Part shown: positions 1 to 64,000 of the stretch, one piece after another
Layout: every line of letters begins with the position of its first letter
How positions within the stretch are numbered: the stretch's first letter is position 1
Assembly: GCA_947501325.1 (NCBI GenBank)
Contig: CANMVC010000001.1
Span: 1 to 64,000, forward strand
Reading direction: 5' to 3'
Source of the DNA: an uncultured Sphingomonadaceae bacterium
GTDB taxonomy: Bacteria > Pseudomonadota > Alphaproteobacteria > Sphingomonadales > Sphingomonadaceae
DNA: 64,000 nucleotides
Notes under the pieces: generated by a model
The model's database searches: none
What the model was told of the DNA's origin: nothing
Seen by the model: only the letters and a program-made list of their open reading frames with translations
Made by a program: the position numbers and the translations under genes

Positions 1-546
1 CAACAGGCTAGGAAGATGGTGTGGACAGCACAATAGGTCAGGCTTGTCAGTAACGGACAAGCAGCTTCAGTTTAGTGCATTTAGTAAACTGTCACCGTAA
101 TTGAAATCATCATATTTTCGCCGACTTCTCAAACGCTAAATGGGTAGCACCCGTAATGCTGATGTACTGCACTAAACTTTTTCCAATTAAGATAGCCACC
201 CCGAAAAAGCGTATACGGTAAGCTTCAGATTTTTTATGTCGTATGGAATATCCTTCAATCTAACGTCCCCTTTTGCGCCCAAAGCGGACTTTAACCTTAA
301 AGCCGCACAACCAGTAATTCTTATCATATGCCAGCCAATAAAAGTCATAATCGGGTCGACATATCTGCATCATTGTCTTCAATGCGCGGCATCTCGCAAT
401 TCGGTAATGCGGCAAAGAGCAAAATCTGCCGATTGAACATCCGAACATTGGACAGAAATAAATAAGGCAGCAATTCTGTTTCCCGAATTCTTTGCTATCG
501 TCTAACCATTGGTGATAGAAGACAGAAATCAAACGAAAGGTAATTC
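1..546. other. Non-coding stretch at the left edge
   Basis: No convincing gene is visible. Short open frames here lack a ribosome-binding site and any recognisable protein motif. The stretch has a 7-bp hairpin (42-48 with 56-62) without a T-run. It also has a 10-bp inverted pair, GTTTAGTGCA at 70-79 and its complement at 168-177, plus an internal pair CAGTTTA (68-74) and TAAACTG (85-91). These could be operator half-sites or the end of a transcript from outside the window. The last 15 bases carry the AAAGG ribosome-binding site of the fasciclin gene. Confidence 0.5.
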
Positions 547-1119
547 ATGAACACGCTAACCAAATTGTTTCTCACGACCGCAGCATTGGCGACAATCACC
601 GCCTGCTCCTCTGAAATGAGCGATGACGAACAAGCCATATATGATGCGCGCCAAGCAGAGGAAGCGCAGAAGCCGACCAATCTTACCGCCATTGTTCAAG
701 GCAACCCGGACCTGTCCACAGCCAGCACCATGGTGGCACTATCCGGCATTGCGGTTGACCTGAAAGATGACGGTCCGTTCACCGTATTCGTGGCAACAAA
801 TGACGCGTTCGGTAAAATGGACCCCGATCGGCTTAGCGGCTTAATGACAGCCGAAGACAAGACTGAACTCGCCAGCATGGCCAGATTTGGTTTGGTCAAA
901 GGCGATATGAAGACCGCCGACCTCGCAAAAGCAATTGCCGATGGTGGCGGGACAGCTAGCCTGACCACTTTGGAAGGCGGAGCCATCAAGGTGATGATGG
1001 AGGATGACAAAATCATACTGGAGGATGGCGCCGGCAATAAGGTGAACATCGTCGAAGCCGATGTTGAATCAAGCAACGGGACCGTCCACATTATCGACAG
1101 TGTGTTGATGCCGAAATAG
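547..1119 (+). CDS. Fasciclin-domain lipoprotein
   Basis: A 190-residue secreted protein. Residues 1-19 form a lipoprotein signal peptide ending in the lipobox ITAC, so Cys20 would be lipidated and the protein membrane-anchored. Residues 45-188 form one fasciclin (FAS1) domain, shown by the TVFVATNDAFGKM segment near residue 80 and the C-terminal GTVHIIDSVLMP segment that closes FAS1 folds. Such proteins act in adhesion or cell-surface interactions in many bacteria, but the partner here is unknown. ATG at 547 follows an AAAGG ribosome-binding site. The gene stands alone and a strong terminator follows it at 1144. The domain call is firm; the role is not. Confidence 0.9.
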   Translation: MNTLTKLFLTTAALATITACSSEMSDDEQAIYDARQAEEAQKPTNLTAIVQGNPDLSTASTMVALSGIAVDLKDDGPFTVFVATNDAFGKMDPDRLSGLMTAEDKTELASMARFGLVKGDMKTADLAKAIADGGGTASLTTLEGGAIKVMMEDDKIILEDGAGNKVNIVEADVESSNGTVHIIDSVLMPK

Positions 1120-1143
1120 GGATTGTTTTCTTAGCTTAAAATT

Positions 1144-1172
1144 AGGCCTCGCTGAAAAGCGGGGCCTTTTTT
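1144..1172 (+). terminator. Rho-independent terminator after the fasciclin gene
   Basis: A 10-bp stem (1144-1153 with 1158-1167, one G-T pair) with a GAAA tetraloop is followed by a run of T. It lies 25 bases after the fasciclin stop codon. Confidence 0.9.
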
Positions 1173-1587
1173 ATGGACGCATCGACAGATGCTTATCATA
1201 TACCCGGCTCAGGAAACTGTGAATTTCCCTCACATCATGCGGGCCCGGATAAAATAGGATAAATCTCCAAAGCTCGCGCTTGCAAAACGCAATATGTCGG
1301 TGGGAGAGAGAAAATTGAGCGCATTTCGCCGGGAATGCTAATCCATGTTAGTTATAATTGCCGGAAACATCATAAGATGACGACAGGCCACTAATCCCAC
1401 AGAATATGGCTTAGAGAGGGTCGTAGCAACCCCGCCATGCCCTCTCGCACTTGTTCTTTAGACTTGCTGCATGATGGATTTTAGGAAGATTCTGGCACCC
1501 AGCAAATGACTGTTGCGGTGTGACCTCCCTTGCGGTCGGGTGTTTTTCCAGAAATCGCCTGCCAGACGATTTCTGTATCTGAAAAAC
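1173..1587. other. Non-coding stretch between the fasciclin gene and tRNA-Met
   Basis: I see no gene. A 9-bp inverted repeat (1549-1557 with 1567-1575, CAGAAATCG and its complement) lies just 3' of the tRNA-Met on its strand. It lacks a T-run on that strand and may be a trailer stem of the tRNA precursor. The short open frame that runs through here is partly made of the tRNA gene itself and is not real. Confidence 0.5.
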
Positions 1588-1664
1588 TGGTAGCGGAGGA
1601 GGGACTCGAACCCCCGACACATGGATTATGATTCCACTGCTCTAACCACCTGAGCTACTCCGCC
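1588..1664 (-). tRNA. tRNA-Met (CAT), elongator type
   Basis: A 77-nt cloverleaf on the minus strand with encoded CCA. The acceptor stem is GGCGGAG with CTCCGCT, the D arm is intact, the anticodon loop is ATCATAA (anticodon CAT), and the T loop is TTCGAGT. The first base pair is G-T rather than the C1-A72 mismatch of an initiator, and the overall sequence is like alphaproteobacterial elongator tRNA-Met. A tRNA-Ile with lysidine is the alternative for a CAT anticodon but fits less well. Confidence 0.93.
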
Positions 1665-1841
1665 AATGGTTTCTGGTTGCAACCTGAAGTCGCTCCAAAA
1701 ATCCTTGGATCGCGGCGCTATAGTCACCGCATCCTTATCGGTCAACAAGTTGACGATCATTTTCTGCTAAAGCTTGCAAGGGGACGGTTATCCGCGCTAA
1801 CAGTCGTGCCCTTGCCGCTTGGCGGCGCAATGGGGCCAAAT

Positions 1842-3077
1842 ATGAATAAATCCTACGATATTCTGATCGTCGGCGCGGGCCATGCCGGCGCGCAAGCGGC
1901 TATCGCGCTGCGCCAGCAAAAATTTGAAGGCACTATTGGCCTGATGGGCAATGAGAAATATCCTCCCTATGAGCGGCCTCCCCTGTCCAAGGAATATCTC
2001 GCCGGAGAAAAGCCGTTTGAGCGGATCATGCTGCGGCCTGAGAGTTTTTGGGGCGAACGGGATATCGATCTACTAACCGGATGCCGCGTGGCAAAGGTCG
2101 ATCCGATGCGTAAAAAAGTTACGCTCAGCACAGACGACGAAGTTGCTTTTGGCAAGCTGATCTGGGCTACGGGCGGATCGCCGCGGATGCTGGATTGTCC
2201 GGGTAGCCAGGCGCGCAATATTCATGGTGTGCGATCGCGCGCCGATGTCGACAAGATGATGGCAGCCCTCCCCACCACCGAAAAAGTAGTGGTTGTCGGC
2301 GGAGGCTATATCGGGCTCGAGGCGGCCGCCGTGCTGACCAAACTTGGCAAAAAGGTCACGATTGTTGAGACGCTCGACCGGGTGTTGTCGCGGGTTGCCG
2401 GTGAAACGCTTTCGCGCTTTTATGAAGACGAGCACCGCCAACACGGCGTCACCGTAGAGCTGGAAGCTATGGTGGAAGCTTTTGAGACCAATGATGATGG
2501 CATGGCCACCGCGGTAAAGCTCGCGGACGGGCGCACATTGCAAGCCGAGATGTTCATTGTCGGCATCGGGATTATTCCGGAAACGGGACCCTTGGTGGCC
2601 GCTGGTGCCGCCGCTGGCAACGGTGTTGATGTCGATCAGCATTGCCGCACGAGCCTGGAAGATATTTACGCGATTGGCGATTGCGCAGCGCATAGCAACC
2701 GCTTTGCCGATGGCGCCCATATCCGGCTTGAATCCGTGCAAAATGCCAATGATCAAGCCAAGGTGGCCGCGCTCGATATCATGGGCGAGGATTGCGAATA
2801 TGATGCGGTCCCGTGGTTTTGGTCGAACCAATATGACCTGAAACTGCAAACGGTTGGCCTCTCCACCGGCCATGACGAATATATCGTGCGCGGTGATCCG
2901 GCAGACCGGTCCTTCTCGATCGTCTATCTGAAAGATGGGAAGGTCATTGCGCTCGATTGCGTGAATGCGACGAAAGACTATGTCCAGGGCCGCAAAGTTG
3001 TCGAAGCGGGTCTGTCGCTCGATCAGACCCAGCTTGCTGATCCCACCATACCGATCAAGGAAGTGGAGCGCCGCTAG
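1842..3077 (+). CDS. FAD-dependent ferredoxin/rubredoxin reductase-like oxidoreductase
   Basis: A 411-residue flavoprotein of the class that passes electrons from NAD(P)H to a ferredoxin, often one serving a cytochrome P450 or dioxygenase. The FAD site GAGHAGAQAA is at residues 11-20, the ATGG motif at 109-112, the NAD(P) site VVVVGGGYIGLEAA at about 149-162, and the second FAD motif AIGDCA at 277-282. An in-frame extension upstream to 1677 has no signal and runs into the tRNA region, so I start at the ATG at 1842; ATG at 1830 is possible. No ferredoxin or oxygenase gene is adjacent, so the partner is unknown. Its stop overlaps the stop of the convergent gene by four bases. Confidence 0.92.
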   Translation: MNKSYDILIVGAGHAGAQAAIALRQQKFEGTIGLMGNEKYPPYERPPLSKEYLAGEKPFERIMLRPESFWGERDIDLLTGCRVAKVDPMRKKVTLSTDDEVAFGKLIWATGGSPRMLDCPGSQARNIHGVRSRADVDKMMAALPTTEKVVVVGGGYIGLEAAAVLTKLGKKVTIVETLDRVLSRVAGETLSRFYEDEHRQHGVTVELEAMVEAFETNDDGMATAVKLADGRTLQAEMFIVGIGIIPETGPLVAAGAAAGNGVDVDQHCRTSLEDIYAIGDCAAHSNRFADGAHIRLESVQNANDQAKVAALDIMGEDCEYDAVPWFWSNQYDLKLQTVGLSTGHDEYIVRGDPADRSFSIVYLKDGKVIALDCVNATKDYVQGRKVVEAGLSLDQTQLADPTIPIKEVERR

Positions 3078-3592
3078 CCGCGAAACGACCACTCGCCGAT
3101 ATTTTCCCAGGGGCCGTCCATATAGTGGTGCAACGCCAGCCCCCTGATCTCAAAGGGCCGTGGCTCGAAATCCAGCGACAATTGGGTCAGGAGTTCCTGA
3201 GCCTCCTTCGCCGCTACCTTGTTTTGAACCGTGATGTGCAGCCGCGGTGTCTGCTGGTCCTGCGCCACCAGCAAGCCGTAGAACCGATCCGACAATTCCA
3301 TCCGCATCGCCAGCAGGTCGGGCGAATGCAACTGATAGGCGACGCCGCTGCCCAAATGGATCACACGCTGCAACGAGGTCACCGGCGGCGGACTATATTG
3401 GGTCATATCTTTCACCGCCTGTTTGATTTCACTTAAAGCCTGCGGCGGCAGATGATGGAACAGGGTGATATGCGCCGGCAGGACATTGCGCTCAGCAGGA
3501 TAATATCGGCGGCGCAAAGCATCTGCCCAGGCCAGATCCTGTTTGCCCATCATGGCCGTCATGATGATTGGTTTGTTGAGCGCAGTCATCAC
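3074..3592 (-). CDS. 2'-5' RNA ligase / 2H phosphoesterase family protein
   Basis: A 172-residue protein of the 2H phosphoesterase superfamily (LigT/ThpR-like), defined by two H-x-T/S motifs. Here they are HIT at residues 41-43 and HIT at 119-121, each in the usual hydrophobic strand. Characterised family members hydrolyse 2',3'-cyclic phosphodiesters or ligate 2'-5' RNA ends, and are cytosolic. The true start could be a later Met (for example residue 11), since the first ten residues look unlike the family. The gene is convergent with the flavoprotein gene and shares the bases CTAG with its stop. The substrate cannot be read from the sequence. Confidence 0.85.
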   Translation of the reverse strand: MMTALNKPIIMTAMMGKQDLAWADALRRRYYPAERNVLPAHITLFHHLPPQALSEIKQAVKDMTQYSPPPVTSLQRVIHLGSGVAYQLHSPDLLAMRMELSDRFYGLLVAQDQQTPRLHITVQNKVAAKEAQELLTQLSLDFEPRPFEIRGLALHHYMDGPWENIGEWSFRG

Positions 3593-3716
3593 CGCAGACT
3601 ATCGCCACAAGAGAGAAACCGCGAATGAATAATCGCGCGCGCCACAGGAAAGACTTATATAGTCGCGCCGCCTGCTCTATCCTAAGCCCGTCGGTAATAG
3701 GAAGAGAGGAAGCCGC

Positions 3717-4154
3717 GTGACCCAAAAGATCGAAACGCCCATCTGGTTCTGGATTATTGGCCTTTTTGCCTTGCTGTGGAACTTCATGGGCGTTGGCGCC
3801 TATGCTGGCGAGATCATAATGACCGCCGGGGATTTTGCGCAGCTGACCGAAGCGGAACAGACATTATATGCCAACCGCCCCTATTGGGCCAGCGCCGCCT
3901 TTGCGGTTGCCGTAATCGCCGGTTTTTTCGGATCGGTGATGCTGTTATTGCGCCGCCCTATCGCGGTGCGATTATTCTTGCTGTCCCTGATCGCTGTGCT
4001 GATCCAGTTTAGCAGCTACTTCATCCTTGATGGCTATGCAGACTATTTCAGCACCAGCGGATGGTGGATGCCGATAACCATCCCCATCCTGGCGACTGCG
4101 TTTCTGTGGTTTGCGCGATGGGCGGAAGGAGCTGGCATATTGAGCAAAGGCTAG
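3717..4154 (+). CDS. Small four-helix membrane protein, function unknown
   Basis: A 145-residue inner-membrane protein that I do not recognise as a characterised family. It has about four hydrophobic segments (residues roughly 8-28, 60-78, 83-103, 115-135), starting with IWFWIIGLFALLWNFMGVG. The loop between the first two segments contains an acidic stretch around LTEAEQTLYANRPYWA. The pattern resembles uncharacterised integral membrane proteins common in sphingomonads. The start is GTG at 3717, chosen because GAAGAGAGGA lies six bases upstream. It stands alone and converges on yhhQ. Confidence 0.8.
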   Translation: MTQKIETPIWFWIIGLFALLWNFMGVGAYAGEIIMTAGDFAQLTEAEQTLYANRPYWASAAFAVAVIAGFFGSVMLLLRRPIAVRLFLLSLIAVLIQFSSYFILDGYADYFSTSGWWMPITIPILATAFLWFARWAEGAGILSKG

Positions 4155-4170
4155 TGAAGCTCCTGGCCAA

Positions 4171-4902
4171 TCAGGTGGAGGTACTAAATGGCGTGAAATT
4201 CGTCGATTCGTCATAAATATCAACGCCCTCACGCCGCTTCAGAAAGCCAACCACCGCATAGGTCACCGGCGTCAGCACAACCTCCCACAAGACCTTGAGC
4301 AGCCAGTTGGTAACCATCACGGTCAACACAGCCGATGTTTCCCACACGCCCCAAAAGGCAAGCGGATAGAAGATCAGGCTGTCGACCCCCTGCCCGACAA
4401 TGGTGGACCCGATGGTCCGCGTCCAAAGCGCCTTGCCTTGCGTCCAGACCTTCATCCGCGCCATCACGTAGCTATTCACAAATTCACCGGACCAAAAGGC
4501 AATGATGGACGCCGCCACAATACGCGGAACCTGTCCGAAAACGCTTTCATAGGCGGCCTGCCCTTCCCAACCCTCTGCGGGCGGCAAAGAGACGACGACC
4601 CAGCTCATAAAGGCCATGAAAACCAGCGCCGCGAAACCAGCCCAGATCACGCGCCTTGCGCGCGCATAGCCATAGACCTCGGTCAGGATATCACCAATCA
4701 CATAGCCGAGCGGAAAGAATAATATCCCCGCGCCATAAACCCACTGCTCACCGCTGATCGTGACAAAAGTTGGTTTGGCGGCACCAATGATATTGGACAG
4801 CAACAGGATCGTGACAAAGGCGGCCATCACAAAGTCGAGATAACGGAAATTATGGCCAGCCTGACTGGCGGCGCTGCTGCGCTGGATCGGATCAGTGCTC
4901 AT
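4171..4902 (-). CDS. yhhQ: Queuosine precursor transporter, YhhQ/VUT family
   Basis: A 243-residue integral membrane protein of the DUF165/YhhQ family, which imports the queuosine precursors preQ0 and preQ1. It has about six membrane segments, with the family signatures LLLSNIIGAAK near residue 35, FFPLGYVIGDILTEVYGYAR near residue 62-80 and a late WLLKVLWEVVLTPVTYAVV segment. It lies about 22 kb from queC-queE, so the cell may both make 7-deazaguanine precursors and salvage them. The C-terminal tail carries no motif. The gene is single and follows no visible operon partner. Confidence 0.88.
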   Translation of the reverse strand: MSTDPIQRSSAASQAGHNFRYLDFVMAAFVTILLLSNIIGAAKPTFVTISGEQWVYGAGILFFPLGYVIGDILTEVYGYARARRVIWAGFAALVFMAFMSWVVVSLPPAEGWEGQAAYESVFGQVPRIVAASIIAFWSGEFVNSYVMARMKVWTQGKALWTRTIGSTIVGQGVDSLIFYPLAFWGVWETSAVLTVMVTNWLLKVLWEVVLTPVTYAVVGFLKRREGVDIYDESTNFTPFSTST

Positions 4903-5010
4903 GGAGCAAAATGCTTAGCCGATCTCCCCGAAGTTTCAATAATATAACTGATAGCTGTGAAATCACCGTTTGCAGCAGCAGCAAAGATCGCTAAGGACAT
5001 TGCGGATTTA

Positions 5011-5087
5011 GCGCCCGTAGCTCAGCTGGATAGAGCGCGAGACTTCTAATCTTGAGGCCACAGGTTCGACTCCTGTCGGGCGCGCCA
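5011..5087 (+). tRNA. tRNA-Arg (TCT)
   Basis: A 77-nt cloverleaf with encoded CCA. The acceptor stem is GCGCCCG with CGGGCGC, the anticodon loop is CTTCTAA (anticodon TCT), and the T loop is TTCGACT. It reads AGA and, by wobble, AGG codons. The 3' end lies only 10 bases from the stop of the convergent Nudix gene. Confidence 0.96.
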
Positions 5088-5097
5088 ATCCTTTTCG

Positions 5098-5913
5098 CTA
5101 TTTGTTAAAACCGCGCTGGACCGCGTCCATCGGTTCAGACGTGATCGGATAGCCAATCCCTTCGGGTATGCACAGATGCACGCCGTCATCGCGCTTCTCG
5201 ATCGTTGGCGATACCATCGTCACGGGGTGCTGGCTGCTATGGTCTGACGCTTCGGCAAAAGAGCCAAATTGCGCGAGCCGTTCCAGATTGCGCCTGGTTG
5301 GAAAGATGATCTTCACCTCTCCCGCATCCGCTTTTTCCAGCACGCCTTGCGCGCTGCTCCAGAAAAGATTGTAATTTTCGGTTTCATCCACGGTCGCTTC
5401 TGCGTCGTGATCGTCGTGGGAGATCATGTAGAAACGCGTATCGAATACCCGCTTCTCTGCGAAAGGCGGACACCAGCGGGTAAACGGCACCAGTTTTTCT
5501 AGACGAAGCTGCCAATCAAACTGACCGCATATCTCCGACAATATCGTGCCATCATGCAGCGCGGCGCGGGCCTCAATAACGCGGGCAGCACCAAGATCAC
5601 CGTCGACAGCCACGGCAATTCCGGTTTCCTCAATCGACTCCCGGATCGCAGCGATACGCGCGCCATATTCATCTAGATCATCATGACCCAACGCCTTGGC
5701 AAAATCATAATCGGCGTCATCCACACGGCCACCCGGAAAAACCGCTGCGCCCGCCGCAAATGCCATTTTCGCGGATCGTTCCACCATCAATAGCTCTGGC
5801 GCAGTGCTGCCGGGTTGATCGCGGAAAATCACTAATGTCGAAGCGGGTATCGGCTTTGGCATAGGTTTGCCGGTCAAGGCGTCGATACTGTTCGGCTTGT
5901 TATTATCTGTCAT
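5098..5913 (-). CDS. Nudix hydrolase with an expanded Nudix box
   Basis: A 271-residue cytosolic Nudix-superfamily pyrophosphohydrolase. The usual Nudix box is split. The FPGGRVDD half lies at residues 59-66 and the catalytic helix RESIEETGI at 91-99, with about 15 extra residues between them. This arrangement is seen in the NUDT7/NUDT19-like group, some of which hydrolyse coenzyme A derivatives; that substrate is an inference here. I start at ATG 5913 (MTDNNKP), since the in-frame extension to 5961 has no motif and would overlap the divergent gene. It converges on tRNA-Arg. Confidence 0.87.
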   Translation of the reverse strand: MTDNNKPNSIDALTGKPMPKPIPASTLVIFRDQPGSTAPELLMVERSAKMAFAAGAAVFPGGRVDDADYDFAKALGHDDLDEYGARIAAIRESIEETGIAVAVDGDLGAARVIEARAALHDGTILSEICGQFDWQLRLEKLVPFTRWCPPFAEKRVFDTRFYMISHDDHDAEATVDETENYNLFWSSAQGVLEKADAGEVKIIFPTRRNLERLAQFGSFAEASDHSSQHPVTMVSPTIEKRDDGVHLCIPEGIGYPITSEPMDAVQRGFNK

Positions 5914-6018
5914 GCGGTCATATGAACAGCATGGCTCAGTAATGTAAAGCCATTGCGCCACGCATGCTGTTCATGCCGCGATTTGCCAAGCCGCACAGTT
6001 CGTGGCAATCATGGCCGC

Positions 6019-6606
6019 ATGGGCATTGTTGAAATCTTGGGTTTGGCGGGCAGTGTAAGTCTTTTATCGGGCTGGCGACTCTATCTCACTGTCTTTGTGA
6101 CAGGCCTCGCCATGCGGCTGCAATGGATCAGCTTGCCCGAAAATTTACAAATGCTGGATGCTCTTGCCAATCCATGGGTACTGGGCATCAGCGCGCTCGG
6201 GGCCTTGGCAGAATTTTTCGCGGACAAGATATTATGGCTCGATAGCATTTGGGACACGATCCACACGGTCATTCGTCCACTAGGCGGGGCCTTGCTCGCA
6301 CTAGCCGTGGTCGATTCCGGCGATCCGGCATGGCAGGTGATTATCTTCCTGCTCGGCGGCGGCGCAGCACTGATGAGTCATGGCGCGAAAGCGGGCGCGC
6401 GCGCGATTGTGAATACCAGCCCGGAACCGGTCAGCAATGCGGTGGTCTCCACAGGCGAAGATATTGCAACGGGCGGATTGTTGATCCTCGCGTTCACCAA
6501 CCCGGTCGCGGCGCTGATCATCGCGTCGGCACTGCTGATCCTGTGTCTGTTTCTGGTCTACAAGGGCTATCGGCTCTGGCGAAAAATCGTTTCGAGCGGG
6601 AATTAG
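6019..6606 (+). CDS. DUF4126 family membrane protein
   Basis: A 195-residue membrane protein of the uncharacterised DUF4126 family. It opens with a hydrophobic segment containing the typical LLSGWRLYLTVFVTGLAMR stretch, and has further membrane segments around residues 55-70, 95-125 and 155-185. A glycine-rich central loop HGAKAGARAIVNTSPEPVSN is the family's most recognisable part. The start is placed at ATG 6019 because upstream in-frame codons overlap the divergent Nudix gene and look unlike the family. No function is established. A very strong hairpin ends the transcript. Confidence 0.82.
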   Translation: MGIVEILGLAGSVSLLSGWRLYLTVFVTGLAMRLQWISLPENLQMLDALANPWVLGISALGALAEFFADKILWLDSIWDTIHTVIRPLGGALLALAVVDSGDPAWQVIIFLLGGGAALMSHGAKAGARAIVNTSPEPVSNAVVSTGEDIATGGLLILAFTNPVAALIIASALLILCLFLVYKGYRLWRKIVSSGN

Positions 6607-6646
6607 CTGCTAACGAATTATACTGCTCTTACCAATCCAACAAAAT

Positions 6647-6695
6647 GTCGGGGGCCAATTCAATTGAATAATTGAATTGGCCCCCGACGCTTTTA
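6647..6695. terminator. Perfect 19-bp hairpin, probable bidirectional terminator
   Basis: The arms 6647-6665 and 6670-6688 are perfectly complementary over 19 bp around a GAAT loop. It lies between the convergent DUF4126 gene and the histidine kinase gene. A short GCTTTTATTG tract follows on the plus strand, while the minus side has only a short T tract (ATTTTG), so termination is more convincing for the plus strand. Confidence 0.75.
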
Positions 6696-6797
6696 TTGAA
6701 GATGTTGGGCTCAGTTATCGGTCAAGTCGGCCGCGCCAAAACTTCAAGTATTACGATCCCCGCAACCGCAGAATTTCCATAACATTAGGTTGGCAGA

Positions 6798-8198
6798 CTA
6801 ATCCAGATTGAGGATCAGTGAGGCGCGTAACCCGCCTTCCGGACGGTTTTTCAATATGACGTCGCCGCCGTGATCGCGGACAATGGCGCGGGCCAGTGTC
6901 AGGCCCAGTCCCGATCCGCCCGTTGCGCGGTTGCGCGATATCTCGGCGCGGGCAAAGGGTTCGAACATCGCGTCAATTTGGTCTTCGGGGATGCCCGGTC
7001 CTTTATCATCCACATATATTACCAGCTTATCACCCGTCTTTTCCACAGATATCGCCGCCTGCTTTCCGTAGTTCACGGCATTTCCGATCAGATTCCGCAA
7101 GGCACGGCGGATCAAGGTCGCGCGGATATTTGCTATTATCCGCTCGCTGCGGGTGAAGGAAACCTTGGCCCCCATATCCGAATATTCGTCAGCCACTGTT
7201 TCGATCAGCGCGCTGATATCGGTTTTCTCGGCCGTTTCGTCTGATCGCCCGAGCCGGGCCAGCGACAATATGTCATCCAGCGTCCGGTCCATGTCATCTA
7301 TGCCCGCGATCATGCGCTCGCGTTCATTGTCATCGTCGACGCTTTCGACCCGAACGCGCAACGCGGCGAGCGGGGTGCGCAGGTCATGTCCGATCGCCCC
7401 AAGCATCACGTCTTTCTCATCCAGCATCGCGCCGACGCGGCCGTTCATTTCATTAAACGCAGCAATTAATTGTTTCGTATCGGGAGGCCCGCTTTCCTTA
7501 ATCGGTTCGCTGGTGCCCGGTTTGAAATTCTGAGCCCCCTTGGTAAGCGCCTTCAAGGGCCGCGATATATAGCGGCCCAACCAGATGAGCGGGATCAACA
7601 AAATCACATATATTACGGCTGTCTGAAACAGAAGCGTTCTTATCAGCCTAGGATTGCGGTCACGAACAGCCGACGCAATATTCAGCCATTGGCCATCGGC
7701 GATTTGCGCGGACATGATCACATAGCCATTAATCGCATTGGCCGCACCGCGATAGCCAATCGCCCGCAGTCTTTGCCGTTCGCGCCCCAGACCAATGACG
7801 CTATTGGTCATGTTGGACGGCAGGCTATCCACGCGCGACACTTCTACCGCCAGCACATCTATCCCCATATTATCAAAGGCACGAATGGCGCGATCCTCTA
7901 TAGTTGGCAATCGCTGCTGCCCCACTGGAATCGCGCTCTCCACTGTTACGCTGGGACGGTTTCGGCGGATGCGGCGGCTACCATCCCGCCGGGTTCGAGG
8001 TTCCCGAAAACCGCGCTCGTTGATACGCTCGATTTCACCGGTAATCCGACCAACCGCCGAGACCGATGCTTCCATAATTTTCTGATTTTGTGCTCCGCGA
8101 TACAGCAAAACTATGTTGATCGCCTGGGCGATTAACAGAGTAATTGCGACCAGCGCCAATAGCTGGCCGATCAGGCTTTTGGGAAGCAATCGGCTCAT
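6798..8198 (-). CDS. EnvZ-like sensor histidine kinase
   Basis: A 466-residue inner-membrane sensor kinase. Membrane segments lie at about 10-33 and 188-209 and bracket a periplasmic domain of some 150 residues. A HAMP linker follows, then a HisKA domain with the phospho-accepting His271 in AIGHDLRTPLAAL, and an ATPase domain with DKGPGIP and GGSGLGLTLA. The periplasmic domain begins with an unusually basic patch (residues 62-81, with ten arginines). ATG 8198 overlaps the regulator's TGA (ATGA), so the two are translationally coupled. The regulator is its obvious partner. The basic patch could bind an anionic ligand, but that is inference. Confidence 0.92.
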   Translation of the reverse strand: MSRLLPKSLIGQLLALVAITLLIAQAINIVLLYRGAQNQKIMEASVSAVGRITGEIERINERGFREPRTRRDGSRRIRRNRPSVTVESAIPVGQQRLPTIEDRAIRAFDNMGIDVLAVEVSRVDSLPSNMTNSVIGLGRERQRLRAIGYRGAANAINGYVIMSAQIADGQWLNIASAVRDRNPRLIRTLLFQTAVIYVILLIPLIWLGRYISRPLKALTKGAQNFKPGTSEPIKESGPPDTKQLIAAFNEMNGRVGAMLDEKDVMLGAIGHDLRTPLAALRVRVESVDDDNERERMIAGIDDMDRTLDDILSLARLGRSDETAEKTDISALIETVADEYSDMGAKVSFTRSERIIANIRATLIRRALRNLIGNAVNYGKQAAISVEKTGDKLVIYVDDKGPGIPEDQIDAMFEPFARAEISRNRATGGSGLGLTLARAIVRDHGGDVILKNRPEGGLRASLILNLD

Positions 8199-8911
8199 AG
8201 GGTTTTGACGTCTCCGGCCAGTACATATCCGCCACCCCATACAGTTTTGATGATTTCCGGGTTTTTCGGATCCGCTTCTATTTTCCTGCGCAAGCGGCTG
8301 ATTTGATTGTCGACCGCGCGGTCAAAGGCGTGCGCTTCCCGGCCTTGGGTTATGTCGAGCAATTGGTCGCGATTAAGCACTTGGCCAGCGCGCGAGAGCA
8401 GCGCCAGAAGCATTTGATACTCACCACTGGAGAGCGGAACCACAACGCCCTCTGCATCGATCAAATTGCGCTGATCGGTTTTGAGCGTCCAACCGGAAAA
8501 TTGGTAGATTGAACCACTGCCGGGATTGATGCCATTGCCACTGTTTGTGCGCCGCAAAACCACCTTGATCCGGGCGACCAATTCGCGCGGACTAAATGGC
8601 TTTGTGACATAGTCATCCGCGCCCAGTTCCAGACCGACAATACGCTCCAGCTCTTCGCCTTTGGCGCTGATAAAAATCACTGGTGTTTCCGTCTTTTCCC
8701 GAACGTGCCGGCAAAAGCTTAATCCGTCCTCTCCGGGCATCATGATGTCCAGCAATATGATATCAAAATTAAACGCATTCATTACGGAACGCGCCTGGCT
8801 TGCATCACTGGCTTGCTGGACACGAAAGCCTTGCTTGTTGAGATATTCGGCCAATGGTTCGCGCAATGACGCCTCGTCATCGACCAGTAATATGTGCGTT
8901 TGACCTGACAT
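8195..8911 (-). CDS. OmpR-family response regulator
   Basis: A 238-residue transcription regulator with a receiver domain and a winged-helix DNA-binding domain. The acidic pocket is DDE at residues 11-13, the phospho-acceptor is Asp55 in DIILLDIMMPG, and the conserved Lys is in GADDYVTKPFSPREL near residue 105. The C-terminal half ends in the winged-helix sequence AVDNQISRLRRKIE and TVWGGGYVL. It is the first gene of the pair with the sensor kinase and lies 102 bases after an EF-hand gene on the same strand, with a terminator between them. The target genes are unknown, but the neighbouring EF-hand gene is a candidate. Confidence 0.94.
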   Translation of the reverse strand: MSGQTHILLVDDEASLREPLAEYLNKQGFRVQQASDASQARSVMNAFNFDIILLDIMMPGEDGLSFCRHVREKTETPVIFISAKGEELERIVGLELGADDYVTKPFSPRELVARIKVVLRRTNSGNGINPGSGSIYQFSGWTLKTDQRNLIDAEGVVVPLSSGEYQMLLALLSRAGQVLNRDQLLDITQGREAHAFDRAVDNQISRLRRKIEADPKNPEIIKTVWGGGYVLAGDVKTL

Positions 8912-8935
8912 TATGCTTACCTAGCATGGGTTTGG

Positions 8936-8991
8936 AAAAAAGGAACGGATCACCAGGCTGCTATGGGAGGGAGAAAGCCGGTGACCCGTTC
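8936..8991 (-). terminator. Terminator after the EF-hand gene
   Basis: On the minus strand a 12-bp stem (8980-8991 with 8943-8954, one G-T pair) with a 25-nt loop is followed by six T. It separates the EF-hand gene from the two-component operon downstream. Confidence 0.75.
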
Positions 8992-9013
8992 ACAAAAAAG
9001 AGTGGTTCAGGGA

Positions 9014-9628
9014 TTAACCGCCTCTTTTATTCCGTTCGCCACGGCGCGCCTCGCGGGCTGCCTTGCGCTCTTCGGCCGTTACGGTGCCGTCGCCGTTGGC
9101 ATCTGCCTTTTCAAAGCGGGCCATTGCTGCGGCTTCGAATTCGGCTTTGCTGATCATCTGATCGCCATTGGTGTCGGCCGCTTTCATCATGCCGCCGCGC
9201 TTGCCCTTACCGCCACGTTTACCCATGCCTTTGCCGCCGCCGCGTTTGCCGCGCATGCTCTGCATTTCTTCCTGGCTTAGCGTGCCGTTGCCATCAGCGT
9301 CTGCCTTGGCAAAGCGCTCGGCTTTACGGGTCGCGCGATAGGCTTCCATTTCTTCTTGGGAAACGCCGCCGTCACCATTGCTATCCATCTCGGAAAAGCG
9401 CTGTGCCTTGCGAGCGTCACGATCTGACTGGGAAACCTGTCCGTCGCCATCGACGTCCATTTTCGCCCAGCGCTCTTCTAGCGCAGCAGTCATTTCGGCG
9501 CGGGTGATCTGATTGTCATTGTTGGTATCAGCCCGCATCATGCCTTTGCCGCCACCTGGTGCTGCAACAGCAACGCCGCCTGCGATCAAAAGAGCCGCTG
9601 CACTCGAAAATAAAATTGTCTTTTTCAT
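9014..9628 (-). CDS. Exported protein with six EF-hand calcium-binding loops
   Basis: A 204-residue protein with a Sec signal peptide (residues 1-23, ending VAVAA). Six EF-hand loops of the DxDxDG type start near residues 34, 58, 82, 110, 152 and 176, for example DVDGDGQVSQSD and DANGDGTVTAEE. A Gly/Lys/Arg-rich spacer at about 127-147 divides the first four loops from the last two. It should bind calcium in the periplasm or outside. The start is ATG 9628, which has an AAGGA site eight to nine bases upstream; ATG 9637 would overlap that site. The gene lies directly upstream of the OmpR/EnvZ-like operon, which suggests but does not prove a shared signal. Confidence 0.92.
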   Translation of the reverse strand: MKKTILFSSAAALLIAGGVAVAAPGGGKGMMRADTNNDNQITRAEMTAALEERWAKMDVDGDGQVSQSDRDARKAQRFSEMDSNGDGGVSQEEMEAYRATRKAERFAKADADGNGTLSQEEMQSMRGKRGGGKGMGKRGGKGKRGGMMKAADTNGDQMISKAEFEAAAMARFEKADANGDGTVTAEERKAAREARRGERNKRGG

Positions 9629-10194
9629 AATATCCATCCTTATCTACTCATTCAGGGAGGCGATCCTTCGTGGCCGCCATGAATATTCTTCTAAGGGTCA
9701 TATGTCCCCCAAGTTTGTCAGAACAGCCCAAAATTGTCGCAAATTGTATCAATTGGCACAAGTCGTTCATATTAAGGACAGTTTGCAAGAGTGCCTCGCG
9801 CAAACAATGGTATAATCCTTGAATATTTCAGCGTCCGGAGCGCGATGCAAAACAAGATGTCCTGGTCGCTTCCAGTTAGAACATTCTTTGAACGTGACGC
9901 TTGTTTTGGCGCTTTCCTACAATGGTACGGCTGTGATATATGATAGCTCGCTCTTTCTCACCCTTGAATATCGAAACGGCGCTCACCGCACCAATGACGA
10001 GCGAATTTTTAGCTGATTCTGCGTCGAAACTGTAGAAACTGGTTCAGTTTAGATAATCATTAACTGAACAGCGAGGCTATCCGCACCAGGAATTAGCAGG
10101 ATTCCGTGATCTAAGTCGGAGGGCGGCAATAGCCCGATGGGAAGGAGATAGATCGCTTGACGGGCTTGAAAGTACGAAGCTCAAGCCGACTGCG
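9629..10194. other. Non-coding stretch with small inverted repeats
   Basis: No gene is supported. A good minus-10 hexamer TATAAT stands at 9811-9816, without a clear minus-35 at the right distance. An 8-bp inverted repeat GTTCAGTT / AACTGAAC lies at 10042-10049 and 10062-10069, and a weaker one (GGCTTGA / TCAAGCC) near 10163-10187. The upstream region of the EF-hand gene is at the left end. The group of hairpins might belong to an untranslated RNA or be operator sites. Confidence 0.45.
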
Positions 10195-10722
10195 TTAGTC
10201 TTGTGGATCTTTCACGCCAGTCAGGATGACAGGCTCTAAATTCTCGCCATGCAAGACGGAAATATCACCTGTCGTCTCCAGAACGACCGCTCGCGCGTCT
10301 TCAAACTTAACAACGTTGGCTTCTCTTAACTTACCCCAGATATCCGCCTTTGTCATACGCACTGACTTCATATTATTTTCAAACCATTGGCCGTCGCGCA
10401 TCAACAAGACCGGATCATTCTCGATGACAGAGCGCGCCAGTTTACTTCGACTACGAAACAGTGCGAGCACTTCTTGCAAACCCAGGATCACCAACATCGC
10501 GATGAGCGATTGCAAAAAACCGAGCCAATTGGTCGCCACGGCTGCGTTAGCCAAAAGCGAACCAATCGCCACGGTCGATACAAAGTCGAAAGCTGTCATC
10601 TTGGAAAAAGTGCCAAGCCCAAAGATCCTGACCATCGCAACAACCCACAGCAACGCTGCTGGTCCGAGAATGAGACTGCGGGCCAGCATATCGAGCTGTG
10701 GAGCATCATCAAAAAACATCAC
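10195..10722 (-). CDS. DUF421 family membrane protein (YetF-like)
   Basis: A 175-residue protein with three N-terminal membrane segments (about residues 15-33, 43-61, 67-87) followed by a soluble C-terminal domain. The sequence KMTAFDFVSTVAIGSLLANA is the conserved core of the DUF421/YetF family. The soluble part includes the typical LLMRDGQWFENNMKSVRMTK segment. The function of the family is not established. It follows the host-attachment-like gene on the same strand after 40 bases and may be co-transcribed with it. Confidence 0.87.
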   Translation of the reverse strand: MMFFDDAPQLDMLARSLILGPAALLWVVAMVRIFGLGTFSKMTAFDFVSTVAIGSLLANAAVATNWLGFLQSLIAMLVILGLQEVLALFRSRSKLARSVIENDPVLLMRDGQWFENNMKSVRMTKADIWGKLREANVVKFEDARAVVLETTGDISVLHGENLEPVILTGVKDPQD

Positions 10723-10762
10723 AAAACTTTCGGCAAATATCGGTGGAAGACGCTGAGGTGTT

Positions 10763-11170
10763 TTAGTTGTTCTGGATGCTCTTTTCGATATCCTGAACGG
10801 ATGAGTTGATAAGGGTCTTATTTAACTCCAGCACCAGCTTATCGCTCACTTCTTTATGCAATAGCGGACGAATTTCGCCCAAGCTGTCTGGGTCAGCCGC
10901 GAGTACGAGATTATCAAACTTTCCCGAGTGAGACATTTCATAAAGACGATTGGCAAGCTGCTTGGAAAATGTCGCTTCGTCCGTTTCTTGTCCTGATGAA
11001 TCCGGCACATAAGAACCAGAAGGACCTTCACCGCGAAGGTTTTTCGGCGTGAGCGATCCTTCGGATTTCAAACTGATTTCATTGCCATCGCCGCTATTAC
11101 GATAGAGCTTTGCTTCCGCTCCAGTTGCAATCACTACCAGCGTGTTTTTCGGGATCGTTGATGTGGACAT
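10763..11170 (-). CDS. Host attachment protein family (AtsE-like)
   Basis: A 135-residue soluble protein of the family named for Agrobacterium proteins needed for attachment to host cells. It begins with a strand containing TLVVIATGAEAKLYRN, then a disordered linker, and a second half with FDNLVLAADPDSLGEIRPLL and LNKTLINSSVQDIE, which fits the family's RNase-H/eRF1-like core. The family is widespread in free-living bacteria, so attachment is not implied here. The gene has a good AAGGAAAAA site before the ATG at 11170. It precedes the DUF421 gene. Confidence 0.8.
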   Translation of the reverse strand: MSTSTIPKNTLVVIATGAEAKLYRNSGDGNEISLKSEGSLTPKNLRGEGPSGSYVPDSSGQETDEATFSKQLANRLYEMSHSGKFDNLVLAADPDSLGEIRPLLHKEVSDKLVLELNKTLINSSVQDIEKSIQNN

Positions 11171-11316
11171 AATTTTTTCCTTTTTCCATTTAGCTTAACT
11201 AACGGTTGCGGATAGAATCTGTTCCATTTGAGCACGGGCTCGTAATCCGCAATTGTCCTTATCCGCCATTAGAAAAGGAACAGCGATCAACTGCCTACCT
11301 GCTTCGAAGAATGTGG

Positions 11317-12930
11317 TTAGCTCAAAATTTCGAACTCACCGGCTGCGAATGCTTCGGCCAGTTTGAACTTTTGAATTTTTCCCGATCCAGTAAGCGGCCA
11401 TTCCGATACGCTGATCCAATAAGCCGGCGTCTTTTGCGGCGACAGACGGTCACGGATGAAGGCTTTAAGATTATCCGCGCTTAATGTCTCGCCCGAACTG
11501 TTGCGGAAAAAACATGCGACCTGCTCGCCCCATTTCTCGTCCGGGATACCGACCACTGCGACCTCGTCAATCGCGTCATGCTCGAGCATGACATTTTCGA
11601 TTTCTGCGGGGAATAAATTCTCACCGCCACGAATGATCATCTCCTTGACCCGGCCCGTAATCCGAACATAACCGCGCGCATCCATGCGGCCCAGATCACC
11701 GGTATGGAGCCAGCCTTCACTATCGATGGTAGCAGCAGTGGCCTCGGGATTGTCATTATAACCGAGCATCACGCTATAGGCCCGGGCGCAAATTTCCCCC
11801 TGCTGGCCAATGGGTAGCACAGTGTTATCTTGGGGATCGCGGATGGAGATTTCGGTATGCGCAGCCGGCTGACCGATTGTCTCGGTCAAATCCTCCAGCG
11901 AGTCATCATACCAGGCTTGCGTCAGTACCGGCGATGTTTCCGTCTGGCCGTAAACAATCTGAACGGGCGCACCGAATACCTCTTTCGCATCGCGGCACAG
12001 TTGAGGCGCGACCATGGCACCACCGGACATGATCCGCTGCGTCGAGGATACATCCCGACCAGAGCGTCTCACTTCGTCAATCAGCGCGACCAACATGGTC
12101 GGCACGCCCAGAATAAACTTGGCGCGTTGAGCCTCGATGACACGGGCAATGACCGCTGGATCAAACATCGGTGCGAGCAGCATTGTCCCGCATCGACCTA
12201 AGCCACCAAGGACAAGAATGGCACAGCCCGTGGTATGGAATAGCGGCATCATATGGACGAAAACATCCCCTTTCTCCATGCCACCGCGCGCCATTGTATC
12301 GGTCCCGTTACGGACAAGACCATTATGATGCAGCAGCGCGCCCTTGGGAAAGCCTGTCGTGCCGGATGTATATTGTAATTGTACCGGGTCTTGCGGCTTT
12401 GGGTCGCGCAAAGCGCCCTGGTCCTCGCCTGCGTATAGCGCATCATGATCGGTCAGAAGGATACGGTGGGTGATCGCTGGGATATCGTCGCATACGGCGT
12501 CTGCGATCTCCTGCATCGGATTTCCGCGGAAGTCTGCAACATAGTAAATCGCTTCAGAACGTGATTGTTCGAGGACATATTTTAGCTCGCGTTTCTGGTA
12601 GGCCGGATTGACGGTAACAAGCGTGATACCGGCGAGGCCGCATGCCAGTTCCAGCAGCACCCATTCCGGAACATTATTGGCATAAACCGCGACGCGCGCT
12701 CCTTCGGGATGGCGACTGGCCAAAGCGCGGGCAAGCCGCTCTGAGTCAGCAAGCAATTCGGCATAGGTCCAGCAACGAGATATTTCGCCTTCATAGGTCA
12801 GCTCTTTGAGAGCAACCTGCTGTGGCGCCGCCTCGACCGATTGGCGCAGCATATCGCCCACGGTCATCGGTGATGGTTCTGGCCCGCCTTGCGCAGGAAA
12901 ATAAGATTCTGTTAGCGCAACTTTATACAT
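11317..12930 (-). CDS. Acyl-CoA synthetase (AMP-forming ligase)
   Basis: A 537-residue cytosolic member of the adenylate-forming enzyme superfamily, which activates a carboxylic acid with ATP and joins it to coenzyme A. The P-loop-like motif YTSGTTGFPKGAL, the GWLHTGDLGR motif, the hinge RITGRVKEMIIRGGENLFP and the C-terminal catalytic Lys in TGSGKIQKF are all intact. The sequence resembles medium- or long-chain fatty acyl-CoA synthetases. The exact acid is unknown, as no beta-oxidation gene is adjacent. The gene stands alone. Confidence 0.92.
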   Translation of the reverse strand: MYKVALTESYFPAQGGPEPSPMTVGDMLRQSVEAAPQQVALKELTYEGEISRCWTYAELLADSERLARALASRHPEGARVAVYANNVPEWVLLELACGLAGITLVTVNPAYQKRELKYVLEQSRSEAIYYVADFRGNPMQEIADAVCDDIPAITHRILLTDHDALYAGEDQGALRDPKPQDPVQLQYTSGTTGFPKGALLHHNGLVRNGTDTMARGGMEKGDVFVHMMPLFHTTGCAILVLGGLGRCGTMLLAPMFDPAVIARVIEAQRAKFILGVPTMLVALIDEVRRSGRDVSSTQRIMSGGAMVAPQLCRDAKEVFGAPVQIVYGQTETSPVLTQAWYDDSLEDLTETIGQPAAHTEISIRDPQDNTVLPIGQQGEICARAYSVMLGYNDNPEATAATIDSEGWLHTGDLGRMDARGYVRITGRVKEMIIRGGENLFPAEIENVMLEHDAIDEVAVVGIPDEKWGEQVACFFRNSSGETLSADNLKAFIRDRLSPQKTPAYWISVSEWPLTGSGKIQKFKLAEAFAAGEFEILS

Positions 12931-13109
12931 GGACTGGCCTCCCGATTAAAGTTCAGGCTAACTATTCTATGGAGGCATGTCCAGCGCTAGCATTGGCCGG
13001 TTTAAAGCGACACATTTAGGCCTGCGCGCTCGTATCTGTGCCCGTTTTCCGCAGCCATTAATGGCGGGAGTAGGTGCGATATCAGTGGATATTGGGTTGA
13101 GCTGCAAAC

Positions 13110-13183
13110 TGGAGCGGGTGAAGGGAATCGAACCCTCGTCGTAAGCTTGGAAGGCTTCTGCTCTACCATTGAGCTACACCCGC
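13110..13183 (-). tRNA. tRNA-Gly (TCC)
   Basis: A 74-nt cloverleaf on the minus strand with encoded CCA. The acceptor stem is GCGGGTG with CACCCGC, the anticodon loop is CTTCCAA (anticodon TCC), and the T loop is TTCGATT. It reads GGA and possibly GGG codons. It stands between the acyl-CoA synthetase and glpD. Confidence 0.96.
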
Positions 13184-13228
13184 CTGTTTGCAAGCGCCGC
13201 TATTGCCATCGCGATGGCGGCGCGTCAA

Positions 13229-14737
13229 TCAGGAAACGGAGCTGGCCGTTTTTGTTTTCACATTCTGCCCGGAAAACCAATCCACGACAGAGGCTTTCTC
13301 CGCTTCGCTCATATGCAACCCTAGCTTGGATCGGCGCCACAGCACATCTTCCGCTGTCGTCACAAATTCCTTATCGATCAGCCAGCGTATCTCTATTTCA
13401 TATAAACCAGCGCCAAAATGATGGCCTAAAGCTGCCTGATCGCTGACTTCAGCCAATAGTTCGGTGACATCTGTGCCATAGGCTCGGACGAGCCGGATCA
13501 CGACGTCCCGGTCCAAAAATGGCCAATCCTGACGATATTCAGCAACCAAAGCATCAAAACCGTCCGCCGGAAAATCCCCACCAGGCAGCGGGGCATCTTT
13601 GGTCCAGTCATCAGTCTCAATATGCAAAACCGACTTGAGTGTCTTCATCGCCTGCCGCGCCAACACGCGATAGGTCGTTATTTTGCCGCCAAAGACCGAC
13701 AATACCGGAGCGCCACCGTCATCATTATAGTCGAACACATAATCGCGCGTCACCGTTGAAGCGGATTGACTATGATCGTCGAATAATGGCCGGACGCCGG
13801 AATAGGTCCATTGCACATCTTTTTGCGTAACAGATTCCGAAAAATACTCGCTTGCCGCCGCGCAGAGATAATCAATCTCATCATCACTAATTTTCGCCGG
13901 ACCTTCATCATAGCTCCAAGGTCGATCAGTCGTACCGATCAGCGTGTGCTCGCCTTCATAGGGAATAGCAAAAATGATCCGGCCATCCTTGTTCTGGAAG
14001 ATATAGCTGTGATCGCCCTCAAATTTACGAGCAATGACAATATGACTGCCCTTGACGAGACGCAATTTGGCAGCATTGCTGCTTTGATCATAAAGCGCTG
14101 TGACGGGATCAACCCACGGGCCTGCGGCATTGATAAGCACTTTTGCACGCTCGGTCGTCGCGCTACCCTGCCCCTTTAATTCCAGTGTCCAATGATCTGG
14201 GCTCCGTTCAATTCCCACACATTCGGTTTGTATCCGGATATCGGCGCCCCGTTCCTTGGCGTCACGTGCGGTTAGCGACACCAATCGCGCGTCTTCGACC
14301 CAGCAATCGGAATAAGCAAAGCCCTTTTTCAAGCGCTTTTGCAGCGGATTCCCTCGAAAATCCTTCAGCAGATTAAGACTTTGGGTTCCGGGCAATAGTG
14401 ACCGCGACCCCAGGTGATCATAGAGAAACAAGCCAAGCCGGAGGAACCAAGCCGGGCGCATCCCTTCATCCACGGGCAACACGAAACGCATCGGCCATAT
14501 GATATGCGGCGCATTGCGCAGCAAGACTTCACGTTCCTGCAACGCTTTGCGCACCAGGCTAAATTCATAATGCTCCAGATACCGCAAACCACCATGGACC
14601 AGCTTCGTGCTGGCAGATGATGTGTGTGCCGCCAGATCATCCCGCTCAACCAGCAGGACCTTGAGTCCCCTGCCCGCCGCGTCCCGAGCGATACCGACAC
14701 CATTTATGCCGCCGCCAATAATTGCCAGATCATACAT
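13229..14737 (-). CDS. glpD: Glycerol-3-phosphate dehydrogenase (FAD, respiratory)
   Basis: A 502-residue membrane-associated flavoenzyme that oxidises glycerol 3-phosphate to dihydroxyacetone phosphate and passes electrons to quinone. The FAD-binding motif IIGGGINGVGIARDAAGRG is at residues 6-24, followed by the family signature SSASTKLVHGGLRYLE. The late GGKITTYR motif and the C-terminal domain are present, so length and content match the family. ATG 14737 has a GAGGCAG site upstream; ATG 14749 is the alternative. With glpK 3 kb away it forms a glycerol catabolic pair. I see neither glpF nor glpR here, and a cyclic-di-GMP protein gene lies between the two. Confidence 0.95.
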   Translation of the reverse strand: MYDLAIIGGGINGVGIARDAAGRGLKVLLVERDDLAAHTSSASTKLVHGGLRYLEHYEFSLVRKALQEREVLLRNAPHIIWPMRFVLPVDEGMRPAWFLRLGLFLYDHLGSRSLLPGTQSLNLLKDFRGNPLQKRLKKGFAYSDCWVEDARLVSLTARDAKERGADIRIQTECVGIERSPDHWTLELKGQGSATTERAKVLINAAGPWVDPVTALYDQSSNAAKLRLVKGSHIVIARKFEGDHSYIFQNKDGRIIFAIPYEGEHTLIGTTDRPWSYDEGPAKISDDEIDYLCAAASEYFSESVTQKDVQWTYSGVRPLFDDHSQSASTVTRDYVFDYNDDGGAPVLSVFGGKITTYRVLARQAMKTLKSVLHIETDDWTKDAPLPGGDFPADGFDALVAEYRQDWPFLDRDVVIRLVRAYGTDVTELLAEVSDQAALGHHFGAGLYEIEIRWLIDKEFVTTAEDVLWRRSKLGLHMSEAEKASVVDWFSGQNVKTKTASSVS

Positions 14738-14982
14738 AGCCTGCCTCATAAAGCTTCTGACCAGATGTTCAATGTTGCAGTGCAATATAATTTTGGAGGA
14801 TTATTTTGCAGCGGCCGATGACTCGACCACTTCAAACAAATGAGGCTGAATCTTTTGTTAAATCCAGATCTGGACTGAATAGCTTCAGAGAAAGACCGTT
14901 AATTACCATAATCTAGAATATGGTCAGCAATCCGCCGATATTCCGAGGTTTAGTGTAAGTTGAATAATATTTAGGGATTAGA

Positions 14983-17538
14983 ATGGCACTTAAGCGTGGG
15001 CCGACAACAGAAGAAGCAAGACTCGATGCTTTGCACCGGTTCAAGATTCTTGATAGCGCGCCTGAAGATATTTTCGATGATATTGTCGCAATTGCCGCTG
15101 ACGTCTTTCAAGTTCCGACGGTTTTGATCACTTTTGTTGCAGAAGGTAGGATTTGGGTCAAAGCCAAATGCGGATTCAACGCATCTGAAACGGACCGCTC
15201 CGCTTCATTTTGCGCCCATACTATCGATGAATCTGATATATTTGAAGTTTGCGATACACACCTTGATCAGAGGTTTACTGAAAACCCGCTGGTGCTTGAG
15301 AAACCGAACATCCGCTACTATGCTGGCACTGCACTGCGAACCAGTGAAGGCCATGCGATCGGTACGCTTTGCCTGATGGACAACAAGCCAAATTGCCTAC
15401 TGAGCAAAACACAACGCAGGCTTCTTCAAAAGCTCGCTCGCCAAGTCATGGACCAGATTGAACTGAGGGTTCTTCGCATCGATGATGAGCTTGTAAAACT
15501 AGTCACTGCCCGAATGTCAGATGCCATCGTCATGATCGATAATGACAGTATAATCACACAGTGGAATGCTCGCGCAGAGACGCTTTTTGGATGGAGCAGA
15601 GAAGAAGCGATAGGCCAGTCTTCCAATATTATTATCCCAGAAAGGTATGTCGCACTGTTTAAAAAAGCGCTGCTGGATGCTGTGAACGGAGCGCTCGAGA
15701 AACCAGTCGAGATGTCAGCCTTGTCTAGCAATGGCCATGAGTTACCTGTTGAGCTGTCTCTCACCCATTGGAACAACACGAGAACTGGAAAACTCGAGGG
15801 ATTTGCTGCTATAATTCGCGACATTTCAGAACGAAAAGCACTAGAAGAAGAGCGAGCGCAAGCTCGCCGGTTCCTCGATGAAGTAATCGAAAATTTACCC
15901 GTAATGGTTTGGGTAAAGGATCTGGCAACACGCCGATATAAAATGCTCAACAAAGTAGGCGAAACACTGGTCGGTAGAAAGCGTTCAGAAGTAGTTGGAA
16001 AATGTGACGAAGAGCTATTTCCGGAAGCAGCCGAAACCTTCAAGTCCCGTGACGAGAAAGCGATTGCCAAGGGAAGCGGGTCGATTTTCGAGGGCGAATT
16101 TGTAAGAGCAGATGGGTCAACTCGCCGCATGCGAACAAAGCGGACGCTGGTCCGAGGCGAGAGCGATGCGCCCTATATTTTAGGTATTTCAGTCGACATT
16201 ACCGACCGTCATCTTGCTGAACAAAAAATCGCGCACATGGCTTTTCATGATCCACTTACAGGGCTCAGGAATAGAGCCGGGATTGCAAAAGATTATGAAA
16301 GATTAAGAAGGCATTCCACACACTCAGGCATGGCCGTCCTATGCATTGATCTCGACCAATTCAAATCTGTCAACGATTTGCATGGGCATAATATTGGTGA
16401 CCAACTTCTGTGTAAATTTGGCTCAAGATTTACTGAGGCTCTGCCCGACAATGCGGTCGTCGGGCGAATGGGTGGTGATGAATTTCTGGCGATCATTCCC
16501 ACACAAAATGTAGAATCGCGCGCCGCTACTATTGCGGAAAAAATATTAAAACAGCTCTCAAAGCATTATGACTTGGACGGTAGTTCTATCCATGCAGACC
16601 TAAGCATCGGTATCGCCGTAAGTGTGGACGGCGAAGCAAGTTTTGAAACGCTGTGCCAAAGCGCGGATCGTGCGCTTCACCGAGCGAAAATTCAGGGACG
16701 CGGCCAATTCTGCTTTTTTGACGAGGCGATGGATCAACAGGCAAGCGAAAGACGTTCGCTAGAACTGGAATTGCGCCAAACAATAGCTTCGCGTATGCTG
16801 CAAGTGCATTATCAGCCTCTTGCCTGTTTGGAGAGCGGCCAAATCAAAGGTTTTGAAGCGCTGGTTCGTTGGCAGCATCCCACGAAAGGCTACATCAGCC
16901 CCTATGTCTTCGTTCCCATCGCAGAAGAAAGTTTTCTCATCAATGAGCTGGGAGACTTTGTTCTGGAAACAGCAATGCGTGAAGCGGCGTCTTGGGATTC
17001 CCCTCTGCGGATCGCCGTGAACTTGTCGCCTATCCAATTCCGTGACAAAAATCTTATCCCGAAAATCAAGAAGCTACTCGTTGAGACCAATCTTGATCCT
17101 GAACGACTGGAGCTCGAAATCACCGAAGGTGTTCTGATCCATGACATGAACACCGCCTTATCAACACTGGAACAGTTGCGCGAGATCGGCATTCGCATCG
17201 CGATGGATGATTTCGGCACTGGCTATTCGTCATTGAGCTATTTTAGGATGTTCCCGTTTGATAAGGTCAAGATAGATCAATCGTTCATCGGAGATATGAT
17301 CGAAAACCCACAATCGCTCGCGATCGTGCAAGCTGTAATCGGACTGGGCAAAGGATTGGGGCTGAGCGTCATAGGCGAAGGTGTGGAAACTGAAGAGCAG
17401 CTTATCTCGCTTCGCAAAGAAGGATGCTCGATGGTGCAGGGTTTTCATATCAGCCGTCCACAACCGATCGGATATTTTGCCAGTATCGTCAAAAATCCAT
17501 TTGGTTGGAGTGATACCAAGAAGGCTAAAATTGGCTAA
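14983..17538 (+). CDS. GAF-PAS-PAS-GGDEF-EAL cyclic-di-GMP protein
   Basis: An 851-residue soluble signalling protein with no membrane segment. A GAF domain (about 1-165, with FCAHTI and YYAGTALR motifs) is followed by two PAS domains (about 170-285 and 295-415), a GGDEF domain (motif GGDEF at 497-501) and an EAL domain (EALVRW from 625, with DDFGTGYSSL). Both catalytic motifs look intact, so it could make or break cyclic di-GMP; many such hybrids have one dominant activity. The GAF and PAS domains suggest cytosolic sensing of a ligand, light or redox state. It sits between glpD and glpK and upstream of a PilZ protein gene, which hints at a link between glycerol use and surface behaviour. Confidence 0.94.
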   Translation: MALKRGPTTEEARLDALHRFKILDSAPEDIFDDIVAIAADVFQVPTVLITFVAEGRIWVKAKCGFNASETDRSASFCAHTIDESDIFEVCDTHLDQRFTENPLVLEKPNIRYYAGTALRTSEGHAIGTLCLMDNKPNCLLSKTQRRLLQKLARQVMDQIELRVLRIDDELVKLVTARMSDAIVMIDNDSIITQWNARAETLFGWSREEAIGQSSNIIIPERYVALFKKALLDAVNGALEKPVEMSALSSNGHELPVELSLTHWNNTRTGKLEGFAAIIRDISERKALEEERAQARRFLDEVIENLPVMVWVKDLATRRYKMLNKVGETLVGRKRSEVVGKCDEELFPEAAETFKSRDEKAIAKGSGSIFEGEFVRADGSTRRMRTKRTLVRGESDAPYILGISVDITDRHLAEQKIAHMAFHDPLTGLRNRAGIAKDYERLRRHSTHSGMAVLCIDLDQFKSVNDLHGHNIGDQLLCKFGSRFTEALPDNAVVGRMGGDEFLAIIPTQNVESRAATIAEKILKQLSKHYDLDGSSIHADLSIGIAVSVDGEASFETLCQSADRALHRAKIQGRGQFCFFDEAMDQQASERRSLELELRQTIASRMLQVHYQPLACLESGQIKGFEALVRWQHPTKGYISPYVFVPIAEESFLINELGDFVLETAMREAASWDSPLRIAVNLSPIQFRDKNLIPKIKKLLVETNLDPERLELEITEGVLIHDMNTALSTLEQLREIGIRIAMDDFGTGYSSLSYFRMFPFDKVKIDQSFIGDMIENPQSLAIVQAVIGLGKGLGLSVIGEGVETEEQLISLRKEGCSMVQGFHISRPQPIGYFASIVKNPFGWSDTKKAKIG

Positions 17539-17676
17539 ACCGCGCCGATATTTTCGGATAACATGATCGCAAACTAGTTCTGACGATTGCTTCAAGATTT
17601 TCTCGTGCCCCGCTTTTCCTTGCGTTTTGAAGCCGACAAATTAGCGTACTCTTCCAAGTGATAGGAGCGGGTATTG

Positions 17677-19149
17677 ATGGCGGCACAACAGATCTTAGTG
17701 ATTGACGAAGGTACGACTTCCACCCGGGCGATGTTGTTCGGCGTCGATGGAAAGCTTCACGGTTCACAGCAAGAAGAATTGCACCAATATTTTCCCGCTC
17801 CTGGTCTGGTAGAGCATGATGCCACTGAAATATGGGGCAAAACATTACGCAGCTGCGAAAAAATGATTGAGCAGGCCGGTGGAGCGGAAAAAATTGCAGC
17901 TATCGGTATAACAAACCAGCGTGAAACAGTCGTCGCATGGGACAAGCGTACGGGCCAACCATTGACCAAAGCAATTGTCTGGCAGGACCGCAGAACGGCA
18001 TCCATTTGTGGCGAGCTAAAAGCCAAAGGTTTGGAGCCGATGGTCCAGAAGAAAACCGGACTTCTTCTGGACCCATATTTTTCCGGCAGCAAGATAGGGT
18101 GGATGCTTAAAAACTGTCCCGAAGTGCGTGCGGCGGGTGACAATCTGGCTTTCGGCACCATAGAATCTTATCTCATTTTTCGCCTTACAGGTGGTCAACA
18201 TATCACGGACGCCAGTAACGCCAGTCGTACCATGTTAATGGCATTAGACGGCATGGATTGGGACGAGGAATTGTTGGCACTGTTTGATATCCCCCGAAAA
18301 GCGCTGCCAGATATCGTCGATTGTGCTGGTCATTTGGCGCAGACCTCAGCAGATCTTTTTGGCACACCGATAGCCATTTGTGGATCGGCCGGAGACCAAC
18401 AAGCGGCAACCATTGGCCAGGCCTGCCTTGAAGTAGGCCAAACGAAAGCCACTTTTGGCACTGGCGCCTTCATTCTTACCAATAGTGGTGAAACGCCGCC
18501 GGTATCATCGCATCGTTTGCTATCTACAGTTCTGTACCAGTTGGACGGAAAGCGCGTTTATGCACTAGAAGGTTCCGTCTTTGTTGCTGGTAGTTTAATG
18601 CAATGGCTTCGCGATGAAGTCGGGTTGCTTAAATTTGCCGGAGAAAGCGAAGATCTCGCGCGATCGGTTGATGGTAATGGCGGTGTTTATTTGGTGCCTG
18701 CGCTGTCCGGCCTCGGCGCACCTTATTGGCAGGCTGATGCGACCGCTACGATCTCCGGCCTAAGCTTCTCGAGCACTAAGGCACATATTGTGCGGGCTGC
18801 GTTAGAGGCGATGTCTTATCAATGCCACGATCTCAAAATGGCATTTTCAGCCGATGGAGCAGATTGGCAGAGCTTGCGAATTGATGGCGGCATGGTCGCC
18901 AACGACTGGTTGGTTCAAGATCTCGCTGATATTTTGAATATCCCGGTTGAACGGCCAGAATTTTTTGAGACCACTGCATTAGGTGCGGCGATGCTAGCTT
19001 CCGTCGGATGTGAAATTCATAGCTCCCTCGGCGATGCGGCGGCGATGATATCGGGGTTAGAAACCAGTCATGCAATGATAGAGCCATCTCTCCGCCTAGA
19101 GCGACTAGCGGGCTGGAAGAAAGCTGTTCAACGGGTCATAGATCACTGA
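17677..19149 (+). CDS. glpK: Glycerol kinase
   Basis: A 490-residue cytosolic FGGY-family kinase that phosphorylates glycerol to glycerol 3-phosphate with ATP, feeding GlpD. The N-terminal ATP-binding strand IDEGTTSTRAMLFG, the GITNQRET motif, the LLDPYFSGSKIGWML segment and the C-terminal LRIDGGMVANDWLVQ segment are all present. I use ATG 17677, which has an AGGAG site nine bases upstream; the TTG three bases earlier is less likely. It is about 140 bases after the GGDEF-EAL gene on the same strand and may share its transcript. Confidence 0.96.
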   Translation: MAAQQILVIDEGTTSTRAMLFGVDGKLHGSQQEELHQYFPAPGLVEHDATEIWGKTLRSCEKMIEQAGGAEKIAAIGITNQRETVVAWDKRTGQPLTKAIVWQDRRTASICGELKAKGLEPMVQKKTGLLLDPYFSGSKIGWMLKNCPEVRAAGDNLAFGTIESYLIFRLTGGQHITDASNASRTMLMALDGMDWDEELLALFDIPRKALPDIVDCAGHLAQTSADLFGTPIAICGSAGDQQAATIGQACLEVGQTKATFGTGAFILTNSGETPPVSSHRLLSTVLYQLDGKRVYALEGSVFVAGSLMQWLRDEVGLLKFAGESEDLARSVDGNGGVYLVPALSGLGAPYWQADATATISGLSFSSTKAHIVRAALEAMSYQCHDLKMAFSADGADWQSLRIDGGMVANDWLVQDLADILNIPVERPEFFETTALGAAMLASVGCEIHSSLGDAAAMISGLETSHAMIEPSLRLERLAGWKKAVQRVIDH

Positions 19150-19157
19150 ATGGCGAA

Positions 19158-19571
19158 TTATTTTGTGCGAAGGCCAGGCCGTTTGGCAGACGTGTCAGTT
19201 TGAAAACCGCGCCATACATGACCATTTGGAGGTTTTTTGATAAAATGTCCCGTTGTATTTTTTGAACCAAAATCAAACTGGTCAACATCGACTGGTTCGT
19301 CGAACTGCATACCAAATTCTCCATTACCAACCCATCTCACTGTTCCCTTTACTTTGCCGTACCCGGGCTTTCCAATCTCGATTGATTGGTTAGTTCGCAG
19401 TGGAATAGGCAAGGTCGCGCGGAGACCAAAACGGGATAAGTTCCGAACAATCGAAGGATGGGTAGCTCCGTCACTTGCAAACAGCTCTATCTTGACCAGC
19501 TTCCGAACCCTTGGTTCGCGATAGACCGGCGCTAGGTCATCCCCATCATTACTCTCAATTGATTCAGCCAT
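19158..19571 (-). CDS. PilZ-domain protein, predicted cyclic-di-GMP receptor
   Basis: A 137-residue protein that is almost wholly one PilZ domain. The binding motifs are present as an arginine-rich N-terminal segment YREPRVRK followed by NLSRFG, which fits the (D/N)xSxxG signature. A GNGEFGMQF strand near the end completes the barrel. It should bind cyclic di-GMP and act as an adaptor. ATG 19571 has a GAAGG site; two upstream ATGs are alternatives. It is convergent with glpK and close to the GGDEF-EAL gene. Confidence 0.85.
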   Translation of the reverse strand: MAESIESNDGDDLAPVYREPRVRKLVKIELFASDGATHPSIVRNLSRFGLRATLPIPLRTNQSIEIGKPGYGKVKGTVRWVGNGEFGMQFDEPVDVDQFDFGSKNTTGHFIKKPPNGHVWRGFQTDTSAKRPGLRTK

Positions 19572-19809
19572 CACCTTCATCCGACACATTAACTATGACT
19601 TATCAACGGCAACGGATCGATCATCTTAAGGATGGAGCCGCAGACTATTGGTTGGTTGCCCGGCCCGGACTGCATAGAGTTTACATAGTTGTGCGCAAAA
19701 CAGTCCGGTTCAGCCTCGTTTAAGAGATTTTTCATTTGGCGCTTCTAGACTTAGCCCAGAATACGGCTATAACTATCGATATTCGACTTCTCAGGGGTGA
19801 GAAATTATA

Positions 19810-20001
19810 GTGGGTGGAATTAGGGTTAGCCTAAGTCAATTGACGCAGATTGCGTTGGTCACCGTTGCTGTGGCCACGATATGGGCGAGCCTATGGTATA
19901 TCGCCTCAATAAGTTTCAGAGAGCCCGATAATGCCGCGCTTACGGCCAAAACCGCGGGGCAAGTGTCAACTGAAATTGCCAACCAATCCCGCTCAAATTA
20001 A
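19810..20001 (+). CDS. Small single-span membrane protein, doubtful
   Basis: A 63-residue frame starting at GTG 19810. It encodes a hydrophobic segment (about residues 12-32, IALVTVAVATIWASLWYIA) and a polar tail. No ribosome-binding site is clear and I recognise no family. It stands between PilZ and the bc1 operon with its own space. It may be a small membrane protein or chance. Confidence 0.3.
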   Translation: MGGIRVSLSQLTQIALVTVAVATIWASLWYIASISFREPDNAALTAKTAGQVSTEIANQSRSN

Positions 20002-20078
20002 TCAAAATTCTAGAAATAAAATACCAAATGGCACTTACATGTTCGTTGGCACCATACCGCTGATGATGAAGTGAGGGC

Positions 20079-20107
20079 AAAAAAGACCCACCAACAGGCG
20101 GGTCTTT
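20079..20107 (-). terminator. Terminator after petC
   Basis: On the minus strand a 9-bp stem (20097-20105 with 20084-20092, one G-T pair) with a TGTT loop is followed by a T-run. It ends the petABC transcript 20 bases after the petC stop and may also work in the other direction. Confidence 0.85.
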
Positions 20108-20128
20108 CTTATTCAGTTTCTCAAAAGC

Positions 20129-20983
20129 TTATGCTTCTTTTTTCTTTTTCTCAGCTTTCACATCCGCCCAGATTGTCTTGTAGGACAAGAAAGCAAGGAT
20201 TGTTGCAATCAAGAGAAATGCAAGAACCGCCCAACCAGTTTGCTTCTGCTTGATAAGAGAAGGTTCTGCAGTCCAAATCAAAAATGCTGAGACATCCTTT
20301 GCCATCTGATCAATGGAAGCCTTAGTGCCATCTGAATATGTGACTTGGTCTTCTTGAATGATTGGCGCTGCCATCGCTATGTTCAGGTTCGCAAAATACG
20401 GATTATAATGCAATCCAGGCCCGGGGCGATTGGCTTCGGGAAGCTCTGCTGGCGGTTCAGTATAACCTGTCAGAAGCGAATAAATGTAAGGAGCACCGCC
20501 GCCACGAGCCTTCGTGATGAGCGAAAGATCTGGCGGGATGGCATTATTATTTGCTGCCGCTGCCGCAACGTCATTTGCGAAAGGCTTAGGAAACTTATCC
20601 GCTGGAATCGGTGGCCGAGTTGACGCTTCGCCCGTGCTAGGGTCGATACTCGGCGTTTCGATGATCCAATTTGCAGCGATCGCTTTTACTTCATCTTCGG
20701 TGTAGCCCAGATCTGCAAGATTGCGGAAAGCAACCAGGCGAAGTCCGTGGCATGCCGCGCAAACTTCCTTATAAACTTGGAAACCGCGCTGAAGCTGCTG
20801 ATTGTCAAATTTGCCAAACGGTCCATCACTCGCGAAAGAAACCTTTTTCGGTTCTTCATGAAATTGATATTCTACCGCTTTAGTGGGCGGGTTGGTTATA
20901 TACTCAACCGCGCCGCGTCCAAATGAATAGACCAGCATTCCAGCAAAGAACAAGCCAATCAATATCCCAAAAAATCTTACCAT
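20129..20983 (-). CDS. petC: Cytochrome c1 of the bc1 complex
   Basis: A 284-residue subunit of ubiquinol-cytochrome c reductase, anchored in the inner membrane with its haem domain in the periplasm. An N-terminal membrane segment or uncleaved signal (residues 1-22) precedes the haem c site CAACHGL near residue 79, and the haem-ligand Met lies in NLNIAMAAPI. A C-terminal membrane anchor is followed by a lysine-rich tail. It is the last gene of petA-petB-petC and is followed by a terminator. It takes electrons from the Rieske protein and gives them to a soluble or membrane cytochrome c. Confidence 0.96.
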   Translation of the reverse strand: MVRFFGILIGLFFAGMLVYSFGRGAVEYITNPPTKAVEYQFHEEPKKVSFASDGPFGKFDNQQLQRGFQVYKEVCAACHGLRLVAFRNLADLGYTEDEVKAIAANWIIETPSIDPSTGEASTRPPIPADKFPKPFANDVAAAAANNNAIPPDLSLITKARGGGAPYIYSLLTGYTEPPAELPEANRPGPGLHYNPYFANLNIAMAAPIIQEDQVTYSDGTKASIDQMAKDVSAFLIWTAEPSLIKQKQTGWAVLAFLLIATILAFLSYKTIWADVKAEKKKKEA

Positions 20984-21002
20984 TACGTCGAATCCCTGTT
21001 TC

Positions 21003-22274
21003 TTAGCTGGCTTGTGGTAGTGGTTTGCCGGTAACCGCTTCGGTTATCGAATTGGGCAGCGGCTTAGGCTTCTCTATCCGAGAAAGCAGTGGCAATATGA
21101 TCAGGAAGTGAGCGAAATAATAAGCACTCGCTAGCTGGCTCAGCATAACATATGGTTCTTCAGCTGGCGCGCCGCCGCAAATGCCGAGAATGACAATGCA
21201 GGGAATAAGGCCGAACCAGAAGAACTTCTTAAACCGCGGACGATAATCGCCAGACCGAACCGGTGATTTGTCCAGCCAGGGCAGGAAGAACCACACCAAA
21301 ATAGCTGAGAACATCGCCAGAACACCTAGTAACTTTGCTGGAACAAACAGAAAGTCAAAGGTGAAAGCGCGGAGAATCGCGTACCATGGCCAGAAATACC
21401 ATTCCGGAACGATGTGCGCCGGTGTCGACAATGGATTGGCCGGAATATAGTTGTCAGCATGCCCCAAAGCGTTCGGCATAAAGAACATCATTCCAGTAAA
21501 GAAAATCAGCGCAAGACCCAAAAACCAACCATCTTTTGCTGTGTAGAATGGATGGAAGGGCACCGTATCCTGCTTGCCTTTGACGCTAACACCCGTCGGG
21601 TTGTTGGACCCTGGGATATGCAAAGCCCAGATATGCATTATAATGACACCAGCAATTACGAAAGGCAGGAGATAGTGTAGCGAGAAAAAGCGGTTCAAGG
21701 CCGCATTATCAGGGGCAAAACCGCCTAACAACAATTCTTGAATCGGCTTTCCAACCAGAGGTATCGCTTCAAACAGCCCGGTAATCACTTTCGCGCCCCA
21801 GAAGCTCATCTGTCCCCAAGGAAGGACATAGCCCATGAAAGCGGTGGCCATGGCAAGTAAATAAATAACAACACCCAATAACCAGATCATCTCACGTGGC
21901 GCCTTGTAAGATCCGTAATACAGCCCCCGCCCGATATGCAAATATATAGCGATGAAGAAGAAACTAGCGCCGTTGGCATGGGCATAGCGAATCATCCAAC
22001 CACTGTTAACGTCCCGCATGATGTGCTCAACCGAATCAAACGCTATCTCCGCGTTGGCGGCGTAATGCATCGCCAAAATTATGCCGGTAACGATTTGCAC
22101 GACTAGAAAAACTCCGGCAAGGGAGCCGAAATTCCACATATAGTTGAGATTGCGTGGCGTTGGATAACCAGCGCCAAGGCTATTGTAGATCATTCTGCCT
22201 ACTGGCAGTCTGTCGTCCATCCACTGACCAAATTCAGTAGTTGGCTTATATTGCTGTGCCCAAGGAAAACTCAT
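21003..22274 (-). CDS. petB: Cytochrome b of the bc1 complex
   Basis: A 423-residue polytopic membrane protein carrying two b haems and the quinol oxidation and reduction sites. Haem-ligand histidines lie in the second and fourth helices (HYAANA and [20 protein letters not shown]; later [13 protein letters not shown] and IMHIWALH). The conserved quinol-site motif [13 protein letters not shown] is present. Its length matches the alphaproteobacterial family. It is 11 bases after petA and 19 bases before petC, so the three are one operon. Confidence 0.97.
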
Positions 22275-22285
22275 TTTTCTTGCCT

Positions 22286-22867
22286 CTAGCCGATTTTCAC
22301 GACGGTATCTGTTAGGAAACTATATTCCGGTACTTCCAAATTAGTCGGCGCTGGCCCTTTGCGGGTTCTGCCTGCCGTATCATAGTGCGAACCATGGCAA
22401 GGACAAAAATAGCCGCCATATTCGCCTTTGACTTCACCCTGAGCCGCACCAAGTGGCACACAGCCCAGATGGGTACAAACACCCAAGGTGATCAACCAGT
22501 TTTCTTTTCCGACCTGCGTACGATCTGCCAGCGTTTCAGGATCACGAAGACCTGATATATCAACTTGATTAGCTGCCTCAATCTCGGGAGCGGTCAGATT
22601 ACGAATAAAAATTGGTTGTTTGCGCCAACTGGATTTGATTGCCTGTCCTGGCTCGATCGCAGAAATATCGACTTCAATTGACGATAGCGCCAAAACGTCC
22701 GCACTCGGGTTCATCTGGTTAACCAGCGGGAAAACCGTAGCAACGACACCCACACCTGCAAAGCTCACTGCAGCTATATTGATGAAATCGCGGCGACGTA
22801 CGCCGCCTATTCCCGGCTCCGATGTCACCGGATCATTTGGTTCAACTGTGGTATCAACACTAGCCAT
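22286..22867 (-). CDS. petA: Rieske iron-sulfur protein of the bc1 complex
   Basis: A 193-residue membrane-anchored Rieske protein. An N-terminal twin-arginine-like sequence [16 protein letters not shown] leads into a single membrane span, as usual for this subunit. The [2Fe-2S] cluster ligands lie in CTHLGC and CPCHGS near the C-terminus. It oxidises quinol and passes the electron to cytochrome c1. It is the first gene of the petABC operon. Confidence 0.97.
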
Positions 22868-23036
22868 GCAAACAGCCCTTACGTTTATTTAGTACCCCAA
22901 CTGCCAGATTGATGCGAAAGCCTCAATACGTTTATAGGCAGGTATTCGCGCGCCTGATAGCCGCGAAGACTATGGTTTGCCAACAGTCAATTTTTGATTG
23001 ACCGCACATTATAAAGAACGCCATGCTATAGATACC

Positions 23037-23495
23037 ATGCGAGTAGCTCTCTACCAACCCGATATTGCAGGAAACTTAGGAACGATTCTAAGGACTTGCG
23101 CTTGCCTGGATGTTCCCGTTGATATCATTGAACCTTGCGGATTTCCTTTTAGCGATCGTAGTTTAAGGCGGGCCGGAATGGACTATTTTGATCAGGCGGA
23201 TTTCACCAGACATACTGATTGGAACGCGTTTCTCTCTTTTGTTGATTCACGACGTGCCAGAATAATATTACTCACCAGCAAAACCAGTAATGCTTACCAC
23301 GAATTTCAGTTCCAAGATGACGACATATTGCTTTTTGGATCAGAAAGTACCGGCGTTCCTGAACAGGTAAAAGATCGTGCAGACGAACGAATCACAATTA
23401 AGATGAAGAACGGCATGCGTTCATTGAACCTTGCGGTATCAGCGGGCATAGCGCTCGGTGAAGCGCTCAAGCAAACAGGACAATTCGCCAAATGA
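23037..23495 (+). CDS. trmL: tRNA (cytidine/uridine-34 2'-O)-methyltransferase
   Basis: A 152-residue SPOUT-class methyltransferase that methylates the wobble ribose of some leucine tRNAs with S-adenosylmethionine. The N-terminal LYQPDIAGNLGTILRTCACL and the C-terminal knot segment LLFGSESTGVP and MRSLNLAVSAGIALGEAL define the family. I start at ATG 23037 (MRVALYQP), which matches the usual family start. Its stop overlaps the start of hemF (ATGA), so the two are coupled. It is divergent from petA. Confidence 0.93.
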   Translation: MRVALYQPDIAGNLGTILRTCACLDVPVDIIEPCGFPFSDRSLRRAGMDYFDQADFTRHTDWNAFLSFVDSRRARIILLTSKTSNAYHEFQFQDDDILLFGSESTGVPEQVKDRADERITIKMKNGMRSLNLAVSAGIALGEALKQTGQFAK

Positions 23496-24376
23496 CGACA
23501 CGACCTCCGATCCGGAAAAATGAAAACCCACTCGATGATCAACAATCACAAGCCCAGACATGGTTCGCAGATTTGCGTAATGCTATCTGCGCCGAATTTG
23601 AAGCTATAGAAGCCGAGTTCGGCAGCGAAGCGCGTTTCGAATATTTGCCTTGGGACCGCAAAAACCCAGACGGAAGCCCGGGCGGAGGCGGCGTGCGTGG
23701 TGTTATCAACGGCAAGATATTTGAAAAAGCAGGGGTCAATATTTCGACTGTCGATGGAACATTCAGCGAAGAATTTGCCAAATCGATTCACGGCGCCGGC
23801 GACAATCCGCATTTCTTCGCAACCGGCATCAGCCTGGTCGCTCACATGGCCAACCCACACGTCCCCGCGGTGCACATGAACACCCGTTTCCTTTGCACCA
23901 CGAAGCGGTGGTTTGGAGGCGGAGCCGATCTCAATCCGCCAATTCCTTATGAGGATGATACGGACGATTTCCATGCACGTATGAAAAAGGCCTGCGATGC
24001 CCATGACCCTAGCTATCATGCGAAATATAAGAAATGGGCGGACGACTATTTCTACATTCCCCACCGGCAAGTTCATCGCGGGGTTGGTGGAATATTTTAC
24101 GATCACCTTGAACTCGAATCAGACACTGATTTTGACCAGTATTTTGCCTTTACGCAGGATGTCGGCCGCGCATTTCTAGACATTTTTCCAACGATAGTGC
24201 GGCGACGCATGGGCTTGCCATGGACTGAGGATGAAAGAGAACAACAATTGATTTGGCGCGGGCGCTATGCAGAGTTTAATTTGGTCTATGACCGGGGTAC
24301 GACCTTTGGGTTAAAAACCGGAGGTAATGTCGATGCGATTCTTATGAGTCTACCTCCAGAAGCGAAGTGGAGCTAA
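23492..24376 (+). CDS. hemF: Oxygen-dependent coproporphyrinogen III oxidase
   Basis: A 294-residue cytosolic enzyme that oxidatively decarboxylates coproporphyrinogen III to protoporphyrinogen IX in haem synthesis, using O2. Family segments include GGGGVRGVINGKIFEKAGVN, PHVPAVHMNTRF, the KRWFGGGADLNPP motif and the C-terminal YDRGTTFGLKTGGNVDAIL. Length and motif order are standard. It is translationally coupled to trmL and lies near the cytochrome bc1 operon, which uses haem. A GNAT gene follows after four bases. Confidence 0.96.
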   Translation: MTTRPPIRKNENPLDDQQSQAQTWFADLRNAICAEFEAIEAEFGSEARFEYLPWDRKNPDGSPGGGGVRGVINGKIFEKAGVNISTVDGTFSEEFAKSIHGAGDNPHFFATGISLVAHMANPHVPAVHMNTRFLCTTKRWFGGGADLNPPIPYEDDTDDFHARMKKACDAHDPSYHAKYKKWADDYFYIPHRQVHRGVGGIFYDHLELESDTDFDQYFAFTQDVGRAFLDIFPTIVRRRMGLPWTEDEREQQLIWRGRYAEFNLVYDRGTTFGLKTGGNVDAILMSLPPEAKWS

Positions 24377-24380
24377 GCTC

Positions 24381-24959
24381 GTGACTACGATTGCGATTCC
24401 CAGTGATAAATTGGCTGTGATCGTCACCTATTTTGAAATGAAAAAAAAGCCGTCGATTGTGGAACAGCAATCTGATCTCGTTTTTTCAGTCTGGAGTCGG
24501 CCAGATTTAAACGAATATAGGAAACTATTCCGAAAAATCGGAGATGAGTGGCTCTGGTTTGGTCGACTGTTAATGTCAGACGAGGAACTGCAGTCGATTC
24601 TTTATAATGATAAGATCGAGATTGCGAGGATTCAAAACGGTGAAAATATCTTGGGATTTGTAGAGCTTGATTTTAGTGATCCCGGAGAGTGCGAAATAGT
24701 ATATTTTGGATTGGTACCGGAAATCAATGGCAAAGGTTACGGCCGTTCCCTAATGGCCGAAACCCTTAAACGAGCCTGGAAAAATGGTATAGAGCGCGTT
24801 TGGTTGCACACCTGCACCAATGACTCTCAGCGTGCACCAAGCTTTTACAAGCGGGCTGGCTTTAGCGCATATAAGCGCGAGGTTGATATGCATGAAGACC
24901 CGCGCCTAACCGGCCATTTACCGATAGACACCGGTCCACATATTCCAATCATCAGGTAA
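24381..24959 (+). CDS. GNAT-family N-acetyltransferase
   Basis: A 192-residue soluble protein of the GNAT superfamily, which transfers an acetyl group from acetyl-CoA to an amine. The acetyl-CoA-binding motif is in IVYFGLVPEINGKGYGRSLM (about residues 105-124), and the final strand-helix is HTCTNDSQRAPSFYKRAGF. The start is GTG 24381, preceded by GGAG ten bases upstream. It follows hemF in the same operon. The substrate is unknown. Its last eight bases overlap the convergent membrane-protein gene. Confidence 0.85.
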   Translation: MTTIAIPSDKLAVIVTYFEMKKKPSIVEQQSDLVFSVWSRPDLNEYRKLFRKIGDEWLWFGRLLMSDEELQSILYNDKIEIARIQNGENILGFVELDFSDPGECEIVYFGLVPEINGKGYGRSLMAETLKRAWKNGIERVWLHTCTNDSQRAPSFYKRAGFSAYKREVDMHEDPRLTGHLPIDTGPHIPIIR

Positions 24960-25704
24960 ACACTTCACCAACATCTGAACCTTTACCAGTGAGTTGACTG
25001 TAGATTGATGCGATTACGACGGTAAACAAGACCTGCAAAGCAGCACCGCCAAGTGAGGATATAACATTATCAATTAGCGGCCATCCGGCGCCGCTTGTTG
25101 CTAAGCCGGTTATGACACCAACCACCATCTGGACGACGCTGACAGTGATTGTACCGATGATCACGATGATCAGGACCAGCAAAAGTATCGAAAAGCCGTT
25201 AGATTTCGTAACCTCCCAGCTCTTCTTGACGACTTCGAGCGGGTTTTTCTCGCCTTGATCAGCGATGACCATGGGAACCAGTATTAGTCGGCAAGCGATG
25301 TATAGCCCTGGGATGAAAAACAAGAGAAATCCACCCAATGTCGCCAAACCGGTCAGGATGTTAGCCAATAGAAAGATCAAGAACAGCCGAAGCGCTTTGC
25401 TTAGGCCATCAGCCACCGTGCCACTCTGCGAAGGGGCGATAGTAAAGAATATCGCAAACCCGCCAAAACTAAGTAGCAAATTTGACAAGATGACAGCTAT
25501 TGCATTCTCAGAAAAAAATGCAGAATAGGCCGCCATCACCGCATTCAGATCTTCCGTTCCTTCCAGAGCAGGTTGCCCGACAAATTGAGCCATCAACAAT
25601 GAAGGAAGAAAAACAAAAACGCCAGCTATCGCCAGAATTGCTTCTTTGTGGTCTCGCAATAAGGCCATAGCACCGTTCCAGCATTGCATATAATTGAGCT
25701 TCAT
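24952..25704 (-). CDS. Polytopic membrane protein, function unknown
   Basis: A 250-residue inner-membrane protein with about five or six hydrophobic segments, including ILAIAGVFVFLPSLLMA, AIAVILSNLLLSFGGFAIFF, FLIFLLANILTGLATLGGF and ILLLVLIIVIIGTITVSVV. The pattern, with a central LFFIPGLYIACRLILVPMV stretch, resembles membrane proteins of the glycerophosphodiesterase-membrane-domain/YciC type. I cannot assign a function. Its 3' end overlaps the GNAT gene. Confidence 0.75.
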   Translation of the reverse strand: MKLNYMQCWNGAMALLRDHKEAILAIAGVFVFLPSLLMAQFVGQPALEGTEDLNAVMAAYSAFFSENAIAVILSNLLLSFGGFAIFFTIAPSQSGTVADGLSKALRLFLIFLLANILTGLATLGGFLLFFIPGLYIACRLILVPMVIADQGEKNPLEVVKKSWEVTKSNGFSILLLVLIIVIIGTITVSVVQMVVGVITGLATSGAGWPLIDNVISSLGGAALQVLFTVVIASIYSQLTGKGSDVGEVFT

Positions 25705-25778
25705 TTACTTAACCCTCAGGTTTGAATTTCATTACGTGCACCCTTGCCACCAGAGCGCCAATTGTGCACGGAAATTTT

Positions 25779-26426
25779 ATGACCCATCTGTCCGACATCG
25801 AATGGTACGCCAGTGATAAACAAATCTCTTATCCTGACGCCTTATCTGAAATGGAGCAGCGTAACGCGGCCATCTATCTGGAAGAGAAACCGGAGCTCAT
25901 TTGGTTGCTGGAACACCCACCCCTTTATACGGCCGGGACAAGCTCTGATCCTGCAGAATTACTCAGTAATGAATTTCCGGTTTTTGAAACAGGGCGCGGC
26001 GGGCGACATACCTATCATGGTCCGGGTCAGCGGGTCGGCTACGTCATGCTCAACCTTAAAAAACGCCAAGCGGATGTGCGTAATTTCGTGCATGCACTGG
26101 AGGCTTGGGTGATAAATGCACTTTCGGAATTTGATGTTAGTGCGCGGGCTATTGAAGGTCGTGTAGGGATATGGTGCGACACGCCGCAAGGTCAGGAAGC
26201 AAAGATTGGTGCTATTGGTATTCGCATTCGCAAATGGGTTACAATGCATGGCTTTGCCGTAAATATTGACCCTGACCTCAATCACTTTGCCGGCATTATT
26301 CCTTGCGGGATCAGCGAATATCCAGTGACCAGTCTCAAACAGTTAGGCATAACTGCCACCCTCCATGATTTTGACGCGGCACTGAAAAAAACTGCGCCTG
26401 ATTTTTTCTTGGCAATTGATAAATAA
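25779..26426 (+). CDS. lipB: Octanoyltransferase for lipoate synthesis
   Basis: A 215-residue cytosolic enzyme that moves octanoate from acyl carrier protein to lipoyl domains. The family core GRGGRHTYHGPGQRVGYVML is at about residues 70-89. The catalytic Lys lies in AKIGAIGIRI and the catalytic Cys in GIIPCGI. The start at ATG 25779 removes an extension with no family match. It begins 75 bases from the divergent membrane-protein gene. No lipA is seen in the window. Confidence 0.94.
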   Translation: MTHLSDIEWYASDKQISYPDALSEMEQRNAAIYLEEKPELIWLLEHPPLYTAGTSSDPAELLSNEFPVFETGRGGRHTYHGPGQRVGYVMLNLKKRQADVRNFVHALEAWVINALSEFDVSARAIEGRVGIWCDTPQGQEAKIGAIGIRIRKWVTMHGFAVNIDPDLNHFAGIIPCGISEYPVTSLKQLGITATLHDFDAALKKTAPDFFLAIDK

Positions 26427-26470
26427 CCACGAAACGATATTGTCTCCGCGAAACTAGATTAGGAAAAGTG

Positions 26471-26734
26471 ATGAAGACCAAACTCGTCAATACCTCCCCG
26501 TTGTTCCTTGTGATGATGTCTGTTGCGGCATGCTCTGATGCTCCAGAAGCCCCGGAAGCTGACACAGTGACTGAAACCCGGATGGATGAAGTCGATGTAA
26601 TTGATGGAACCATTAGCGACGATATGGTTGATGTTGACACACAAGCGACCGGGGATGAGCTCTCAGAACAGTCCGATGAGAGCGGCGAAAGCTCTAACAA
26701 TACAGAAGAATTTGCTGACGAATCTGAAGAATAA
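26471..26734 (+). CDS. Small acidic lipoprotein, function unknown
   Basis: An 87-residue protein with a lipoprotein signal ending in SVAAC (Cys at about residue 21). The remaining 66 residues are very acidic and low in complexity, dominated by Asp, Glu, Ser and Thr (for example EQSDESGESSNN). It has no domain I recognise and is probably unstructured. ATG 26471 follows AGGAAAA. The gene sits 44 bases after lipB and converges on queE. Confidence 0.75.
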   Translation: MKTKLVNTSPLFLVMMSVAACSDAPEAPEADTVTETRMDEVDVIDGTISDDMVDVDTQATGDELSEQSDESGESSNNTEEFADESEE

Positions 26735-26738
26735 CGAG

Positions 26739-27383
26739 TTACGCTAATCCCAATATCTTATGGGTTTGCAGGGATAATCGCCATTTGGGGTGAGCCTGTA
26801 CGAAAGCAATTGCGGTCTGCAAATTGGCGGCATTAGCCGCTTCATCCAAACGCGCATCCATCGGTTGCAACAAATGATTGGCAAAATCCCAATCTTGCAT
26901 CGCTTTCCAGTCGCTGCCCGTTTGCGGCCAAACCAGTTTCAGTTCATCGCCAGAACGCTGAACTGTTTCGCTGCCCGCTTTGGGACTGATGCAAATCCAG
27001 TCAATCGAACGCGGTACCGCAAGCGTGCCGTTTGATTCGATGGCGATCTCAAATCCGGCCGAATGCAATGCGTCGATCAAAGCATCATCCACTTGTAGCA
27101 TCGGTTCGCCACCGGTGAGCACAACGAAGCGGCTATCACGGCCCGTCCCCCATTTGGCGGATATCGCGGCAGCAAGCGCGGCGGCATCCGTGAAACGTCC
27201 GCCACCGTCTCCATCCATTCCGACAAAATCCGTGTCACAGAACTGGCATATCGCTGATTCTCGGTCTTTTTCCAGACCCGACCACAAATTACATCCGGTA
27301 AAGCGAGCAAATACAGCCCGGCGACCAGCCTGCACGCCCTCCCCTTGTAACGTCAGAAACATTTCCTTGATCGCGTAGCTCAT
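26739..27383 (-). CDS. queE: 7-carboxy-7-deazaguanine synthase
   Basis: A 214-residue radical-SAM enzyme that converts carboxy-tetrahydropterin to 7-carboxy-7-deazaguanine on the way to preQ0 and queuosine. The cluster ligands follow a Cx14Cx2C pattern, from the Cys in FTGCNLW to CQFCDTDF near residue 48. This is one of the known QueE variants rather than the common Cx3Cx2C. The N-terminal EMFLTLQGEGVQAGRRAVF and the TGGEPMLQ motif are also typical. It is coupled to queC by an ATGA overlap. Confidence 0.94.
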   Translation of the reverse strand: MSYAIKEMFLTLQGEGVQAGRRAVFARFTGCNLWSGLEKDRESAICQFCDTDFVGMDGDGGGRFTDAAALAAAISAKWGTGRDSRFVVLTGGEPMLQVDDALIDALHSAGFEIAIESNGTLAVPRSIDWICISPKAGSETVQRSGDELKLVWPQTGSDWKAMQDWDFANHLLQPMDARLDEAANAANLQTAIAFVQAHPKWRLSLQTHKILGLA

Positions 27384-28069
27384 GGTATCAACGCATAGCG
27401 AGTGGGGTCAGCTATCCCTGCTTCTTCAAAACCTTTTTGCCGCAGACGGCAGCTGTCACAAAAACCGCAATGCAAATTGCCCTCTGCAGGATCATAACAA
27501 GACCAGCTCAAAGCCGGATCAATATCGAGCCGACGAGCCTCCTTAGCGATATCCGCTTTGGTCATATATTGCAGCGGCGTCTGTATCGTGAAACCGCTGC
27601 CTTCATCACCTGCCTTGGTGGCAAGGTCAGCCAGCTTCTCAAAACCATCAATAAATTCAGGGCGACAATCTGGATAGCCCGAATAGTCCAGCGCATTAAC
27701 GCCAATGAAGATGTCCCTGGCATCCCGAGCTTCGGCCAGACCAAGTGTCAACGAAAGGAAAATCAGGTTCCGCGCAGGCACGTATGTCACTGGGATATCG
27801 TTGGTGACACCGGTTTTGGGTACGTCAATATCATCTGTCAAAGCAGAGCCGCCAAAACGACTGAGGTCGAGTGGCAAGATAATGTGCTCGCTTACCTCCA
27901 ATTTCGCAGCGATTTGTACTGCAGACTGCAACTCGATTTTGTGCCGCTGATTATAATCAATAGTAAGAGCCACGATGTCATAGCCCTGTTCCCGCGCCAT
28001 CGCAGCGGATACCATGGAATCGAGACCCCCCGACAGCAGGACAATAGCTTTTTTTCGATCGTGAGACAT
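27380..28069 (-). CDS. queC: 7-cyano-7-deazaguanine synthase
   Basis: A 229-residue ATP-dependent enzyme that makes preQ0 from 7-carboxy-7-deazaguanine and ammonia. The PP-loop SGGLDSMVSAAMA is near residue 13, and the zinc site is CYDP followed by HCGFCDSCRLR near the C-terminus. ATG 28069 (MSHDRKK) gives the usual family length; the in-frame extension to 28117 is not conserved in character. It precedes queE in a two-gene operon. A structured RNA and terminator lie about 80 bases upstream. Confidence 0.95.
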   Translation of the reverse strand: MSHDRKKAIVLLSGGLDSMVSAAMAREQGYDIVALTIDYNQRHKIELQSAVQIAAKLEVSEHIILPLDLSRFGGSALTDDIDVPKTGVTNDIPVTYVPARNLIFLSLTLGLAEARDARDIFIGVNALDYSGYPDCRPEFIDGFEKLADLATKAGDEGSGFTIQTPLQYMTKADIAKEARRLDIDPALSWSCYDPAEGNLHCGFCDSCRLRQKGFEEAGIADPTRYALIP

Positions 28070-28145
28070 GCCCGTCCCGCTAATCGTCTTCGCGACGACA
28101 ATCAAGCATTCTGGCAAGCATTTCGCTGAGTACCGTTAGCGAGAG

Positions 28146-28182
28146 CAAAAAATAGGGCCGCTGCCTCGAAGAAGCGCGGCCC
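28146..28182 (-). terminator. Strong intrinsic terminator upstream of queC
   Basis: On the minus strand the arms GGGCCGC (28182-28176) and GCGGCCC (28161-28155) pair over 7 bp around a 14-nt loop, followed by TATTTTTTG. It ends transcription coming from the DUF3617 gene or from the structured RNA, or acts as an attenuator for queC. Confidence 0.85.
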
Positions 28183-28250
28183 AGTTAGGCTTCTAGTTAA
28201 AGCCAAAAGGGAGGAAGTCATGCCGAAGCATGATCTTCTCTGCCTAACAG
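28148..28250 (-). ncRNA. Candidate structured RNA (small RNA or queC leader)
   Basis: About 100 nt on the minus strand have an RNA-like layout. An outer 7-bp pairing joins 28242-28248 to 28184-28190. Inside is a bulged 10-bp hairpin (28228-28238 with 28214-28223) capped by a TTCG tetraloop. A single-stranded CTTCCTCCC tract follows, and the terminator is at the 3' end. A CCTCCC tract of this kind is complementary to Shine-Dalgarno sequences and occurs in several alphaproteobacterial small RNAs. The segment AGAAGC near the 3' end of the outer stem can also pair with GCTTCT in the terminator loop, so a switch is conceivable. No clear promoter is seen. Confidence 0.42.
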
Positions 28251-28287
28251 AAACATGGTAAACAATTGGTTAGCGGCGACGTCTTGA

Positions 28288-28695
28288 TTAGCAGGATCCA
28301 GTACGACGGCCTTCAACACTGAAAGAGAATGGAGCATTATTCTCTATTCCCTGAGTTTGAATTTGCACCAAACCACTGGACTCCCGCTTGATTGTGGTGA
28401 CTCCATGGTCAGAACTCCCACACTTGTAACTGACGCGAATGCTAGTGGCCGTATCTTGAATCACGTAGCGCGAACATGTCGTTCCACTATGTTGAATCTG
28501 CAGCAGCTTTCCGGGATCACCAAGACAAACTTTCTTGCCGGCATCGGCAGAACCACGAGTTTTCAAAGTCCATTCACCCTTTTGAAGCCCCTTCAGAAGT
28601 GCCAATTCAGGGGCCTGCGCAGGTACTGAAACAGAAAATGCCATAAAAGCGAAGCTTGCTGCGCTAATGGTCTTAATCAGTGTTATGCCCTTCAT
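28288..28695 (-). CDS. Exported DUF3617-like protein
   Basis: A 135-residue secreted protein with a Sec signal peptide (residues 1-27, ending VPAQA). The mature part has the layout of DUF3617 proteins, which are common in sphingomonads: a KGEWTLKTRG strand, cysteines in KKVCLGDP, TTCSRYV and SYKCGSS, and a final GRRTGSC. The four cysteines probably form disulfides in the periplasm. The function is unknown. A structured RNA begins about 40 bases after its stop. Confidence 0.75.
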   Translation of the reverse strand: MKGITLIKTISAASFAFMAFSVSVPAQAPELALLKGLQKGEWTLKTRGSADAGKKVCLGDPGKLLQIQHSGTTCSRYVIQDTATSIRVSYKCGSSDHGVTTIKRESSGLVQIQTQGIENNAPFSFSVEGRRTGSC

Positions 28696-28843
28696 TCCCT
28701 GATCCTTGCTATTGTCAAAAAAACGGTGAATCCGCTGCTTTGTTTAACTAGTGTAAGATTGTGGCCAATATCGTGCTCAATTGAGGCGATTGATAGTATA
28801 TTATGGACAAGACAAACGAATGACCCAATATACCTTACAAATT

Positions 28844-29758
28844 TCAATTATTTAGACTTGCGCTCGAAATGCTGAATTTCTTGCTACAAAAAGCACAATC
28901 GATAGAGATTGTTCCATCGTCGCTGACCATATCCTCCTTATCTTCTTTCGGGAATCGCGCTATTACGCCCCGGATATGATCCTCATTACAGCGGCAACCC
29001 TTAACGAGCGGTTTACCGCTCAAAACCCTCACTTCGTCGCTCTCGCTGAAAAGTCTCCAGAGCAAATCCTCCAGCGGCAATTGCACTTTGACCAACTCTT
29101 CAGCCTGAACGCTGCCTCCCATAATCGCGACATGCTCCCATTCAGGGTGATTCATGCGGACATGCAGCCTTTCTTTGCCTTCCTCGCCATCAGGGAGATG
29201 TTGCAATAGCAAGCCACCAGCCACTGTTCGATCACCTTCGATCTCAAATGCCACTCGGATTACAGTTGGAATCTGCTCGGATTGCGTGAAATAGCTTTCT
29301 ACAGCCTCAGCTAAGCTCGCGCCTTCCAAAGGCACTATGCCTTGTGAACGCCCCCGAGGCTCCGGGTGATCAAAAGTGATCGCTAAATAGCCTTTGCCAA
29401 ACAACGCCATCAGACTGGGTTCTAGAGGCTGACTGGCAAGGCGTTCGGCGTCAAACTGAACATAGCCGCGGACCTCGCCATCTTTATAATCACAAGCCAG
29501 CAAACTGATGACTCCGCCTTCGGTCTGCGCCTGCAAGGTTAGTTGAGCCTCTTCCTCTTTCAAAAGGGCTCCCAATAAAGATGTCAAACAAACTGCTTCA
29601 GCCAGTAACGATTTGATCTGCAAAGGATAATTATGGGCAGACAATATATCATCGAGCACGGGTCCAAGCCGCACAATTCTGCCTCTGCAATGCTTTGCCG
29701 GAATCGAAAAGGACAGGTTTTTGTCAATCAGTGTGGGAATAACTGGATTTTCAGCCAT
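28844..29758 (-). CDS. hslO: Redox-regulated chaperone Hsp33
   Basis: A 304-residue cytosolic holdase activated by oxidation and unfolding. The C-terminal zinc switch is present as CRC in KGCRCNEDHIRG and CAFC near the end, giving the four Cys ligands. ATG 29758 overlaps the argF stop (TGATG), so it is the third gene of argD-argF-hslO. The longer in-frame start at 29779 would lie inside argF. The pairing of a stress chaperone with arginine genes probably reflects transcription rather than a shared pathway. Confidence 0.93.
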   Translation of the reverse strand: MAENPVIPTLIDKNLSFSIPAKHCRGRIVRLGPVLDDILSAHNYPLQIKSLLAEAVCLTSLLGALLKEEEAQLTLQAQTEGGVISLLACDYKDGEVRGYVQFDAERLASQPLEPSLMALFGKGYLAITFDHPEPRGRSQGIVPLEGASLAEAVESYFTQSEQIPTVIRVAFEIEGDRTVAGGLLLQHLPDGEEGKERLHVRMNHPEWEHVAIMGGSVQAEELVKVQLPLEDLLWRLFSESDEVRVLSGKPLVKGCRCNEDHIRGVIARFPKEDKEDMVSDDGTISIDCAFCSKKFSISSASLNN

Positions 29759-30684
29759 CAGATTTGACCAAAGATCCAACGTAAAACGGATTTCTGCGCA
29801 TGAATCCGGTTTTCCGCTTCGTCCCAGACGAGTGATTGCGGGCCATCGATCACTGAAGGCATAACCTCTTCTCCGCGATGAGCGGGAAGGCAGTGCAAAA
29901 ATACGGCATCAGCTTTGGCTTTTTCCATAATCACGTCATTGACCTGAAACGGCATCATTGTGTCGATTTTGGCATCGGCATGTGCCTGTCCCATTGATAT
30001 CCATGTATCGGCGACAACCACATCTGCACCAGCGGCGGCTTCCATGGCGTCCCGGAATATAGTGACTTTAGCTCCTGCTGATTGCGCAGCCGTTATGAAA
30101 CTCTGGTCCGGATCGTAGCCTTCCGGACAGCCGATGCGAACATTGAACTTCATCAGCCCCGCTGCCTCGACAATACTATTGAGAACATTATTGGTGTCGC
30201 CCAGCCACGCCACTTCCAAACCAGGTAGCGCTTTATCATGTTCAATCAGCGTCAACAGGTCAGCTAAGATCTGGCAGGGATGCGATAGATCGGTCAGACC
30301 ATTGATTACCGGCACAGTGGCGTTGGCCGCCATTTCTTCGATTTTTGCATGATCATCGGTTCGGATCATGATGGCATCACACATGCGCGACAGAACTTTG
30401 GCGGTATCCGCGACCGTCTCGCCGCGGCCGAGTTGCATCGAGCCGCTATCCATAACGATACTGGTTCCGCCCAATTGGCGGATCGCGATATCAAATGACA
30501 CACGTGTTCGTGTGCTGCTCTTTTCAAAGATCATCGCAAGAACATGGCCCGCAAGCGGCGCATCTGCGTCTAATTTTCCCTTAGGCCAAGTTTCGCGTGC
30601 CTCCTTGCGGTCGATTGCGTCATTGAGCATCGCGGCTATGGCGTCACCACCTGCGTCGACAAGGTTAAGAAAATGCCGGGTCAT
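29758..30684 (-). CDS. argF: Ornithine carbamoyltransferase
   Basis: A 308-residue cytosolic enzyme that joins carbamoyl phosphate to ornithine to give citrulline in arginine synthesis. The carbamoyl-phosphate motif [11 protein letters not shown] is near residue 54, the [11 protein letters not shown] loop at about 82-92, [15 protein letters not shown] near residue 136, and [11 protein letters not shown] near residue 269. It overlaps argD by four bases and hslO by one. Confidence 0.96.
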
Positions 30685-31865
30685 GATTCCGGCACCTGAT
30701 AATCAGCCGCACCGGCGGACAGTTTTTCAATGAATGTTGCAACATGGCTCTCATCAATGTTCAAAGGCGGCAAAATCCGCAAAGTATTGTCGCCGGCAGC
30801 AACAGTCAGTAGTCCATGATTGTCACGTAAATGCGCCACGAAAGAACGGGTTTCGCTTGTCATGGTGATACCGAGCATCAAACCGTGCCCGCGTACACCT
30901 GTGAACAGAGCGGGGTAGTTTCCAATAAATTGCTCAATCGCCGCGCGGAGTTTTCCCCCGATGTCACGGACATGTTCCAGAAATTCATCATTTGCGACCA
31001 CATCCCAGACCGCATTACCGGCGGCCATGGCAAGCGGATTGCCGCCATAGGTTGAACCATGGGTACCGGGAACCATGCCCCGGGCAGCCTCTTCGGTCGC
31101 TAAACATGCGCCAAAAGGAAAACCCCCACCAATTCCCTTAGCGCTTGCCATGATGTCTGGGGTTATTTCATAAAGCTCATGTGCATACAGCGCTCCGGTC
31201 CGCGCCACGCCACATTGCACTTCATCGAGAACCAACAATATCCCGTGCTTATCAGCCAAAGCGCGAAGACCTTTCATAAAGGCCTCCGATGCCGGCCGAA
31301 CGCCGCCCTCGCCTTGGATGGGCTCAACCAGAAACGCTGCGGTTTTCGGGCCAATCGCAGCCTCAGCACCCTCCAGATCATCGAAGTCCACGTATTTGAA
31401 GCCGTTCAGCAGCGGCGAAAATCCGTGATGCATCTTTTCCTGGTTGGAAGCGGATATCGTCGCCATGGTCCGGCCATGGAAAGCGTTTTTGAATGTGATA
31501 ATTTCAAACCGGTCGCTACCCTGCGATTGATGATAGATTCGTGCGGTTTTTATTGCACATTCGACCGCTTCTGCGCCACTGTTGGTGAAGAACACCGTAT
31601 CTGCAAAAGTCGTATCCGCCAGCCTTTGGGCCAGTTTCTCGCCTTGTGGACTGCCATAGAGATTGGACACATGCATCAGCGTTGCCGCCTGCTCTTGGAT
31701 CGCCTTCGTCAAATGCGGATGGCCGTGGCCCAAAAGGTTTACCGCGATACCGGTTGCAAAATCCAAGGCGCGACTGCCATCTTCGGAAATTAGCCAGGCG
31801 CCCTCACCTCGTACAGGACGAAAACCACACCGTGGATAAACGGGCATAAGCGGTGTAATAGTCAT
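30681..31865 (-). CDS. argD: Acetylornithine / succinyldiaminopimelate aminotransferase
   Basis: A 394-residue pyridoxal-phosphate aminotransferase of class III, acting in arginine synthesis and often also in lysine synthesis. Family motifs include [42 protein letters not shown] and the Schiff-base Lys in [10 protein letters not shown]. It is the first gene of argD-argF-hslO. A visible promoter and a terminator-like hairpin lie in the short leader just upstream. Confidence 0.95.
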
Positions 31866-31885
31866 GGCTGGATTCCTTTTGCGAT

Positions 31886-31915
31886 AAAACAGAAAAGGCG
31901 ACCCGATTGGCCGCC
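31886..31915 (-). promoter_or_regulatory. Terminator-like hairpin in the argD leader (possible attenuator)
   Basis: On the minus strand GGCGGCC (31915-31909) pairs with GGTCGCC (31903-31897) over 7 bp including one G-T pair, around a 5-nt loop. TTTTCTGTTTT follows directly. It begins about 12 bases after the predicted transcription start and ends about 20 bases before the argD ATG. The gene upstream is divergent, so there is no transcript for it to end other than this operon's own. The stem also covers part of a GAAGGAGG sequence. Confidence 0.5.
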
Positions 31916-31932
31916 TCCTTCAAGCTCGGCTT

Positions 31933-31961
31933 CTTATATGCATGAAGAGGATAAGGGTCAA
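31933..31961 (-). promoter_or_regulatory. Predicted sigma-70 promoter of argD-argF-hslO
   Basis: On the minus strand TTGACC (31961-31956) and TATAAG (31938-31933) are separated by exactly 17 bases. Each matches the consensus at five of six positions. The start point would fall near 31926, giving a leader of about 60 bases. Confidence 0.7.
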
Positions 31962-32038
31962 TCATTGCGCATTGTTGCTGTCGATGATCGAGTCACATGA
32001 TGTTTAATCGACTGAAACAATCAAACAGAATGCTTTAA

Positions 32039-32067
32039 TTGATTTAGCAGAGCCAACAATCTGTACT
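32039..32067 (+). promoter_or_regulatory. Weak candidate katG promoter
   Basis: TTGATT (32039-32044) and TGTACT (32062-32067) are 17 bases apart, each with four of six consensus positions. They lie about 60 bases before the katG ATG. An activator such as OxyR would be expected for katG, but I cannot see a convincing site. Confidence 0.3.
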
Positions 32068-32113
32068 ATAACGTGTCATCATTCAACGAAATGTGACCCC
32101 CAGATTCTAATAA

Positions 32114-34324
<2,211 letters not shown>

Positions 34325-34351
34325 GCAGGCCTTAGGACTGCAGACTTAAAG

Positions 34352-34383
34352 ACGGTTCGCCGGGAAACTGGCGAGCCGTTTTT
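34352..34383 (+). terminator. Terminator after katG
   Basis: A 12-bp stem (34352-34363 with 34368-34379, two G-T pairs) with a four-base loop is followed by TTTTT. It lies 28 bases after the katG stop. Confidence 0.85.
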
Positions 34384-34387
34384 GCAT

Positions 34388-34756
34388 TTACAGATTGGCT
34401 TTGGATGCTTCCCAATTCTGTCCGTCAAATTTTCTAATATTGGGCTGCAAAGCATGTCCCGCGTCCAGACAGTTATAATTGACGCTCCAGCATTCAGGAT
34501 GTGATCGCGGCTGATAGAAGCTTTTGATTCCGCAATGCCGGCAAAACAGATGATCTGCTTGCCCGCTGCCAAATTTATAGCTGGTTAGATCATCCTCGCC
34601 TTGCAGCAGAACAAACTGATCATGTGGAATGAACAAATGAAGAAAGCCCGTGCGTGCACAAATCGAGCAATTGCAATCGAGCATCTCCGGCTGTGCCTCG
34701 GCTTGCGCAGCGAACCTCACGGCCCCGCAATGGCATCCACCGGCAACGTCAATCAT
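34388..34756 (-). CDS. GFA-family zinc protein
   Basis: A 122-residue protein of the GFA family (named for glutathione-dependent formaldehyde-activating enzyme). The zinc ligands lie in GGCHCGAVRF, CNCSICARTG and FCRHCGIKSF, the standard set of CxC and CxxC motifs. Most family members have no proven activity and this one should not be called a formaldehyde enzyme without further evidence. It is coupled to the OsmC gene by an ATGA overlap. Confidence 0.88.
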   Translation of the reverse strand: MIDVAGGCHCGAVRFAAQAEAQPEMLDCNCSICARTGFLHLFIPHDQFVLLQGEDDLTSYKFGSGQADHLFCRHCGIKSFYQPRSHPECWSVNYNCLDAGHALQPNIRKFDGQNWEASKANL

Positions 34757-35190
34757 GGCCCGACCAGTATTTCATGAATGTCGATCCGGTTTTCCAGCGT
34801 CCGGTGCACCGGGCATTTTCCTGCAATTTCCATCAGCTTTTGCCGTTGCTCATCGGTCAGATCTCCGTGCAATGTTATGGACCGATCAATCACATCGATG
34901 CGATTGTCATCATTGTTGCAGGTTGCGCAATCGTCCACATGATCGCGGCTATGCTCCAGCTCGATATGCACACCTTCCAAAGGAATACCTTTGTGGTCGG
35001 CATACATTTTCATCGTCATTGAGGTGCAGGTGCCCAAAGCCGCGAGCAACAGATCATAAGGTGACGGACCTGTATCATCACCGCCGAATGATTCAGGTTC
35101 ATCAGCAAGAAAGACATGTTTCCCTACCCGGACTGACTGCTGAAACTTGCCGCTGGCGCTCTCTACAGAGACGATTGAAGGATTGGCCAT
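34753..35190 (-). CDS. OsmC-family peroxide reductase-like protein
   Basis: A 145-residue cytosolic protein of the OsmC/Ohr superfamily, whose members reduce organic hydroperoxides with two cysteines. The first is in ALGTCTSMTMKMYA (about residue 52) and the second in KCPVHRTLENR near residue 129. The fold-defining EPESFGGDDTGPSPYDLLL segment is present. It is one residue-step (3 bases) after glmS and overlaps the GFA gene, so the three form one operon. Peroxide defence would fit the nearby katG, but the substrate is not known. Confidence 0.88.
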   Translation of the reverse strand: MANPSIVSVESASGKFQQSVRVGKHVFLADEPESFGGDDTGPSPYDLLLAALGTCTSMTMKMYADHKGIPLEGVHIELEHSRDHVDDCATCNNDDNRIDVIDRSITLHGDLTDEQRQKLMEIAGKCPVHRTLENRIDIHEILVGP

Positions 35191-35193
35191 ATT

Positions 35194-37017
35194 CTACTCC
35201 ACAGTTACCGATTTCGCGAGATTGCGGGGCTGATCAACATCCGTACCTTTTGCAACTGCCACATGATAGGCAAGCAACTGCACGGGCACGGCATAAACGA
35301 GCGGTGCGATAAGTGGATGAACCTTTGGCATCTCAATAGTCGCCATACATCCCTCACCGGCTTCGGCCAAACCGGCGGCATCGGATATCAGTACGACCTT
35401 GCCACCCCGCGCCATCACTTCCTGCATATTGCTAACCGTTTTTTCGAATAACGGCCCTGAAGGCGCCAGCACAATCACTGGCACCGCTTCATCAATCAGC
35501 GCAATAGGCCCATGCTTCATTTCGCCCGATGCGTAGCCTTCGGCATGGATATAACTTATTTCCTTTAGCTTCAGCGCTCCTTCCAGTGCCAGCGGGTAAT
35601 CCGGACCACGGCCCAGATAGAGCACGTCCCGTGCCGGCGCGATGAGATGCGCCATATCGGCTATGTCCTCGTCATGGGCGAGCGCTGCGTTTAATGCAGC
35701 TGGTGCTTCGGTCAGATGCTCGACAACTTCATGCTCTTCATCACGGGTCATCTTGCCTTTGACCACGGCGAGATGTGCGGCCAGCGCGGCCAGTACGGCG
35801 AGCTGACAAGAAAAGGCCTTGGTCGAAGCCACACCTATTTCCGGACCAGCGTGCGTGGGTAGCAAGAGGTCAGCCTCTCGTGCCATCGAACTGGTCGGGA
35901 CGTTCACCACCACCGCAATTTTCTGGCCTTGCTCCTTGCTATGGCGAAGCGCGGCCAGTGTGTCTGCCGTCTCACCAGACTGTGAGATGAACAGCGCCAG
36001 CCCGCCCGGCTCCAGCACAGGATCGCGGTAACGGAACTCCGATGCAACATCCAGATCCACTGGCACCCGCGCAAAGGTTTCGAACCAGTATTTGGCAACC
36101 ATCCCGGCATAGTAGCTCGTGCCGCAAGCGACGATGGTGATCCGCTTGATATCCTTGAGATCAAAATCCATCTGCGGCAGCGCGACTTGCTGTTCCAGTG
36201 GTCGAATATAACTTTGCAGGGTTTGTGCCACCACCGTTGGCTGTTCGAAAATCTCTTTCTGCATGTAGTGGCGATATTGGCCCTTTTCGATCGTCGCCGC
36301 CGAAACGCCAGAGGTTGTCACTTCGCGCTCGACCGGATTGTTGGCGCTGTCGAATATCTTTGCGCCGTCGCTCGTGATGACGACCCAATCACCTTCTTCC
36401 AGATAAGCGATTTTCTGGGTAAGCGGTGCCAGTGCGAGTGCGTCCGATCCCAAATAGGTCTCGCCCTCACCATAGCCGACAACCAGCGGCGAGCCGAGCC
36501 GCGCGCCGATCAAAAGATCAGGATTGGACTTGAAAGCAATGGCCAGCGCGAAAGCCCCGCGCAATTGCGGGAGAACCGACTGCACCGCTTCCTGCGGAGA
36601 CCTACCCGCTTCGATTAGTTCACTGACGAGATGGGCAACCACTTCGGTATCGGTCTCGCTCTCAAAGCTTCGACCCCGCGTCGATAATTCTTCCCGCAGT
36701 GACTTGAAATTCTCGATAATGCCGTTGTGGACCAATGCAACTTCGCTGGTCGCATGCGGATGGGCGTTGTTTGTTGTCGGCGCGCCATGGGTGGCCCAGC
36801 GGGTATGCGCAATACCAATCGTGCCCGGCGCGTCATCCTTTTTCAGCACCTCTACCAGATTGATCAGCTTGCCTTCGGCGCGGCGGCGGATCAGTTGGCC
36901 ATCATGAACCGTACAGACGCCGGCGCTATCATAGCCGCGATATTCCATCCGCTTCAAGCCATCAACGAGGCGATCCGAGACCGCATCCTTGCCAACAATT
37001 CCGATAATTCCGCACAT
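35194..37017 (-). CDS. glmS: Glucosamine-6-phosphate synthase (isomerizing)
   Basis: A 607-residue cytosolic enzyme that makes glucosamine 6-phosphate from fructose 6-phosphate and glutamine, the first step to UDP-N-acetylglucosamine. The glutaminase nucleophile is Cys2 in MCGIIGIVG. The two SIS domains carry ACGTSYYAG and SQSGETADTLAAL. The C-terminus ends PRNLAKSVTVE, as in the family. No glmS ribozyme is visible. A toxin-antitoxin pair separates it from glmU. Confidence 0.97.
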   Translation of the reverse strand: MCGIIGIVGKDAVSDRLVDGLKRMEYRGYDSAGVCTVHDGQLIRRRAEGKLINLVEVLKKDDAPGTIGIAHTRWATHGAPTTNNAHPHATSEVALVHNGIIENFKSLREELSTRGRSFESETDTEVVAHLVSELIEAGRSPQEAVQSVLPQLRGAFALAIAFKSNPDLLIGARLGSPLVVGYGEGETYLGSDALALAPLTQKIAYLEEGDWVVITSDGAKIFDSANNPVEREVTTSGVSAATIEKGQYRHYMQKEIFEQPTVVAQTLQSYIRPLEQQVALPQMDFDLKDIKRITIVACGTSYYAGMVAKYWFETFARVPVDLDVASEFRYRDPVLEPGGLALFISQSGETADTLAALRHSKEQGQKIAVVVNVPTSSMAREADLLLPTHAGPEIGVASTKAFSCQLAVLAALAAHLAVVKGKMTRDEEHEVVEHLTEAPAALNAALAHDEDIADMAHLIAPARDVLYLGRGPDYPLALEGALKLKEISYIHAEGYASGEMKHGPIALIDEAVPVIVLAPSGPLFEKTVSNMQEVMARGGKVVLISDAAGLAEAGEGCMATIEMPKVHPLIAPLVYAVPVQLLAYHVAVAKGTDVDQPRNLAKSVTVE

Positions 37018-37035
37018 AGTTCTGAGGCTTTCTTC

Positions 37036-37404
37036 TTAAAGAGTATAGGGAACGCGAATGCCTGGCATTTCCGCCGGAAAATCGCGCGTGTTTCGTGTGA
37101 TCAAGATGCGCCCGGTAAGCTGGGCCGAGGCAAGAATGACGGCATCCATGGTTTTCAGCCGGCGCCGGTCGCTGCGCAGCAGAGCAGCACGCCGACCGAT
37201 TTCCTCATTAACTTCAATGACATTGAAAAAGGAGAGAAACGCCTCCGCCCGGTCGCCGTCGTCCGGCAGCGCACGCGTCAGCACTTCAACCCAGGTCAGG
37301 CGGCTAATATAGCGGCGGTCATAACGCTGCAGCTCGACATTGGCGCGGCCAACATCGTTAAGCGCGTCGAACAGGATGTTGCTGTCGAATACCGCTTCGT
37401 TCAC
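37036..37404 (-). CDS. PIN-domain toxin, VapC-like
   Basis: A 122-residue PIN-domain protein, predicted to be an RNase toxin. The first acidic residue is in VFDSNILFDAL (about residue 7), with further acidic residues in LTWVEVLTRAL, LKTMDAVILASAQ and ITRNTRDFP, which fits the VapC active site. It follows its antitoxin with an ATGA overlap. The pair lies between two essential cell-wall precursor genes, 18 bases from glmS. Known VapC toxins cut tRNA or rRNA; the target here is unknown. Confidence 0.88.
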   Translation of the reverse strand: MNEAVFDSNILFDALNDVGRANVELQRYDRRYISRLTWVEVLTRALPDDGDRAEAFLSFFNVIEVNEEIGRRAALLRSDRRRLKTMDAVILASAQLTGRILITRNTRDFPAEMPGIRVPYTL

Positions 37405-37733
37405 GAGGCGCCCTTCTGGCGATAGCGCTCAGCCTCGCGGTCATCATCGGCGTCGAAAAGGTCTGGAAATTCCTTGCGCACGTCCCAGTAATCAGGATCC
37501 CAGGGCCGCGTCCACGACGCCCGCTCGCGCCGCTGCCAAGCAACCGGGTCGCCGACATCGCGGCGGTCGCGCCAGATGCCGAAATATTTTTCGATCCCCT
37601 GCTTCGACGCATCCGCCCGAAACGCCGCCACCGCGTCACGAAGCAATTGCGCCCGCGAAGTCCCCTGCGCAGCCGCCTGCGTGTCGAGCCACTGGACATC
37701 TTCTTCGGATAGATCGGCAAGTATGCGAGTCAT
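37401..37733 (-). CDS. VapB-like antitoxin with ribbon-helix-helix domain
   Basis: A 110-residue protein. Its N-terminal ~45 residues (MTRILADLSEEDVQWLDTQA and onward to RAQLLRDAVAAFRA) look like a ribbon-helix-helix DNA-binding domain. The C-terminal half is charged and rich in Trp and Arg, as expected for the part that binds and blocks the toxin. It overlaps the toxin gene by four bases. An AT-rich palindromic region covers its start, as for autoregulated pairs. The tail is longer than in minimal RHH antitoxins. Confidence 0.83.
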   Translation of the reverse strand: MTRILADLSEEDVQWLDTQAAAQGTSRAQLLRDAVAAFRADASKQGIEKYFGIWRDRRDVGDPVAWQRRERASWTRPWDPDYWDVRKEFPDLFDADDDREAERYRQKGAS

Positions 37734-37764
37734 GATATAGTGATATCATATCATGATATCATGT
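37731..37764 (-). promoter_or_regulatory. Palindromic operator of the toxin-antitoxin operon
   Basis: A cluster of palindromes built on ATGATAT/ATATCAT, including perfect TGATATCA (37741-37748) and ATATCATGATAT (37746-37757 region). It overlaps and precedes the antitoxin start codon. Such sites are typical targets of ribbon-helix-helix antitoxins. Confidence 0.65.
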
Positions 37765-37782
37765 CAATACATCTAAGACTGT

Positions 37783-38124
37783 TTAGCCCACCTGCTTCGC
37801 TACGGCCGGCACATCAAATCCAAGTTCATGTTGGTAAGTTCTTAAAATCCAGAGACTTCCCCAATAAGGCATTGCCAGTCCTTCCGCATCCCATGACTTC
37901 AATGACTCTTTGCCGCGCCTCAGGAATTCTGAGTGTTGTTCTTCCGTACAGCTAGCCTTCCAATCTTCTATTACTTGCAAAGCGTAGGCCATGCCTTCAA
38001 TTTCATCCATACCTACGAGTTCAGGTACTTGTTGTGCGATTAAGCCCTCATCTCGATAGGTATTCGTTGATTTTGGTGACTCATTTGCAGCATTTCTATT
38101 TTTCCACCATGACCGAAGCCCCAT
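37783..38124 (-). CDS. Hypothetical protein beside the toxin-antitoxin pair
   Basis: A 113-residue soluble protein that I do not recognise. It has a basic start (MGLRSWWKNRN) and a mostly helical remainder with many Trp, Glu and Gln residues, ending in ILRTYQHELGFDVPAVAKQVG. It has no signal peptide or metal motif. It lies between the operator of the toxin-antitoxin pair and glmU, 10 bases after nothing but the glmU stop on the same strand side. It may have entered with the pair. Confidence 0.6.
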   Translation of the reverse strand: MGLRSWWKNRNAANESPKSTNTYRDEGLIAQQVPELVGMDEIEGMAYALQVIEDWKASCTEEQHSEFLRRGKESLKSWDAEGLAMPYWGSLWILRTYQHELGFDVPAVAKQVG

Positions 38125-38134
38125 CTAACCTCTC

Positions 38135-39484
38135 CTACTTCCCCGCCTTCTTCTTCGCACTCACCGCATTAAACCGATCTGCCCAACCCTTTTTCGCGGT
38201 CTGTTCGGCCCGCACCAGCGCCAGGTCGCCAGCCTCAACATCCTTGGTCAGCACTGCGCCAGCGCCGACAATCGCGCCATCGCCAATTATCACAGGCGCC
38301 ACCAGGGCGCTGTTGCTGCCGATGAAGGCACCCTTGCCGATCTTCGTCCTATATTTGAAATAGCCGTCATAATTGCAGGTGATTGTGCCTGCGCCGATAT
38401 TGGCACCCTCGCCCACTTCGGCATCGCCCAGATAGGTCAGATGATTGGCCTTGGCGCCTTTGCCCAGCACCGCCTTTTTCATCTCGACAAAATTGCCGAC
38501 CTTGGAGCCTTCTTCCAGCACCGCACCGGGGCGAAGCCGCGCGAAGGGACCGACATTGGTATCGGGACCGATTGTTGCCCCTTCAATATGACTATGGCCG
38601 TAAATTTTTGCGCCGCTGGCGATCGTGACACCGGGCCCAAAAATCACATTGGGCTCTATGACAACATCTGAAGATATTTCTGTATCGTACGAAAACCAAA
38701 CGGTTTCTGGTGCAATCAGGCTAACGCCATCTGCCATTGCCTTTGCTCTGCGACGCCCTTGCCATTCACTTTCAACCGCAGCCAGTTCCGACCGGCTGTT
38801 TACACCGGCTACCTCTGCTGGATCATCCACTTCGATCACAGCGCTTCGCTGACCCGGCAACATGACAATGTCCGGCAGATAATATTCGCCAGCCGCGTTA
38901 TCATTGCTGATCTGGTCGAGCAAAATGAACAAATCGGTCGAGCGCGCCGCCATCAGGCCGCTATTGCACAGATTGACCGCTCGTTCCTGCTCATTGGCAT
39001 CTTTAAACTCTACCATTTTTTCGATTTCGCCCTGATCATCGGCGATGATCCGGCCATAGGCGCCGGCGTCATCGGGGCGGAAACCCAGCACAACCGCACG
39101 CGGATCGGACCCGTTATTCAGGCGAAAAATCATCTCCTGCATCGTCGCGGCGCTAACCATCGGAACATCACCGTAAAGGATGAGCACATCACCAGCGAAG
39201 CCTTTCAGCGCATCATGGGCCTGCGCGACCGCATGGCCCGTGCCCAATTGATCGTCCTGCACGGCAATGGCGACATTGCGCCCTTCGACGCTCGCCTCAA
39301 TCTGCTCGCGCCGCGCGCCGACGACCACAACCGTGCGTTCGACGCCGATTGAATCAACCGTATCGAGCAGATGATGAAGCATGGGCTTGCCGGCAATCGG
39401 GTGCAGCACCTTGTGCGTCTCCGATTTCATCCGCGTGCCTTGACCGGCGGCTAATATAATGGCTGCTAAAGGACGGTCACTCAT
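38135..39484 (-). CDS. glmU: Bifunctional N-acetylglucosamine-1-phosphate uridyltransferase / glucosamine-1-phosphate acetyltransferase
   Basis: A 449-residue cytosolic enzyme for the last two steps to UDP-N-acetylglucosamine. The N-terminal pyrophosphorylase half opens with LAAIILAAGQGTRMKSE and contains YGDVPM. The C-terminal half is a left-handed beta helix of hexapeptide repeats (about residues 245-430), with the catalytic region GNFVEMKKAVLGKGAKANHL. ATG 39484 (MSDRPLA) is chosen since the extension upstream is not family-like. It is divergent from gph with 97 bases between them. Confidence 0.96.
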   Translation of the reverse strand: MSDRPLAAIILAAGQGTRMKSETHKVLHPIAGKPMLHHLLDTVDSIGVERTVVVVGARREQIEASVEGRNVAIAVQDDQLGTGHAVAQAHDALKGFAGDVLILYGDVPMVSAATMQEMIFRLNNGSDPRAVVLGFRPDDAGAYGRIIADDQGEIEKMVEFKDANEQERAVNLCNSGLMAARSTDLFILLDQISNDNAAGEYYLPDIVMLPGQRSAVIEVDDPAEVAGVNSRSELAAVESEWQGRRRAKAMADGVSLIAPETVWFSYDTEISSDVVIEPNVIFGPGVTIASGAKIYGHSHIEGATIGPDTNVGPFARLRPGAVLEEGSKVGNFVEMKKAVLGKGAKANHLTYLGDAEVGEGANIGAGTITCNYDGYFKYRTKIGKGAFIGSNSALVAPVIIGDGAIVGAGAVLTKDVEAGDLALVRAEQTAKKGWADRFNAVSAKKKAGK

Positions 39485-39581
39485 GCCAAAAACTCCGAAT
39501 ATCCTGTTCCAAACGCTGAATTTGCGCCCCATGCCATGATGCGGTTGCTTATGCCAGCAAGATCGGTTCTATGCAGAGGCT

Positions 39582-40268
39582 ATGACAGAAATTTCTTTCG
39601 ATATCATTGGCTTTGATCTGGACGGCACCCTGCTCGACACCAGTATGGAGCTGGCCGCCTCGCTCAATCACGCGCTCGACAGTGCCGGCCGTCCGCAAGT
39701 GGATGATCAATCCATCCGGTCGTTGGTGGGCATGGGCGCGCGTCATATGCTGGAAATGGCGCTGGAACAGTCGGGCGGCAGTGACAAGGAGCAGGTGAAA
39801 AGCCTGATGCCCGTCCTGATCGATCATTATGAAGCCAATCTGGGCAATAATGCCCCGGCTTTTGCGGGACTGGCCGAAGCCATGGATGCGTTGCAAGATC
39901 AGGGCGTCAAACTGGCGGTGGTCACCAATAAATTTGAAAACCTCGCAGTGAAGCTGCTCACAAACGTCGGTATGATTGACTGGTTCGTCACCGTCATTGG
40001 CGGTGATACAATGGGCAAAGGACGCAGCAAGCCCAAGCGCGATCCGATTGACGAAATGATCCGGCGCTGCGGCGGAGAGGTGGACCAAACGCCAGCGGCC
40101 TTTATTGGCGACAGTATATTTGACATTAAAGCAGCACAAAATGCCGGTATTGCCAACGTTGCAGTAAGTTTCGGCTTTCTGCATCAGCCTGTCGAAGAAC
40201 TCGGCGCCGATGCGATTATCGATCATTATGACGAGCTTGTACCGACCTTGGTCAAGCTAGGCTCTTAG
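39582..40268 (+). CDS. gph: Phosphoglycolate phosphatase-like HAD hydrolase
   Basis: A 228-residue cytosolic HAD-superfamily phosphatase. Motif I is FDLDGTLLDTS (residues 10-20), motif II is in LAVVTNKFENLA, and motif III/IV is in KRDPIDEM and FIGDSIFDIKAAQNAG. The best family match is phosphoglycolate phosphatase (Gph), which removes 2-phosphoglycolate arising from DNA repair. Other small phosphoesters are possible. The stop is one base from that of the convergent nucleotidyltransferase. Confidence 0.87.
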   Translation: MTEISFDIIGFDLDGTLLDTSMELAASLNHALDSAGRPQVDDQSIRSLVGMGARHMLEMALEQSGGSDKEQVKSLMPVLIDHYEANLGNNAPAFAGLAEAMDALQDQGVKLAVVTNKFENLAVKLLTNVGMIDWFVTVIGGDTMGKGRSKPKRDPIDEMIRRCGGEVDQTPAAFIGDSIFDIKAAQNAGIANVAVSFGFLHQPVEELGADAIIDHYDELVPTLVKLGS

Positions 40269-40269
40269 G

Positions 40270-41289
40270 CTAAGTATTACGCCACTTTGTCCATAAATGG
40301 CCCGCCAGCATAAGCGGCGGCATTCTGAGCCAATGAGAGCGAATATAGAAGGCTTGCCGTGTGAACTTTCGGGTTTCTCGCCCCCAGCCATCACGCGCCA
40401 ACAGGCGGCGGATGTAAATATTGTCAGCAAAGATCGCAGGGCCACCATATGCTTTGTCGACGGGTGTATCATATAGCTGCGCTGCCAGTCTTAGCGCCCG
40501 TGCGATATGCCGTTCCAACCCGTGCAATTTGGCCCGCTTGCCCAATTCCATCCAGAACTCGCCATCAGCCTGAGAAAATTGCCGGACCAGCCGGTCAATA
40601 TCCCACAAGTTCCGAAGCCCCCCTGCCAGATCACCATCGGCAAACAGATGCGCGATTGAATGAAGCAGCATATCGGCCGGAGCCATAACATAGAGGCCCG
40701 AATCCAGTTTTATTGCGGCATCAAGCATCGCTTGCGCATTTGGTGTGGGTTTGGCGGTTAACGGCAATATCGTATGATGCACATCGATCATCCGGTCGCG
40801 TTCGCGGTGAATCAGCGGTGGCAATTCGTGCATATGCTCGCGATAATATTCATCATCATAAGGATCAGGCTTTACCCATTCCCATCCGGCATCGAGCAAA
40901 GCCTTTTCAACCGCGGGTAACTGCGCGCGATCAACCATAATATCCAGATCACCAATGCTCCGTCCGATCCCGGCATCACAATCGGCCGCAACATAGGCTG
41001 TGCCTTTCATCAAGATGGTCTTGCAATTAAGCGGCACAAGCGCTCGCCGCGCGCAATCTGCCTCCCAAAGCGCTTGTAACCGCGCAAGATCGGTGGCTTG
41101 AATCGCATCGTCCAAAACGGGTTTAATTACTTCCGGTACAGCAACATTTGCCAAACGGTGGGCCAGACTGCCGATGAGAGACTCTGCCCGGGCAATGCTG
41201 ATCAGGTCAGTCCACCCTGCCCCGTCAAGCGAGAGGACAGTTTCGGGTTCGCGCAACGCATCGACCAGCGGCTGAGCATTTCGCATCAT
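40270..41289 (-). CDS. Nucleotidyltransferase of the HPr-rel-A locus
   Basis: A 339-residue protein of the large uncharacterised nucleotidyltransferase family (NTP_transf_5-like). The core is LMKGTAY near residue 93 and GIGRSIGDLDIMVD at 107-120, where Asp114 and Asp116 would bind metal and nucleotide. A helical C-terminal region of about 200 residues follows. ATG 41289 overlaps the kinase stop by four bases, so it is coupled to the kinase. It would transfer a nucleotide or use one as donor on an unknown target. It is the last gene of the locus. Confidence 0.85.
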   Translation of the reverse strand: MMRNAQPLVDALREPETVLSLDGAGWTDLISIARAESLIGSLAHRLANVAVPEVIKPVLDDAIQATDLARLQALWEADCARRALVPLNCKTILMKGTAYVAADCDAGIGRSIGDLDIMVDRAQLPAVEKALLDAGWEWVKPDPYDDEYYREHMHELPPLIHRERDRMIDVHHTILPLTAKPTPNAQAMLDAAIKLDSGLYVMAPADMLLHSIAHLFADGDLAGGLRNLWDIDRLVRQFSQADGEFWMELGKRAKLHGLERHIARALRLAAQLYDTPVDKAYGGPAIFADNIYIRRLLARDGWGRETRKFTRQAFYIRSHWLRMPPLMLAGHLWTKWRNT

Positions 41290-42155
41290 GGGAGCTTGCT
41301 CCACAAACTGTCGATCATTTCTTCGGCCTGCTCACCCGATTGATAGTCCATCGCCTTGGTTGGAACCGTATCGACAAATCTTGTGAGCGCCCGAAAGCCT
41401 GTCTCGCCCAGAGCCACATAATTGGTTGAAGCCTGCGTCAGGCGCACAAAAACCTCGCTCTTCCCCATATCGCGCAGAACCGGGTCATAACCGAAGCGGG
41501 GAAACAGCAATAAGGCTGGCTTGGCAGTTTCCTTCATCCGGTTCACTGCGTTCAACGGCGGAATGATATGACGAATATCACCTTTAGGCGTCCCCTTCAT
41601 CATGGGACCGAAACGGTTTATTGGCAGAATCGCTTGCATCGCCGCGATTGCCTCATTTTTAAGGCTGATTAGGCGCGGAAAGCTATGCACCATGCCGGTG
41701 TCCGGATTGAGCAAAGCAAATTCATCACCCATGAAGCGCCAGCCTTTTTCGGCGAGCATGGCGGAAAGCGTCGATTTTCCGGAACCGGACAACCCGGTCA
41801 TTAGCAAAGCCTTCCCGTCTTTTTCGACACTGCTGGCATGTAACAACAAATGCCGTCGCCACCCCAGAGCCATTTGCAGATTCATACCCATTTCGGCTGC
41901 TAACAGACTTTGGCTTAGCGGCAGTGGTGCTGCATCGGGCAGCCAATAGTCACCCGAGATATGCACCGATGGCCGGACAAAGCGCCGCCATGGCTTTTCC
42001 GGCTCCAATCGGACCGTAAAGTCTGCGTAATCGTCGTACGAAGCAGGATAGGTCTTATACAGCGAAGCCAACTGATCCAAAGGTTCTTGCCATGACGACG
42101 CTAGTCGAAATCTTGCTGGGCCAACGGTCAAAAAAAGATGATTAAGCCCGTTCAC
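41286..42155 (-). CDS. HprK-related kinase A
   Basis: A 289-residue protein whose C-terminal half resembles HPr kinase/phosphorylase. A family-like HASSVEKDGKALLMTG strand leads to the P-loop GLSGSGKS at residues 121-128, and MGDEFALL at 142-149 fits the Walker B/catalytic region. The N-terminal ~100 residues are specific to this group. No HPr or PTS gene lies nearby, so the substrate is probably not HPr. It is coupled to the PqqD-like gene before it and the nucleotidyltransferase after it by ATGA overlaps. Confidence 0.87.
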   Translation of the reverse strand: MNGLNHLFLTVGPARFRLASSWQEPLDQLASLYKTYPASYDDYADFTVRLEPEKPWRRFVRPSVHISGDYWLPDAAPLPLSQSLLAAEMGMNLQMALGWRRHLLLHASSVEKDGKALLMTGLSGSGKSTLSAMLAEKGWRFMGDEFALLNPDTGMVHSFPRLISLKNEAIAAMQAILPINRFGPMMKGTPKGDIRHIIPPLNAVNRMKETAKPALLLFPRFGYDPVLRDMGKSEVFVRLTQASTNYVALGETGFRALTRFVDTVPTKAMDYQSGEQAEEMIDSLWSKLP

Positions 42156-42439
42156 CCGCCGTCAACCTGTTCGACAAGACCGAGCGAGCATAGTTCAACC
42201 AACCGAGCTAGCACGATATCGGCTGCATCCGCGCTTTCTTCCAAATCAAAACCAGCGGAAAGCCGGTGAGTTATTGCATCGGCAGTCACCGTGTCTTCAG
42301 CCATAACCTCTAATATCGCTGGCACGGGATCTGCGACGATGTGCGTGATACCCGACGATTTTTGAAAAATCAGCGTCATGCTATCCAGCGGATGCTGAAT
42401 CAGCTTGTTGGGGGTTGCGGCTCGGTAAAGCTGGCTCAT
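42152..42439 (-). CDS. HPr-rel-A system PqqD-family peptide chaperone
   Basis: A 95-residue protein of the PqqD-like winged-helix type, which in other pathways binds the leader of a ribosomal peptide and presents it to a modifying enzyme. Typical parts are the N-terminal strand pair with MTLIFQKSSGITHIVADP and the helical LVELCSLGLVEQVDGG end. The start is ATG 42439. It is the first gene of the coupled three-gene set. No PQQ biosynthesis gene is nearby, so a role in PQQ is unlikely. Confidence 0.82.
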   Translation of the reverse strand: MSQLYRAATPNKLIQHPLDSMTLIFQKSSGITHIVADPVPAILEVMAEDTVTADAITHRLSAGFDLEESADAADIVLARLVELCSLGLVEQVDGG

Positions 42440-42543
42440 CGTCGGTTACATTATTCCTGATCAAGGCAAGTTATTCAAATCAAGCCGTTACCATGAATAT
42501 GTTAATAACCATTAGTCCTGAGGACTGAAAATCAGCGTATTGG

Positions 42544-42972
42544 CTAACGCGGCATTTGGAGGGAAGCGTAGCACGTAAAACCGCTCTGTCCGGATTGCAG
42601 CCTGCGAATGTAGTTCACATAGGCTTTAGACTGGTCGTAGGAAGTGCCAGGCAGTGACCGGCCATTCATCGCGCGTTTCACTTCTTCGCCAGTGAAATTG
42701 CGACCTGCTGGTGGAAAAGCACCGGGTGTATCGGGAGATACTATTTTCCCATCGGGTCCTATATACCCACCAGCCGCATGGTTACCCGGAACCGGAATCT
42801 CGCAATTCAGAACGGAACCGGCCGTTTGCGCCAGCGCAGGCTTAATACTAACCACAGCAGAAGCCGTCACGGCACCCATCATCAAGGCGCGACGGCGTGT
42901 TACATTAGAAGGGTTCTCAGAATTTCGAGTGGATTCGGAAAGTCCATCATTTAGGTTTGAGTTGTCCGTCAT
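42544..42972 (-). CDS. Small Tat-exported protein, possible partner of the HPr-rel-A genes
   Basis: A 142-residue protein with a twin-arginine signal (RRR at 26-28, then ALMMGAVTASAVVSIKPALA, cleavage after residue 48). The mature ~94 residues hold exactly two cysteines, Cys57 near the new N-terminus and Cys134 near the C-terminus, and are rich in Gly and Pro. I recognise no enzyme family. A Tat signal implies export after folding or after cytosolic modification. The gene lies 104 bases upstream of the PqqD-kinase-nucleotidyltransferase set on the same strand. It is the obvious candidate substrate, but this is inference. Confidence 0.7.
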   Translation of the reverse strand: MTDNSNLNDGLSESTRNSENPSNVTRRRALMMGAVTASAVVSIKPALAQTAGSVLNCEIPVPGNHAAGGYIGPDGKIVSPDTPGAFPPAGRNFTGEEVKRAMNGRSLPGTSYDQSKAYVNYIRRLQSGQSGFTCYASLQMPR

Positions 42973-43206
42973 TGCGCTAATATTCCTCTATAACTTACAC
43001 TTAAAGCTGAAAACGATTAAACGCGAGTAAACAGTCCCCGTCAGAAATGGGCGTCCATAAACGGGACAAAACCGTCAATATTGTTAAAAGCCTGGTTCTC
43101 AAGCCAGGACAGGTCAAACTGGGTGTTGATTCTCAGACAATATCGTTGCTGTTTTTCCAAAAACCGGCGTAGACACTTCTAACCAAAACATAACGCAGCT
43201 GCACCT

Positions 43207-44439
43207 ATGGACTCAATTTCTCCGTTTCGCCTGATTTTTGCGATCCTTTTGATTGTCGGAGGGGCCGTATTCGCGGCCCAAGTGTCCGAAGCATTGATGA
43301 AAATAATCATCATGTCGGCCTTTGGTGTTGTTGCGTTGGCAATCATTGCCCTGGAAGACCACGCGCCACCTGCACCCGACTTCAATGCGTTGGAACGCCA
43401 AAAAAAGCGACTCTTGTATCAAGGTCGAGCAGAAGCTTATCAGGACGTGATAGATCCAATTACCGATCCAATTCTTTTGATTCGCAACGCAAAAGTGGCC
43501 GCCGCAAATCCGGCCGCAAAAAACTTTCTTGGCAATCATATTATTGGCGAAGATGTCCGGGTAGCCATCCGGCACCCTGCGGCAGCTGACCGTTTAGCCA
43601 ACCCCAATGCCGAACATAAAGGTGAACCGATATTACTCGTAGGCGTCGGCAGCACCAACCAGCGATGGGAGCTGCGCATTCACACATTAAATGATGGATT
43701 GAAGCTTGTGCAGCTGTCCGACCAAAGCAGCCGTTATGCCGCCGAGCGCATGCGCACCGACTTTGTAGCGAATGCTAGTCATGAATTGCGCACACCTCTG
43801 GCCGCTATCAAGGGATTTATTGAAACGCTGGAAAATCCCGAAGCAGGTAAAGACGAGAATACCCGCGCTCGGTTCTTGCAGATCATGTATCAGGAAGCCG
43901 ACCGCATGCAGCGATTGGTAGAAGACTTGATGTCTTTATCCCGAATTGAGGCTGAAAAATATCAATTGCCATCAGAACCGGTCGACCTTGCAATGCTGGT
44001 GGCCGACGTAAAAGGCGATTTTTTAAATGGCCGATCAAAAAAAGATCATGATTTTCAGACATCGCTGCCAGACCATATGCCTAAGGTTCAGGGAGATTAT
44101 GCGCAGCTATCCCAACTGCTGCATAATTTGGTCAGCAATGCCTATAAATATGGCCATCGCGGGGCGCCTGTATCGGTTAGCGTAAAACCTAACAGAAACG
44201 GCTCCATGTTGCGCTTATCGGTCATTGATCAAGGTGATGGGATAGCACCAGAGCATATCCCGCGGCTAACAGAACGGTTTTATCGTGTCGATAAAGGCCG
44301 TAGCAAATCTATAGGTGGTACTGGGCTGGGCTTAGCTATTGTTAAACACATAACGGAAAGGCACGGTGGGCGCTTGGAAGTGAGTAGCGAATTGGGCGTT
44401 GGAACCACAGTGTCGGTATTTCTGCCGGTTATTAGATGA
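43207..44439 (+). CDS. phoR: Phosphate regulon sensor kinase
   Basis: A 410-residue sensor kinase. Two N-terminal membrane segments (about 6-24 and 28-46) are followed by a PAS-like region, the HisKA domain with His192 in NASHELRTPLAAIKGF, and an ATPase domain with DQGDGIAPEH and GGTGLGLAIVKH. It has almost no periplasmic domain, as usual for PhoR, which senses phosphate through PstSCAB and PhoU. It begins the phosphate cluster, with a PHO box between it and pstS. Its partner PhoB is at the other end of the cluster. Confidence 0.93.
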   Translation: MDSISPFRLIFAILLIVGGAVFAAQVSEALMKIIIMSAFGVVALAIIALEDHAPPAPDFNALERQKKRLLYQGRAEAYQDVIDPITDPILLIRNAKVAAANPAAKNFLGNHIIGEDVRVAIRHPAAADRLANPNAEHKGEPILLVGVGSTNQRWELRIHTLNDGLKLVQLSDQSSRYAAERMRTDFVANASHELRTPLAAIKGFIETLENPEAGKDENTRARFLQIMYQEADRMQRLVEDLMSLSRIEAEKYQLPSEPVDLAMLVADVKGDFLNGRSKKDHDFQTSLPDHMPKVQGDYAQLSQLLHNLVSNAYKYGHRGAPVSVSVKPNRNGSMLRLSVIDQGDGIAPEHIPRLTERFYRVDKGRSKSIGGTGLGLAIVKHITERHGGRLEVSSELGVGTTVSVFLPVIR

Positions 44440-44463
44440 TGTGATGAACCACTCGCGGAATGC

Positions 44464-44492
44464 TTGTCATATATCTGTCATAAATGTGTAAC
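44464..44492 (+). promoter_or_regulatory. PHO box upstream of pstS
   Basis: Direct repeats with an 11-base period: TTGTCAT (44464), CTGTCAT (44475) and the weaker GTGTAAC (44486), with AT-rich spacers. The middle repeat matches the PhoB-binding consensus CTGTCAT exactly. It lies about 105 bases before the pstS ATG, so pstSCAB-phoU-phoB should be switched on by phosphate starvation. Confidence 0.88.
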
Positions 44493-44594
44493 TTTTAGTA
44501 CACTGGCCACTTTTAAACCGTGCGCGACCGGTCGACGATCTGAATCGATTCTTGGCCAGATATTTCAACACTCCACAACAACGGGGATATTAAG

Positions 44595-45638
44595 ATGTTT
44601 AAGAAAATCGCTCTTCTGGCGGTATCCACACTCGCCTTGGCTGCATGCCAGGATCAGGCTTCTGGCGGACAAGGCGGGACCCGCGGTGAAATCAGGATAG
44701 TCGGTTCGTCGACCGTTTTCCCGTTTGCAAAAGCGGTTGCCGAGCAATTTAGTGCTGATGGCGGCAACACCTCACCAATTTTGGAATCGACCGGTACCGG
44801 CGGCGGAATGAAATTATTCTGTGCTGGCGTTGGCGCAAACACACCGGATATTGTCAACGCGTCCCGGCGGATGAAAGCGACCGAATTTGAGATGTGCAAA
44901 GAGAATGGCGTCACGGACGTTGTGGAAGTTCAGATCGGCATTGATGGCATAGCCATTGCGCAAGCCAATGAAGGGCCTTCGATCAAATTGACGCCAACTC
45001 AAATCTACGAAGCCATTGCCGAACGGCCATTTGGTAAAAAGAATGAAGCCAAAAAATGGTCTGATATTGATCCGTCTCTCCCGGACATTGCGATTAGCGT
45101 TTATGGTCCACCATCAACTTCCGGTACACGCGATGCGTTGACCGAATTGATTATGGAAGTGGGTTGTAAAACAGACCCCACTACCAAAGCGCTGAAAGAA
45201 ACGGACGAAGACGAATATGATGCAATCTGTCACGATGTTCGTGCTGATGGCGCGTATATCGACGCTGGGGAAAATGATAATCTGATCGTCCAGAAATTGA
45301 AAGCTAACCCAAACAGTCTTGGAATCTTTGGCTACAGCTTCTTGGAAGAAAACACTGACTCAGTTCGAGGTGTTGCTGTTTCCGGTGTAGAGCCCGCTTA
45401 TGAGGCGATTGCATCGGGTGAATATCCGGGTGCACGGCCGCTCTATATCTATGCCAAGAAACAACACGTTAATGTTATTCCAGGGCTGCAAGCATATCTG
45501 ACCGAATTCGTGAACGCTGGCGGAAAAGATGGTTATCTTATCAAAGCTGGTCTGATCGCCTCTCCAGATAATGTTCGTACCCAAATGGCCGATACTGTCA
45601 AAAATCTACCAGCATTGACCGGTACCGAATTGAAATAA
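44595..45638 (+). CDS. pstS: Phosphate-binding protein of the Pst transporter
   Basis: A 347-residue lipid-anchored periplasmic protein (lipobox LAAC, Cys18). The phosphate-binding loops are recognisable as RIVGSSTVFPFAKAVAEQF near residue 33, the TGTGGGMKLFC region, and YGPPSTSGTRDALTELI near residue 172. It hands phosphate to PstC-PstA. The PHO box stands upstream. A 9-bp hairpin without T-run lies between it and pstC. Confidence 0.95.
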   Translation: MFKKIALLAVSTLALAACQDQASGGQGGTRGEIRIVGSSTVFPFAKAVAEQFSADGGNTSPILESTGTGGGMKLFCAGVGANTPDIVNASRRMKATEFEMCKENGVTDVVEVQIGIDGIAIAQANEGPSIKLTPTQIYEAIAERPFGKKNEAKKWSDIDPSLPDIAISVYGPPSTSGTRDALTELIMEVGCKTDPTTKALKETDEDEYDAICHDVRADGAYIDAGENDNLIVQKLKANPNSLGIFGYSFLEENTDSVRGVAVSGVEPAYEAIASGEYPGARPLYIYAKKQHVNVIPGLQAYLTEFVNAGGKDGYLIKAGLIASPDNVRTQMADTVKNLPALTGTELK

Positions 45639-45646
45639 ATAGCTAA

Positions 45647-45683
45647 CGGGATGCGAGCTTTTATTTTAGGAGTGCGCATCCCG
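45647..45683 (+). promoter_or_regulatory. Intercistronic hairpin between pstS and pstC
   Basis: The arms CGGGATGCG (45647-45655) and CGCATCCCG (45675-45683) pair perfectly over 9 bp with a 19-nt loop. No T-run follows, so it is more likely an mRNA stabiliser or partial block than a full terminator. Such a stem would let the pstS message outnumber the rest of the operon. Confidence 0.6.
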
Positions 45684-45720
45684 ATATACATTCTCCTCAT
45701 CAAGGACCAGTGATCTTACT

Positions 45721-47103
45721 GTGACAGGCTCTATTCTCTTTCTACTGATCATTGTTCTTGGCGGCATTGCTTGGTTTTTCGGCCGCGTTAAAGCGACTCG
45801 CTTTTCGGCCACCAACCCAAAGCGAGGAACTGTACACTCTCTCCCCAATTATCACGGCTGGTATGTTGCCCTATGGGCAATCGGCCCCGCCCTGCTGTTC
45901 CTTGTTATTTGGAATATCGCCAGCCCTGCTCTTATTACTGATGCAGCTTTGGCTAGCCCCGCAGCAGAGCAGCTCCCGCAAGGCCAGTTTGCCCGCGGCG
46001 CAATTTTAGCGGAAGCACGCTCCATCGCGTCGGGCGAGCAGGTTCGAGCGTTCAATCCACTTTCCCAATCCATGGTAGAACCCTACAAAGCAGCTATCTC
46101 CTATTATCAAATGATAGGCATGGTTGCGGCTCTATTACTGGTGTTTGCCTGTGGTGTTTTTGCGTGGCTGAGAATCAAGCCCGAACTACGCGCACGCACG
46201 AAAATAGAACGCGTCACCATGATGACGCTGCTTTTGGCATCACTTATCGCGACAATTACAACTGTCGGCATCTTTGCATCGCTTATTTTTGAATCAGCCC
46301 GGTTCTTTTCGATGGTATCACCCATCGACTTTTTATTTGGAATGGAATGGAATCCCAAAGCGGTCGCAGGACCTCGCGGTGAAACCGGGTTTGGCGCTAT
46401 TCCACTATTCTGGGGCACCGTATTTATCGGCGCCATCATAGCTATGATCGTTGCCATCCCGTTGGGGCTAATGAGTGCCATATATCTTACCCAATATGCA
46501 CCGCCTAATTTTCGGGCCTGGATGAAACCAATCTTGGAGGTCCTGGCTGGCGTTCCTACTGTTGTTTACGGCTATTTTGCAGCCTTGACCGTTGCCCCGG
46601 CCTTACGTGACTTTGCGGTTTCAATCGGCATTTCCGGAGCTTCGTCAGAGTCAGCACTGGCCGCCGGTGTCGTGATGGGTATCATGATTATTCCATTTGT
46701 TTCATCGATGGCGGATGACAGCATTGCGGCTGTGCCCAGCGCGATGCGTGACGGATCATTGGCAATGGGCGCCACGAAAAGCGAAACCATCAAAAAAGTT
46801 CTCATACCTGCGGCTTTACCAGGCGTTGTAGGGGGAGTATTGCTTGCTGTTAGTCGAGCAATTGGCGAAACAATGATCGTCGTCATGGCGGCGGGTCTGG
46901 CGGCCAATATGACCGCTAACCCCTTCTCCAGCGTTACAACCGTAACAACACAGATCGTCCAGCTGCTGACTGGCGACCAAGAATTTGACAGCCCCAAAAC
47001 CCTTGCTGCTTTTGCTTTGGGATTGGTATTGTTCATCGTGACATTGCTGCTCAATTTGATCGCACTTAGAGTCGTCAAGAAATATCGGGAAGCTTATGAA
47101 TAG
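45721..47103 (+). CDS. pstC: Phosphate ABC transporter permease PstC
   Basis: A 460-residue inner-membrane permease with about eight membrane segments. It is longer than enteric PstC because of an extended N-terminal part (about residues 1-160). The permease core carries PLGLMSAIYLTQYAPPNFR and the EAA-like loop around GATKSETIKKVLIPAALPGVV. Start GTG 45721. It overlaps pstA by eight bases. Confidence 0.94.
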   Translation: MTGSILFLLIIVLGGIAWFFGRVKATRFSATNPKRGTVHSLPNYHGWYVALWAIGPALLFLVIWNIASPALITDAALASPAAEQLPQGQFARGAILAEARSIASGEQVRAFNPLSQSMVEPYKAAISYYQMIGMVAALLLVFACGVFAWLRIKPELRARTKIERVTMMTLLLASLIATITTVGIFASLIFESARFFSMVSPIDFLFGMEWNPKAVAGPRGETGFGAIPLFWGTVFIGAIIAMIVAIPLGLMSAIYLTQYAPPNFRAWMKPILEVLAGVPTVVYGYFAALTVAPALRDFAVSIGISGASSESALAAGVVMGIMIIPFVSSMADDSIAAVPSAMRDGSLAMGATKSETIKKVLIPAALPGVVGGVLLAVSRAIGETMIVVMAAGLAANMTANPFSSVTTVTTQIVQLLTGDQEFDSPKTLAAFALGLVLFIVTLLLNLIALRVVKKYREAYE

Positions 47104-48364
47104 CGCCGTAGCCTTTGCAGAAGAGCGCAATCCAACCGATTGGCAAAGCGATGCAATGCAGAAACGCATTCGCAAGCGCTATGCCTCGGAACGTCGATTT
47201 AAGGCATTGGGTCTGGGCGCGATTGTATTATCTGCCGGTTTTCTCGCTTTTTTGCTCATAGTGATGGTGGGCAACGGTCTGCGGGGCTTTACCCAGACAG
47301 AACTTCCCGTAGAGATTGACTTTCCCGCCATGACGGGAGGTGCCTCGCCAAGTCAGTTTGTAGGGGCCAACGGAAGTGCCAATTTACGATCGTTAGGTGT
47401 TCAAGACATCGTCAGCACCAGCGTTCAAATCCAATATGGCGAACAGGGCACGGAATTATTCTCCGCTGGGAGCTGGCAGACCGTACAGGCAGCAATTCTA
47501 GACAATCCCGGCATCGTAGAATCAAGAACTACGCTTTACCTTCCCGTTGGATCAGAAATTGACGTTGCTTATAAGGGGGACGGCAACGCGTCCGCCGAGA
47601 AGACCGTAGAAGAGTTAAAGGACCAACTCAGCACCGGCTTTAACTCGAATTTCCTCTTCAATTCGGATGCTACTGATCCAATGCAAGTTGGCATCTGGGG
47701 AGCTTTGAAAGGCTCCTTGATTACAATGTTTATAACATTGATCATCGCCTTCCCAATTGGCGTGTTTTCTGCGCTCTATCTGGAAGAATATGCTCCTAAA
47801 AACCGCTTTACGGACTTGATCGAGGTTTCGATTAACAATCTTGCAGCAGTGCCTTCGATTATTTTTGGCCTTCTAGGCTTAGCCGTATTCCTCAACTTAT
47901 TCGGGTTGCCACGTTCCGCCGCATTGGTTGGCGGACTTACACTAGCTCTTATGACAATGCCGGTGATCGTTATATCCGGTCGCAACGCGATTAAAGCTGT
48001 TCCGCCATCTATACGGGAAGCAGCCTTGGGGATCGGTGCGAGCCAGATGCAGGTCGTGTTTCATCACGTCTTGCCGCTGGCCCTCCCAGGTATATTAACC
48101 GGGACGATTATCGGCATGGCCCGTGCCTTAGGAGAAACGGCTCCACTGTTGATGATTGGCATGCGCGCATTTATCGCCACCCCGCCGGGCGGCATCGTTG
48201 AGCCTGCTACGGTTCTTCCGGTACAAATTTTCCTCTGGTCCGACGAAGTAAATCGCGGTTTTGTAGAAAAAACTTCGGCTGCGATTATCGTGTTGCTCCT
48301 GTTCCTTCTTACAATGAACGCTCTGGCAATATATCTCCGCAATCGTTTTGAAACACGCTGGTAG
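47096..48364 (+). CDS. pstA: Phosphate ABC transporter permease PstA
   Basis: A 422-residue permease, partner of PstC. After an N-terminal membrane segment (about 38-60) comes a large periplasmic region of about 140 residues. The membrane core follows, with [37 protein letters not shown] and the EAA-like loop in [19 protein letters not shown]. The long N-terminal part is typical of alphaproteobacteria. Confidence 0.94.
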
Positions 48365-48372
48365 ATAATGAT

Positions 48373-49215
48373 ATGACAGAATTAGTAGACAGCACCAATT
48401 CCAGTGAAAGTTACACTATGACAGAATCCGCAGTGCCCAATATTTCTGCTGGCGATGGTCCATTGAAAATGACCACAAGAAATGTGGATGTTTTCTATGG
48501 CGACAAGCAGGCCATAAACGGTGTCTCTATTGATGTAACAATGGACAATGTCACCGCTTTCATCGGTCCTTCCGGATGCGGGAAGTCGACCTTTTTGCGG
48601 TGCTTAAACCGGATGAACGACACAATACCCATTGCCAAGGTTACTGGTGAGATCACTCTGGAAGGCGAAGACATTTACGCGGCAAAAATGGATGTCGTGC
48701 AACTCCGGGCCCGCGTCGGCATGGTGTTTCAAAAGCCCAATCCTTTTCCCAAGTCTATTTATGACAATATCGCTTACGGGCCTCGTATTCACGGACTAGC
48801 GACCAGCAAGGATGAACTCGACAATATCGTAGAAACGTCGCTCCAACGTGCAGGTTTGTGGCGAGAGGTACAAGACCGCTTACAAGATAGCGGAACTGCT
48901 CTATCTGGCGGCCAACAACAACGCCTGTGCATAGCCCGGGCAATTGCCGTCGATCCTGAAGTTATTTTGATGGACGAACCTTGTTCGGCGCTCGATCCCA
49001 TTGCAACAGCAAAAATTGAAGAGCTAATCCACGAATTGCGCGGAAAATATGCTATCGTTATCGTGACACATAACATGCAGCAAGCTGCCCGCGTGTCACA
49101 ACGCACCGCCTTTTTCCACTTGGGAACGCTGGTCGAATATGGCGTAACATCTGACATATTCACCAACCCGACACAGGAAAAAACACGGGACTATATTACC
49201 GGACGCTACGGTTAA
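48373..49215 (+). CDS. pstB: Phosphate ABC transporter ATPase
   Basis: A 280-residue cytosolic ATPase that powers PstSCA. The Walker A motif GPSGCGKST is near residue 59, the Q-loop in [15 protein letters not shown], the signature [15 protein letters not shown], Walker [13 protein letters not shown] and the switch His in VTHNM. The first 15 residues are variable, and ATG 48418 is an alternative start. The gene is nine bases after pstA. Confidence 0.96.
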
Positions 49216-49244
49216 GCGGATCGAAAAGGGAAGGAACCCGAAAG

Positions 49245-49970
49245 ATGGCAAATACCGGAACAGAACATACCGTAAAAGCCTTTGACACGGATATTAACGA
49301 GCTGCGCGGGATGGTGGCAGAAATTGGTGGTCGCAGCGAACAGGCCATAGCAAAAGCCATGCGCGCTTTGGAAAAGCACGATCTGAAGCTTGCTGCTGAG
49401 GTTGTTGCAGAAGATAAAATAATCGACGAACTGGAAAAGCGCATTGATGAGCTGACGTTTCAGACCATTGCTCTACGCGCCCCGATGGCTGACGACCTCC
49501 GCGAACTAATCGCGACATTCAAAATATCTGGCGTCGTCGAACGCATTGGCGATTATGCCAAGAATATCGCCAAACGCGTGCCCGTCATTGCTGGCACCCA
49601 CAAACTTGGACCAGCTTCGCTATTGCCCTCCATGTCCAATATTGCCTCAGAACTTGTCCGTGATTCACTCGAGGCATTTGCCCGGCGGGATGCGGATCTT
49701 GCTCTCGAAGTCAGCGAACGCGATCAAATTGTCGATGATTTCTACACCAGCATTTTCCGGTCTGTGATCACCTACATGATCGAAAACCCGAAAGACATTG
49801 GTGAAGCAGCCCACTTGTTATTCATTGCGAAAAATCTGGAACGCATCGGCGACCACGCAACGAATGTTGCTGAAATGGTTTACTTCGCTGCAAGAGGCGA
49901 GCCGATGCCAGAACGAGATCGAGGCGAAAACCCAACTGACCTTTTGGAAGAACCTAGCAACGGAAAATAG
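49245..49970 (+). CDS. phoU: Phosphate signalling protein PhoU
   Basis: A 241-residue cytosolic helical protein, two PhoU repeats of three helices each. Metal-binding motifs of the E/D-xxx-D type are in AEDKIIDELEKRIDEL and SERDQIVDDFYTSIF, and the ARxIERIGD-like segments are VVERIGDYAKNIAKR and NLERIGDHATNVAEM. It links Pst transport to PhoR and prevents phosphate overload. It lies 29 bases after pstB. Confidence 0.95.
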   Translation: MANTGTEHTVKAFDTDINELRGMVAEIGGRSEQAIAKAMRALEKHDLKLAAEVVAEDKIIDELEKRIDELTFQTIALRAPMADDLRELIATFKISGVVERIGDYAKNIAKRVPVIAGTHKLGPASLLPSMSNIASELVRDSLEAFARRDADLALEVSERDQIVDDFYTSIFRSVITYMIENPKDIGEAAHLLFIAKNLERIGDHATNVAEMVYFAARGEPMPERDRGENPTDLLEEPSNGK

Positions 49971-49974
49971 AAAT

Positions 49975-50670
49975 ATGTCCAACGCAAGATTGTTATTGGT
50001 AGAAGACGACGCGGCTCTCGCGGAACTGCTCTCATGGAACTTCAAAAAAGAAGAATATGACGTCATTCATACAGCCGACGGCGAAGAAGCCTTGCTATTG
50101 GTCAAAGAAAACCGCCCTGATGTTATTTTGCTCGATTGGATGATCGAAAACCTATCAGGTATCGAAGTGTGTCGCCGTCTGCGCCGTTCGGCCGAAACCG
50201 CCAATATTCCGATCATCATGCTCACTGCCCGCGGCGAGGAAGAAGACAAAATTCGGGGATTGGAGACAGGTGCTGACGACTATATCACCAAGCCATTCAG
50301 CCCACGCGAGCTTATCGCTAGGGTAAAGGCAGTTTTGCGTCGGGTTCGTCCTGCCCTTGCTGGCGAAAAGTTGGCTTTTGGTGACCTGGAAATGGACACT
50401 GTCGGCCATAAGGTGAAGCGCGACGGCGATATAATACCGCTTGGGCCCACCGAATTTCGCCTGCTGCGTCATTTTCTCGAGCACCCCAATTGGGTTTTCT
50501 CCCGGGAGCGCTTGCTTGATAGTGTTTGGGGCCAGGATAGTGATATCGAACTTAGGACCGTCGATGTGCATATCCGGCGCCTCCGCAAAGCGCTAAACGC
50601 AAACGAGCGACCAGACATTATTCGAACGGTTCGGTCCGCAGGATATGCACTGGATACTGAAGCGGCTTAA
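49975..50670 (+). CDS. phoB: Phosphate regulon response regulator
   Basis: A 231-residue OmpR-type regulator that binds PHO boxes when phosphorylated by PhoR. The phospho-acceptor is Asp54 in VILLDWMIENL, the Lys is in GADDYITKPFSPREL, and the C-terminal winged helix contains TVDVHIRRLRKAL. ATG 49975 is four bases after the phoU stop; the open frame extends upstream inside phoU but is not real there. A terminator follows. Confidence 0.96.
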   Translation: MSNARLLLVEDDAALAELLSWNFKKEEYDVIHTADGEEALLLVKENRPDVILLDWMIENLSGIEVCRRLRRSAETANIPIIMLTARGEEEDKIRGLETGADDYITKPFSPRELIARVKAVLRRVRPALAGEKLAFGDLEMDTVGHKVKRDGDIIPLGPTEFRLLRHFLEHPNWVFSRERLLDSVWGQDSDIELRTVDVHIRRLRKALNANERPDIIRTVRSAGYALDTEAA

Positions 50671-50691
50671 GTTACCGACCATGACAATAGC

Positions 50692-50721
50692 AAAAAAAGG
50701 CCGGATTAAACCGGCCTTTTC
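50692..50721. terminator. Bidirectional terminator between phoB and the porin gene
   Basis: A 10-bp stem (50695-50704 with 50711-50720) with a six-base loop, flanked by A and T tracts on either side, lies 25 bases after phoB and 20 bases after the convergent porin gene. It can serve both. Confidence 0.88.
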
Positions 50722-50739
50722 GAATTATTTGTGCGGTCA

Positions 50740-52095
50740 CTAGAAAGAAATCTGCGCCCGCGCTCCGATAACGTCGACCGAATAGTCATCCGGTGCTCCT
50801 GTTACGATCCCCAAAGCGTTTCCATAAGACAAATGGCCATAGTTCACGAGGAAACGGACATAATCCACCGGCGTCCAAATTAGCGATGCCATATACCCAT
50901 CCTGGGTGCCGCCAATAATGCCTGCATCTGTTAGATCAAGACGATCATAGCGTATATTGACTTGCCATGCACCCGAACCACCGGATCCGACGGGATTATT
51001 GACTTTTATACTTTTGAATGCACCGTCTTTATACTCCCGTTTATCGTCCGTAAGAAACAAGCCAGCTTCGACCGAACCGCCAAAAAAGGTAGGGTTCGCG
51101 AAACCGGGGCGGCTGACCTTAGCCCAATGGGTTTCTGCAGCGGCATGGAAACGACCAGAGACGATAGCCGCTTCGAGACCATAGGTTAGCTGCTCTTCTG
51201 CTGTGATATTACCTGTGTTGATAAACCGCGTATCGACGCTGTGAATGAGTGGCCGCTGACGATAACGCACTGAGCTGATCGCATCACCAAGGTCCGTCCA
51301 GTGAATAGAACCACCAAGATGAAGTTGAGCATCTCCCAACTTAGGCGCAAAAACAACCCGGCCGTCCAGACTGATGCTATCATTACCATCGCTTAAATCG
51401 TCGATGTTATCAGTAAAAACGCCTCCTTGTAGCAAGATGTCGCCCGTTTTATAAGCTGCTGACACACCGACTTTACGTTGAAAACCGAAGGCATCTGTAA
51501 ACGCAGAACGCTCGATAAAACTGGTATCATTACTGCTCGATATTTCCTCCAGCGATTGGAAATTGTTATGCTGACCCACCGTCACGGTTAAACCGCCGCT
51601 TTTATAGTCCAGATAGGCATCTGTGAGCTCCACACCATCCAATAAATCGGCCTCCAGCTTATAGCCAAACCCGCCTGGAATTTTACCCTGAACACCGAGC
51701 CGCACCCGGCGCGCCTCATTGGAAAAACCCTCACCTGCAATGTCAATTGTCGATGGTATCGAGGAAAGATTATTGAAATCGTAGAGTATCCGGCCACGCG
51801 GTTTGAAACTCCAACCGTCATCGGTTTTTATTTCCGGCGCGCCTTTGAATTTGATGCTGGTTTTCTCTTTTGCTTGGGCAACCTCTTCAACTTTAGCTAC
51901 TTTTTCACTCTGCTGTTGTTGTAAGGTTTCAACGCTACCTAGCTGCGCACGCAGACTGACGACTTCCTGTTCGAGCTGGTTGAGTCTCTCCAAAAGTGCA
52001 GCGGCTTCTTCGCTAGAGATTTGAGCCGCAAAAGCCTGGCTAGGCAACAAAGCTAATAGGGCTGCGCCCGTTATAAGATTAGATTTCAATTTCAT
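50740..52095 (-). CDS. Phosphate-selective porin (OprO/OprP family)
   Basis: A 451-residue outer-membrane beta-barrel. A signal peptide (residues 1-23, ending AFAA) is followed by a coiled-coil region with heptads (about 28-75, rich in Leu, Glu and Gln). The OprO/OprP barrel follows, with FKPRGRILYDFNN and ending in the aromatic-terminated strand IGARAQISF. It would let phosphate or polyphosphate through the outer membrane. It converges on the pst cluster, and PHO-like repeats stand in its upstream region, which supports a phosphate role. Confidence 0.9.
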   Translation of the reverse strand: MKLKSNLITGAALLALLPSQAFAAQISSEEAAALLERLNQLEQEVVSLRAQLGSVETLQQQQSEKVAKVEEVAQAKEKTSIKFKGAPEIKTDDGWSFKPRGRILYDFNNLSSIPSTIDIAGEGFSNEARRVRLGVQGKIPGGFGYKLEADLLDGVELTDAYLDYKSGGLTVTVGQHNNFQSLEEISSSNDTSFIERSAFTDAFGFQRKVGVSAAYKTGDILLQGGVFTDNIDDLSDGNDSISLDGRVVFAPKLGDAQLHLGGSIHWTDLGDAISSVRYRQRPLIHSVDTRFINTGNITAEEQLTYGLEAAIVSGRFHAAAETHWAKVSRPGFANPTFFGGSVEAGLFLTDDKREYKDGAFKSIKVNNPVGSGGSGAWQVNIRYDRLDLTDAGIIGGTQDGYMASLIWTPVDYVRFLVNYGHLSYGNALGIVTGAPDDYSVDVIGARAQISF

Positions 52096-52159
52096 GTCTT
52101 GAGAATTCCCGCCAAAAATCTGAATTATTCATGACGGCTCTATGATCATTACGTTTCGT

Positions 52160-52192
52160 AAAAACGTCAGTTTTATTGCAGTTTTTTTACAG
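52160..52192 (-). promoter_or_regulatory. Tandem PHO-like repeats upstream of the porin gene
   Basis: On the minus strand three CTG-starting units with an 11-base period are seen: CTGTAAA (52192), CTGCAAT (52181) and CTGACGT (52170), with A-rich spacers. They deviate from CTGTCAT but keep the spacing expected for PhoB. They lie about 65 bases before the porin ATG. Confidence 0.5.
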
Positions 52193-52227
52193 ACATGCCG
52201 TTCGGAACTATGTGAGACGGATTCCCG

Positions 52228-52584
52228 TTATTCTGAGACCAGCTTCATCAATCGTCGCTCCATAGGAGCCAAAACCCCGGCAAGATCGTGGCCGCGTTTC
52301 AATATTTGTCCGTGTTCGCCATGCAGCGTCCACATGCCTTGTTTGTTGCGATCGGCAGGTCTCTTCTCGATCCGCATTTGTGGTCGCTCTGAAGTACGAC
52401 GAAATGCTGCAAAGACAGCAGCATCTTTGCCCATGTCCATAGCATAATCGCGCCAATGCCCCGCAGCGACCATTCGTCCGTAAAGATTTAGAATCCGCTC
52501 CATTTCCTTGCGTTCGAATCCTACTTGGACAGCCGAAGCCTTTCGATCAGGGAAGGACGAGATATTAGAATTTTCAGAGCGCAT
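52228..52584 (-). CDS. DUF2794 family protein
   Basis: A 118-residue soluble protein of the DUF2794 family, found widely in alphaproteobacteria. The core is FERKEMERILNLYGRMVAAGHWRDYAMDMGKDAAVFAAFRR, followed by MWTLHGEHGQILKRGHDLAGVLAPMERR. No function is established. It is coupled to cysE (its start shares a base with the cysE stop). The pairing has no obvious biochemical reason. Confidence 0.82.
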   Translation of the reverse strand: MRSENSNISSFPDRKASAVQVGFERKEMERILNLYGRMVAAGHWRDYAMDMGKDAAVFAAFRRTSERPQMRIEKRPADRNKQGMWTLHGEHGQILKRGHDLAGVLAPMERRLMKLVSE

Positions 52585-53288
52585 CAGGCGCTGTCTCGTT
52601 TGCTTCCTGCTTCGTTATCATCCGTTTTATCGCGACCTTCTGCAAAGGCAGCTATGCGTTTTTGCAATTGCTCCATTTCGCATTGCAAAATTTCCAATTT
52701 CTGAGTCGAAGGATCGAAAACCTCGCTGCAAGGCGTTCCATAAGGCGTGAATTCTTCCTGATACTGTTCTACTTCAATCAATGTCGGCCGCGCCCGAACA
52801 CCAACCATGGTAGCGCCATCAGGGACATCCTGTGTCACCACGGCATTTGCGCCAATACGGGATCTTTTACCGACGATGATTGGTCCTAATATCTGTGCTC
52901 CCGAACCCAGAATAGCATCGTCTTCTATTGTCGGGTGCCGCTTTCCACCCACGCCATTGGTTGGATTGGTACCACCCAACGTAACACATTGGTATATAGT
53001 GACATTATCACCAATTTCTGCAGTTTCACCGATCACTGAAAAACCGTGATCGATGAACAAATGACGACCGATTTTGGCCCCGGGATGAATATCAATCGCT
53101 GTAAACAAACGAGCAAAATGATTCACAAAGCGCGCAAGGAAGTAGAGCTCCCCCTTGAACAACCAGTGTGCCACGCGATGCAAGCCAACGGCTAAAACTC
53201 CAGGATAGAGCAACACTTCCCAACGAGAACGTGGAGCGGGATCACGCGCCTTTATGGAGTCCAGATATTTACCTAAGTCCCGAAACAT
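52584..53288 (-). CDS. cysE: Serine O-acetyltransferase
   Basis: A 234-residue cytosolic enzyme that makes O-acetylserine from serine and acetyl-CoA for cysteine synthesis. The family core is IHPGAKIGRHLFIDHGFSVI and the left-handed beta helix that follows, with YQCVTLGGTNPTNGVGGKRHP and GPIIVGKRSRIGANAVVTQDV. The N-terminal helical domain is short, as in the EpsC type. The C-terminal tail is charged. It precedes DUF2794. Confidence 0.93.
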   Translation of the reverse strand: MFRDLGKYLDSIKARDPAPRSRWEVLLYPGVLAVGLHRVAHWLFKGELYFLARFVNHFARLFTAIDIHPGAKIGRHLFIDHGFSVIGETAEIGDNVTIYQCVTLGGTNPTNGVGGKRHPTIEDDAILGSGAQILGPIIVGKRSRIGANAVVTQDVPDGATMVGVRARPTLIEVEQYQEEFTPYGTPCSEVFDPSTQKLEILQCEMEQLQKRIAAFAEGRDKTDDNEAGSKRDSA

Positions 53289-53440
53289 ATTTTTCTCCGG
53301 CGGTTTTACAATCTACAAACTAAGGTTCGGAAACCGATTTTTCCAGTCCTTTCTTGCAACTCATCTGAAACTGCCCTTTTTGCACTCGCATTTATCGCTC
53401 TGGTGAATTACGTACGGCCTATTCATCGAAGGACTAAATG

Positions 53441-54364
53441 ATGTCAAACTATCTACCTACGCTCAAACAGCTACAATATCTGGTGGCGCTTGAAGAACAC
53501 GGTCATTTTGGGCGGGCAGCGGAAGCCTGCTACGTCACTCAATCAACGCTATCTGCCGGTATCAAAGAACTGGAGACGCTGCTCGACGTGATGCTGGTAG
53601 AACGGACGCGCCGTGTCGTACGCTTTACCGAACTCGGAAAAAAAATAGTCGAAAAATCGCACCGAATCTTGCGCGAAGCTGAGGAATTGTCCGATATGGC
53701 ACGATCAGCCGGTCAACCGCTAGTTGGTGATGTGCGGATGAGCGTCATTCCGACGATTGCTCCGTTTCTTTTACCGAAACTCTTGCCGCGCTTACGCAAA
53801 GAACGACCGGAACTTAAGCTTTATCTGAAAGAAGAAACTAGCCATGCGGCATGCGACTCGCTTAGCCACGGCAAAGTGGATTGTGTCTTGCTGGCTCTCC
53901 CCTTCCCTTGCGGCGACACAGAATCGGAAGTCCTTTTTGATGATGAGATTTTCATCGCTTTTCCAAAAGACGATCCCCGGGATCCGCCATCATTGGTAGA
54001 CCCGGCCAATATCGACGAGAACCGCTTGTTGCTACTAGAAGACGGTCATTGTTTAAAAGATCATGCATTGGCAGCCTGCAATCGACCGGAACTGCGGGCC
54101 TCAGCTCGCATGATGGGTACATCACTCCACACGCTCGTTCAAATGGTCGATAATGGGCTAGGCCTTACATTATTACCCCGAATGGCAATCGACAGTGGTA
54201 TTTTGGCTCATACTGACATCATCGCGCGCCCGATCAAATCGGATCGTGCGTTTCGGGATATCGCGCTGGTTTGGCGTAAAAACAGTCCCCGTCGTGAGGA
54301 ATTCAAGCTGTTGGCCAATATTATGCGACAAGGGCAAAGCTGGGTAAAGGAAAGAGCAGCTTAA
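53441..54364 (+). CDS. oxyR: Hydrogen-peroxide-sensing regulator OxyR
   Basis: A 307-residue LysR-family regulator. The helix-turn-helix is at about 18-40 (HFGRAAEACYVTQSTLSAGI). The sensing cysteines are Cys204 in LLEDGHCLKDH and Cys213 in LAAC, nine residues apart as in E. coli OxyR (Cys199 and Cys208). Peroxide would form a disulfide between them and turn on genes such as katG, which is present 21 kb to the left. Start ATG 53441 has a GAAGGA site upstream. Its stop overlaps that of the convergent moaE. Confidence 0.93.
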   Translation: MSNYLPTLKQLQYLVALEEHGHFGRAAEACYVTQSTLSAGIKELETLLDVMLVERTRRVVRFTELGKKIVEKSHRILREAEELSDMARSAGQPLVGDVRMSVIPTIAPFLLPKLLPRLRKERPELKLYLKEETSHAACDSLSHGKVDCVLLALPFPCGDTESEVLFDDEIFIAFPKDDPRDPPSLVDPANIDENRLLLLEDGHCLKDHALAACNRPELRASARMMGTSLHTLVQMVDNGLGLTLLPRMAIDSGILAHTDIIARPIKSDRAFRDIALVWRKNSPRREEFKLLANIMRQGQSWVKERAA

Positions 54365-54804
54365 TCATCCCAGCTTTTCGCTGCGTCTAAATCAGATTGC
54401 CGCTCTTCAACCCAATTCTCGGATCCGTCGCACAATATTTCTTTTTTCCAAAACGGCGCGATGGTTTTCAATTGGTCCATTATATAGGAACAGGCTTCAA
54501 TCGCGGCTTGCCGATGGTCCGAGCAAGTACAAACCAGTACAATTTGCTCTCCCACTCGCAGTCGTCCTACCCTGTGGATTATCGTGATACCGTAAAGCGC
54601 CCACTGATCCAGTGCTTTCATTGCTATTTTACGCAGAGCTTTTTCTGTCATCGCCGGGTAATGCTCCAGTTCCAAAGCGTACAGGTTCCCGTCGCCTCTG
54701 ACCTGTCCAACAAAACTGGATATGGCACCGCCGCCTAGCGCCGACAAACGATCGGCTTCTGCTCCAGAATCGAAATTGTCATGTTGCACTGTTATCGAAA
54801 TCAT
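54361..54804 (-). CDS. moaE: Molybdopterin synthase catalytic subunit
   Basis: A 147-residue cytosolic protein that, with MoaD, inserts sulfur into precursor Z to make molybdopterin. Typical motifs are GGGAISSFVGQVRGDG near residue 25, the LELEHYPAMTEKAL segment, and GRLRVGEQIVLVCTCSDHRQAAIEAC. The active-site Lys region is FWKKEILCDGSENWVEERQ. It is coupled to moaD by an ATGA overlap. No other Moco genes are in the window. Confidence 0.95.
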   Translation of the reverse strand: MISITVQHDNFDSGAEADRLSALGGGAISSFVGQVRGDGNLYALELEHYPAMTEKALRKIAMKALDQWALYGITIIHRVGRLRVGEQIVLVCTCSDHRQAAIEACSYIMDQLKTIAPFWKKEILCDGSENWVEERQSDLDAAKSWDD

Positions 54805-55064
54805 CCGCCCGTAACCGGCGGGAATATTGCCAGTTCCTTTGCCGAACCTAATGGTGCTTCCAGTCCGACAAAATCCTGGTCGAGAGCAAATCGTAGTTTT
54901 TTCAGATCAGCAAACAGGTCCTGATAGACTGTATCTTTGGTTTTAAGGTAATCCAAAAGCTGGCCTATAGTCTCAGCATTTTCCGGGCAATTGATCGTAT
55001 CTTGATCGCGACCGATCCGTTCTCTCACCCAGGAAAAGTATACAATGCTAAGCTGATTTGCCAT
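54801..55064 (-). CDS. moaD: Molybdopterin synthase sulfur carrier subunit
   Basis: An 87-residue ubiquitin-like protein ending in Gly-Gly (FPPVTGG), the tail that carries the thiocarboxylate. The start is ATG 55064, with an AGGTG site upstream; a GTG at 55076 is possible. It lies directly after pgsA and before moaE, so the three may be co-transcribed. Confidence 0.92.
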   Translation of the reverse strand: MANQLSIVYFSWVRERIGRDQDTINCPENAETIGQLLDYLKTKDTVYQDLFADLKKLRFALDQDFVGLEAPLGSAKELAIFPPVTGG

Positions 55065-55076
55065 AATATCTGACAC

Positions 55077-55628
55077 CTAATCCATATGCTTCAGACCGAC
55101 CCGAAGATAATCCCAGCCAGTGATAAGGGTCAATATTGCAGCAGCCCAAAGCGTCCAGATACCAATGATCTGGACGAACGCAAAATGTGGCAAGCCACCG
55201 GCTAGTATCAATGCGCCCAGTGATATCAGCTGAAATGTCGTCTTCCATTTCGCCAGCTGAGAAACAGGAACGCTGACCTGAAGGCCAGCAAGAAACTCGC
55301 GCAGCCCGGATACAGCTATCTCTCGTAGCAAGATGATAAGCGCTGCAATAACGTTATAACCTTCAATGTCACCGCTGGCGCAAAGGATAAGGATGACAGA
55401 TGCCACCATGATTTTGTCCGCAATCGGATCAAGAAATATGCCCAATTTTGAAACTGTTCCTTGGGAACGCGCCAAATAACCATCGAAATAGTCCGTAATA
55501 GCCATTAAAGCATAAAGCACGGTTGCTAGCAGATAGCCCAACTTCCAGTCCGGCCACCACAAAAGCGCCACCAGAAAAGGGACTGTAAAGATCCGCGAAA
55601 GCGTCAAAATATTTGGAAGATTCAGCAT
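55077..55628 (-). CDS. pgsA: CDP-diacylglycerol-glycerol-3-phosphate 3-phosphatidyltransferase
   Basis: A 183-residue inner-membrane enzyme for phosphatidylglycerol synthesis. The CDP-alcohol phosphatidyltransferase motif Dx2DGx2ARx8Gx3Dx3D is present as DYFDGYLARSQGTVSKLGIFLDPIADK. About four to six membrane segments surround it. The start at ATG 55628 (MLNLPNIL) matches the family; ATG 55643 and longer starts add unrelated residues. The gene begins the pgsA-moaD-moaE run. Confidence 0.94.
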   Translation of the reverse strand: MLNLPNILTLSRIFTVPFLVALLWWPDWKLGYLLATVLYALMAITDYFDGYLARSQGTVSKLGIFLDPIADKIMVASVILILCASGDIEGYNVIAALIILLREIAVSGLREFLAGLQVSVPVSQLAKWKTTFQLISLGALILAGGLPHFAFVQIIGIWTLWAAAILTLITGWDYLRVGLKHMD

Positions 55629-55801
55629 ATTACCCGCAGCCATAACGAGATTTCGCCAAAAGTTAAATCCTATCCTTGCTATCCTTGCATTAGTCATGAA
55701 ATTTTCGCGCATCCACCGCCTTGCGCAATTGATTTACATCGCTAGGGTGTCGAACAAATTCGCCCCCTGTCTGACAGCGCTCAAAAACAGGAATCTCCAG
55801 A

Positions 55802-57088
55802 ATGTCATCTGCCCTTCGCCTACTAGGCAAACGCCGTTTTTGGCCGCTTTTTGTTACTCAATTGCTTGGTGCATTTAACGATAATCTATTCAAATTTTCG
55901 ATGGTTATCTTGGTAACCTACGGAATTTACCAAGATCCGGCACAGGATTTTCAATTCAACGCACTAGCATCAGGAATATTTATCCTGCCTTTTTTCCTAT
56001 TCTCATCGCTAGCGGGGCAACTTGCCGATAATTACGATAAAGCAAGGATAACAAGGCTCGTAAAAACACTGGAGATAGGGATAGCGATTATCGGCGGGAT
56101 CGGACTGCTGATCCAATCCATCCCGATTATGCTCACAGCCTTATTTTTGCTTGGCTTACAATCCACATTTTTTGGACCCATAAAATATGCCATTTTGCCA
56201 CAGCATCTCGAAAAAGATGAAGTCCTAGCGGGAACCGGTCTAGTTGAGGCCGGCACTTACATCGCAATATTGGCCGGAACCATATTGGGCGGCATAATTA
56301 TTGACAGAAATGGCAACGGTGTCGAGCTGGCGGTGGTTGCCGTATTTTTTGTAGCTCTGATCGGGCGCGTGGGCGCGCAATTTCTGCCCAGCGCACCGCC
56401 CCAAAAAGAAGTTGAGAAAATTGATTTCAATTTTATCCGATCATCGATCAAGTTAATCTCGGCAACCCTTCATATAAGACGTTTATATCTAGCGATTGTG
56501 GCTATCAGTTTTTTCTGGACCATCGGTTCGGTGCTGATCATCCAATTTCCGCCTCTGGTTGAAAATGTCCTAACATCAACGCCTGCTGTAGCGAGCCTTT
56601 TTCTCGGCGTCTTTTCCATCGGTATTGCGGTCGGATCGCTTTTGATAAATCGGCTTTTAAAAAGCCAGGTATCCGCGCGCTACGCGCCGATTAGCGTCAT
56701 CGCAATGGGCGTATTCGTCTTGATCCTGTTTTTTATCGCACGCGGTTGGGAAGGTTTACCTGATGGTCAACTCTACACATTCCAAACTTTCATGCTGCAT
56801 GACGGTGCCTGGGCGCTTTTGGGAACACTGGCCGGCGTCTCGATTTTCGGCGGCATGTTTGTTGTCCCGCTTTATGCGTTTCTTACCACGACTGTGGATA
56901 TCAGTGAAACAGCACGGACCATAGCCGCCAATAACGTGGTCAACTCCGGATGTATGGTATTGGGAGCTCTGGCGGCGTTAGGACTAAGTATACTCGGCGT
57001 ATCAACCACAGAGCAATTGCTGCTGGTTGCGGGCATGTGTCTGGTAGCCGCATGGCTGGGTTGGCAGCTTCATCTCGCTTGCGATTAA
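55802..57088 (+). CDS. MFS transporter, LplT-like lysophospholipid carrier
   Basis: A 428-residue inner-membrane transporter with about twelve membrane segments. The N-terminal FWPLFVTQLLGAFNDNLFKFSMVILVTYG and the loop LAGQLADNYDKARITR are the hallmark of the LplT group, which flips lysophospholipids for re-acylation. The acyltransferase half found fused in some relatives is absent. It is divergent from pgsA. The substrate is inferred from family only. Confidence 0.85.
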   Translation: MSSALRLLGKRRFWPLFVTQLLGAFNDNLFKFSMVILVTYGIYQDPAQDFQFNALASGIFILPFFLFSSLAGQLADNYDKARITRLVKTLEIGIAIIGGIGLLIQSIPIMLTALFLLGLQSTFFGPIKYAILPQHLEKDEVLAGTGLVEAGTYIAILAGTILGGIIIDRNGNGVELAVVAVFFVALIGRVGAQFLPSAPPQKEVEKIDFNFIRSSIKLISATLHIRRLYLAIVAISFFWTIGSVLIIQFPPLVENVLTSTPAVASLFLGVFSIGIAVGSLLINRLLKSQVSARYAPISVIAMGVFVLILFFIARGWEGLPDGQLYTFQTFMLHDGAWALLGTLAGVSIFGGMFVVPLYAFLTTTVDISETARTIAANNVVNSGCMVLGALAALGLSILGVSTTEQLLLVAGMCLVAAWLGWQLHLACD

Positions 57089-57106
57089 ACGGCTCGAAAT
57101 ATTAGT

Positions 57107-57325
57107 TCAGAATATGAAGAGATAGAATGCGGTGAAAAAAGCTGAAAAACTGAGCACGAACAGGCTTGCATCTTCATTGAGCCATTTTTTCGGTGGTGAC
57201 ACAGCTTCTACAGTTAAGGCCTGATCCCTAGGAACCGTGAGAACGTCCAGCGGCAAAGAGAGCCTAAATGGATGCTTGGCAGCTTCATTATGCAACACCA
57301 ATTTTCTTGTTCGTATTTTTTTCAT
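57107..57325 (-). CDS. Small protein with C-terminal membrane anchor, unknown
   Basis: A 72-residue frame with a basic start (MKKIRTRKL), a polar middle and a hydrophobic C-terminus (SLFVLSFSAFFTAFYLFIF, about 54-72). It could be a tail-anchored membrane protein. No ribosome-binding site stands out and I recognise no family. It lies 19 bases after the MFS gene on the other strand. Confidence 0.4.
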   Translation of the reverse strand: MKKIRTRKLVLHNEAAKHPFRLSLPLDVLTVPRDQALTVEAVSPPKKWLNEDASLFVLSFSAFFTAFYLFIF

Positions 57326-57587
57326 GAGAAAGTGTTAACAAATTATTACCCATAAAATCTATTCGAAAATCGCGCTGTAGTGGAGTTGTCATAAGATGGC
57401 ACAGTTATTCGACCAGCTGGCCTACCCAAGATTTAGTCCGAAATGGATCGAAAATGGGATTGTGTGATCTTTGCAACAATGCTCAAAAATCAGCACCACG
57501 CGCCTAAATGTTGTTGATTTCAAACAATTGTTATGGCAGTGCACCTGTCGTATTGAGTGAAATGCGAAAACCCTGAAGGAGCAAAAT

Positions 57588-57836
57588 ATGCGTTTCGGTA
57601 AAATTGGTATGGCTGCAGTTGCAGCCTCCGCTCTGGTTGCTACACCTGTGTTCGCACAGGCTGCTCAGCCAGTTTCTAAAGTTTCTCAACCTGTTCGTGC
57701 TGATGCATCTGCAGAGAGTGAAGAAAAACTTGCAGGCGGATCGGGCATTATCATTGCTGTTCTCGCAGCTGCTGCAGTAATCGGTGGCATCATCATCGCT
57801 GCTGACGGAAGCGACGACGATCCAACAAGCCCCTGA
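57588..57836 (+). CDS. Small exported Gly/Ala-rich protein
   Basis: An 82-residue protein with a clear signal peptide (residues 1-23, ending VFAQA), a polar segment with Lys-Val-Ser-Gln-Pro repeats, and a glycine-zipper-like membrane segment (about 48-69, GGSGIIIAVLAAAAVIGGII). An acidic tail DGSDDDPTSP ends it. Small proteins of this form recur in sphingomonads, without a known function. The gene has a strong site (AAGGAGCAAA) before the ATG and a strong terminator after it, which suggests high expression. Confidence 0.75.
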   Translation: MRFGKIGMAAVAASALVATPVFAQAAQPVSKVSQPVRADASAESEEKLAGGSGIIIAVLAAAAVIGGIIIAADGSDDDPTSP

Positions 57837-57860
57837 ACTCAGGTGCTAACCTAATTTAAG

Positions 57861-57889
57861 ATGGCGGCCTTTTGGTCGCCATTTTTTTT
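57861..57889 (+). terminator. Terminator after the small exported protein gene
   Basis: A 9-bp stem (57861-57869 with 57874-57882, one G-T pair) with a TTTT loop is followed by seven T, 25 bases after the stop codon. Confidence 0.92.
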
Positions 57890-57974
57890 GTCGTAGAAAA
57901 ATCAAATAGCGCTAATTCGCCGAAGCTCCTTACTGGCGGTTGCACTTGATCATCATATTTCCCATATCCGGCTT

Positions 57975-58541
57975 ATGACAGAAAATCAGCAGCATGGCAT
58001 GCAACAATGGCATGGCACCACAATCCTATCCGTCCGCAAAAATGGCAAGGTTATCGTGATTGGCGATGGTCAGGTATCCATGGGGCAGACGGTAATGAAA
58101 CCCAATGCCCGCAAGGTTCGGCAGCTTCACGACGGGTCTGTAATCGGAGGCTTTGCCGGTGCCACCGCCGACGCCTTCACCCTGTTCGAGCGTTTGGAAG
58201 CCAAACTGGAGCGGCATAATGGGCAATTGATGCGCGCGGCCGTGGAACTGGCCAAGGACTGGCGCACCGACAAATATCTCCGAAATCTCGAAGCTATGAT
58301 GATCGTCGCGGACAAGGAAGTAACGCTTATCCTGACCGGCAATGGTGATGTACTGGAACCAACTCAGGGCATCGCAGCCATTGGATCGGGCGGCAACTTC
58401 GCGCTCTCTGCAGCGCGGGCTTTGATCGACTACGAAAAGGATGCCGAGGCGCTCTCCCGAAAAGCAATGACCATAGCCGCAGAGCTGTGTGTGTATACGA
58501 ACGAGCAAGTCACAGTAGAAACGCTGGATAGCGAAACTTAA
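57975..58541 (+). CDS. hslV: HslV peptidase subunit of the HslUV protease
   Basis: A 188-residue threonine protease of the proteasome beta family, working with HslU. The catalytic Thr is in [21 protein letters not shown], but it is preceded by about 14 residues here, so the first Thr must be exposed by cleavage. This is common in alphaproteobacteria, unlike in E. coli where only Met is removed. The next motif is [20 protein letters not shown] 57999 is an alternative start and would still leave residues before the Thr. It precedes hslU by 65 bases. Confidence 0.94.
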
Positions 58542-58606
58542 TTTCGAGCTACGACAAGATTCTACCTTCTCACACCCTTCAAATTTGACTCCACCAAAGG
58601 TTCAAC

Positions 58607-59908
58607 ATGCTAGATAATCTTACACCCAAGGCCATTGTTAAGGCACTGGACGAACATATTGTAGGCCAGAATGACGCAAAACGCGCGGTGGCTGTAGCCT
58701 TACGTAATCGCTGGCGGCGACAAAAGCTTCCCGCCGAATTGCGTGAGGAAGTAACCCCCAAGAATATCCTGATGATTGGGCCAACCGGCTGCGGTAAAAC
58801 AGAAATATCGCGCCGCCTGGCCAAATTGGCCGACGCGCCATTTATCAAGATTGAAGCAACCAAGTTTACCGAAGTGGGGTATGTTGGCCGAGATGTGGAA
58901 CAGATTGCCCGCGATCTTGCTGAGGAAGCCGTTCGCCTCGAGCGAGAACGCCGCCGGTCAGCCGTGAAGGATGCTGCTACGGATGCTGCAATGAAACGCC
59001 TTCTCGACGTGCTCTGCGGTGAAAATGCCAGCGAAGCGACGCGAGAAAGTTTCCGGCAGCGGGTTGTTGATGATCATATGAACGACACCGAAATCGAAAT
59101 CGAGGTTGAAGACACTCCCAGCGCACCTATGGATATACCTGGCATGTCTGGTCAGGTTGGCATGATCAATCTGTCAGACATGATGGGTAAGGCATTTGGT
59201 CAAAATCCTATGAAGCGTCGCAAAATGAGGGTTGCGGATGCGTGGGATAAATTGATCGAGGAAGAGTCCGACAAGCGCCTCGACGACGACGATATTGCTC
59301 GCGCCGCCATCACCGATGCCGAATCGAACGGGATCGTCTTTCTGGATGAAATCGATAAAATCGCGGTCAGCGACGTGCGCGGTGGATCTGTTAGCCGTGA
59401 AGGCGTCCAACGCGATCTTTTGCCGTTGATCGAAGGCACGACCGTTGCCACCAAATATGGCCCTATGAAGACCGACCACATATTGTTCATCGCATCCGGG
59501 GCTTTCTCGATCTCCAAGCCGAGCGATATGCTGCCGGAACTGCAAGGCCGACTGCCAATCCGGGTGGAGTTGCGCGCTTTGACAGAACAAGATTTCGTGC
59601 GCATTCTAACCGAGACAAAAGCCAACCTGCCCAAACAATATATCGCTCTATTGGGTACAGAAGACGTCACTATTGAAATAACGCAGGATGCGATTGAAAA
59701 ACTGGCCCAGATCGCTGCCAACGTAAACGAGACAGTCGAGAATATCGGCGCCAGGCGGCTGCAGACCGTGATGGAGAAACTGCTCGAAGATATCAGCTTT
59801 GATGCTGAAGACCGTACGGGCGAAACCATCGTGGTAGATGGTGCCTATGTCGACAACCAACTCTCCGATGTTGCCAAAGACACCGATTTGTCGAAATATG
59901 TGCTATAA
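58607..59908 (+). CDS. hslU: HslU ATPase subunit of the HslUV protease
   Basis: A 433-residue AAA+ unfoldase that feeds substrates to HslV. Walker [10 protein letters not shown] is near residue 57, the pore motif in [13 protein letters not shown], Walker B in [12 protein letters not shown], and the sensor arginine in [21 protein letters not shown]. The final residues LSKYVL match the family, whose C-terminus docks into HslV. The I-domain (about 110-240) is present. Confidence 0.96.
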
Positions 59909-59941
59909 TATGGTTCATAAATAAATCTGAGGGAGGACAAT

Positions 59942-60343
59942 ATGGCTGATGGCGGATGTTATTGCGGATCGGTCCGTTTTAAGATCACAGGCGAGCCAGT
60001 CAGTCAGTCCATATGTCATTGCCGTGATTGCCAGAAAAGTAGCGGCGCAGCATCAGTGGCTTGGATCATGCTGGACGAGGGCGAGTTTGCTGTAACCAAA
60101 GGCATACTAAAGACTATCGCCGGCCAAGGCGGCGCCGAGCGACTGTTCTGCGCAAACTGCGGAACCGGAATAGCCTATAAGAATGCAAATATATTGCCCG
60201 GGATGGTTGATATACAAACTGCCACCTTGGATACACCTGATGATTATATTCCGGAGATGAACATTCAGCTTGCAGAACAAATCGGATGGGAAAAAGACGC
60301 ACATATGATGCCGGGATTCGATCGCTTTCCACCGCAAGAATAG
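59942..60343 (+). CDS. GFA-family zinc protein, second copy
   Basis: A 133-residue protein of the GFA family, with ligands in GGCYCGSVRF, CHCRDCQKSSG and FCANCGTGIAY. It is only moderately similar to the GFA protein at 34.4 kb and is likely a different subgroup. It has a GGGAGGACAA site before ATG 59942. It lies between hslU and the redoxin gene. No substrate can be inferred. Confidence 0.87.
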   Translation: MADGGCYCGSVRFKITGEPVSQSICHCRDCQKSSGAASVAWIMLDEGEFAVTKGILKTIAGQGGAERLFCANCGTGIAYKNANILPGMVDIQTATLDTPDDYIPEMNIQLAEQIGWEKDAHMMPGFDRFPPQE

Positions 60344-60409
60344 ACTTGTATGTAACCTTTCATAATGGTCTTTCGAATACCCCAGGACAAACCATCAGGA
60401 GCATTTATT

Positions 60410-61048
60410 TTGAAACGGATCGCCTCACTATTTGCCTTAGCCCCTGCACTTGCATTTGCTGCCTGCTCCGAATCTGGGTCACCGCCAGCGAACGACAGTG
60501 AGGTTACCGAGACTACCGATATTTTGGACACGCTATCTTCGGACGAGGCTTCTGAACTGCCAACGATAGATGCGGGTCTTGCTGTGGGAGCAACAGCGCC
60601 AATCAAAGCAAAATTCCAGACCGGTGACGGTGAAAAAACGCTCGCGGCGGTTTTGGAAGATGGACCGGCAATTCTTGTCTTCACCCGCTCGGTCGAATGG
60701 TGCCCCTTCTGCCAAACCCAATTAAAAGGCATAAATGCCATCGTCGACGATCTGAAAGAGCGCGGCTATAACTTATATGGAGTGAGTTACGATAGCGTTG
60801 AAAGTCAGGATCGCTTTTCCAAAAATCAGATGCTTGATTATATCATGTTATCTGATGAGGATTCAGTAGCGATTGACGCTTTTGACTTACGCGATCCGCA
60901 ATATACCGAAGGCAAAGCTCTTGGCGTTCCCTATGCGTCCGTGGTTGTCGTAGACACAGACGGTACGATCACCGCCAAATCTGTGTCCGGCGACTTTAAG
61001 AAGCGGCCCACTAATGATCAGCTACTGGCAATAATAGACGCTATATAG
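60410..61048 (+). CDS. Redoxin/AhpC-TSA-family lipoprotein
   Basis: A 212-residue lipid-anchored periplasmic protein. The signal ends AFAAC (Cys19), followed by an acidic linker of about 45 residues and a thioredoxin-like peroxiredoxin domain with the active site VEWCPFCQTQL (Cys98 and Cys101, CxxC). A later GVPYASVVVVDTDGTI strand completes the fold. The start is TTG 60410, because the signal peptide begins there and AGGAGC lies about eight bases upstream. It may be a thiol reductase or peroxidase; the CxxC favours the former. Confidence 0.82.
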   Translation: MKRIASLFALAPALAFAACSESGSPPANDSEVTETTDILDTLSSDEASELPTIDAGLAVGATAPIKAKFQTGDGEKTLAAVLEDGPAILVFTRSVEWCPFCQTQLKGINAIVDDLKERGYNLYGVSYDSVESQDRFSKNQMLDYIMLSDEDSVAIDAFDLRDPQYTEGKALGVPYASVVVVDTDGTITAKSVSGDFKKRPTNDQLLAIIDAI

Positions 61049-61057
61049 AATTAGGGC

Positions 61058-63973
61058 TCATCGTGAATGTGTTGAGGAAGCCGCGTCGTTTATGATTGCG
61101 GCTTTTTCATTTCCTTCAGGCAATACCAATAGCTTCCATTCCGTCGAGTCTTTCAGATATTTCTGTGCGAGTTGTTGCACCTCTTCTGGAGTGATCACGG
61201 TATAGTCGCTGAGCAGTGTCCTGAGGACTTGGAACTTCTTGGGATTAAAGCTCGCCCCTTCCAATTGACTCATCCAGAAACTATTACCACTGCTGGCCCG
61301 CGCAATCAGTTGCCGAAGCGGTTCTACAATTCGTTTTAGCTCATCAGGACTGACAGGCTTTTCTCTCAAGTCTTTCGCAATCAACTCCGCAACACCATAG
61401 AACCGGTCAATATTGCTGGGTGTTAATTGGCTCGAGGCGCTAATATAGCCGCCTGTCTGAAAAGCCACCGGCCAGTTATTTACAACTTGCGGGCTATAGC
61501 TTGCGCCTTCCTGAGACCGCAGAATTTCAAACATCCGATCATTAAAAATCGAGACCAGAACCTCTAACCGTCTGCTTTCCCTAATATTTTCCAATCCACC
61601 GCCTGTGGGCCATGCGATCAATGCAGCGGCCCGCTCAGCGTCGCCCTTATGCACCAATATTTCCGGTGCGGCTTTAGACTTGGGGAACATCGGCGAAGTG
61701 ACACCATCAGGCATGCTATCGGGCTTGCGTTTTTTAAGCGCTCCGAAGGTTTCGAGTATGGCTTTAACGGCCTCATCACGATCAAAATCACCAAATAGCA
61801 TCAGCTCAATTGGCCCACTGGCCAGTATCGGCTTCCAGAACTTCTTGAAGTCCTGAGGCGTCAGGGCGTTAAAATCGTCTTTATCCGGCGTTTTCCAACG
61901 GGGGTCCTTGCCTCGCACAAGCCACTCAAGATCTCTCTGTAACACCGCCTGAGGAGAGGCTGCAAAACTATCATAGCCAATTAGCGAAGCCGCACGTCCA
62001 CGAATGACGGGAGCCTCATCCCAGCGGGGTCGATGCAATTTTGCCGCTATCAGATGCAGCTGATCTTTCAAATCAGCCGCCCTTGTATCCGCTTTGATTT
62101 CATAAGCGTCATCATCAATTTCGAAACCAAGCCCAATGCGTCGGCCCGTAGTGATCTTGTCCAACTCTTCCTGACCAAGCTTGCCAATACCGCTTGCCAT
62201 CAAAGCCATCCCGCCCGTCCAGGCCAAATTTTCTTCGCTGGCATCAAGGCCGCTATATCCGTTACCGAAGCGCGCATTGACCATAATCTTGTTACGCTCA
62301 GCTTTATTTGGGAAAAGCAACACGCGCACGCCATTGGATAAAATAAGTTTCTCCATATCAAATCTGGCAATTTTTTCAGATGACTTAACTTTACCAGCGC
62401 GGCCAATGCGCGGCAGGGCGTCAAAGCCTAGATTGGCTTGTTTCACCCGCGCATTGCTGGCCGCCATTACTTCTTTATTCAGTGCTGCCGCGAGCTTGGC
62501 TTTTCCGTCATCCACCACCGTTGGCGAAGTTAGCAGCGCTCGTGTCGCCGTTCCACTGAACAGTTTTTGCGTAGATTCCAGCAACCGCTGAGGGGTATAG
62601 AGATTACGCATTGCTCGAAAAACATCGAGAGCGGTTTGTGGAGTGGCTACAGTTTCACGAATATCCACGGCATTAACAATGTCATCCGCCTGTTTGCGCG
62701 CCGCTTCTGTCGCATAACCTTCGGCCCCAATTGCAAGAGCCGCATCAAATTCGGCAATCTCTCTAGCAATATCCTCTTCCGATGGAGCTTGTGTTGTGGC
62801 GTCCGCAATCACGCCGCGCACGTCTTTAAGAGCGGCGGCCCAATCCTCACTCAAAGGAACGATGTTTATGAATGTTCCATCAACTGATCGGCTGACATCC
62901 TCTTGGTTCACACTGGCCTGTAGGTAACTTCCCCCTGCCCTGGCACGCGCCTCCAACCTGCGGTTGATCATCTGCAAGGCTAGCAGATCAATCAACAGTT
63001 GCTGATTATAAGCAATAGTATCATCGACTTGTTCCCACGGGCGGACCACTGCCATCGAGATATATCTCGGCAAAGTTGGCTCGATCACCAATCGGCTAAT
63101 ATCTCCACCACTTCCGGGGTCACCAAAATCAGGCGCTACGCCGGCTTCTCCGGTCCCTTTCCACTTCGAGAAATGCTTTTTGATGAGTGCTTCAAATGCA
63201 GCGGGCTCTCCATCACCTGCGATCACAATCACAGTATTTTCAGGACGATACCAGCGCTGATGGAATAGTTGTAACATTTGTGGAGTTGCGGCTGCCAATG
63301 CTTCAGGTGTCCCAATCGGCGCTCTGCTGGCCAGCCGCTGGCCAGCAAAAAACAGCTCTCGAGTAGCGTCCTGAACCTTGGTCTGAGGCCCCTTGCGTTC
63401 TTGCAATTCTGCCATAACGACCGGGCGCTCAGAATTAACCGATATTGCGTTGAGGCCGGGAGCGCTGACCATACCGGAAATAATCTTGATGCTCTCATCC
63501 AAACTGGTGGGATTGGCATTGGGCAGATCAAGCTTGTAAACAGTCTGTGTTGGCGTCGTTTCAGCATTGCTATCGCTGCCAAACGTTGCACCCAAGCGCT
63601 GCCAAATACGCTTCGCTTCGCCATCAGGAACATAAGTTGAGCCACGGAACGACAAATGTTCCATAAAATGCGCAAAACCTTGTTCGTGGTCTTGTTCCAT
63701 AAGGGAACCGACATCAATTCGCACGCGGATGGAAACTTGCCCTGGTGGAACACCATTATTTTTTACCGCATAGCGTAGACCATTATCCAGAACGCCAAAG
63801 GTCCAACTCTTATCGACTGGGACATCACTGCCTTTATAGAGCCACGGCTGTTCAGCACTAGCTTCGACCTTGTTTTCTTCAGCTTGCGCCGAAATTTGGT
63901 AAGGAATTGCTAGTGCAGCAAAAAGGGCAAAATTTGTAATAAGGCGACCAAATGCGCGAAGATGTTTGTTCAT
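61058..63973 (-). CDS. M16-family zinc metallopeptidase, large periplasmic type
   Basis: A 971-residue secreted insulinase-like peptidase. A signal peptide (residues 1-30, ending ISAQA) precedes the first M16 domain, whose inverted zinc motif HFMEH is at residues 102-106, with the third ligand expected near FYKxE-type segment about 75 residues on. A second, inactive M16-like half follows at about 530-940. Two halves form a clam around the substrate. Its last bases include the hairpin that terminates the convergent redoxin gene. The gene is complete; its start is 27 bases from the window edge. Confidence 0.9.
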   Translation of the reverse strand: MNKHLRAFGRLITNFALFAALAIPYQISAQAEENKVEASAEQPWLYKGSDVPVDKSWTFGVLDNGLRYAVKNNGVPPGQVSIRVRIDVGSLMEQDHEQGFAHFMEHLSFRGSTYVPDGEAKRIWQRLGATFGSDSNAETTPTQTVYKLDLPNANPTSLDESIKIISGMVSAPGLNAISVNSERPVVMAELQERKGPQTKVQDATRELFFAGQRLASRAPIGTPEALAAATPQMLQLFHQRWYRPENTVIVIAGDGEPAAFEALIKKHFSKWKGTGEAGVAPDFGDPGSGGDISRLVIEPTLPRYISMAVVRPWEQVDDTIAYNQQLLIDLLALQMINRRLEARARAGGSYLQASVNQEDVSRSVDGTFINIVPLSEDWAAALKDVRGVIADATTQAPSEEDIAREIAEFDAALAIGAEGYATEAARKQADDIVNAVDIRETVATPQTALDVFRAMRNLYTPQRLLESTQKLFSGTATRALLTSPTVVDDGKAKLAAALNKEVMAASNARVKQANLGFDALPRIGRAGKVKSSEKIARFDMEKLILSNGVRVLLFPNKAERNKIMVNARFGNGYSGLDASEENLAWTGGMALMASGIGKLGQEELDKITTGRRIGLGFEIDDDAYEIKADTRAADLKDQLHLIAAKLHRPRWDEAPVIRGRAASLIGYDSFAASPQAVLQRDLEWLVRGKDPRWKTPDKDDFNALTPQDFKKFWKPILASGPIELMLFGDFDRDEAVKAILETFGALKKRKPDSMPDGVTSPMFPKSKAAPEILVHKGDAERAAALIAWPTGGGLENIRESRRLEVLVSIFNDRMFEILRSQEGASYSPQVVNNWPVAFQTGGYISASSQLTPSNIDRFYGVAELIAKDLREKPVSPDELKRIVEPLRQLIARASSGNSFWMSQLEGASFNPKKFQVLRTLLSDYTVITPEEVQQLAQKYLKDSTEWKLLVLPEGNEKAAIINDAASSTHSR
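61078..61106 (+). terminator. Terminator of the redoxin gene inside the M16 gene's 3' end
   Basis: A 7-bp stem AAGCCGC / GCGGCTT (61078-61084 with 61098-61104), a 13-nt loop and a T-run stand 30 bases after the redoxin stop. The same bases code for the last residues of the convergent M16 peptidase. Confidence 0.7.
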
Positions 63974-64000
63974 GGAACGAGTTATAAGCAGGGCATGTCT

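Follow-up and report, generated by a model that had tools for sequence, protein, structure and literature searches.

A compact four-gene cassette lies within the window, which is the whole 64,000-nucleotide stretch of DNA that was analysed (Table 1). The four genes named in an earlier sequence-only reading were all found where it had placed them, every open reading frame on the minus strand, and its figure of 104 bp for the gap between the Tat gene and the PqqD-like gene was correct. That reading had also joined the three remaining genes by ATGA overlaps; the kinase/transferase junction is ATGA, and the PqqD/kinase junction proved to be GTGA. Its remark that no HPr, PTS or PQQ gene lies nearby holds for the three flanking proteins scanned, which are PhoR-, phosphoglycolate phosphatase- and PstS-like.

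Table 1. Genes and features of the cassette.
Feature	Position	Strand	Basis
Tat-signal precursor protein, candidate substrate, 142 aa, two Cys	42544..42972	-	ORF; profile A1
Leader, residues 1-48: 25-residue n-region, twin arginine, h-region, AxA	42829..42972	-	sequence
Ser53 of S-x3-C, candidate phospho-acceptor just past predicted signal peptidase site	42814..42816	-	invariant in A1
C-terminal motif C134-x-x-S137, second candidate acceptor	42562..42573	-	both invariant in A1; Ser invariant in A2
PqqD-like RRE protein (predicted), TIGR04353, 95 aa	42152..42439	-	ORF; NCBIfam
HprK-related kinase A, TIGR04352, 289 aa, GTG start	41286..42155	-	ORF; NCBIfam
Kinase P-loop GLSGSGKST incl. K127	41769..41795	-	sequence; HprK alignment
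Nucleotidyltransferase, PF14907 NTP_transf_5, 339 aa, GDLDIMVD	40270..41289	-	ORF; Pfam

Recognition protein, kinase and transferase

Curated NCBIfam models for the HPr-rel-A kinase and PqqD-like protein are already known. Both proteins of the window pass the curated cut-offs, with 240.9 bits for the kinase (TIGR04352, cut-off 200) and 52.1 bits for the PqqD-like protein (TIGR04353, PqqD_rel_X, cut-off 35). The Tat protein, unlike them, has no match at E ≤ 0.1 in either NCBIfam or Pfam. The literature searched contained no paper that names the HPr-rel-A system and none describing a Tat-signal RiPP pathway.

The catalytic region of the kinase was aligned with HprK of 1ko7 and 1jb1. The P-loop and a His-Lys-Asp set have the same spacing as in bifunctional HPr kinase/phosphorylase, and the aligned His-Lys-Asp are presumably the HprK catalytic residues. 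Judged by this alignment, the kinase retains these catalytic residues as His-Lys-Asp-Glu (H106, K127, D144 and E145, present in 85/85 sequences), whereas the fourth residue of the HPr enzymes is the Asp of His-Lys-Asp-Asp. It also differs from them in scoring 19.9 bits on TIGR00679, for which the cut-off is 240. The transferase scored 164.2 bits on PF14907 (cut-off 31.2); D114, D116 and D169 were invariant in 25 sequences and are active-site candidates.

A leader-binding RiPP recognition element (RRE) fold is predicted for the PqqD-like protein. Its structural model resembles RREs with structures solved bound to leader peptides, the Foldseek matches having E values of 0.0045 or worse, and its sequence profile reached E 0.08 at best against TfuB1. 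Among 24 sequences of the family, G30, H33 and G87 alone were nearly invariant.

Distribution and genomic surroundings

The four-gene arrangement is not due to chance, because the same order on the same strand recurred in 77 of the 80 named loci examined; a candidate precursor was encoded alongside the RRE in 77/80. One complete cassette is that of S. echinoides ATCC 14820 (L273). Contig ends cut two of the three exceptions. No Tat gene was found at the named locus L250, the locus itself being the extent of that search. The enzyme set was present in 79/147 sampled genomes of the order (Sphingomonadales) and 61/398 of the phylum (Pseudomonadota). Compact sets of this kind, in which a kinase and a transferase are joined by a small recognition protein, occur in many Gram-negative bacteria and appear made to modify one Tat-exported partner before export.

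Co-inheritance was followed in 149 Sphingomonadaceae genomes with profile A1. The pattern that the sequence-only reading had named as speaking against it was a Tat protein mostly absent from the loci and present without the other three genes. The Tat protein was instead found in 45/45 kinase-bearing genomes, and the profile matched in 1 of 104 kinase-less genomes. This lone match was rejected as a Sec-signal protein with no twin arginine, leaving no true match. Fisher p values for co-occurrence were about 1e-37 to 1e-39, uncorrected for relatedness. Four of the four sampled genera in which one of the two members has the kinase and the other lacks it (g22, g36, g51 and g69) were split alike for the Tat protein.

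The Tat gene lay away from the kinase in seven kinase genomes. It adjoined a PqqD-like gene in four of these (G040, G170, G216 and G271), and none was found beside it in the other three (G042, G122 and G228). An additional Tat-PqqD pair was present in G328, and two Tat copies occurred in 3/20 loci of the order (L189, L198 and L200).

The position of the cassette, close to phoR-pst and gph-glmU, is conserved across most Sphingomonadales loci, and loci of this order are also near glmS. A PhoR-like protein was found in 125/144 loci, a count in which some genomes appear twice; the 80 named loci overlap other sampled genomes (e.g. L244 and G074), so the 144 loci are not all independent. Beta/gammaproteobacterial loci have different neighbours, yet an RR-signal protein was still present upstream in 19/20. 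Of these 20 fetched loci, 14 were covered by the neighbour scans (two sets of 10 neighbours), and proteins of XrtA/PEP-CTERM exopolysaccharide systems neighboured 10 of the 14. Asn-synthetase-like neighbours at L167, L170, L172 and L176 were considered as lasso cyclases and rejected, as they scored below the lasso cyclase cut-off and above the XrtA amidotransferase cut-off.

Leader and candidate acceptors of the Tat protein

The window protein is a predicted Tat substrate, with a twin arginine, a hydrophobic region and AxA, and TatC is encoded in the same genome. Alignment A1 comprised 39 Sphingomonadaceae sequences, from 39 of the 45 kinase-bearing genomes. It left out L062, L091 and L092 (Tat gene elsewhere), L078 (contig end), L095 (unreadable signal region) and L105 (broken frame). 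R27, L30, P45 and A48 were invariant in it, and within the family the mature domain shows good conservation. This domain is predicted to be folded, with a mean pLDDT above 90 over residues 71-120. The n-region before the twin arginine had a median length of 21 residues (range 11-58; first-Met rule, 73/77 proteins).

Outside Sphingomonadaceae, 17 of 28 class A proteins were aligned as A2 (8/8 beta/gammaproteobacterial, 9/20 of the order). Leader likeness between A1 and A2 and between A2 and A3 exceeded that seen with ten further Tat-like signals encoded in the genome, and these two alignments were confined to the leader and the first Cys. Between A1 and A3 the likeness was hardly above background and not clearly greater than for other Tat-like signals (probability 33%). 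The control alignment, A7, contained 10 of 12 PF10518 matches at E ≤ 1, one of them alone being above the family cut-off. No clear direct relationship was seen between Sphingomonadaceae class A leaders and class B leaders (the A1-A3 comparison).

The Tat protein has two near-invariant serines. Of 85 inspected loci, 68 gave class A proteins: at five no ORF had been picked, L095 was set aside, and 11 encoded class B proteins. S-x(2,4)-C was present in 67/68 and [ST]CxxS in 66/68; at L175 both motif cysteines are missing and the C-terminal Ser is kept. The C-terminal CxxS motif was found in 0/11 class B precursors, and therefore no single acceptor suits every lineage.

Proposed modification and its alternatives

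We consider it probable, short of confident, that HPr-rel-A is a four-gene RiPP-like module for protein modification and export, in which the PqqD-like RRE, the kinase and the transferase act on the Tat preprotein. The PqqD-like protein, as a discrete RRE, would bind the Tat signal region, a long and conserved leader, and hand the preprotein to the HprK-like kinase. With a nucleoside triphosphate as donor, the kinase would phosphorylate an invariant Ser, either Ser137 of the C-terminal CxxS or Ser53 just past the signal peptidase site, and the PF14907 transferase would then perhaps put a nucleotide or sugar onto the Ser phosphate. The product would be exported via Tat, its leader removed by ordinary signal peptidase I, and it may act outside the cytoplasm, possibly with exopolysaccharide. 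The sequence-only reading had suggested that a peptide or protein is phosphorylated or nucleotidylated before export; the link of the Tat protein to the three genes is strongly supported, and modification is the best reading, as a prediction, because of the predicted RRE fold and the kept HprK catalytic residues.

The nearest comparison is with the linear polyphosphorylated peptides (LPP) of Bacillota. In that study (Popov et al. 2026, PMC13381572), a kinase, an RRE and an NTP-transferase act on a Ser three residues past the leader cut. Both systems have an HprK-like kinase, a discrete RRE, an uncharacterised NTP-transferase, a precursor and no cyclase; LPP clusters sit in capsule polysaccharide loci, and this system likewise adjoins XrtA exopolysaccharide genes at 10 of the 14 scanned beta/gammaproteobacterial loci. 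The present system differs in belonging to Pseudomonadota and in its precursor, which is a Tat preprotein whose mature domain is predicted to be folded. No LppS-like SpI-type peptidase or LppD-like (MsbA-like) exporter was found in the window cassette or the three flanking proteins scanned. LPP leaders carry a YxxP motif; residues 1-48 of the window protein hold no Tyr and no Trp, and therefore no [Y/W]xxP motif like those of LPP and paeninodin leaders. The transferase step is weakly founded, because deletion of the LPP transferase gene gave no detectable change.

The phosphorylated lasso peptides paeninodin and pseudomycoidin likewise combine a kinase acting on a precursor Ser, a transferase and an RRE protein, and in pseudomycoidin the transferase has been linked to hexoses carried by the phosphate (PMC9266682). 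The candidate substrate here differs in being a 142-residue exported protein, and neither a macrolactam cyclase nor a B2 peptidase of lasso peptides was found in the window cassette (NCBIfam, Pfam). DUF2063-type RREs and their DUF2282 precursors share an RRE pathway and an export signal on the precursor, which is a Sec signal there and a Tat signal here; the word kinase is absent from the main text of the paper describing them (PMC12710340).

The Tat protein may instead be an obligate partner and not the substrate: the target of the kinase and transferase would be a small molecule, a lipid carrier or a glycan, and another step, such as one in polysaccharide assembly, would use the PqqD-like and Tat proteins. 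The XrtA/PEP-CTERM neighbours and the closeness of glmU and glmS fit this account, which we hold to be unlikely as a whole. Against it, leader conservation exceeds that of ordinary Tat signals, the nearest solved structures to the PqqD-like protein bind leader peptides, and displaced Tat genes adjoin a PqqD-like gene in 4/7 genomes.

Distinctly less likely is a PqqD-like Tat proofreading chaperone that holds export until folding, with the kinase and transferase regulating the chaperone and not the cargo. The long n-region, the Tat-PqqD pairing and the predicted folded domain would suit such a role, but in lasso and LPP clusters the HprK-like kinases target the precursor. No conserved regulatory phospho-site was seen on the PqqD-like family either, because no residue is invariant in the 24 sequences.

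It is very improbable that the phosphate is an intermediate, phospho- or nucleotidyl-Ser being eliminated and Cys added to give lanthionine-like thioethers (S53-C57, C134-S137). Ser and Cys do lie 2-4 residues apart at both ends of nearly all class A proteins, and some lanthipeptide enzymes phosphorylate and then eliminate (PMC10604976). However, no recognised lyase or cyclase is present in the cassette (NCBIfam, Pfam), and L175 better matches a C57-C134 disulfide.

That the Tat gene lies there by chance and is held in place by conserved gene order is scarcely credible: the conserved site and the PhoR-like neighbours fit it, but it is already contradicted by the kinase/Tat co-occurrence, by Tat genes away from the kinase in kinase genomes of the samples searched, and by beta/gammaproteobacterial loci that keep the RR protein among other neighbours.

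Extending the modification module, we tentatively entertain as possible that RRE-dependent phosphoproteins or phosphoglycoproteins form a widespread class in Pseudomonadota, in which the Tat signal is the RRE-bound leader and exopolysaccharide is primed, anchored or organised by the modified form. The Tat protein would fold and be modified in the cytoplasm ahead of export, and such a class, if real, would link RiPP biosynthesis with Tat export and with XrtA/PEP-CTERM polysaccharide systems. A Tat protein as steady partner, with its two near-invariant candidate serines, makes a testable system of what was an orphan set of enzymes, and the poorly understood transferases found in lasso and LPP clusters can be compared with that of HPr-rel-A.

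The four-gene cassette and its families

The sequence-only reading had proposed four open reading frames on one strand, and all were recovered from the minus strand of the window as described, with the claimed 104 bp separating the end of the Tat protein gene from the start of the PqqD-like gene. Of the ATGA overlaps it proposed, that between the kinase and transferase genes was confirmed; the PqqD-like and kinase genes overlap by GTGA. The window Tat protein gave no family match in NCBIfam or Pfam at E ≤ 0.1.

Positions of cassette genes and nearby features in the window, with family scores in bits (cut-offs in brackets)
Feature	Position	Strand	Family score
Tat protein	42544-42972	-	
PqqD-like protein (predicted RiPP recognition element, RRE)	42152-42439	-	TIGR04353, 52.1 (35)
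HprK-like kinase	41286-42155	-	TIGR04352, 240.9 (200)
Transferase	40270-41289	-	PF14907, 164.2 (31.2)
Pho-box-like direct repeat	44464-44481	+	
PIN-domain-like and ribbon-helix-helix-like ORFs	37036-37733	-	

Co-occurrence, gene order and surroundings

The kinase was found above its cut-off in 45 of 149 sampled genomes of the family (Sphingomonadaceae). Used as a single query, the window Tat protein matched 42 family genomes, every one among these 45. A profile of 39 family Tat proteins (A1) matched 46 genomes, comprising all 45 and G017, whose protein carries a Sec signal without a twin arginine and was ruled out as a true Tat protein; the proposed tie of the Tat protein to the other three genes is strongly supported. 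Four sampled genera had one member with the kinase and one lacking it, and in each the Tat gene followed the same pattern; p values for co-occurrence are uncorrected for the relatedness of the genomes.

In the phylum sample, 61 of 398 genomes had the kinase above cut-off (12 in the family, 1 elsewhere in the order, 0 elsewhere in the class and 48 in the phylum outside the class). A profile of 17 distant Tat proteins (A2) matched 42 of these genomes, 41 of them kinase genomes. The other, G262, lacks a kinase above cut-off. Its divergent cassette (locus L222) holds, within approximately 4 kb, a kinase that reaches 61 bits, a PqqD-like protein with a weak match (E 0.0027), a transferase and an RR-signal protein. 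The 20 kinase genomes without an A2 match were Sphingomonadaceae (partly tested by A1), lineages of the second Tat motif class (class B) and G332.

The transferase alignment was also used to fetch loci from named Sphingomonadales; of the best 80 of at least 581 relatives, 77 carried the complete cassette, encoded on a single strand and arranged Tat-PqqD-kinase-transferase. Two exceptions were cut by contig ends (L240, L289), and L250 had no Tat gene at the locus. In other families of the order the Tat gene was present in 20/20 fetched loci, three with two copies (L189, L198, L200). In beta/gammaproteobacteria (labels inferred from gene content, for phylum members outside the class), an RR-signal protein lay within 1.5 kb upstream in 19 of 20 fetched loci (20 of 48 found); in L174 (genome G228) it was on another contig. 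Such ORFs also satisfied the loose RR rule in 121/669 control stretches, so this count was weighed jointly with position and order.

The Tat gene was distant from the kinase in seven kinase genomes. A PqqD-like gene adjoined it in G040, G170, G216 and G271; no such neighbour was found in G228, G042 and G122. G040 was the one family kinase genome with neither gene at the kinase, both being adjacent on a different contig. G328 carried a full cassette plus an additional Tat-PqqD pair. G316, with kinase and Tat genes on separate small contigs, was left out of the seven.

Four loci (L347, L348, L349 and L350, in G102, G073, G107 and G143) had a second kind of HprK-like kinase adjoining a PF14907 transferase. 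These kinases scored 47-69 bits against TIGR04352, under the cut-off, and no Tat-profile match was found nearby. L347 also encodes a 261-aa weakly PqqD-like protein adjacent to one of 606 aa; at E ≤ 1e-6, NCBIfam gave no match for either.

The Sphingomonadales cassette is located close to the phosphate regulon and gph-glmU-glmS. Across 144 loci, counted with limited flanks and with some genomes included twice, PhoR-like genes were present in 125, GlmU in 109 and Gph in 104. A PhoR-like gene directly adjoined gph or glmU in 5/30 cassette-free genomes (1.5 kb flank viewed), as expected if the cassette is cleanly absent. By eye, the phoR-Tat intergenic region showed no Pho-box-like repeat; a direct repeat of this type, TTGTCAT-N4-CTGTCAT, lies between phoR and pstS. 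Beside glmS, the PIN-domain-like ORF overlaps the upstream ribbon-helix-helix-like ORF, resembling a VapBC toxin-antitoxin pair by eye.

XrtA/PEP-CTERM system proteins were above cut-offs among the tested neighbours in 10 of 14 scanned beta/gammaproteobacterial loci and were not found among them in L173, L180, L182 and L184. An XrtA amidotransferase followed the transferase gene in L167, L170, L172 and L176. Exosortase was present in 124/149 family genomes, so dependence of the cassette on it cannot be judged within the family.

Leader, motifs and mature domain of the Tat protein

R27, L30, P45, A48, S53, C57, G75, A117, G131, C134 and S137 were invariant in the 39 family sequences. Only the RR pair, one leader proline and the C-terminal serine were invariant in the 17 distant ones. 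Of 68 class A proteins, 67 have S-x(2,4)-C soon after the signal and 66 have [ST]CxxS at the C-terminal end; the misses were L105, a gene with a broken frame, and L175, where the last serine is kept without either of the motif cysteines. Both motifs were present in 77/77 proteins of the named set (from the best 80 of at least 581 relatives). In class B, made up of proteins from some beta/gammaproteobacteria, C[STN]x[STA]G occurred in 6/11 proteins and C-terminal CxxS in 0/11. A C-x(n)-[ST][PG]G-x-[WFV] motif followed the first cysteine in several class B proteins (L168, L169, L173, L177, L178, L179 and L182).

In hhalign comparisons among A1, A2 and a class B profile (A3), scores were 87.5 for A1-A2, 49.0 for A2-A3 and only 30.5 for A1-A3, against 25.5 (A1), 28.1 (A2) and 28.0 (A3) for a small control set of ten further Tat-like proteins from the genome that contains the window, mostly weak PF10518 matches. 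Judged by these profiles, leader conservation exceeds that of ordinary Tat signals for A1-A2 and A2-A3, the A1-A3 score standing just above the controls. The predicted structure of the mature domain was mostly confident (above 90 for residue blocks 71-120, approximately 85 for 121-140) and terminates in a helix carrying C134 and S137. A search for a related solved structure found none.

Proposed pathway and relation to known systems

RRE-guided phosphorylation and extension of the Tat preprotein before export is our best reading, with moderate confidence, which was lowered slightly by the recount of split cassettes (PqqD-like neighbour in 4/7). The RRE would bind the Tat leader, the kinase would phosphorylate Ser137 or Ser53, and the transferase would extend the phosphate. 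The folded product would leave via Tat, with the leader removed by signal peptidase I.

As a candidate acceptor, Ser53 resembles Ser3 of the linear polyphosphorylated peptides (LPP) of Bacillota, which is positioned three residues past the leader cut with several phosphates attached (PMC13381572). Ser137, the other candidate, resembles the C-terminal serine of paeninodin (PMC9266682). The putative transferase step is modelled on PsmN of pseudomycoidin, linked to hexoses on phospho-Ser (PMC9266682). Contrary to this analogy, the LPP NTP-transferase LppN had no detectable effect (PMC13381572).

As a family label, LPP fails in the window on the peptidase, the transporter and the YxxP motif; LPP still remain the closest working model. 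The HPr-rel-A kinase and PqqD-like families are already named as one system, and the cassette is therefore placed among RRE-guided kinase pathways rather than set apart as a separate kind. As far as the literature searched shows, what is new is the Tat protein as their consistent partner, with its Tat signal probably serving as the leader.
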